Shown one piece after another: positions 1 through 26,556 of a stretch of 26,556 bases of DNA. The notes under the pieces were generated by a model that ran no database searches, had not been told where the DNA came from, and was given only the letters and a program-made list of their open reading frames with translations. The DNA is taken from IMG/VR virus record IMGVR_UViG_3300042388_000219, positions 1 through 26,556 of that record; one strand, written 5' to 3'. The stretch comes from a virus. The position numbers and the translations under genes are program-made. Within the stretch, counting starts at the first letter, position 1. Every line of letters starts with the position of its first letter.

Positions 1-239
1 CGATCACCAACTGGATATATAAGGCCATAGAAGAAAGCTCAGTAGAAGCGGGTGCGCGAGTGGTCGTTATGCTTGTGCCTAGTCGAACGGATGCAAAGTG
101 GTGGGTGCTAGCAATGGGGGCCCGCCCCGAGGTGCGCTTCCTACGCGGTCGCCTAAAGTTCGGCGGTTCGAAAAACTCGGCGCCGTTTCCTTCCGCTATT
201 TTAATTTTTAGAAACCCGAATTATTGGAGGCTAAGTTAG
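1..239 (+). CDS. Phage-type DNA N-6-adenine methyltransferase (Dam), C-terminal part
   Basis: This reading frame is open from the left edge (first full codon at base 3) and stops at 237-239, giving 78 residues of a protein whose start lies outside the window. The end carries the pattern VVVMLVPSRTDAKWW, then EVRFLRGRLKFGG, then NSAPFPSAILIF. This matches the C-terminal half of the phage Dam-like N6-adenine methyltransferase family, in which a 'LLPARTD..W' strand is followed by 'I.F..GRLKFGG...NSAPFPS..V.F'. The catalytic DPPY/DPPW-type motif would lie upstream and cannot be seen. Family role: methylation of adenine in phage DNA, often to evade restriction. A GGAGG site at 226-230, inside its last codons, serves the next gene. 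The family call is fairly sure; activity is not testable from this fragment. Confidence 0.85.
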   Translation, partial: ITNWIYKAIEESSVEAGARVVVMLVPSRTDAKWWVLAMGARPEVRFLRGRLKFGGSKNSAPFPSAILIFRNPNYWRLS

Positions 240-241
240 CA

Positions 242-445
242 ATGAGAACAGAGGCAAAAATTGCGATAGTGGTAGCGGTGCTAGTGTCGATCGGAGTTTC
301 TGCGATCGGAGTAGCGAGCGCAGATAGAAACCGGGACTCTTGCGAGTGCCGGGAACTCAAGAGGATCCGGCAGATCTTAGAGTGGATAGCGCCGCCAGGA
401 ATACCAGGCGACGGGAACCCAGGCGGCGGGGGTGAACTCCCATGA
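242..445 (+). CDS. Small exported or membrane-anchored protein, unknown
   Basis: This 67-residue protein starts at the ATG at 242, with GGAGG at 226-230 upstream. A TTG at 224 would add six residues but would itself cover the GGAGG, so 242 is preferred. Residues 6-25 form one hydrophobic segment after a short charged N-terminus, and ASA (25-27) is a possible signal-peptidase site. The protein is therefore either exported or a single-pass membrane protein. After it come a Cys-Glu-Cys (34-36), a charged helix and a Pro/Gly-rich tail ending in GGGGELP. Its stop overlaps the next start (ATGA at 442-445), so the two genes are probably translationally coupled. I do not recognise a family. Confidence 0.65.
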   Translation: MRTEAKIAIVVAVLVSIGVSAIGVASADRNRDSCECRELKRIRQILEWIAPPGIPGDGNPGGGGELP

Positions 446-639
446 TGCTGAAAAGAAAGCTAGACTCCTATGTATACCTAGGAGAGGACGAGCAACAGGT
501 AGCAGCAAAGATCGAAATTCACTTCGATCCTATGCTAATAGATGAGGTTCAGGCAGAGAGGGAGATCCAGAGGGCCGCGACGCGGTTAGCTAAGGAGCTA
601 TGCAACAACCTAAACGATCCCGCGATGGGTAATAACTAA
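442..639 (+). CDS. Small hypothetical protein
   Basis: This 65-residue protein begins at an ATG that overlaps the previous stop (ATGA). The sequence GGCGGGGGTG just before it can serve as ribosome-binding site. A second ATG follows directly. It looks like a small soluble alpha/beta protein: a basic N-terminus, a strand-like region AAKIEIHFDP, then a charged helix from about residue 33 to the end. No family is recognised. It ends in a TAATG overlap with the next gene and clearly belongs to the packed early run. Confidence 0.6.
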   Translation: MMLKRKLDSYVYLGEDEQQVAAKIEIHFDPMLIDEVQAEREIQRAATRLAKELCNNLNDPAMGNN

Positions 640-911
640 TGAAAAAGCCAAAGAAGACAAAGAAGCAGCAGAAGAAGCGCAACCCACAAGACGCAACCTT
701 GCGCAACATTGCCGCGCTAAAAAAGCGAGTAACCGCACTAGAGCAACATGCGGAATGGCTCAACGAGAGAAACAGGCTTACCGATCGTTATATCGCCGAC
801 TTTTGTGCCCGCGTGGCCGCTCTCGAAGAGCGAGCAGCGCCGCTCCTCAAGTATTTACAGGAGAACCAGATCGGAGTGTGGGCGCCTGCAAAAAAGGAGG
901 GGAACAAATGA
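639..911 (+). CDS. Lysine-rich coiled-coil small protein
   Basis: This 90-residue protein starts at ATG 639, overlapping the preceding TAA by one base. Residues 1-15 are almost entirely Lys, Arg, Gln and Pro (MKKPKKTKKQQKKR), suggesting nucleic-acid contact. Residues 22-75 have a heptad-like spacing of Leu/Ala/Ile (IAALKKRVTALEQH, then VAALEERAAPLLKYL), predicting a coiled coil and therefore oligomerisation. No enzyme motif is visible and the family is unknown. It ends in an ATGA overlap with the next gene, and its last codons contain that gene's AAGGAGGGG ribosome-binding site. Confidence 0.6.
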   Translation: MKKPKKTKKQQKKRNPQDATLRNIAALKKRVTALEQHAEWLNERNRLTDRYIADFCARVAALEERAAPLLKYLQENQIGVWAPAKKEGNK

Positions 912-1114
912 AACCAGAGCACCGAGAATTTTTCATTAAGCTGTTGCGACTGTGCAGAGAGTTCGACGTTAAAATTGAGGCGGCGGAAGGTAATGGCGTC
1001 GAGCTTATTTTCAAAAACGGGACCTACTCTTTTTTTCAGTTTAACCAATACCACATGAGAATTACAGAGCATGTCCCGCACACCATAATAGAATACGAGG
1101 AGCCGAAGCCATGA
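908..1114 (+). CDS. Small hypothetical protein
   Basis: This 68-residue protein is assigned a start at ATG 908. That codon overlaps the previous stop and has a strong AAGGAGGGG site at 894-902. The same frame is open back to about 755, but the 908 start fits the overlap pattern and the ribosome-binding site much better. The sequence looks like a compact alpha/beta domain: a helix (HREFFIKLLRLCREF), then strands VKIEAAEGNGVELIF and GTYSFFQFNQY. The layout recalls many short phage early proteins, but I cannot name a family. It ends in an ATGA overlap with the next gene. Confidence 0.6.
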   Translation: MKPEHREFFIKLLRLCREFDVKIEAAEGNGVELIFKNGTYSFFQFNQYHMRITEHVPHTIIEYEEPKP

Positions 1115-1401
1115 GCGACGAAGAATACCAAGCGCAGATAAACGCAGAGGCGGAAGCCGCACAAGACTATGCCGCGCAGCAAGCGGAAGCCGACAAGAGC
1201 AAGCCGGATGGGTGGGTAGCGTGGCACCCGAAGATCGGGGTCTCAGACATAGTCCTTTCTCTTATTAGTCCAGATGATGCTAAATGGGGTTTTCTCAACG
1301 TTACGAGCTGCAGCCCACCGAGTAACTGGGAAGAAGCGGAAGCCGAGGGCTGGCGCATCCGTCCAGTAAAATTGGTGTTTTTGGATGAGGTAGAGAAATG
1401 A
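1111..1401 (+). CDS. Small protein with WVAWHPK motif (paralogue of the 3603-3812 gene)
   Basis: This 96-residue protein starts at ATG 1111 (ATGA overlap). Residues 1-32 are Glu/Ala/Gln-rich and probably helical. Residues 34-44 read GWVAWHPKIGV, and near residue 80 comes AEGWRIRPVKL. The same two motifs with similar spacing occur in the protein at 3603-3812 (RAWVAWHPKAGV, then DDGWRIMEVE), and the DNA of the first motif is also similar. The two are therefore diverged copies of one small domain, and this copy has gained an N-terminal helix. Function is unknown; the conserved Trp, His and Lys suggest a binding site but no known catalytic signature. Confidence 0.6.
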   Translation: MSDEEYQAQINAEAEAAQDYAAQQAEADKSKPDGWVAWHPKIGVSDIVLSLISPDDAKWGFLNVTSCSPPSNWEEAEAEGWRIRPVKLVFLDEVEK

Positions 1402-1598
1402 GCACAGACACGAAGACAAACACCTACGTGCTTTTAAGTAAGGAATATTCTTGCGAAGAGCTGAACGACGTAGAGAGCGATGTCTCGGAAGCGCTAGAAT
1501 TTCCTAAAGACAAAGCTTTTCTTATTGTTAAGAGAGACGAGCACGGGTTTTCTAGTGGCACATACAAACTGCTTTTTGTTTACGAAGAGGACGCATGA
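1398..1598 (+). CDS. Small hypothetical protein
   Basis: This 66-residue, acidic protein begins at ATG 1398, overlapping the stop of the gene before it (ATGA), and ends in another ATGA overlap. It alternates short strand-like stretches (NTYVLLSKEY, KAFLIVKRD, YKLLFVYEED) with an acidic helix (CEELNDVESDVSEAL), consistent with a small alpha/beta fold. No family, signal peptide or membrane segment is recognised. Its support is its place in the coupled gene run, a plausible composition, and GAGG upstream of the start. Confidence 0.55.
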   Translation: MSTDTKTNTYVLLSKEYSCEELNDVESDVSEALEFPKDKAFLIVKRDEHGFSSGTYKLLFVYEEDA

Positions 1599-1987
1599 GC
1601 ACAGACGACAAGGCCCGGAAGGCGGCGGAGGAGTATGCAGGGAGTGAAGACTGGAACAATTATTGGCGGGCCTATGAAAACGATCCAATAGGGCAGAGCG
1701 GGTACATTGATGGCACCGAGATCGCGGAGCTTTCATTCTTAGCCGGCGTCGCATGGGCGCGGGCAAACCCCGGCTGGATAAAGTGTAGTGAGAGGATGCC
1801 GGAGTCAATGAGAACACCTACTAGGTGCGATGTCTCCGAGGAAGTCTTTATGAAGCTGAGGTCGGGATACCGCCTTATTGGTCGTTTTGACACTCATGTT
1901 GATAGGTGGGTCACAAACGGCATCTACTATGATCGGGAATTAGTAACGGGTTGGTGCGCGATCCCGCCCGTGCCGGAGGGGGAGTAA
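1595..1987 (+). CDS. DUF551-like phage protein
   Basis: This 130-residue protein starts at ATG 1595 (ATGA overlap). The N-terminal half contains an Ala/Glu helix and AGVAWARANP, a pattern often seen at the front of phage/prophage proteins that end in a DUF551 domain. From about residue 60 the sequence reads GWIKCSERMPES, and it ends VTGWCAIPPVPEGE. This 'W..c.eRmPe ... W.pip.pPe' frame is the hallmark of DUF551. The function of DUF551 is not known; it is common in small early genes of phages of Gram-negative bacteria. The family call is good; the N-terminal part is unassigned. Confidence 0.7.
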   Translation: MSTDDKARKAAEEYAGSEDWNNYWRAYENDPIGQSGYIDGTEIAELSFLAGVAWARANPGWIKCSERMPESMRTPTRCDVSEEVFMKLRSGYRLIGRFDTHVDRWVTNGIYYDRELVTGWCAIPPVPEGE

Positions 1988-2133
1988 TGAAGTACAAAAC
2001 AGAGGTTGTAAATGATATGGCCCTTCTCCTTTTTCTTGTTGCGGTGTGCGCTATTCCGTTAGCTATCTGGAAACTAATAGACATTGCTATTTGGCTCTTT
2101 AGCAACGTGAGCATTTCAGTGGGGGCACATTGA
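1987..2133 (+). CDS. Small inner-membrane protein
   Basis: This 48-residue protein starts at ATG 1987, overlapping the previous TAA by one base, with GGAGGGGGAG directly upstream. The frame is open to 1951, but the ribosome-binding site fixes 1987. Residues 11-38 are strongly hydrophobic, broken by Pro24 and Lys29/Asp32, giving one long or two short membrane helices (LLLFLVAVCAIPLAIW and IDIAIWLF). The short length and membrane nature fit many phage host-takeover or superinfection-exclusion peptides, but nothing here shows which. The function is unknown. Confidence 0.55.
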   Translation: MKYKTEVVNDMALLLFLVAVCAIPLAIWKLIDIAIWLFSNVSISVGAH

Positions 2134-2450
2134 GTATGGATGGGGGGAAACCATTTATTGAACTCGATCTAAAACTGCGCCCCGGCCTAGTCGAGGAAAT
2201 TGCACGCGCTCGTCACGCTTATGTGTGCCGGTTTAGAGCCGATCCCGATAACCTGCTTTTAAACCCCGAGGACTTTGCCGGTCTTCAGTTTTCCTATTTT
2301 AAAGTCGTGCGCTACCAGCCTATGTATTTTCAAGGGATGGATGTTCTGATCAAAGAAAGCGGGCTACCAGAATGCGCGATAAACCCCGAACACGTGGCGC
2401 AAGCGCTATACGAACAGAAGAAAGGAGCGGCAAATGAAGAAGCTGAGTGA
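2130..2450 (+). CDS. Hypothetical protein
   Basis: This protein has 106 residues if TTG 2130 is the start, or 104 if ATG 2136 is. The TTG overlaps the previous TGA as the other genes in this run do. The ATG sits 10 bases after GGGGG (2121-2125), so either is possible. It has a strand-rich N-terminus (FIELDLKLRPG), a helix (LVEEIARARHAYVCRF) and a C-terminal helix (PEHVAQALYEQKK). No motif of a known family is visible and there is no membrane segment. The end contains the AAGGAG site of the next gene, which starts 17 bases before this stop. Confidence 0.55.
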   Translation: MSMDGGKPFIELDLKLRPGLVEEIARARHAYVCRFRADPDNLLLNPEDFAGLQFSYFKVVRYQPMYFQGMDVLIKESGLPECAINPEHVAQALYEQKKGAANEEAE

Positions 2451-2640
2451 GATAGGCGCGGAATGCAAGTGGAACGAACAGCTTCATCTTACGCCGTTAG
2501 AACCGTTTCATATTGTCTACACCCCCGCCGAGCGCCGTGAGTTGGTGCGGGAAGCTATCGAGCAATGGGAGCAGACGAAGATAATATCTGTATCGTATGG
2601 GCCTAGAATTGAGAAGTTTCTTGAGGAGCAGGGCCTTTAA
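2434..2640 (+). CDS. Small hypothetical protein
   Basis: This 68-residue protein starts at ATG 2434, preceded by AAAGGAGCGG and overlapping the previous gene by 17 bases. The second half is a predicted charged helix (TPAERRELVREAIEQWEQ) followed by a short strand and a C-terminal helix. No family is recognised. After its TAA there is a short AT-rich gap of 17 bases leading to the Acb2-like gene, one of the few non-overlapping junctions in the early run. Confidence 0.55.
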   Translation: MKKLSEIGAECKWNEQLHLTPLEPFHIVYTPAERRELVREAIEQWEQTKIISVSYGPRIEKFLEEQGL

Positions 2641-2657
2641 TTTTTAATGGAGAATGT

Positions 2658-2873
2658 ATGGAAGCTAAATTTGCACAAATGATCGAAAACAACTTTACGT
2701 ATCACGCGCCGAGGGATGGAGATCCAGAAAAGTACGTGCTCATTAGAGAGAAAGCGAAAGAGCTAGCGCTATTGCTTGGCAACCTTTGCCCCGATAGCCG
2801 TGAAAGATCGACAGCACTCACCCAACTTGAGACTTGCGTGTTTTGGGCAAATGCTTCAATTGCGCGGAGCTAG
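2658..2873 (+). CDS. acb2-like: Acb2/Tad1-hairpin-like protein (predicted anti-CBASS cyclic-nucleotide sponge)
   Basis: This 71-residue protein starts at ATG 2658 with TGGAGAATGT as ribosome-binding site. The sequence follows the compact helical-hairpin Acb2 family frame: an N-terminal FTYHAP (13-18), then KYVLIREKAKELA, then CPDSRERSTALTQLE (44-58), and an ending FWANASIARS (62-71). The family pattern recalled is 'F.YH.P...Y..IR..a..lA....cP.SRE.S.Al..LE....WAn..IAR'. Acb2 proteins bind and sequester cyclic di- and trinucleotides made by CBASS, and related Tad1 proteins bind Thoeris signals, so the host effector is not activated. It sits among other small early genes, as expected for an anti-defence factor. 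The family call is good; ligand range is inferred. Confidence 0.8.
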   Translation: MEAKFAQMIENNFTYHAPRDGDPEKYVLIREKAKELALLLGNLCPDSRERSTALTQLETCVFWANASIARS

Positions 2874-2876
2874 GCT

Positions 2877-3401
2877 ATGAGCAAACTAACCGCAAAGCTA
2901 TCGGATGGGACGGAGTGGGAAGTAGATATACTAGTGCACCAGAGGGATGGCACAAAGAATGCGGTCCTCCAGCCTCTGAAGCCCTCGCCGCCTAAGGAGG
3001 TGTGGATAGTGCAGTACAGCGACGGATCTATTTCTGCAAGTTATAGGTCGGCAGAAGAGGCGGAGAAATACACTGTTGGATTTTCTGGCACATCTAAGCC
3101 TCACCGCTACGTTCTCGCCGAAGAGCCGAAAGAGCAGCTTAATGTTACAGTTGAGAATATCTGTAAGAGGTGCAACCAAAGGTTTGACTATCTTTGTGTG
3201 CATGAAGGATATGTGCGCAACTTGTGCGCTGGTTGTCTAGGCAACCATACGAAGCCGCAGCCGCGTGAGTGGTGGTGTGTGTATGATGACAAGCTAGGAA
3301 TACATCACCTGTTTGCACATGAAGCTTCTGCGAGGTTGTTCCATGAGGTTGACAAAACAGAAAGAGACACCCCGTTTCACGTTCGGGAGGTGCTGAAGTG
3401 A
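2877..3401 (+). CDS. Zinc-ribbon-containing hypothetical protein
   Basis: This 174-residue protein starts at ATG 2877, three bases after the Acb2-like stop, with GGAGC upstream. Residues 40-80 hold strand-rich sequence with EVWIVQYSDG and HRYVLAEEP. Residues 96-120 contain two CxxC pairs (C96/C99 and C117/C120) separated by 17 residues, a treble-clef or zinc-ribbon-like metal site. A third module from about 131 (EWWCVYDD...HHLFAHEASARLFHEVD) mirrors the style of the first one, so the protein may hold two similar small domains around the zinc site. No known family is recognised. It overlaps the next gene by GTGA. Confidence 0.6.
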   Translation: MSKLTAKLSDGTEWEVDILVHQRDGTKNAVLQPLKPSPPKEVWIVQYSDGSISASYRSAEEAEKYTVGFSGTSKPHRYVLAEEPKEQLNVTVENICKRCNQRFDYLCVHEGYVRNLCAGCLGNHTKPQPREWWCVYDDKLGIHHLFAHEASARLFHEVDKTERDTPFHVREVLK

Positions 3402-3610
3402 AGAAGCGCATACTGTGCAAAATCTTGTGGCACAAATGGAATTATGAGGGAACGCGAAAGGAAAGCGTATGGGCAGATGTTGTTGAGGAAACATTCTTTC
3501 GAGAATGCGAGCACTGCAAGAAGCGGGAAGTGATACACCTTTCAGAGTATTCGCCGTCGTTTGTTAGAAAGAATGTGATTCCCGTTTTTTATGGTGAGAA
3601 GCATGACTAA
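3398..3610 (+). CDS. DUF1660-like small zinc-binding phage protein
   Basis: This 70-residue protein starts at GTG 3398, overlapping the previous TGA, with GGGAGG seven bases upstream. The N-terminus ILCKILWHKW and the later CEHCKK give a C7/H12/C37/C40 set of possible zinc ligands. DUF1660-type prophage proteins have the same short frame ('LCK.fGHKW' followed by a CxxC). The function of that family is unknown. The stop lies eight bases inside the next gene. The metal-site reading is direct; the family name is a pattern-based judgement. Confidence 0.6.
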   Translation: MKKRILCKILWHKWNYEGTRKESVWADVVEETFFRECEHCKKREVIHLSEYSPSFVRKNVIPVFYGEKHD

Positions 3611-3812
3611 CCCCAAACCTTTCCGTGCGTGGGTGGCGTGGCATCCGAAAGCTGGAGTCTATGAAGACTTTAGCAACGGCATGTTTACCCGAACGCTATA
3701 TTTCGAAAGAGAAGACGTGGAGAACGTTTACGCTAACGCCCTACAAGAAGATGACGGCTGGCGCATCATGGAGGTGGAGTGTTCGCCGGTGGAGGGGAAG
3801 AAAGATGATTGA
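3603..3812 (+). CDS. Small protein with WVAWHPK motif (paralogue of the 1111-1401 gene)
   Basis: This 69-residue protein is assigned ATG 3603; a further in-frame ATG at 3591 lacks a good ribosome-binding site. Residues 9-19 read AWVAWHPKAGV and a later part reads DDGWRIMEVE, matching the gene at 1111-1401. It lacks that gene's helical N-terminal extension and therefore defines the minimal domain of the pair. The function is unknown. It overlaps both neighbours by about eight bases. Confidence 0.6.
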   Translation: MTNPKPFRAWVAWHPKAGVYEDFSNGMFTRTLYFEREDVENVYANALQEDDGWRIMEVECSPVEGKKDD

Positions 3813-3999
3813 TGAGATGCGGTTGATACGGAAGAAGATGACCGAAGAGGAAGCAAAGCTTTATATCAAGGAGATTATTAACGACGAGACTGAAGATCTT
3901 CCGACGGATAACCATTTTGACCTTGTGCTAGATGCGCTGCTTGATAAGCACATTGATTTGATGCTGGCGGAGGCGAAGGAGAAAGATGAGCAAGTATGA
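3805..3999 (+). CDS. Small acidic helical protein
   Basis: This 64-residue protein starts at ATG 3805 with GGAGGGGAAG at 3791-3800. The frame is open back to 3625, but that stretch is only the shadow of the preceding gene. The product is highly charged and mostly helical (TEEEAKLYIKEIIND; FDLVLDALLDKHIDLMLAEAKEKDE), with no metal site, signal or membrane segment. No family is recognised. It overlaps the following gene by 14 bases. Confidence 0.55.
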   Translation: MIDEMRLIRKKMTEEEAKLYIKEIINDETEDLPTDNHFDLVLDALLDKHIDLMLAEAKEKDEQV

Positions 4000-4402
4000 G
4001 ATAGGCGACCGCATTGGCATGAGAGATTACTGCGGGCGCGAAATATACGTTGGTGACGTGGTAATGTGTTTTGATGAAAAGGATCCGAATAGTCCTTGGA
4101 AGTATCATTTCACGACGATAGGGGAAGGGACTCTAAGAGATCAGAACGCCAATAATTGCTACACTTGGAACCCCCCGATTATTGATCTAGGCCCGTATTG
4201 GCGGCTGCTTAACTTGACTCATTGCGACCGGGTGAATGGTATAATGCTTGTCATTGATGACGATGATTTAGAATATCATTGGCACACGACGCGCAGAGAT
4301 GCCGCGCAGAGGTGTATTGATGAATTGAAAGGTATGGCAAATGACCAGCCCGAGGCGCAAAAAGATAAAGCTGAAGAAGTGGCTAGCCAAGAGCCCGAGT
4401 AA
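3986..4402 (+). CDS. Hypothetical protein, weakly YopX-like at the N-terminus
   Basis: This 138-residue protein starts at ATG 3986 with AAGGAGAAAG upstream, inside the end of the preceding gene. Residues 12-30 (MRDYCGREIYVGDVVMCFD) recall the 'D.nGkeIy.GDiV' opening of the YopX family of phage proteins. The following region (IDLGPYWRLLNLTHCDRV, then GIMLVIDDDDLEYHW) is strand-rich. The C-terminal 25 residues are polar and probably disordered. The YopX resemblance is limited to the first motif, so it is a suggestion only; YopX function is itself unknown. Confidence 0.5.
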   Translation: MSKYEIGDRIGMRDYCGREIYVGDVVMCFDEKDPNSPWKYHFTTIGEGTLRDQNANNCYTWNPPIIDLGPYWRLLNLTHCDRVNGIMLVIDDDDLEYHWHTTRRDAAQRCIDELKGMANDQPEAQKDKAEEVASQEPE

Positions 4403-4583
4403 TATTGTTCGTTATATGGATAAGCTTGATATTTTGATTGGCCGCCGAAGGGCTGAACTTGCGAGGTATAGAGTTAGGCGAATCATGGTGAAGTATAATA
4501 CCAATGGCCGCTGGATATCTGATACCAAATCGCCGGTAGTTACGGACGCTGATTTTGCTGAGTTTTTGGAGCGGTATTCGTGA
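4341..4583 (+). CDS. Small basic hypothetical protein
   Basis: This is an 80-residue protein if it starts at ATG 4341, which has AAAGG eight bases upstream but overlaps the previous gene by 62 bases. An alternative ATG at 4416 would give 55 residues but has no visible ribosome-binding site. The N-terminal part is very basic (PRRKKIKLKKW), followed by another basic helix (GRRRAELARYRVRRIM) and a strand region VKYNTNGRWIS. The composition suggests nucleic-acid binding, but no known domain is seen. It is the last protein gene before the tRNA. The start is uncertain. Confidence 0.45.
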   Translation: MTSPRRKKIKLKKWLAKSPSNIVRYMDKLDILIGRRRAELARYRVRRIMVKYNTNGRWISDTKSPVVTDADFAEFLERYS

Positions 4584-4602
4584 TATATTTACAAGGCAAT
4601 GT

Positions 4603-4678
4603 TCCTCAGTAGCTCAATCGGCTGAGCATCACGCTGTTAACGTGGGGGTTGTAGGTTCGAGTCCTACCTGGGGAGCCA
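4603..4678 (+). tRNA. tRNA-Asn (anticodon GTT)
   Basis: A complete 76-nt cloverleaf folds here. The acceptor stem is TCCTCAG (4603-4609) with CTGGGGA (4668-4674), one T-G wobble. The D stem is GCTC/GAGC with a GG in the loop. The anticodon stem TCACG/CGTGG encloses CTGTTAA, giving anticodon GTT (4636-4638). The variable loop has five bases, the T arm is GTAGG-TTCGAGT-CCTAC, the discriminator is G and the CCA is encoded (4676-4678). It would decode AAC/AAT. It lies 19 bases after one small gene and 12 before the next and is probably processed from the early transcript. Confidence 0.95.
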
Positions 4679-4690
4679 AATTAGAAACGT

Positions 4691-4957
4691 ATGACTGACA
4701 CGAAAGGTTACGGCTGCGGTATTTATCCCCTAATCATTAAAGATCCAGAGTTTGAAGAGGCTTGCGTGTGGCACGATAAAGCCTACAGCACGAATTCCTT
4801 TGCAGAGCACAATCTCTCAAGGCTCCGCACCGACCAACACTTTAGAGACATGATGCTCTATCGAGCAGGAGCAAGCCTAGTGCTACAAGCAAAAGCGTGG
4901 CTTTACTACTCAATGGCTAGAGCGTTTGGTGCTAAGTGGTGGGAAGGCAAGCTCTAG
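4691..4957 (+). CDS. Small protein with phospholipase A2-like HDxxY motif
   Basis: This 88-residue protein starts at ATG 4691, just after the tRNA; no clear ribosome-binding site is visible. Residues 6-13 read GYGCGIYP, residues 24-32 read ACVWHDKAY and residues 46-51 read RTDQHF. The layout (Gly-rich loop, then a helix with His-Asp and Tyr three residues on, then a second helix with an Asp) is that of secreted and parvovirus-type phospholipases A2 (HDxxY catalytic helix plus a supporting Asp). The C-terminus is an amphipathic helix rich in Trp and Tyr (AWLYYSMARAFGAKWW) that could lie on a membrane. Lipase activity is inferred only. It meets the opposite-strand gene in a CTAG stop overlap. 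Confidence 0.6.
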   Translation: MTDTKGYGCGIYPLIIKDPEFEEACVWHDKAYSTNSFAEHNLSRLRTDQHFRDMMLYRAGASLVLQAKAWLYYSMARAFGAKWWEGKL

Positions 4958-5184
4958 AAAGCCTTGTCTAGCTTGGCTTTAATGACTTTGTGAATCACTG
5001 CCACAAGCGCCGCTACGATTCCCGCCTTAGTAGGATTCGCTAGAACCATCTCAATTAGCAGCTTGAAATCTACGCCTGGCAAGATGTGCGGGATTTGAGC
5101 AATCAAGAGAAACAGCCCAGACAGTTTGAGCTTGTCACCGTTGAAAGGTAGTAACGCAAGGATCGCATCTATTTTCTTTAGCAT
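4954..5184 (-). CDS. Small membrane protein, possible holin-like
   Basis: This 76-residue protein starts at ATG 5184 with TAGGAGTG upstream. It has a charged N-terminus, a hydrophobic stretch at about 21-34 (LSGLFLLIAQIPHI), an amphipathic helix (FKLLIEMVLA), a second hydrophobic stretch at 54-68 (AGIVAALVAVIHKVI) and a basic tail (KAKLDKAF). Two short membrane helices with a basic C-terminus fit a small holin-like protein, and it follows the transglycosylase gene with only one other membrane protein between. No holin family is recognised with confidence. Its stop TAG overlaps the opposite-strand gene's TAG. Confidence 0.5.
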   Translation of the reverse strand: MLKKIDAILALLPFNGDKLKLSGLFLLIAQIPHILPGVDFKLLIEMVLANPTKAGIVAALVAVIHKVIKAKLDKAF

Positions 5185-5191
5185 AACACTC

Positions 5192-5524
5192 CTAATGGTT
5201 TAACGGTGCGATCCAGCCCATAGTTTCGCCGGTTAGCAGGAATACCAGCACGAACAAAAGTCCAAGAATTACGATGCCAGCGACACCGAATAGCCGCATG
5301 GCTAGTTTCCCATCGATTTGATGCCGACCAATTGCAGCGCTTAAAAGGCTGTCTTTTATATCCTTGAGGTAGTCGAGCTTTGAGAGGTGCGAAGTGTGCT
5401 CAAGAAAGATCGGGATCTTCGAGTGTATAACGTCGATTTTTTCCGCTGCATCTAGCACGATTTGCCTATGTTCATCCCACTCCTCACGAGTCATGGGGAG
5501 CTGGTAGCCGTTATTCTGTGACAC
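5192..5524 (-). CDS. Small single-pass membrane protein, unknown
   Basis: This 110-residue protein starts at GTG 5524, with GAGGTG just upstream inside the end of the transglycosylase gene and its stop two bases before. Residues 12-75 are a mostly helical soluble part (TREEWDEHRQIVLDAAEKI...LSKLDYLKDIKDSLL). Residues 78-98 form one strong membrane helix (LFGVAGIVILGLLFVLVFLL) near the C-terminus. The topology (helical domain plus late membrane anchor) is seen in several lysis accessory and membrane-remodelling phage proteins, but no family is identified. It is probably co-transcribed with the neighbouring small membrane protein, seven bases downstream. Confidence 0.5.
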   Translation of the reverse strand: MSQNNGYQLPMTREEWDEHRQIVLDAAEKIDVIHSKIPIFLEHTSHLSKLDYLKDIKDSLLSAAIGRHQIDGKLAMRLFGVAGIVILGLLFVLVFLLTGETMGWIAPLNH

Positions 5525-5525
5525 G

Positions 5526-8141
5526 TCACACCTCGATCTGTTTAAAATCGTCCATTATCCGCGAGACATATTCCAGCGTTTCGTGCTTCGGGTCTCGCTT
5601 GCGTATCTCTGGCTCTATGTCCTTCCACCGTGGTCCATACTTGGCAATCCACTTGCGCACCCTGCCCGGTCCAGCGTTGTAAGCTGCTAGCGCTAGCTCT
5701 TCATCGCCGCCGAATTGCTTGAGCATCTTGTTTAGGTAGTAGGTGCCCATTGCGCGGTTGGTATCAGGGTCTTCTAGGTCGTAGTCCTCTAGCCCCATCT
5801 CTGCCGCCACCTCTTTTGCCGTATCCGGCATGAGCTGCATGAGGCCGCGTGCGCCCTTTGGGCTTACTGCCTTGGGGTTGCCCTTGGGGTTGTCCTTATC
5901 GGCGCTCTCTTGCTTAATTACTGCTTCTATTAACCTCTCAGAAGCACTAGGTTTTTTATCCGCTGGATTAGCTTCATCAGTCGGCATAGTCTTTGCCTCA
6001 GCTTTTAAGATTGCTTGGTTTAGTTTTGCTTCAAAGGGGTCGCGATATGTTTGATTGGCTTTATCCTGGGTACTTTGAGAATTTCGACCACTTGAAATTT
6101 CTTGTTGGCGCGTTTGTTGTTTTTGCTTTGCACTCCGTGAGCCACCAGAAACGTCTTGAGCAGAAAGTTCAGGATCTGAACCATCAGATCTCTCAGCTGC
6201 TTCAGAAGCCGCGATAGCGCCTAGCGCCTGATACGCTTTGAGTTGATTTGTCTTAGTCGCCGAACTGCGCAACACCTTCAGAAATTCAGGATCCGCAATT
6301 CCTTTAACCATCAACTGCTTAATCTCATCAGCAGTCTTTTTTGCTAGAAGTGATGTGCCATAAGATGCCATAGCAGCGGGCAGCCCAGAGCCGCTAAGAG
6401 CAGCCCCAGTTGAAAACATCCCAACAGTTGTGCTTCCCAGTTTCTCATAAAGCTCAAGAGGTCCCGTGCTTGCAAGCTTTCGCGCTACTGTGAAAAGGCT
6501 TGTTGCTGACTGTCCCTTGCTTGCAGCAGTCGCACGCCGTCCAATTTCTGAAACTGAATCTATATCCTTTAGAACTGCTTCCACTTCGCCTAAGTCTTTC
6601 CCAAATAGCGCTTTAAACTGCCCGCGCTTCTTCTCAAACTTGGCAAGCAGTCTGCCTCCATCCGTCTTGCCTCCCGCGCTCTTCTGAAGGTCATCAATAA
6701 GCGCATAGCGACCGAGATTTATCATCTCAGGTTCATTGCTAAATGCTTTTGCAAATTGCTTTGCGCCCTCCTCGGTAGTTGTCACCTTGGCAGGGATTGA
6801 AGACTCTCTGAGGCGAAACTGACCGAATTCCCCTTTCTTGAAGATGTCCCCGACCGCACCCGAATCATAGGTTTGCTTAAATCTTGCAGTTTCTTTGATT
6901 GGTCCCGCTGCTATTCCTGCTGCTTTCTCGTCAAGATTAGAGCGTAGCGCCGCCATAATGGCAGATTCTGAGGCCGCTTGATTCGCATCAGCAGCGCCCT
7001 TCACCTCCCCTGCTGCTGACCTAAGTTTGAGATAGTCATCTACAGAAAGCGCCGCCGCGCTTCTAGCGCCTTCATCCTTTGGAATTACATCATCGAGGTA
7101 ATTCATCAGCTTGTTAGCTTTGCTGGATAGGCCCAGTGGCGTTTCATACGTCCTGCGCGCTGCAAGTACCGCATCATCCAAGCCGGTTACATTTATCTGA
7201 GCATCTCGTGGGAGCTGCTGCCAAATTTTTTCGACTGCCCTTTCTTTGTCTGCTACTAATGGCAAGCCTGATGTTCTTATGGCGTTGCCTAGCTCTGCTG
7301 GTGTTACGTTCTCCCCAAGGTAAACGCCTTTTAGCTTGCCTAGCATGTCCTCTTGAGTGCTTGCACGAAGGCCAAGCGCCTTGGCTATTTCGTTTGCTCC
7401 TTCACCTTGATTCATGACAGTTTGAAGACGAGCTGCACTAGGGGTCTGCGCCATCTCTGCGTAAGTCTTAGGCCCACTTAGGGCTAACGTGTCTCCTGTA
7501 TCTAGTGCGGTGTTCAAAGCGCGTGCGCCATCATCCCCTGCTGACTCTAGAAGCTTCTCAAACGCAAGCGCCTTGCGCGCCTTGTCAGATACTAGAGGCG
7601 TGATAACTCTCCCACCAGCTTCTAAGATTCCTGGCCCAATCATAGAGCCTAGAATATCCGCCCCTTCCGCGCCTATCTCCGCCCCTTTGTTGCCGTAAAA
7701 GGCCCCACCGATTGCCTCGCCCACTGGCCGCATTGCCTCGCCAGAAACTGCGCTTACTCCAGCCAGCCCTAAAGCTTTTGCAATCTGTCCAACTGCTGAA
7801 TTGATTCCGAGCCCTGTCATGCTGCCTGGAACAAATTCACCTATTTTGTGCGGTAGCGTGTCTTCTCCTAGCTTGGTTGAGTTCTCTCTTCCGCTTAGGT
7901 AGTCGAACGCGCTTCGCATGGTTCCGCCAAGCGTGGGAGTCATCCCAAGCTTTTGATACCTTGCTAAAGCAGGATTCTGTAACCCTGCAAACAGGTCCAC
8001 CAAGTCGCCTATTCCAGCAGTGCCAGAAAGCACGCCAGAAGCTGCCGCCTCTATGCCGCTTTCCCCACCCCAGAGCTGATCAAAATCAGGCCGCTCTCCA
8101 GCTGGCGTTGATTCCCAAAGCTCATCAAAGCTATCTGCCAT
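5526..8141 (-). CDS. Internal virion protein with C-terminal lytic transglycosylase (SLT) domain
   Basis: This 871-residue protein is assigned ATG 8141, which has GAGGAAAG five to six bases upstream. A TTG at 8153 overlaps that site and is rejected. The C-terminal 130 residues are a soluble lytic transglycosylase domain: VIKQESA with the probable catalytic Glu745, then GARGLMQLMPDTA, then ALAAYNAGPGRV and a closing ETLEYVSRIM. Family role: cleavage of the beta-1,4 bond in peptidoglycan. The N-terminus has a doubled SFDELW/DFDQLW motif, followed by Ala/Gly-rich helical sequence. A Ser/Gln/Asp-rich linker (about 642-720) precedes the enzyme domain. Such proteins are carried in podovirus heads and are ejected to open the cell wall for DNA entry. 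The upstream gene overlaps by 11 bases. Confidence 0.88.
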   Translation of the reverse strand: MADSFDELWESTPAGERPDFDQLWGGESGIEAAASGVLSGTAGIGDLVDLFAGLQNPALARYQKLGMTPTLGGTMRSAFDYLSGRENSTKLGEDTLPHKIGEFVPGSMTGLGINSAVGQIAKALGLAGVSAVSGEAMRPVGEAIGGAFYGNKGAEIGAEGADILGSMIGPGILEAGGRVITPLVSDKARKALAFEKLLESAGDDGARALNTALDTGDTLALSGPKTYAEMAQTPSAARLQTVMNQGEGANEIAKALGLRASTQEDMLGKLKGVYLGENVTPAELGNAIRTSGLPLVADKERAVEKIWQQLPRDAQINVTGLDDAVLAARRTYETPLGLSSKANKLMNYLDDVIPKDEGARSAAALSVDDYLKLRSAAGEVKGAADANQAASESAIMAALRSNLDEKAAGIAAGPIKETARFKQTYDSGAVGDIFKKGEFGQFRLRESSIPAKVTTTEEGAKQFAKAFSNEPEMINLGRYALIDDLQKSAGGKTDGGRLLAKFEKKRGQFKALFGKDLGEVEAVLKDIDSVSEIGRRATAASKGQSATSLFTVARKLASTGPLELYEKLGSTTVGMFSTGAALSGSGLPAAMASYGTSLLAKKTADEIKQLMVKGIADPEFLKVLRSSATKTNQLKAYQALGAIAASEAAERSDGSDPELSAQDVSGGSRSAKQKQQTRQQEISSGRNSQSTQDKANQTYRDPFEAKLNQAILKAEAKTMPTDEANPADKKPSASERLIEAVIKQESADKDNPKGNPKAVSPKGARGLMQLMPDTAKEVAAEMGLEDYDLEDPDTNRAMGTYYLNKMLKQFGGDEELALAAYNAGPGRVRKWIAKYGPRWKDIEPEIRKRDPKHETLEYVSRIMDDFKQIEV
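6047..6217 (+). CDS. Possible antisense-embedded small membrane/coiled-coil protein
   Basis: This 56-residue frame lies on the + strand wholly inside the transglycosylase gene. ATG 6047 has AAGGGG seven bases upstream. The product has an aromatic N-terminus (MFDWLYPGYFENF), one hydrophobic segment at 16-32 (LKFLVGAFVVFALHSVS) and a C-terminal helix with Leu37, Val41, Leu44, Ile48 and Leu51 in perfect 4-3-4-3 heptad spacing. That organisation looks like a designed protein rather than noise. The opposite-strand product here is a low-complexity linker (residues about 642-699), where overprinting would cost little. However, the complement of hydrophilic codons often reads as hydrophobic, so chance remains possible. 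Confidence 0.35.
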   Translation: MFDWLYPGYFENFDHLKFLVGAFVVFALHSVSHQKRLEQKVQDLNHQISQLLQKPR

Positions 8142-9351
8142 ATCTTTCCTCAAACAGCCGTTTAGCTTCTTCCTTTGAGGCTCCGCTTCTCTTTAGCTGT
8201 GCAATGAACTCTTGAGGCGACAGCTGCTCCTCGCTTGCCCCGCGCTTGTCGGCACCTCCGCCTGTAAACTCTTCCCAGCTTGGCGCTGCCCCTAGTGGTG
8301 ACACCTTGCGCCTTTCGTACCCGCGCTCTTCAGCTAGTCCCTCATAAAATCCGCGAGTATCCTCGTAGCGTGAGCGCTGCGCCGTGTAAGCTCTCCCAGC
8401 CAATCGTTTAATACCGTCGCGCACCTCGTCACTAAGTGCCGTCCCTGATTTTAGAGCCTTGTTAAGCTCTCCGCGCCATGCGTCCGGTATGCTCTGCGAT
8501 AGCGCTACTGCTTTTTGCTCACCCTCTCTTACCGCCATTCCCGGTTCAATCATCTGAATTGAACGCCGCACCAGCTCTTGATCGCTCACTGCTGACTTGT
8601 CTTTAAGTGCCTCTTTGAGCGCGTCAGCCGACGATTTTACAGCCGAGAATTCTTTATATTCTGGCGAACCTGTAAACTCTTTACGAAGTGAATCTAGATC
8701 TGTCTGTTTCTTGCTCCCTGCTGGGCCCTCTGCCGCCAGCTCCCCAGCCTTCTTAGCTTTCGCCTCTTTCTCTATAAAGGTTAGAGCTTCTGGGCTGCGC
8801 TTCAGCTCAGTCTCTAGCCGCATCTTCTCCATCTCAGCCGCGAGCGCTTCCCGAATCTTGGCCTTTTCTTCCTCCTGTGACTTCTCAAGCAGCGCGCCTA
8901 GCATTTCTGTCTTCATTGCCTTGGCGGTAAAGCCATCTGGCCTTTCTTCTGAGGAGAACTTACCAAGGAGCGCCTCAGCTAATGGGCTGCCCTGTGGGGC
9001 CTTGGTATTGTCTTCAAGGATAGCCGCGTACTGATTACCATCAGCTACAGGCCCTACCCCCTTGGGCTGCAAGCTTGCTTCAAGCTGGCGCAAAATGGGG
9101 CTCTGCTTGGTATCCTTGTAATACTCATCTTGCGCGTTCTCTTTCGCTTGCTTGAGCATGTAGTTGGTTAGCAAGCCCTTCACGAACGGCAGCGCGAACT
9201 GCTCAAAGCCGCTCACCTTGCGGTTACCCCAAGCGCTTGGGCCGGTGTCTAGCTGTGACAGATTCTTGGCACTGGCAAATAGAGGCTCATCAGCAAGATA
9301 GCTGCTCTCATCGCCAAGATTCCCCGCCATTAGCTCGTAAATGCTCGCCAT
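8131..9351 (-). CDS. Virion-associated coiled-coil protein, unknown
   Basis: This 406-residue protein starts at ATG 9351 with AAGGGGAATT upstream. After an N-terminal part with LPFVKGLLTNYMLKQAKENA, it is dominated by long charged helices (for example KSQEEEKAKIREALAAEMEKMRLETELKRSPEA split over 130-190), predicting extended coiled coil. The C-terminus ends SPQEFIAQLKRSGASKEEAKRLFEERYGR, a small helical hairpin. It has no signal peptide or catalytic motif. Lying directly before the transglycosylase gene and overlapping its start, it is likely another internal or ejection protein. That role rests on position and composition only. Confidence 0.6.
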   Translation of the reverse strand: MASIYELMAGNLGDESSYLADEPLFASAKNLSQLDTGPSAWGNRKVSGFEQFALPFVKGLLTNYMLKQAKENAQDEYYKDTKQSPILRQLEASLQPKGVGPVADGNQYAAILEDNTKAPQGSPLAEALLGKFSSEERPDGFTAKAMKTEMLGALLEKSQEEEKAKIREALAAEMEKMRLETELKRSPEALTFIEKEAKAKKAGELAAEGPAGSKKQTDLDSLRKEFTGSPEYKEFSAVKSSADALKEALKDKSAVSDQELVRRSIQMIEPGMAVREGEQKAVALSQSIPDAWRGELNKALKSGTALSDEVRDGIKRLAGRAYTAQRSRYEDTRGFYEGLAEERGYERRKVSPLGAAPSWEEFTGGGADKRGASEEQLSPQEFIAQLKRSGASKEEAKRLFEERYGR

Positions 9352-9360
9352 AATTCCCCT

Positions 9361-10416
9361 TTAGCTTGCCAGCCCTGCCGCTGCTGCCCCTGCTACGCCC
9401 CACCATGGATTCATTGATTGGCCCTTGGGCGTTGCTTGATTAACCGCGATTTGCGCGCCCGTAGTGGCTGCAAGGTAGTCATTGAAGCTCATGCCGGTGC
9501 CCCGGTAATTGTTCGGGTCATTCTCAGCCCCGCCACCGCCGCCGCCAGGCGTGCGCTTAACCTGCATCTGACCTTGAATCTGCTGCTGCTGTAGCGCCGC
9601 CTGGTTGCCAAACTGAGCATCTGAGCCGAGCATAGGACTCTGAGCGCCACGGAATAGGTTAGCTTCATTAAGCGGCTGATAACGCCGCGCCAGCTCATCA
9701 GACAGCTGGTTATTATACCCGCCCCATTGCTGGTTGTAGATGTTAGACACGTCATTGATGCCGCTGCTCCTTGCTTGCATTGCAAGGTTGCCAAAGGCTG
9801 AAGCGTTCTGCGCGCCCTGGCCCATGGCAGAAAGCAGGTTTCCGCGCCGTGCGTCTGCTTGAGACTGCTCTAGCCTAGTCTTCTCTTGGTTGTAGAGCTG
9901 CGAGCCGATAGGGATACCCCGGTTATACATCTGCTGTTCGAAGTCATCCATTTGAGCTTTCATATCCCCGCCCATGCGAGCCTCAAAGTCCTGGTTCGCT
10001 AGGTCTATTTGCTCTTGACGGTACTTGTTCCAGTCTTGAGGGTTGAACTGCGCTGCAATGTTTGAGAAGTCAGGGCCTTCAGGCCGCTCAAATTGGCTGA
10101 AATCGAAAGGCTGCTGAGTGTTCTGAATAGCCTGATCTATCGCTCCCTGCTGAGCGCCTTGCAGATTAAGATCCGCCGCCCTAGTACGGTTGATCAGCTC
10201 GTTCTGCTGACGGTTAAGAAAGCTATTGCGCCTAGGGGCTAGTGGCCCCTGCCCGCCGCCCTTCTTGGCCGGTGCATTCTTCTTGGTCAGGTAGGCAATG
10301 CGGGTGTTAATTTTATCCGCATTACCCTCACCCGCCTTGAGCTTAGCCTTTAGCCGGTCAATCTCAGGAGGCTTAGAAAGTATGCCTTTCCCCTTTGGTG
10401 CTGGTTTCTGTGCCAT
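9361..10416 (-). CDS. Gln/Asn-rich virion protein (related to upstream 302-residue protein)
   Basis: This 351-residue protein starts at ATG 10416 with AAGGGCGG upstream. Residues 11-17 are GILSKPP, the same heptapeptide that occurs near the C-terminus of the preceding gene product. Residues 18-43 follow EIxxLxxK ... RxxYL, a spacing shared with the N-terminus of that protein. The middle is Gln/Asn-rich and helical (QQMYNRGIPIGSQLYNQEKTRLE etc.), with a Gly run near residue 295 and a hydrophobic Ala/Gly end (GVAGAAAAGLAS). The region 'YNRGIPIGS..Y' is common in phage ejection-type proteins. It is probably an internal virion protein on context. Confidence 0.6.
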   Translation of the reverse strand: MAQKPAPKGKGILSKPPEIDRLKAKLKAGEGNADKINTRIAYLTKKNAPAKKGGGQGPLAPRRNSFLNRQQNELINRTRAADLNLQGAQQGAIDQAIQNTQQPFDFSQFERPEGPDFSNIAAQFNPQDWNKYRQEQIDLANQDFEARMGGDMKAQMDDFEQQMYNRGIPIGSQLYNQEKTRLEQSQADARRGNLLSAMGQGAQNASAFGNLAMQARSSGINDVSNIYNQQWGGYNNQLSDELARRYQPLNEANLFRGAQSPMLGSDAQFGNQAALQQQQIQGQMQVKRTPGGGGGGAENDPNNYRGTGMSFNDYLAATTGAQIAVNQATPKGQSMNPWWGVAGAAAAGLAS

Positions 10417-10425
10417 GTTCCGCCC

Positions 10426-11334
10426 TTAATTCTGAGGAGGTTTCGAGAGAATTCCAACAGGTTTTCTGTTCACGCGCTGAGTATTCGGGCCGTAGCCCCC
10501 GCCTCTAATCTGGTTACCTTGGACCTGCGTTTGCATAGGAGCAGGAGCCCCAAACTTTGAGAACCTATCTGCGCCCATACCACCGCCTCGGAACCAATCT
10601 CCTTGAACAGGCTGCTGCGGCGCCTGGTACCCTGGCTGATTAAACCGATCCATCCCCATACCCTGACCACGAAAATAGTCAGGGCCCTGCGCCGTTGGGC
10701 GCTGCATAGGATTGGAGCCAGGAGGCAGAGCAAAGCCGGGATCAATGTTCTGGCCCGGTGTTGGACGCTGCATGGGAGGAGGCTGGTTAGGATTAAAACC
10801 GATATACTTTCCCTCTTGCTGCAATCGTCTGATTTGCTCTTGTTGCTGCTGCAACCCGCCAGGCATAGGACCATCCCTGCCAGCAATGAAAGCTGCATCT
10901 CGCACGCCAGCCTTGCTAGGGTCCTGATAGTTAGGCGCTGAAGGGTCGAAATACTGCGGTCCCTGGTTCGGGTGCCCTTTATCAAAGCCTACGCCGCCTT
11001 TCGCCCCGTAAGGATTCATAGGAGACTGACCATTCCAAGTAGTTCCGCCGTTGCTCATCTGGCCGCCTACGGCATTCCAAGGCTGCTGCGTTCTCATGGC
11101 ATCCTGCCCTCCTGGCCCTACTTGCCCCGCAATATTTTGATAGCCCTGTTGAGGCTGCCGCTGCGCTTGCCTGATAAGATAGTTATCGCGCTGAGCTTGC
11201 CGCTCGGGATTCCCGACGCTGCCCTGCTGCCCCTGCAAGTAATCCATGCGCTTCTGCTGCCGCGCAGTGCCGCCCTGATTGCCAGCCATCTTTTCTTGCA
11301 ATGCTCTGATCTCTCTGTTTCGTCCTGCTACCAT
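10426..11334 (-). CDS. Gln/Pro/Gly-rich low-complexity virion protein with C-terminal repeats
   Basis: This 302-residue protein starts at ATG 11334 with GGGAGAG upstream and overlaps the end of the gp10-like gene by 7 bases. Residues 8-33 form a charged helix (EIRALQEK ... RMDYL). Most of the rest is Gln, Pro, Gly and Asn and likely disordered. Residues 216-289 carry about three imperfect repeats built on QGxxFRGxGMGxDRF (copies begin near 216, 244 and 272, the last one degenerate). The end KPVGILSKPPQN shares GILSKPP with the next gene. No family is recognised; context suggests a virion component, perhaps a flexible internal protein. Confidence 0.6.
   Translation of the reverse strand: MVAGRNREIRALQEKMAGNQGGTARQQKRMDYLQGQQGSVGNPERQAQRDNYLIRQAQRQPQQGYQNIAGQVGPGGQDAMRTQQPWNAVGGQMSNGGTTWNGQSPMNPYGAKGGVGFDKGHPNQGPQYFDPSAPNYQDPSKAGVRDAAFIAGRDGPMPGGLQQQQEQIRRLQQEGKYIGFNPNQPPPMQRPTPGQNIDPGFALPPGSNPMQRPTAQGPDYFRGQGMGMDRFNQPGYQAPQQPVQGDWFRGGGMGADRFSKFGAPAPMQTQVQGNQIRGGGYGPNTQRVNRKPVGILSKPPQN
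10468..10689 (-). repeat. Three imperfect tandem protein-coding repeats
   Basis: Within the Gln/Pro/Gly-rich protein, roughly 28-residue units follow each other. The first reads QGPDYFRGQGMGMDRF, the second QGDWFRGGGMGADRF, and the third, degenerate, QGNQIRGGGYGPNTQR. Each is followed by a Gln/Pro/Ala linker. The DNA copies have diverged, so this is an old duplication rather than recent slippage. Confidence 0.6.
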
Positions 11335-12956
11335 AACTCTCCCGCCTCTTCGATATACGCCGTTGCTGCGTAAATACTCTGATTCTGTGTTGTGCTGCTC
11401 CCTGACTTAGCTTTCTGCGTGAATTGAAAGCTCACGCCGCCGCCCTGCCCTGAAGCCCCTATTACCGGATGATATTGGTTAGCTGTTTCCGCCGCGCCGT
11501 CATTCTGACCATCGCCGTAGTTTGCAGGGTTAACCTGAGTAACCATGCTCTGCGTGTACCAGCCAAGCGGCGAATTATAATCGCTGTAGTCGAATATAGC
11601 GCGCACCTTCTCGAAGTAGCCTGAGATGGTATTCTCAAACCACACGCGCACTGAATTAACTTTGTTGCCAACCCCTTCAAATGGCGCGAAATAGGGAGTT
11701 TTCCAACTTGTTTCTATGGGGATCGTGCCGTGCAGCGTTGTAACATCAATAGCTTTTGCAGTGTCTAGTTGCAGGATTGAGCCAATTCCTGGGAAATAAA
11801 ACGCTTTCGGCGCACCGGTTCCAAGTATATCCAACTCCTGAGCGCCGCAAATTGTATTAGTTGGGGGCATTGCCCAAAAGGTGAAGCACTTAAGCCTTTT
11901 GTTATAAACAAACCAGCCAAAGTAATTATCAGTGACAGCCGTATAATAGCCGTAGTTTGCCCAAGAAAAAATGTTGAACGTGGTCGCGCTTCCGCTTGCA
12001 ACCATACACACAATTGAGTCCATTTCGCTGATATACCAGCAGCTATTGGGTGCAAAAGCTTTCCATATGTTTTGCACATCTTTAGTGGGGCTATTTTCGT
12101 ATGCGCTTTGAGCACCGCCTAAAAGGAGGTCTTTAAACCAATAGCAATAATCTTCAGACGCTACGAATATATCGCCATCAATTTCAGCAAATACATTCGG
12201 GCCGCGAATCGACGGCATGTTGTAATTACCGACTAGCGACCAGTTCGCACTTCCGGGGCTATCCCCTGCATACACAAGCACCTTTCCGCCAGTGCCAAAG
12301 ATAGCAAATAGCGCATCGTTACCGGTGCCAGTCTGACCAGAGACGGAAAACATTCTTCTTATGCTCTGCCCGTCAAGAAGCGATTGCATGTCAAACACAT
12401 TTGCGATTGGCATATTGCCGCGAATCTGCCCAACGCTCCCATAATTGATGACTGTGCCATCTGCGTAATAAAGCCGAGACTTATGCGAGCAAGCGCAATC
12501 AATATTATCTAGCGGGATATTTGCCGGATCTGGAAGCAGCCCCGTTACATTAGTGTAAGCGGTAAATGGGCTGGTTTTAATTCTTGGCCGCCTCGCCCCT
12601 ATAAGCATATCTAGATCGCCATGCTTGCAGGTCGTTAAATTGCTATTAGCTGCGCCACCTATGTTTCCAAGCAGCGCGCCAGTGTCCAGCCGGTAATATG
12701 TACCATCAAGCAAAAGTGCGATCCTTTGCCCACCAGCGCCTAAAGTAGTTGAATCAAACCAGACCACGCTGGTCGTAGGGAGTGCCGCTTGATAAGCCAA
12801 CTGCGCCACTGCTGGACGCATCTGCAAGCGACTATTTTTAAAATAGTAATTCGTCAGCTCGCGAGCTTGAAGCGAATCCACAGACAGATTGAACTGCTCA
12901 ACAGTGTTGAGGCCATTCATGGGTAAAGGTATTGGGACGCGCTTATTTCTTCCCAT
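11328..12956 (-). CDS. Beta-rich tail protein, possibly gp10-like (packaged-DNA stabilisation/tail hub)
   Basis: This 542-residue protein is assigned ATG 12956, preceded by AAGGGGG. The frame is open to 13088, but that extension is only the shadow of the preceding gene. The body is rich in short beta strands with repeated turns (GQRIALLLDGTYYRL, SHKSRLYYADGT, GGKVLVYAGDSPGS, DGDIFVASEDYCYWF), suggesting a beta-propeller-like fold. It also has an RRPRIKTSPF stretch typical of podovirus tail-hub proteins. It lies downstream of the gp4-like adaptor, with one Ala-rich gene between, where P22-like phages place gp10, which plugs the tail and stabilises packaged DNA. The role is inferred from fold style, length and gene order rather than a decisive motif. 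Confidence 0.6.
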   Translation of the reverse strand: MGRNKRVPIPLPMNGLNTVEQFNLSVDSLQARELTNYYFKNSRLQMRPAVAQLAYQAALPTTSVVWFDSTTLGAGGQRIALLLDGTYYRLDTGALLGNIGGAANSNLTTCKHGDLDMLIGARRPRIKTSPFTAYTNVTGLLPDPANIPLDNIDCACSHKSRLYYADGTVINYGSVGQIRGNMPIANVFDMQSLLDGQSIRRMFSVSGQTGTGNDALFAIFGTGGKVLVYAGDSPGSANWSLVGNYNMPSIRGPNVFAEIDGDIFVASEDYCYWFKDLLLGGAQSAYENSPTKDVQNIWKAFAPNSCWYISEMDSIVCMVASGSATTFNIFSWANYGYYTAVTDNYFGWFVYNKRLKCFTFWAMPPTNTICGAQELDILGTGAPKAFYFPGIGSILQLDTAKAIDVTTLHGTIPIETSWKTPYFAPFEGVGNKVNSVRVWFENTISGYFEKVRAIFDYSDYNSPLGWYTQSMVTQVNPANYGDGQNDGAAETANQYHPVIGASGQGGGVSFQFTQKAKSGSSTTQNQSIYAATAYIEEAGELW

Positions 12957-14538
12957 TGCTTGGCCCCCTTCCGGTGCGTGGTATTGGCTTAGTAGGCGCT
13001 GGAGCAGCAACAGGAGCCGCTTGAGCGCCGCCAAAACCTGCTTGTGATAAATAGGCTTTAAGGTTGGCTTGAAAGGCTGCTTCGCCATTGGCTTTAGGGT
13101 CCTCCGGTGCTGCTAAATAAGCCGCTTTAGTTTTGAAGATTTCATAGTCCTGATCTGAGTCGATCATTCCCTGCTTTTTAAGCTCATCTACATACTGCGT
13201 TGCATTGGCCGTATTCATGCCAAACTTAGCCGCTAATGCGCGTGCGTTTCTGAAGGCGTCTTCATCGTTTTTCGCGCCCTGCATTGCCGCATTTACCATG
13301 TAACTTGTGATAGAATCCCGCGTGCCCTCTTTGAAATCGCCGGAAGCCATTGCCGCCGACCAGCCGACCGGCATCAGTAGAGAGGTCAGCTCAGCCGTGT
13401 TGATTCCCTTGTTTGTAGTATCAATCTCGTTGTACCTGCGCTCTCCCTTGCCATCAGCATTAGCAAGCCGCGCACCGCCATCAGCACCAAAGTTAAACTT
13501 CTGCCCGTTGCCTAAGTCTAGGTTGTACTCAGGGTCTAATATTCCCTGCTTGGTCATGTACTTGCGCACTCGGTCCCGGTAGAGCTGCGCGCCTGATTTC
13601 GTAGAACCCCAGACAAGCTTGTCCACCATTGCAGCGGGGCCGCCTGTAAAAGGATTCATATGTCTAGCGATTCCCGGCTGATTAGCGCCAGGGGGGGCAT
13701 ACTTAGTAGTGAATCCGGGAACGGAGGTCTGCCTCAGCTCATCATCGGTTAGGTTAGTGCCGTAGCCGCCTTTAAGCTTATTGCGGGCCTTTGCGCTTTG
13801 GTATGCCGCATATGCTGCAATGATTGCCGCTAGGTAAGGCGCTGCCGCTGAGAGAGTCCCGGAAACGGTGCTGCCGCCTGTTGCGGTGGTCTGCGTTGCG
13901 GCTGTCGTAGCCCCTACCTCTGCCGCTGCTGCGGGGGCTGATGCCGCTGCGCTGGTTGCCGCTACCTCTGCCGCCGCCGTTGGGGCAGTTCCAAGAATAG
14001 AAGAATTCGCCGCAAATAAAGTGCTTCCATTCACCCCCGTTGCCACGGGAGTAAATCCCGCAGGAACAGCAGAGGCCGAGGCTGCTGGAACAGAAAAAAG
14101 GCCCCCTCCCAACGCCGATGAGCCAGCCGGAAGCGATCCAAGCCCTGCGGCGCTGGCACTTGCCGCACTTGCTGCCGCTGGTGCTGCTGCGCTTGCTGCT
14201 GGCGTAGCTGCTACCGTTGTTGTTTCGGCAGCCTTCATCCCCAGCTGTTGTAAAATGTAGTCTTTTACTGGCCCAACTACCTGCTTTTGAATAATGGGGC
14301 CAAGTACTTTTTCCGCTCCCCACTTAGCCGCAAGCGTTGCCAATAGCGCCGCGATTCCTTGCCCTGTGCTGCCACCAGAGCCGCCCCCACCGCCGCCACT
14401 GCTAGCACTATCAAGCGCCGCGTCAGCCTCTTCTGCTGACTTGCCCTGCGAGGCATAGAGCTTGCGCAAGTAGTCCCGTAGCGCGTCATTAAACTGCTGC
14501 GGGTTGTAACCTGACTGTGCTGGCTGCTGTGTCGCCAC
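12943..14538 (-). CDS. Alanine-rich virion protein, unknown
   Basis: This 531-residue protein starts at GTG 14538, sharing one base with the adaptor stop (TAGTG), with GGAGGGTAA upstream. It has a helical N-terminus with a Gly/Ser run at 48-58, then a long Ala/Ser/Thr-rich stretch (about 103-246) that includes a repeated AAAEVAATS/AAAEVGATT unit and ends in a hydrophobic segment APYLAAIIAAYAAYQ. From about 250 comes a regular globular domain (HMNPFTGG; RKYMTKQGILDP; FNFGADGGARLANADGKG; then helices to about 485). The last 35 residues are Ala/Pro-rich and basic. The hydrophobic and Ala-rich part may insert in a membrane during DNA ejection. The function is unknown. Confidence 0.6.
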   Translation of the reverse strand: MATQQPAQSGYNPQQFNDALRDYLRKLYASQGKSAEEADAALDSASSGGGGGGSGGSTGQGIAALLATLAAKWGAEKVLGPIIQKQVVGPVKDYILQQLGMKAAETTTVAATPAASAAAPAAASAASASAAGLGSLPAGSSALGGGLFSVPAASASAVPAGFTPVATGVNGSTLFAANSSILGTAPTAAAEVAATSAAASAPAAAAEVGATTAATQTTATGGSTVSGTLSAAAPYLAAIIAAYAAYQSAKARNKLKGGYGTNLTDDELRQTSVPGFTTKYAPPGANQPGIARHMNPFTGGPAAMVDKLVWGSTKSGAQLYRDRVRKYMTKQGILDPEYNLDLGNGQKFNFGADGGARLANADGKGERRYNEIDTTNKGINTAELTSLLMPVGWSAAMASGDFKEGTRDSITSYMVNAAMQGAKNDEDAFRNARALAAKFGMNTANATQYVDELKKQGMIDSDQDYEIFKTKAAYLAAPEDPKANGEAAFQANLKAYLSQAGFGGAQAAPVAAPAPTKPIPRTGRGPSNGKK

Positions 14539-15422
14539 TAGAAGTTACCCTCCGGGTACGACCAAATACCAATCATGGGAGCGCCCATCCTAAGCTGGTT
14601 AAAGCTAAGAACTTCAGCGCTAGATAAGTTTGTTTTCGCCTTCTCTATCTGGTCTGCTGACTCCTGCTTCAGCTCACCGTAATCGAGGCCCCTAGCGCGT
14701 AGAAAGCGCCATACTGCTTCATCTACTACGAGCTTCTCCTCGACCAGATAGACATCTGAATCAGCTAGCGCCGTGTCATACGCGCCAACATAAGCCCAAG
14801 AGATAGAGCCGTCTGAGACTGAGCCGCTTGTATGCGTGGGAGGCGTGGTGCCTGATGTTGCAGCGCCAGTGCTGCCACGGTCATAGATGTTTAGCCCGTA
14901 ATAGCAGTAACGAATATTCAGAAAGCTTGTAGAGGCCACCCATTCAGTTGTGGGGCGCATCGTGTACTGTGTTGAGTAGTCAAAAGCCAGCGTTTGCCCG
15001 TTGTCCGAGGCTGAAGGCGTTGGGTCTATTGAGAAGTTATTACCCGACCAGCCGCGCACCATGTAGCGCTGCCTAGGGAATGAAGCCACGATGCCGCTCT
15101 TATACTCCTGCCATGCTACTGAATTAAGAGGCCCCATGAGCGGTAAGCGCTGCGTGCGGTTCCACAAGCTTTCAAAATGCACATAGTTCAGATCAGGGGG
15201 GAGCGCGTACCCTGCCTGACCAGTAGCAAGTGGAAACGTATACTCCTTGGTTAGTTGTGGCCAGGTCCAATAATCGCGAATCTCCCGCGCTGCCTTGTCC
15301 AGCATTGCCCTCAGCAACAGCGCGTTACCATCGGTTAGCCCTATTAGGCTTGAGGTCTTGGTAATCTGTAGCAGCTCTTGTGCTGAATTGGCTGCGGTTA
15401 AAACCGTCATGTTGTTATCCAT
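14538..15422 (-). CDS. Head-tail adaptor, P22 gp4-like
   Basis: This 294-residue protein starts at ATG 15422; a second in-frame ATG at 15410 is possible and neither has a strong ribosome-binding site. An N-terminal helical part (LLLRAMLDKAAREIRDYWTWPQLTKEYTFPL) matches the adaptor pattern in which helices are followed by 'W..L.ke..f....g'. Next come ALPPDLNYVHFESLWN and a beta insertion, with C-terminal helices (VVDEAVWRFLRARGLDYGELKQESADQIEKAKTN) closing the protein. P22 gp4-like and related adaptors form a ring below the portal and receive the tail. The order of adaptor, one unknown and gp10-like is consistent. Good but not absolute confidence. Confidence 0.7.
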   Translation of the reverse strand: MDNNMTVLTAANSAQELLQITKTSSLIGLTDGNALLLRAMLDKAAREIRDYWTWPQLTKEYTFPLATGQAGYALPPDLNYVHFESLWNRTQRLPLMGPLNSVAWQEYKSGIVASFPRQRYMVRGWSGNNFSIDPTPSASDNGQTLAFDYSTQYTMRPTTEWVASTSFLNIRYCYYGLNIYDRGSTGAATSGTTPPTHTSGSVSDGSISWAYVGAYDTALADSDVYLVEEKLVVDEAVWRFLRARGLDYGELKQESADQIEKAKTNLSSAEVLSFNQLRMGAPMIGIWSYPEGNF

Positions 15423-15781
15423 CCGGTTGAATTAATCTTGCAAAACACCTTGCCAGTTCCAGCCGCCACTCCAATAGGAGTACTAACTGCCCCATTTATG
15501 GCATCCCCAGTAACCGGCCAAACATTCAGCGTGTCGGCACCAATGCTGTCGCTATTGCGAACCATTATCCACGAATACGGCGTACTAACTGCCAATGGCA
15601 ATTCTACCCCGCTATTGGCTGCCGTTACCGTAGTAACATTGACAATGCTTGCCGTGATCTTCGTTCCAGTATCTGGCGTACTTCCGTTCGCAGTTACGCT
15701 ATTCTGCTGAGTATCGCCCAGCATTTTAGCCTGCTGCGAAGTCAGCCCGATCCCTGTCAGATCAGAGGTCAAAGCCGACAT
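15407..15781 (-). CDS. Small beta-rich virion protein with LxGxGxxxQQA motif
   Basis: This 124-residue protein starts at ATG 15781 directly after the previous stop (TAAATG), with GGGGTGG upstream. Residues 8-18 read LTGIGLTSQQA, a motif repeated with identical spacing near the N-terminus of the mature 16604-17302 product. The remainder is strand-rich (KITASIVNVTTVTAANSGVEL; YSWIMVRNS; GKVFCKINSTGWITT) and resembles short phage decoration or fibre-base domains. No enzyme motif is present. It overlaps the adaptor gene by 16 bases. Confidence 0.55.
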   Translation of the reverse strand: MSALTSDLTGIGLTSQQAKMLGDTQQNSVTANGSTPDTGTKITASIVNVTTVTAANSGVELPLAVSTPYSWIMVRNSDSIGADTLNVWPVTGDAINGAVSTPIGVAAGTGKVFCKINSTGWITT

Positions 15782-16549
15782 TTACCACCCCGACAATATG
15801 CGATCGATTACAAGCAAATCCGCTGTTGCGTTCAAATCCCCTGCCCCGGCTGATGTAATTGCGCGCCCCTCTATAAGCTGCCCAGCCGTGAAAGCTAGTC
15901 CAGCTCCAAGCTCAAGCATTCCCTGAGACACCGAGATACTAGTTGCATTTAATCCGCACGAACTGCGGCAAAGGTCACGAAAAAGGCCGTTAGAATCATA
16001 TGAGCGAATAAACACGCTGACTTCACCCGTCGCGCCAGTGGCTGACCAGAAAACGCTCTTAAGCACTGCAACCTTTCCCGCTGGCACAGTGTATATAAAT
16101 GATGCGTCCTGCGTTGAACCGACATCGGTTCCAATTCTGCGCTTAACCACAGAGCCGGACACGGTGCGGCAGTCGATAGTCCCAGCATTTACATTTCCAG
16201 ATCCTGCCGTCGCCACTCGCATTGCATTAATTGCAATATAGCTGTTAACGGTTGCTACTGCTGTGGTGCCGTTCAGCGTCACCGTTTCGCTTGCCTCAAC
16301 ATAGCCAGCAATCAAGCCCTCAATTACCACGGTTCTTGCGCCCGTTCCTGCTGCTGCATCATTAGCACTAGAGGAAACTACCTCATGCGCCGCCGCTGTC
16401 GTAAGCTGTGCATACGTTGCGCCAGGCTGCCAAATAGTTTCGGCAGATGTAGAGATGGCCGCGTTTCTACCCTGCAAAAATACGCGCTTTACTCCAGGCA
16501 GTCCCTGAAGCGCTGCTGTAGCTACGTCAGCCTTAAAAAGCTCTCCCAT
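15782..16549 (-). CDS. Beta-rich phage structural protein (head-fibre/decoration-like)
   Basis: This 255-residue protein starts at ATG 16549 with GGGGGACTC upstream, just after a terminator hairpin. The sequence contains SAETIWQPGATYAQL, SSSANDAAAGTGARTVVI, then ASETVTLNGTTAV and INAMRVATAGSGNVNAGTI. This is a pattern I associate with phage structural proteins in which 'ETIW..g' is followed by 'GTGaRtv.I.Gl', 'sEtV.LNGtt.V' and 'I.r....GS...N.G.I'. The second half is a jelly-roll-like strand series (ASFIYTVPAGKVAVLKSVFW; GEVSVFIRS). Its precise place on the virion is not known. Confidence 0.6.
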   Translation of the reverse strand: MGELFKADVATAALQGLPGVKRVFLQGRNAAISTSAETIWQPGATYAQLTTAAAHEVVSSSANDAAAGTGARTVVIEGLIAGYVEASETVTLNGTTAVATVNSYIAINAMRVATAGSGNVNAGTIDCRTVSGSVVKRRIGTDVGSTQDASFIYTVPAGKVAVLKSVFWSATGATGEVSVFIRSYDSNGLFRDLCRSSCGLNATSISVSQGMLELGAGLAFTAGQLIEGRAITSAGAGDLNATADLLVIDRILSGW

Positions 16550-16554
16550 GAGTC

Positions 16555-16597
16555 CCCCAAATCAAAAGCCCGCCTAGTCATACTGACCTAGGCGGGG
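16555..16597 (-). terminator. Rho-independent terminator
   Basis: On the minus strand a nine-base-pair GC-rich stem (16569-16577 pairing with 16588-16596, CCCGCCTAG/CTAGGCGGG) with a ten-base loop is followed by CTTTTGATTT. On the plus strand no T run follows the stem, so it acts for the leftward transcript. It lies in the short gap between the Sec-signal protein (16604-17302) and the fibre-like protein at 15782-16549. Confidence 0.75.
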
Positions 16598-16603
16598 TTA
16601 CTA

Positions 16604-17302
16604 CTATGCTGATTCTTTCACGATGAGCCATACAACAGAGCCAGCCGTTGTATCGGTCGCGCCAGTAGAAGCAAACGTAAAGTTCGCTCCAGCCGGGGCA
16701 GTCGTGGTTGTAATCGTTCCCATGTTGGTGATTGCGCCAAGGCGAGAGTAGAAAACTCTAGCACCAGATACCGCGCATGAGGTCGTAACAGTCACGTTGG
16801 TATTACCGTTTGGAGTAGCCACGCCCATGCAAGCAGTCGCGCCCGTTGCCTCTTGCACTGAAATCGTATCGCCAGAGCCAGAGAAGATAAGACCGCCGCC
16901 GTTTGATGCGTTGCTGGTAAGGTCGCCAGTGTTTCCAGAGACTGACCAAACAGTGCCCGATCCGGTTGAGAATATGATATTGCTCGATGAATTGTTTACC
17001 GAGAAAGTCAGATTTCCTGTCGAAACGTTGCCTGCGTACATTTCGCATGCTCCGCCTACCGTTGCGACTTCGTTACCATAGCAACGCAATCCACCACCAC
17101 GGGAAGCCGCGAAAGCGCCGCCGCCAGTAAATGAGACTAGCCCATTATCGGCACCGTCATTTGTCTGCTGCTGCGTCATGCGCACTACTTCAACAGCTTG
17201 CTGAGCAGGCATGCCCACGCCCATAAGCGTGCTAGGCGTGACTTGAGCGAATACAGGCACCGCCCAAAGGAGCGCAGCCAATGTGATAATTATCTTTTTC
17301 AT
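16604..17302 (-). CDS. Exported beta-rich protein with Sec signal peptide and LxGxGxxxQQA motif
   Basis: This 232-residue protein starts at ATG 17302 in an ATGA overlap with the previous gene. Residues 1-19 (MKKIIITLAALLWAVPVFA) are a textbook signal peptide with cleavage before Gln20. The mature part begins with TPSTLMGVGMPAQQAVEV, sharing the LxGxGxxxQQA motif with the 15407-15781 protein. Then follows a Gly/Ser/Thr/Asn-rich, strand-repeat region typical of fibre or decoration proteins. Four cysteines (74, 86, 158, 176) could form disulfides in the periplasm. An exported protein inside a capsid/tail cassette is unusual. The function is unknown; a surface or periplasmic virion-like factor is inferred. 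Confidence 0.65.
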   Translation of the reverse strand: MKKIIITLAALLWAVPVFAQVTPSTLMGVGMPAQQAVEVVRMTQQQTNDGADNGLVSFTGGGAFAASRGGGLRCYGNEVATVGGACEMYAGNVSTGNLTFSVNNSSSNIIFSTGSGTVWSVSGNTGDLTSNASNGGGLIFSGSGDTISVQEATGATACMGVATPNGNTNVTVTTSCAVSGARVFYSRLGAITNMGTITTTTAPAGANFTFASTGATDTTAGSVVWLIVKESA

Positions 17303-18027
17303 ACTGATTCTATGTCCTTATTGTTCCGAGACTTTTTCTTTGAACCCTCTTCCATCCCAAGTTCTTTGTTGAGTAGCGCGGTCAGCTTAGCGCTGAGGTC
17401 AGCAACCTGATTCGATAGAGTTTCAATCTGCCGATCTTTTTCTTCGAGCTTGTTATTGATTGCCACGTTAGGCGCTGCCGCCTTAATAGCTGCAACCTTC
17501 GCCCGTGCTCTCTCTCTGTCGAACCTAGCGCCCATCGGTAGCTGCTCAAGAGCCGTATCAGTCTGCGCCGCTAGCGCCTCAAGGCTGGTAATATGGTAAT
17601 GCTTATAAGACGCAACACGCGCGGGATCGTTCTTGAACAAGAACTCTAGCGGTGTACCAATGTCATCTTGAGAGGTTCCACGCACGAAAGCATTCCATTC
17701 AAGTGGATTGCGCTTAATATCGCTTTGCGGCTGAGGCCCTTCAGGCCCCTGCACTACTTGCGGATTAAGCCGCTTAATCTTCCACTTCTTGGATTCTTCG
17801 TCGAAAACCACCTCGTCATTAATTGGCCGCACGTTTACGAACGCCCCAAGGTGCATACGCCTTTCAACGTAAACAACATTTTTAATTGTGCTATCTCCCT
17901 GCACTACAGCTTCCAGCCGGAATACAGTTTGCACCGCACCAGGATCAGTATCAGCAGGAAGCTCAGCCCCCACCGTGTTCTGATCTAAGCCTTCAATTTC
18001 AATGTTTGCACCTTCAAGGTAACTCAT
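17299..18027 (-). CDS. Virion-cassette protein with C-terminal coiled coil, unknown
   Basis: This 242-residue protein is assigned ATG 18027, preceded by TGGAA. An ATG at 18051 would add eight residues but lies in a terminator hairpin, so it is unlikely to be used. The protein starts MSYLEGANIEIEGLD. It is strand-rich to about residue 80 (FRLEAVVQGDSTIKNVVYVERRMHL split across a few strands), has a Pro/Gln hinge (GPEGPQPQSD), a helical middle (SYKHYHITSLEALAAQTDTAL) and a C-terminal coiled coil (about 192-225, LEEKDRQIETLSNQVADLS). It ends with a basic tail. The position after capsid and decoration genes suggests a structural role. No family is named with confidence. Confidence 0.6.
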   Translation of the reverse strand: MSYLEGANIEIEGLDQNTVGAELPADTDPGAVQTVFRLEAVVQGDSTIKNVVYVERRMHLGAFVNVRPINDEVVFDEESKKWKIKRLNPQVVQGPEGPQPQSDIKRNPLEWNAFVRGTSQDDIGTPLEFLFKNDPARVASYKHYHITSLEALAAQTDTALEQLPMGARFDRERARAKVAAIKAAAPNVAINNKLEEKDRQIETLSNQVADLSAKLTALLNKELGMEEGSKKKSRNNKDIESV

Positions 18028-18038
18028 AAGCATTCCAT

Positions 18039-18061
18039 AAAACGGGGGCATTGCTGCCCCC
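18039..18061 (-). terminator. Rho-independent terminator after the capsid/decoration genes
   Basis: On the minus strand GGGGGCA-GCAA-TGCCCCC forms a seven-base-pair stem with a GCAA tetraloop (18044-18061), followed by GTTTTA. It stands eight bases after the decoration-like gene's stop. It explains why the start of the next gene should be placed at 18027 rather than 18051. It is probably leaky, since the late genes downstream have no obvious promoter here. Confidence 0.75.
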
Positions 18062-18068
18062 TTCTAAA

Positions 18069-18545
18069 TTACCTGCCGTTCATATGTGGATATGACAGAG
18101 CGCAGAGCGTAAAGCCGCCAGAGCTGGCCGCCTTAGATGTACATCCGTCAATATACTGACCAGCGGTCGTCGTATCATCGAGGGTTGCAGTCGCCTGGAT
18201 CTGAAGCGCCGCATTAGCTGCCACGCTGTTAGCTCCAGAGCTTCCGAGCGCAAGTCCTGCGATACAGTACCATCCATACTGGTTAGCCACGTTTGCAGTC
18301 ATCGAGAAGCCGATAGGGCCTCTTGAAGACGTGGCAGCTCTAGTCGTTTGGAAGGCTGAATCCCAAATAACAGGATCCCCTGCTACTGTGGACGCTACGC
18401 CCTTCAGATAAATGAACTCACACACTCCATAGGTTGCGTGGCGTGCCTTTACCCTCAACCCAAGCGGGTGATTCTGTACTGTGTCTGTAACGTCAATGAG
18501 CTGTAACTGCCCAAGGTCGTCTTGTGGTTCCCATGCATTAGCCAT
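18069..18545 (-). CDS. Capsid decoration-like protein
   Basis: This 158-residue protein starts at ATG 18545 with AAAGGAAAT upstream, 21 bases after the major capsid gene. It is a small beta-rich protein (LGQLQLIDVTDTVQ; RHATYGVCEFIYLKGVAST; GDPVIWDSAFQTTRA; YGWYCIAGLALG). This sequence style and its place directly after the capsid gene match small head-decoration or capsid-stabilising proteins of podoviruses, which sit at the threefold or quasi-threefold axes. The role is inferred from position and size. A terminator follows its stop. Confidence 0.6.
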   Translation of the reverse strand: MANAWEPQDDLGQLQLIDVTDTVQNHPLGLRVKARHATYGVCEFIYLKGVASTVAGDPVIWDSAFQTTRAATSSRGPIGFSMTANVANQYGWYCIAGLALGSSGANSVAANAALQIQATATLDDTTTAGQYIDGCTSKAASSGGFTLCALSYPHMNGR

Positions 18546-18566
18546 AACGAAATTTCCTTTGATTTC

Positions 18567-19541
18567 TTAGTTATTGTTCAGCGTTCCAAGTCTGCGGAAG
18601 TTCTTCACAGTCAAGGCACCCATCCACGCTAGGTAGCTAATGGAAAGGTCCTGATTGAACGAATCCCGCTTAGGTAGCTGCACAAGGTTTCTGTCCGAGT
18701 GGCTCACAAGCTCCATAACTTCCGGATCAATCCAGTACTGAGTAGTGGAAGGCATACCAGAAGCAGTTGGCTCGAATACCATCTCTGCCGACTTGTAAGC
18801 GTAGGTGTTGAAACCAAGCTTTCCAAGCGCGCCCTTCTCTGCGTTAGTTAAACGCTGAAGAGGGTGAACAGCCGACTCATAAAGCCGGAACATGGTGTCG
18901 TCTGCGATAATTACCTTGGTCTTCCCACGGTAAGCCTGAATCCGAAGATCCAAGACATCCATGTAACCAGCGATATTAGCAGCAGTTACAGCCGCGCCGC
19001 CGTCAGTGGTGCATCTGTAGTACTGATTAGCCGCGAACGAGTAAGCAGCGCGAGACACGCCGCCGACAGTTCCTGAGCCAGTAGGAGATATCAGGGTCTG
19101 AAGTCCAACGATCTGATTGGTGGCTGCACCGTCAGAAAGGAGGTCAACATTGAACTGATTCTCAAAGGTATGCTTAGCGTTAACCACGCGGCTCTTGAGC
19201 AGATTGCGGTTTTGAGAACGTCCAGAATTCTGGAGCATCTCTTTACCGTTAATCTGAATCGCAAGAGCAACCTGAGACCATGGATACACGAAAGAGCTGA
19301 ACACTTCATTGAAAGTAGTGTTTAGAATCTCGGATCCAGAGTAACGCTTATACGAACCATTCTCTGCGTACTCGATAGGAACCACGATCTGCGGTCCACC
19401 GTCGCGAGTCCCTACTGCTCCGTAGCTTTTCAGCGTGGCAGTAAGCGCATTCTTGGTAAGAATATTATCAAACAATTCGTCTTCGAGGTCTTGCACCGTT
19501 GTGGAGAGTAACTCTCCGAACGAGCTATTAGGTGATGGCAT
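18567..19541 (-). CDS. Major capsid protein
   Basis: This 324-residue protein starts at ATG 19541 with TGGAGC upstream. The opening (FGELLSTTVQDLEDELFDNILTKNALTATLK) and then GGPQIVVPIEYAENGSYKRYSG, with SWSQVA-like FVYPWSQVALAIQI, fit the N-arm and E-loop of an HK97-fold coat protein. The later strand/helix pattern (RGKTKVIIADDTMFRLYESAVHP; YWIDPEVMELVSHSDRNLVQL; AWMGALTVKNFRRLGTL) fits its P and A domains. It lies immediately after the scaffold gene and before the decoration gene, the normal order. At 324 residues it is on the short side but within range for podovirus coats. Confidence 0.85.
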   Translation of the reverse strand: MPSPNSSFGELLSTTVQDLEDELFDNILTKNALTATLKSYGAVGTRDGGPQIVVPIEYAENGSYKRYSGSEILNTTFNEVFSSFVYPWSQVALAIQINGKEMLQNSGRSQNRNLLKSRVVNAKHTFENQFNVDLLSDGAATNQIVGLQTLISPTGSGTVGGVSRAAYSFAANQYYRCTTDGGAAVTAANIAGYMDVLDLRIQAYRGKTKVIIADDTMFRLYESAVHPLQRLTNAEKGALGKLGFNTYAYKSAEMVFEPTASGMPSTTQYWIDPEVMELVSHSDRNLVQLPKRDSFNQDLSISYLAWMGALTVKNFRRLGTLNNN

Positions 19542-19558
19542 TTTAAAGCTCCATTAAG

Positions 19559-20692
19559 TTAGAGCCCGACACGATCAAGACTTGCGTCGATCGCGTTGAG
19601 CAGTTTTTCGTCAAAGTCCTTTCCCTTGGCCTTTGGACGAGGAGCCACCTGCACGCCGTTTTTGGGCGCACCCGAAACTAGTTTTGCTGCCGCTTTCGCC
19701 TTGTTTACGTCAGTCGCCACCATTCTTGGCTGCGCTGCGCTCACCCCATGAAGATCACGGGTCCAGTGCAGAATCGCCTCATACGCATGATGAAGGCGAT
19801 CTGTCTCTGGCATGTCAGGCTGTAGGCGGGATATTTCCTTGAAGGCTTCGGAGATTTGTGGCTTGTACGCATCAAAGAAGTTAGCGCGGGTATTCCCGAA
19901 GGAATCCTTACCGCTCTTAAATGCTTCGATTGCTGCTACGCCTTGAGCCGTTTCTTGAGCTTCAAGTTTCTCTTGCAGCGCTTTCACGGTCTCTTCATGA
20001 GCCTGTAAGCGCTGGTAAGCTTCATCTAGTCTTGGATCGCTTGACTGCTGGTAACTCTCGTCCTGAAGGAGGTCTTGCGGTGTGAGCCCGTTTTTTTGCA
20101 TCAGGTCCAGGATTCCTAGCTTGGGATCGTTCTCAAAGATTTCATTCCATGCGAACAATCGCCCAATTGCATCCAGAGGATCTCGTACCCCATTGCTCTG
20201 AAATCGTAGGCGCTGAGGCTCAAAAAGCTCCTGCGCCTTGTTCAGAAAGGCTTTAGCCGGTTCAACTTCCCTCGCTTGCTTTCGGTCCCATTCGGCGCGC
20301 TGTGCCTCTCTGCGTGCGATCAATTCCTGAACCTCACGCGGTGCCTTGGCGAGCACTTGTTTTTCCTTGGGGTCCCACATGCCTGGAATCTCGACCGTGC
20401 CTTGGGGCTCTTGAGTTTCGAGGCTCTCACCCTGTACATCAGTCGATTCTGGCTCTGTTTCGCCCTGTGAAATCTGCTTTGCTTTTGCGGCTGCGTCTTT
20501 CTTTACGAACTTGCCGCTTTGGTCACGCGCTACTATCGCCTCTGCGGTCACGTCAGTTTCTGGGTCGTGCGACTCCTCAACAGGATCCTCGCTGCCCTCT
20601 GAGTGTAGAGGCGTGTCGTCAGCAGCATCTGAAAGCTTGGCTTCTGCTGAATCGAGCGCTTTTTCTATGAAATCGTTATCGTTTATAGCCAT
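19559..20692 (-). CDS. Scaffolding protein
   Basis: This 377-residue protein starts at ATG 20692, overlapping the preceding gene by 17 bases; no good ribosome-binding site is visible, so coupling is likely. The first ~100 residues are very acidic and probably disordered. A conserved phage-scaffold-like segment follows (GMWDPKEKQVLAKAPREVQE, LIARREAQRAEWDRKQ, then DPLDAIGRLFAWNEIF). A coiled coil lies near 210-250 (DPRLDEAYQRLQAHEETVKAL), and the basic C-terminus (APRPKAKGKDFDEKLLNAID) would bind the coat protein. The position directly before the capsid gene supports the call. It is probably removed from the head at maturation. Confidence 0.8.
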   Translation of the reverse strand: MAINDNDFIEKALDSAEAKLSDAADDTPLHSEGSEDPVEESHDPETDVTAEAIVARDQSGKFVKKDAAAKAKQISQGETEPESTDVQGESLETQEPQGTVEIPGMWDPKEKQVLAKAPREVQELIARREAQRAEWDRKQAREVEPAKAFLNKAQELFEPQRLRFQSNGVRDPLDAIGRLFAWNEIFENDPKLGILDLMQKNGLTPQDLLQDESYQQSSDPRLDEAYQRLQAHEETVKALQEKLEAQETAQGVAAIEAFKSGKDSFGNTRANFFDAYKPQISEAFKEISRLQPDMPETDRLHHAYEAILHWTRDLHGVSAAQPRMVATDVNKAKAAAKLVSGAPKNGVQVAPRPKAKGKDFDEKLLNAIDASLDRVGL

Positions 20693-21059
20693 TCAATAAT
20701 CGCGCGTTACGCTCGGCTAATTCGGCCTGTTGGTTGCGGTAGGCGTTACGCTTTGCAGGGTCGCTGTGTATCGCCTCTGCCCGCTCCATTGCCGTCTTAA
20801 TCCGATCTTCCGTTATGCGATCCTGAATGTTCCTTGGCTTCTGACTGAGAAGGTCATTGCCCACAACTTGCAGGTTGTGCTCTTTGTTTATCTGGTTCCA
20901 CCGCGTTTTGCTTTCCACCATTTCGCCCGTTACCGGGTGCTTTAGTGGTTTGCCGAAACTATCCTGATGAACTGCTGGAACTTCCGTCTTTGCTGGCTCA
21001 ACATTCAGCTCAATAAAGACTTTGTTTTCCTTGTCCCATCGGTACAGTTTCCGCGACAT
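20676..21059 (-). CDS. Small conserved phage protein upstream of scaffold
   Basis: This 127-residue protein starts at ATG 21059; the ribosome-binding site is weak (TTAGG almost touching the start). The sequence contains SFGKPLKHPVTGEMVESKTRWNQ and INKEHNLQVVGNDL. This follows a pattern I recognise in small podovirus proteins between portal and scaffold ('P..dp.tG...dSks.yre..K.hG..e.Gn'). Some of these have an FmdB-like zinc ribbon at the front, but no CxxC is present here. The C-terminus is a charged helix. The function is not known. Confidence 0.6.
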   Translation of the reverse strand: MSRKLYRWDKENKVFIELNVEPAKTEVPAVHQDSFGKPLKHPVTGEMVESKTRWNQINKEHNLQVVGNDLLSQKPRNIQDRITEDRIKTAMERAEAIHSDPAKRNAYRNQQAELAERNARLLNGYKR

Positions 21060-21112
21060 GCCTAATTATGAAATCAAGCTATTTCGTTATTCAAGACATT
21101 TCTAACAGTTTG

Positions 21113-21442
21113 TTATGAATCTAACAGCAGCAGGAGTGCCGCCGCTTCTTCTTCATCCATCTCCACCACTTTCTTCAGCGCCTCAATTCGCTCAGCGTGC
21201 AACCTGTTCACTTCCTTCTTGTATTCCGCTTGGTAAGCATTGAAATCTGGCGCTGCTATTACTTCCGCAATTTTCCGGGAATTTTCCTGAACTTTCCCGA
21301 TTTTTTCCTCTAGTTCCCCGCTAAATTCTAATTGTATCGCATCTTCTTCTTCACGGCGTTTTTTCCACTTGCCACCGGGCAGGTGTTTAATGATGCCGTC
21401 AGCGTCAAAGAACTTAGGATTTAGGAGAAAAAAGAAGCTCAT
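21113..21442 (-). CDS. Small helical protein coupled to the metzincin gene
   Basis: This 109-residue protein starts at ATG 21442, which overlaps the protease stop (ATGA). The N-terminus is hydrophobic and aromatic (MSFFFLLNPKFFDADG) but too broken for a signal peptide. A basic patch (GGKWKKRREEE) is followed by two charged helices with heptad-like spacing (FSGELEEKIGKVQENSRKI; EYKKEVNRLHAERIEALKK) and an end EEEAAALLLLLDS. No family is recognised. Direct coupling to the secreted metalloprotease gene suggests a shared task, perhaps as inhibitor, chaperone or partner, but nothing in the sequence shows which. Confidence 0.55.
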   Translation of the reverse strand: MSFFFLLNPKFFDADGIIKHLPGGKWKKRREEEDAIQLEFSGELEEKIGKVQENSRKIAEVIAAPDFNAYQAEYKKEVNRLHAERIEALKKVVEMDEEEAAALLLLLDS

Positions 21443-22071
21443 CTAAAAGACCTGTAACACGATCGAAGCTGGTTAATATTCTGAGGGTCCCAAATAAAAC
21501 TAAGGTTGTTTGGTAGAAAACTAAGCGCCCCTTGATGCATCAAGGTTGGTGATTGCACATGGTACATGCCTAAAAGGTGCCCCATTTCGTGCGCAAGTAT
21601 GACGGTTGAGTGTTGCTGCCTTGGTAGCCCCGCATCGTTAAAATCGCGCATCTGCCCAATGGCAAGGCTTATGCGCTGACGTGGCGGCATGCAGTAACCT
21701 GAAGCGAGTCCAGCCATAGCATTCACACCATTGAAATTCATGGGTGACACAACATAGAACACAAAATCTACGTTGCGGCGCATGGTTCTATGAAGCGCTG
21801 AATCTCTAATTGCGTATAGCCGCCGTGCTGCGTCCTCGTACCTATCTAGGTTAGGCGCCGGGTCTTGCTTGTAGCGAATATCTTTAAGGCGTAAGAGCGG
21901 CACGCCGTGTGCTGCATGCAGTGCTACCGCCTCAGCTATCGCCGTCTGTACGGTAGCGGGTGAGACGTAGCCCTGCGCCCATTTAGGGCTGCTAAGCACC
22001 ACCACTCTGAAATCATAGGCGTGAGCTACTTGAGCCCAAAGAATGAACAATACCCCAAATATTGCGCGCAC
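21439..22071 (-). CDS. Secreted metzincin-type zinc metalloprotease
   Basis: This 210-residue protein starts at GTG 22071 with GGGG six to seven bases upstream. Residues 1-18 form a Sec signal peptide (MRAIFGVLFILWAQVAHA, cleavage after AHA). Residues 161-171 read HEMGHLLGMYH, the full metzincin zinc motif HExxHxxGxxH, with Glu162 as catalytic base. SPTLMHQ (174-180) provides the Met-turn at Met178, with the usual short spacing. The upstream DFVFYVVSP strand fits the edge-strand region of these enzymes. Only two Cys (127 and 205) are present, possibly paired. There is no propeptide cysteine switch, and the mature enzyme is minimal (about 192 residues). A secreted peptidase in the head cassette is unusual; substrates are unknown. 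Confidence 0.85.
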   Translation of the reverse strand: MRAIFGVLFILWAQVAHAYDFRVVVLSSPKWAQGYVSPATVQTAIAEAVALHAAHGVPLLRLKDIRYKQDPAPNLDRYEDAARRLYAIRDSALHRTMRRNVDFVFYVVSPMNFNGVNAMAGLASGYCMPPRQRISLAIGQMRDFNDAGLPRQQHSTVILAHEMGHLLGMYHVQSPTLMHQGALSFLPNNLSFIWDPQNINQLRSCYRSFR

Positions 22072-22115
22072 GTTCTACCCCATGCGCGATCCTGTTTGCC
22101 CTTGCAGGGGCTTTT

Positions 22116-23687
22116 CTACGTTGTGGCTAGGTTAACAATACATCCATTAGCTGCCGGAGAGGTGTTGTCAGCATCAGCCACGCCAGTAGTGCAGCGAATT
22201 GAAAGGCCAGTACCAAAAAGGAACCCGATAACGCTTGAAGGGTTGTTCTCAGCTCCCGCCGCTATCGGATAAACAAGTGAAGGGGTATCAGCAGACGTTG
22301 CCGCTGTCGCCTTATTGTAGAGCTTTAGGTAAATCGTTGCTCCAGTCGTATTAAAAGCGGAGATATGCGAAAGATATGCGGCGCCAGCAGAGACCACCAC
22401 ACCGGTCGCATTCACATCAAGATTGCGGTAAGGGGTTGCTCCAGCTGTTTTTGAACCTGTAAGCGAGACAGCCCACGCGCCAGACTGCACAGCGGCGGTC
22501 CAGAGCCGTCCGAAAGAATCGCCGCGCAAAAGGAAGTAATCAAGATTAGCAGGGGTGAGCGTTGTTGGGGAATCTACGCGCTGAGCAAGGTTCGCAATTC
22601 CGGTGTCAGTAGCGCCGGGAATCGAGTCTATCGCCTTACCGAGGCTAGTTGCCGCAGTGCCCGGAACCACTGAGGTAATGGTAGTGCTGGCTAGCGTTAC
22701 TGCGTGAGAGGCAATCGCGGGAATAGGCTCCGTTGCTGAATACCCCGCGTTGATTTGAATATTAGCGGTTCCCGAGGTGTACGCCGTCGCACGCACACGG
22801 AAAGAATGTAATCCATTTACGGAAGCTTCCCACGCTCTTCTCGTGTTTGAGATTGTCCCGGATGCCGTCTCGATTGTGTTTGAGTCAAGCCGACACGCCT
22901 GAATTGTTAACCAGTTCGTGCCGTCAACCGTGCCTTCAAAGATGATAGCGACACTTCCGTAAGTACCGCCGATTTGAAAGACAACAGAGTTTTTCCCAGC
23001 CAACGCAACACTAACCGTTTGTCCGTTGGCGGTAATATTTCCAGTAGTAACAACTGGGTCTGCGTATGAAATATCTTGCTCGCCGCTTGGAATGTTGCGG
23101 GTTACTAGGCCGGGGTCGGAAGCTCCGGGAGTGCCAGTCGCAATGTATGCGGCGCGTGAATCGCTTGTGCTACTGGATAACGGACCCTGAATAAAGCTGC
23201 GCGTGACTAGCCCAGACGTACCCGCACCATTGGTTACTGTCGCGCTATCATTAAGAGCAATTATCTGAACTGGCTGCTGCGCGGCATCGTTGTATCCATA
23301 TACGCTTATATATGGGATCCCGTTTTCTGCTGCTGGCCAAGCTGCCCAAGCAGGATTACCTTCGAAAGGGGCAGCTTTTAAAACGCCTATGCCGGTGAAC
23401 TGCCCTTGACTTGTTTCGGTGCCATCCTTGGCCGTGTCTTGCTCAGTCGCGAGCACTACAGGAATGCTTGACGCCTCGGCCTTCTGCCCTAGGCTTGTGG
23501 CTACGCCGCCGAATTCAGCAAGGTTAATATCTTGCGTGGTTCCAGCAGTAGGAGTGCCGGAAGCATCGCAAGGGATTACCTTTTGAAAGCGCTTACCGTC
23601 AATTAGGCTAGATGCCACCGGGATACGCGGCAGCCCAGTATCTAGCGCACTATTGGCAACATCTACGCCATTTGCATCGTCGGTCAT
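22116..23687 (-). CDS. Beta-rich fibre-like virion protein
   Basis: This 523-residue protein starts at ATG 23687 in an ATGA overlap with the portal stop. The sequence is Thr/Ser/Ala/Gly-rich and strand-dominated. Residues about 225-320 contain VVFQIGGTYGSVAIIFEGTVDG, TNWLTIQACR and HSFRVRATAYTSGTANIQI. This pattern (GTyg.v.fEGT.DG.NW ... fRVRa..YtSGTa.v.i) is typical of fibre and receptor-binding domains. The C-terminal ~120 residues (LSHISAFNTTGATIYLKLYN; GFLFGTGLSIRCTTGVADAD) form a second domain found in phage appendage proteins. It is probably a head or tail fibre. An adhesin-like gene between portal and scaffold is not the most common arrangement. No chaperone is seen. Confidence 0.65.
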   Translation of the reverse strand: MTDDANGVDVANSALDTGLPRIPVASSLIDGKRFQKVIPCDASGTPTAGTTQDINLAEFGGVATSLGQKAEASSIPVVLATEQDTAKDGTETSQGQFTGIGVLKAAPFEGNPAWAAWPAAENGIPYISVYGYNDAAQQPVQIIALNDSATVTNGAGTSGLVTRSFIQGPLSSSTSDSRAAYIATGTPGASDPGLVTRNIPSGEQDISYADPVVTTGNITANGQTVSVALAGKNSVVFQIGGTYGSVAIIFEGTVDGTNWLTIQACRLDSNTIETASGTISNTRRAWEASVNGLHSFRVRATAYTSGTANIQINAGYSATEPIPAIASHAVTLASTTITSVVPGTAATSLGKAIDSIPGATDTGIANLAQRVDSPTTLTPANLDYFLLRGDSFGRLWTAAVQSGAWAVSLTGSKTAGATPYRNLDVNATGVVVSAGAAYLSHISAFNTTGATIYLKLYNKATAATSADTPSLVYPIAAGAENNPSSVIGFLFGTGLSIRCTTGVADADNTSPAANGCIVNLATT

Positions 23688-26077
23688 TCGTCAATGTCGC
23701 GGTGCTCCGCGCCTTCTATTTGACCGGTCATCCCGCGTACTACTTTTGAGACTCGCGCCTTGGGGCTAGGAATATGAACATTAACGATAGGGGCCTTTGC
23801 TTCACTTGCTGAGGTCTTCTGCGCGTCAGCTAACAGCCTTACCGTTTCAAGCTGCGTATCGCGTGCAAGGCGATTCTCTTCAATGAGCTTCTCACGCTCA
23901 TTTAGCATCGTTGCATACTTCTCAAGCTCAAGGCGCTGCTGCTCGGTGTATTGAACAAACTGCTCTTTGAACTGCTTCAGCTCTTGATCCATGCGGGCCG
24001 CTTCTTGCTTGCCCATCACGTCCTGCGCCTTGATTTGCAGCTCTTGCCCCTTCAGCTCTATTTCTTGGCTTAGCTTCCAGCTCTCAAATTGCAGCTGCTG
24101 TGATTTGAGCTGAAATTCCTGCTGCATCTCGGCTTGCTTAATCTGCGCGTCTTGCCCGAGCTTCATCTGCTCGTTTTGCACGCGCTGCGCGTCATTCTGC
24201 GCCGCCATCATTGCAGGGTCAGGGGGCGGGGGCTGTGGGTTTTGTTTGGCCTGAGCATCAGCATCCTCAATCTGCTGCATCGCACGCTCCCACGCTCCCT
24301 CAAGCTCTCTGCCGGTTCGGAAGGCTCTAGCTGCGAATAAGGCGGATTGTACTACAGGCTGCATCAGCTCAGGTCTATACTCAGAGATTCCTTGAATGCT
24401 CTGAATGAGGCTGGACATCGTGCCGAGGTACTCCATGCGGCGCGCTTGTTCCTCGTCTTCATCTGTCGCGATAGTGGAATCAGTTTCTATGTCCACCTTG
24501 AAAGTTCTTAAACGGTCATCTCTTAGCAGCGCCAAGGCTTCCGGGTACTGCGCTTGCTCGTCTTCTGGGAACTCGTAAGCGTTCACCATGAGCGCGATTG
24601 TCTCATCGCTGAACAGCCCAGGTTCAAAGGTGATTTGCGTGGCCTTGCTTATCAGCTCCTTACAAAAGCGCTGGACGTCAGCTTGCTTCTTTGCAGCCTT
24701 AAGCATGGTCCATTTAGACTTCCGCTGCACTGCTGCGGCTGTCTCGTTCGGATCTGTGCCGCCTCGCACAATGTCAGGAATTCCGGTAAGCGCGTCAATC
24801 TGAGTGATGAGGTTCTGCTGATGCTGCCAGAGTGGCCCGAGCGCGTTAACTGCCTGGTCGAACGGGAACCAGTTAATCGCACCAGCAAGGCCGCCCTTCT
24901 CCTGCATAAACTGCGCCCACTGCTTCACGGGCCATGTTTGACCGTCAGGTAAGCGGAGCATGCTCTTTAGGTCATCGCCCAGGGCTGAGGCGTGCATTCC
25001 TATCACTCGAATGCACTCAACCAGGCTGCTGATGCGCTTGGTCACGTAGTCTAGTTCTGACGCTAAGCGCTCGTAAATCTTGTAATCTGGTGTGGGGTAT
25101 AGTGTGTCAGTGGTAGTAGTTGCCATTAACGGCATTGGGCAAGGCCAGAAACCTTCAAGCTTCAGCGGGTCAGGAACTTGGTCAAGTGGTGCTTCTTTGT
25201 ATCCCTCTGATACCCATGTGACCATCTTGGTCGACATGTCCCATATCTCGAATATTTCAGCTTGTAAGACTAGCTCTGCCTCATCCTCGGTTAGCTTCTT
25301 CTTCCGCTTCTGTGTGGGGCTAGCTGTTAGTTCTACCTTGTGGCCCACTTCACCGAATCTTTGGCAAAGCTCCTTGCGATTCATGTAACTGCGGCGCGCT
25401 ACCCAGCGAACCTCATACCAATTGCGTGCAGATGAGTGGAAGAAATCGCACCAATGCACGTAGTCAAATATCACGCGCTCAGAGTTGGGCATTACCTGCT
25501 CTGGGGCTGCGGTGCTTTCTGCTGCATCCTCTGTGCCTTCTGCCTCTTCTTGCTCAAGCGTTTCTGTCTTCTCGTAGCTCTCGCCTAGCTCATTGCCAGA
25601 GGTTTTATCGTTGTCTGAGTTGGTGCCAAAATCTGCATCGTAGCGCACCCACGCAACACCGCGTCCAGGGAGCAGCCGATCTTCTACGGCTGCATCCATC
25701 ACATAATTGAAGCGGTCCTCTTGGCTGGAGATATGAAAGCTTGCAGCGCGCTCAGCAATCTTGCACGCTAAGCGCCCTATGGGGTCAGCGTCCTTGTGTC
25801 TGCGCTGAACTACTGGGTTGGGTGTTCTCGCGTATAGTAAAGGCTTTTGGATCTGAACATTGCTCCACAACACGTTATACATAACGCGGGAGGCTGGGAG
25901 ATTTGACGTGCCTGTGTCGTTTAGGCTGGAGGCGTTGCGATACTCTTTAACAATGCGCTCGCCGTTACGCTCAAAGCGTTCTTGCTCGTTGCTGTCGCGT
26001 ACATGCGACAACTCTTTAAGCCACTTAAGCACTACCCCTTCAGGGGTATTAGCCTTTACTTGCTTCTTGTCTTGCAT
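23684..26077 (-). CDS. Portal protein, P22-like
   Basis: This 797-residue protein starts at ATG 26077. The front matches P22-type portals: MYNVLWSNVQIQKPLLYART, then helices around RFNYVMDAAVEDRLLPGRGVAWVRYD. Residues about 200-330 hold the wing region (VIFDYVHWCDFFHSSARNW). The stem and crown helices include GIPDIVRGGTDPNETAAAVQ. The last ~180 residues (from about 615) are a Gln-rich coiled coil after PQPPPPDPAMMAAQ, as in the long alpha-helical barrel that extends into the head. Function: the dodecameric portal through which DNA is packaged and ejected. The gene follows terminase and precedes the head genes. The start lies directly after a hairpin that holds its AAGG site in the loop. Confidence 0.9.
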   Translation of the reverse strand: MQDKKQVKANTPEGVVLKWLKELSHVRDSNEQERFERNGERIVKEYRNASSLNDTGTSNLPASRVMYNVLWSNVQIQKPLLYARTPNPVVQRRHKDADPIGRLACKIAERAASFHISSQEDRFNYVMDAAVEDRLLPGRGVAWVRYDADFGTNSDNDKTSGNELGESYEKTETLEQEEAEGTEDAAESTAAPEQVMPNSERVIFDYVHWCDFFHSSARNWYEVRWVARRSYMNRKELCQRFGEVGHKVELTASPTQKRKKKLTEDEAELVLQAEIFEIWDMSTKMVTWVSEGYKEAPLDQVPDPLKLEGFWPCPMPLMATTTTDTLYPTPDYKIYERLASELDYVTKRISSLVECIRVIGMHASALGDDLKSMLRLPDGQTWPVKQWAQFMQEKGGLAGAINWFPFDQAVNALGPLWQHQQNLITQIDALTGIPDIVRGGTDPNETAAAVQRKSKWTMLKAAKKQADVQRFCKELISKATQITFEPGLFSDETIALMVNAYEFPEDEQAQYPEALALLRDDRLRTFKVDIETDSTIATDEDEEQARRMEYLGTMSSLIQSIQGISEYRPELMQPVVQSALFAARAFRTGRELEGAWERAMQQIEDADAQAKQNPQPPPPDPAMMAAQNDAQRVQNEQMKLGQDAQIKQAEMQQEFQLKSQQLQFESWKLSQEIELKGQELQIKAQDVMGKQEAARMDQELKQFKEQFVQYTEQQRLELEKYATMLNEREKLIEENRLARDTQLETVRLLADAQKTSASEAKAPIVNVHIPSPKARVSKVVRGMTGQIEGAEHRDIDE

Positions 26078-26096
26078 GCGTAGCGCCTTGCTACGC
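26078..26096 (-). promoter_or_regulatory. Hairpin presenting the portal ribosome-binding site
   Basis: On the minus strand GCGTAGC-AAGGC-GCTACGC forms a perfect seven-base-pair hairpin that directly touches the portal ATG at 26077. The five-base loop contains AAGG, spaced eight bases from the start codon. The stem would control access to the start region, so translation of the portal gene may depend on unfolding, for example when ribosomes end at the terminase stop 47 bases upstream. The structure is visible in the sequence; the control role is inferred. Confidence 0.6.
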
Positions 26097-26124
26097 GATC
26101 CTAGTTAAGACTCTTGCAGGAGTA

Positions 26125-26556
26125 TTAGATGCGCTCTCTGTTTCGTTCTGTGTGAAGCGCCCAAAGTTCATCAATTGTAGGTTGTTTAAACGCCTTTTCC
26201 AAGGGGATTTCAGCGGGTGGCTTGTCAGTCACCCAGGGACGAGACATCAACGCATAACGACACATTTCATAAAAATGGTCGTCAGCTTGCGTGCAGTCTG
26301 TAGGGTTGTTCAGGTCATGCTGTAGGTTCATCACGGTTTCTAGTTCAAGCTCGCACTCGTCAAACCAGTAAATATCGGGCCTACCGTTCTTGCCTACGAT
26401 GCACTCTCTGAACTGTATCGCGCCCATGACGCGCCTTTGGTCTGCGGTTTGAAAGTGTAACCCGTGCCGCCCGAATAGCTCTTTAAGACTTGGCCCAGTG
26501 CCGCGCTCCTGGCCTATGTCGCCACCTGCTACGCGGTAGATAATAGGGGGGTCTTT
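26125..26556 (-). CDS. terL: Terminase large subunit, C-terminal nuclease part
   Basis: This frame is open from the right edge of the window (26556) to the TAA at 26125-26127, giving 143 residues of a longer protein. An ATG at 26427 is internal and is not the start. The visible part begins IYRVAGGDIGQERGTGP and has RECIVGKNGRPDIYWFDEC, then LNNPTDCTQADDHFYEMCRYALMSRPW. The Asp-Asp-His stretch followed by RYALMSRP is the signature C-terminal end of large terminase nuclease domains (RNase H-like), where the third metal ligand lies. Family role: ATP-driven packaging of DNA into the head through the portal and cutting of the concatemer. The ATPase half is outside the window. Confidence 0.85.
   Translation of the reverse strand, partial: KDPPIIYRVAGGDIGQERGTGPSLKELFGRHGLHFQTADQRRVMGAIQFRECIVGKNGRPDIYWFDECELELETVMNLQHDLNNPTDCTQADDHFYEMCRYALMSRPWVTDKPPAEIPLEKAFKQPTIDELWALHTERNRERI

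Follow-up and report, generated by a model that had tools for sequence, protein, structure and literature searches.

A predicted secreted metzincin in an exchangeable cargo slot of an environmental phage, with a possible role in attack on the host envelope

Accounts of phage lysis in diderm cells are framed around membrane pores, murein hydrolases, and spanins. In Listeria, cells are made sensitive to phage lysins by the phage-derived metzincin Mtz together with Tim, and Mtz is encoded downstream of holin-lysin in prophages (PMC8235301). As described for Listeria monocytogenes (LMRG_00713), Mtz is the product of a phage-borne accessory gene and combines a Sec-type signal peptide with an HExxHxxGxxH motif and a Met-turn; its host is Gram-positive, and its partner is a Tim lipoprotein or a secreted Tim. 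Other systems comparable with the protein described here include the M12B reprolysins/adamalysins of venoms and ADAM proteins, fragilysin of Bacteroides fragilis, which has a large N-terminal prodomain, and the Zn-dependent protease of Lactobacillus phage 3-521 (A0A4Y5FGF2), also from a Gram-positive host.

The locus considered here lies in a 26,556-nt IMG/VR virus record (IMGVR_UViG_3300042388_000219), the whole of which is referred to as the window. One of its genes (Table 1) encodes a small protein whose nearest precedent is the Mtz-Tim pair; it shares with Mtz a Sec-type signal peptide, here a predicted one, the zinc motif and Met-turn, and the status of a phage-borne accessory gene product. 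It differs in that no Tim-like partner adjoins it, the 523-aa fibre-like and 109-aa acidic neighbours being without a called signal peptide, and in that Mtz lies beside holin-lysin genes whereas the window copy is not beside the putative lysis genes of the window; only the relatives in G003 and G057 adjoin putative lysis transmembrane (TM) genes. By analogy, the window protein may at most work like Mtz.

The GTG-started gene proposed in the original prediction is real and is the only ORF of the window containing HExxH, and both HEMGHLLGMYH and the Met-turn SPTLM are present in its translation. The N-terminus reads MRAIFGVLFILWAQVAHA^YDFRVVVL..., and a crude caller recognised it as a Sec signal peptide, in agreement with the export signal that had been claimed. 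As the mature chain starts at the first strand of the catalytic domain, the protein has no propeptide, nor is a targeting domain fused to this bare catalytic domain. The zinc ligands H161, E162, H165, and H171 are invariant in an alignment of 11 members, the three His and the Glu being kept in homologues at ~20-36% identity, while the gap between the third His and the Met is short (6 residues) and matrixin-like. A pair of cysteines 71-85 residues apart (127 and 205 in the window protein) is found in 10 of the 16 members, which fits a disulfide and therefore the export of the protein. Adamalysin II has a similarly spaced disulfide, Cys117-Cys197.

Table 1. Positions of the metzincin gene, its sequence features, and neighbouring or related genes in the window.
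Feature	Position	Strand	Basis
76-aa one-TM gene, candidate lysis partner	4954..5184	minus	hydropathy
110-aa one-TM gene after SLT protein	5192..5524	minus	hydropathy; counterpart by position of the gene preceding the G003 metzincin
Major capsid protein	18567..19541	minus	NF033394 E 1.5e-66; phrog_9953
Scaffold-like protein	19559..20692	minus	position and clade conservation
127-aa conserved gene (cl4), borders the empty slot in relatives	20676..21059	minus	clade comparison
109-aa acidic protein 'MSFFFLLNPKFF', conserved lower slot border in four phages	21113..21442	minus	cluster 15
ATGA stop/start overlap, metzincin gene/109-aa gene	21439..21442	minus	sequence
Metzincin gene (P0001), 210 aa, GTG start	21439..22071	minus	ORF, sub-threshold Pfam, AF2 and PDB fold matches
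Cys205, proposed disulfide partner, C-terminal helix	21457..21459	minus	pair spacing kept across members
Met178, Met-turn SPTLM	21538..21540	minus	translation; at least 90% conserved in alignment of 11 members
Zinc-binding motif HEMGHLLGMYH, residues 161-171	21559..21591	minus	translation
Cys127, proposed disulfide partner of Cys205	21691..21693	minus	pair spacing kept across members
Predicted Sec-type signal peptide, residues 1-18, cleavage AHA^YDF	22018..22071	minus	crude signal-peptide caller and sequence
Fibre-like protein, 523 aa, first gene of cargo slot	22116..23687	minus	similarity to G062 protein
Portal protein, upper slot border	23684..26077	minus	phrog_12082 E 8.6e-152
Large terminase, C-terminal part (window ends inside)	26125..26556	minus	cluster 9; full gene in twin L031 7384-8892

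Pfam matches of the window protein all fell under curated cut-offs, namely Reprolysin_5 (E 2e-4; 22.1 vs 27) and Reprolysin_3 (E 5e-4; 21 vs 22.4) for M12B, and Peptidase_M10 (E 5e-4; 20.4 vs 24, active-site stretch only) for the matrixins; having missed the cut-offs of both families, it is filed under neither M12B nor M10. Homologues from G003, G057, and L203 do pass curated M12B-type models, that of G003 scoring above the Reprolysin_3 cut-off, and a PHROGs search with the metzincin returned no match. A first AF2 model based on six homologues (pLDDT 73, pTM 0.74) matched venom metalloproteinases, fragilysin, and ADAM catalytic domains in Foldseek, with E from 1.2e-7, and reached VIA Z values of 15-16.6 over 170-189 residues against metzincins. 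The second, based on 11 homologues (pLDDT 79, pTM 0.78), had a higher pLDDT but a weaker Foldseek E (5.7e-5 vs 1.2e-7) and VIA Z values of 11.5-14.5 against the same group; both models identify metzincins.

The comparison with reprolysins and matrixins envisaged in the original prediction thus returned adamalysin/ADAM metzincins over the whole domain, and the description of a complete minimal metzincin agrees with the motif, the Met-turn, and the fold predicted by both models. By these three features, the window protein is a member of the metzincin clan. The assignment is not attributable to chance, because motif and predicted fold agree, Pfam, Foldseek, and VIA all give matches, and the ligands are kept in the homologues. 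With M12B the protein has in common the predicted fold (VIA Z 14-16), the zinc motif, and the cysteine spacing, but it differs in its low identity (~11-18%), the missing propeptide, and the short His-Met gap. Fragilysin gave the best PDB sequence matches (phmmer E 0.06), and was among the top Foldseek matches, although the likeness in sequence lies mostly in the active-site region and the prodomain has no counterpart in the window protein. The phage 3-521 protease has a similar predicted fold (E 1.1e-4) at 12% identity.

The gene starts ~45 bp past the fibre-like gene. A recently acquired moron with its own promoter was considered and found to be unsupported, since codon usage is that of the operon (z 0.37) and no promoter-like site precedes the gene, such sites being fewer overall than in shuffles. 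The order portal, cl4, scaffold, and capsid is fixed across the clade of the window, and what varies is the slot between portal and cl4: it is empty in G004, G007, and L087, is filled by two to four genes of other cargo with no metzincin in G002, G003, G006, and G008, and holds the fibre-like gene and the metzincin in the window. Contents elsewhere in the clade include fibre-like genes, a GT4 glycosyltransferase (G003), and two signal-peptide proteins (G002). A related head cassette with the protease does exist: the slot of G005 holds a metzincin gene that likewise overlaps the following gene by 4 bp (GTGA; L027 539-542), on a contig that begins inside the slot region and leaves the preceding gene unseen.

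Judged from these gene orders, the portal-scaffold junction is an exchangeable cargo slot, and location there is no evidence for a head function; membership of a head operon does not by itself make a gene a part of the head machinery. A head role for the metzincin is unlikely, because the slot is variable and most homologues sit elsewhere in their phages. The protease had been called an odd cargo for a head operon, placed between a fibre-like gene and the scaffold region. Cargo is an apt term, the slot being empty or otherwise filled in relatives, whereas a part in the head is not borne out; likewise, the fibre-like neighbour stands, but the 109-aa acidic gene adjoins on the other side and the scaffold lies two genes on.

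An identical metzincin, the only close copy, is present in a longer twin contig (L031), and nine other contigs carry capsid proteins 63-69% identical to that of the window. The portal and capsid proteins are podovirus-type, and the distant isolates with similar proteins (Mx8/Mx9, Stenotrophomonas and Bradyrhizobium phages) suggest that the host is a diderm. The tyrosine integrase (PF00589) encoded with RecT in the twin contig makes a temperate life plausible. The sole genome-contig match was L087, a possibly mis-binned MAG with the label Actinomycetes, in which a profile search found no metzincin; profile A6 found none in 45 further records of distant terminase relatives, and a second capsid scan gave no further loci. 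All relatives are metagenomic contigs, many of them incomplete, and absence from a contig is weak evidence.

These phages show several other features. Fibre-type genes of the late region, after the capsid gene, have textbook Sec signal peptides throughout the clade, e.g. MKKIIITLAALLWAVPVFA^Q, the loci being window 16604-17302 (minus strand), L008 12283-12615, L027 4629-5489, L014 13140-13844, and L034 5748-7316; the end of the window protein weakly matches a K1-lyase C-terminal domain (E 1e-4). An 88-aa protein (CGIYPLI...CVWHDKAY), weakly phospholipase A2-like (PF09056 E 0.005), is encoded at 4691-4957 on the plus strand of the window, adjoining a tRNA-Asn (4603-4678), with other copies at L029 12562-12828 and L239 5687-6004; the protein is 85% identical in G062. 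Small lipoproteins (GCxGxExGGK...) recur (L031 15967-16182; L241 8631-8831; L219 4881-5087; L239 12355-12591), not adjacent to the metzincin, and might be outer spanins or envelope partners. A conserved family of 326-348 aa (..YGLDYLGLxK...GWAAGCFANTFG), with no Pfam or PHROG match, is found at L031 10065-11111, L008 198-1172, L219 8564-9154, and L241 97-1077, and directly follows the metzincin in L219 and L212. Large terminase genes are oversized (~810-820 aa vs ~500) at L203 246-2705 (minus), L087 2246-4717 (plus), and L029 7524-9959 (minus), with intein-like insertions in those of L203 and L087 (CVAIGTRLRMADGSFKPIEAIEVGEY..., CLDGDTLIETDTGIKAIKT...VVHNC) and probably a similar one in L029.

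Two motif scans of IMG/VR added to the homologues of the metzincin, and counts refer to the matches listed. Divergent homologues (~20-36% identity) occur in at least 12, about 14, distinct environmental phages, the scans having added at least L203, L176/G062, L103, L128, L188, L212/L219 and near copies, L225/G060, L232, and L224/G057. Their addresses, assigned from gene order with several neighbouring genes lacking annotation, are of four kinds: the slot itself, a site ahead of the terminase genes, the early part of the genome, and the fibre/lysis end of the late region, with an early or replication-region address in nine of the 16 members compared. The metzincin lies two small genes upstream of the small terminase in G006, overlaps the start of the large terminase in L203, and is in the early region in G007 and G010. 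Signal peptides were called by a simple rule in the window, G003, and G006, and are visible in L203, L176, and G057; the short members G005, G007, and G010 have a hydrophobic N-terminus in which a cleavage site was not called, and in G006 and G010 the third zinc ligand is preceded by one additional residue.

The G003 homologue (28% identical) follows an SLT protein and a 90-aa one-TM gene, and at the matching address G002 has a one-TM gene of its own and, after it, a 182-aa lytic transglycosylase (PF01464, 72.6 bits). The closest homologue among the matches listed is that of G057 (34%, E 7e-29), a phage that differs in lineage from the window by both its portal (phrog_156) and its capsid (phrog_14242); its gene order is a fibre-like gene (458 aa), a 319-aa gene, the metzincin, an 85-aa gene with a hydrophobic stretch, weakly similar to a one-TM gene in G062, and a 75-aa gene. 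G062 has a PF00959 endolysin and, after it, a fibre-like gene, a gene for a 141-aa protein, one for a GT4 enzyme, and finally two small genes whose products contain hydrophobic stretches. Since the fibre-like protein of the window is, at residues 38-236, 57% identical over 202 residues to the 396-aa one of G062, contents of the window slot do occur near lysis genes in other phages.

In the metzincin tree, the window, G005, and G057 form a group (94/95), most forks being weak. The best tree requires at least six address changes, and clustering by address was no better than with shuffled labels (63 of 200 as low); in a wider set, 11 family rows need two label changes, a value as low being reached by none of 500 shuffles. 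Searches by tblastn found no match in 50,697 phage isolate records (P0001, G003, G006, and G010 proteins) or 72,556 plasmid records (P0001 and G003 proteins), such direct searches missing very distant relatives, as with the Lactobacillus phage 3-521 protein. Separately, an IMG/VR pattern scan (loci L088-L205) gave at least 116 AHExxHxxGxxH frames, many of them short and with a signal peptide, on unrelated viral contigs, some of which may include host DNA; the frequency of small secreted metzincins in environmental phages may be higher than one would judge from isolates.

Taken with the gene orders, the protein may best be read as an exported, exchangeable cargo that would cleave host envelope proteins, with lysis or progeny release as the likelier payoff, a reading we hold tentatively and at a little under even odds. 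Among the three roles originally suggested (action on periplasmic host proteins, loosening of the envelope before lysis, and action on extracellular matrix), loosening of the envelope is the likelier. It is ranked first on account of the putative lysis genes that adjoin the metzincin in G003 and G057, the G002 transglycosylase at the matching address, and the Listeria precedent (PMC8235301); the signal peptides, the cysteine pair, the predicted fold, the variable or empty slot, and the slot-type cargo of G062, enclosed by an endolysin and a TM pair, are consistent with it. Poorer agreement with a late lysis role comes from the nine members at early or replication addresses, and the reading is further weakened by the distance of the window copy from putative lysis genes, the lack of an adjoining Tim-like lipoprotein, and the irregular members noted above, with no called cleavage site or with the extra residue. 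The one-TM genes also gave no lysis match in PHROGs, the two in the window having no PHROG at all. The early addresses fit better with receptor removal or superinfection exclusion, in which the exported protease would clip outer-membrane or surface proteins and block other phages or the re-adsorption of progeny, acting in a lysogen as a conversion gene. This is doubtful as the main role, given that two late addresses adjoin putative lysis genes and that GT4 enzymes in phages can have other uses. It is nevertheless placed directly behind lysis because fibre-like genes and a GT4 enzyme take the place of the metzincin as cargo and early addresses account for nine of the 16 members: the metzincin follows fibre-like genes in the window and G057, the matching cargo next to such genes in G003 and G062 is a GT4 glycosyltransferase, a potential surface modifier, and the integrase of the twin contig fits a temperate life.

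The remaining explanations appear much less probable. Metzincins are often secreted, and the late region of the clade encodes further signal-peptide proteins, such as that at 16604-17302 of the window, so the enzyme could be imagined to digest, after release or secretion, the matrix of biofilms, layers on host surfaces, or proteins belonging to predators or competitors; with no outer-membrane carrier visible and no targeting domain fused to the bare catalytic domain, we consider this improbable. Slightly less weight still is given to defence or counter-defence, by inactivation of a host factor in the periplasm or at the surface and unconnected with lysis and adsorption, which would suit a cargo-like, patchy, and mobile gene with early addresses in many phages but has no link to a known defence target. 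A protease of the head or virion, active in capsid maturation or ejected, is very hard to credit: it would explain the position between portal and scaffold and the stop codon overlapping the start of the neighbouring gene, but not the signal peptide and the cysteine pair, the absence from the head slot of G002, G003, G004, G006, G007, G008, and L087, or the unrelated addresses elsewhere. A prohead protease or virion protein is also rejected because of the missing PHROG match, with the metzincin fold, the signal peptide, and the other addresses instead.

Sequence and computation establish the gene, its motif, the conserved cysteine pair, the recurrence in other phages, and the behaviour of the slot, with fold and signal peptide as predictions. 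For the preferred role in lysis or release, we infer export, which is almost certain, along with activity, a periplasmic site, and late timing. The cargo gene would ride in whichever operon gives useful expression; in the window, where no promoter of its own was found, it would be read through from the late operon, and the protease would be made while virions mature. The host Sec system would export the propeptide-less endopeptidase, which would fold in the periplasm with one disulfide and no latency step and would then cut host envelope proteins. Cutting of envelope or lipoprotein ties would let murein digestion open the cell, and the protease might also strip surface proteins that would trap new virions.

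More broadly, it is possible, and proposed here with reserve, that in environmental tailed phages, probably of diderms, an exported reprolysin-like protease serves as an interchangeable envelope-attack module exchanged between capsid lineages. If so, such a module would add a proteolytic lysis step, or receptor shaving, to holin, endolysin, and spanin, and an exported protease recurring in phages would bring to the known means of lysis either proteolysis of the envelope or a kind of exclusion that relies on a protease.
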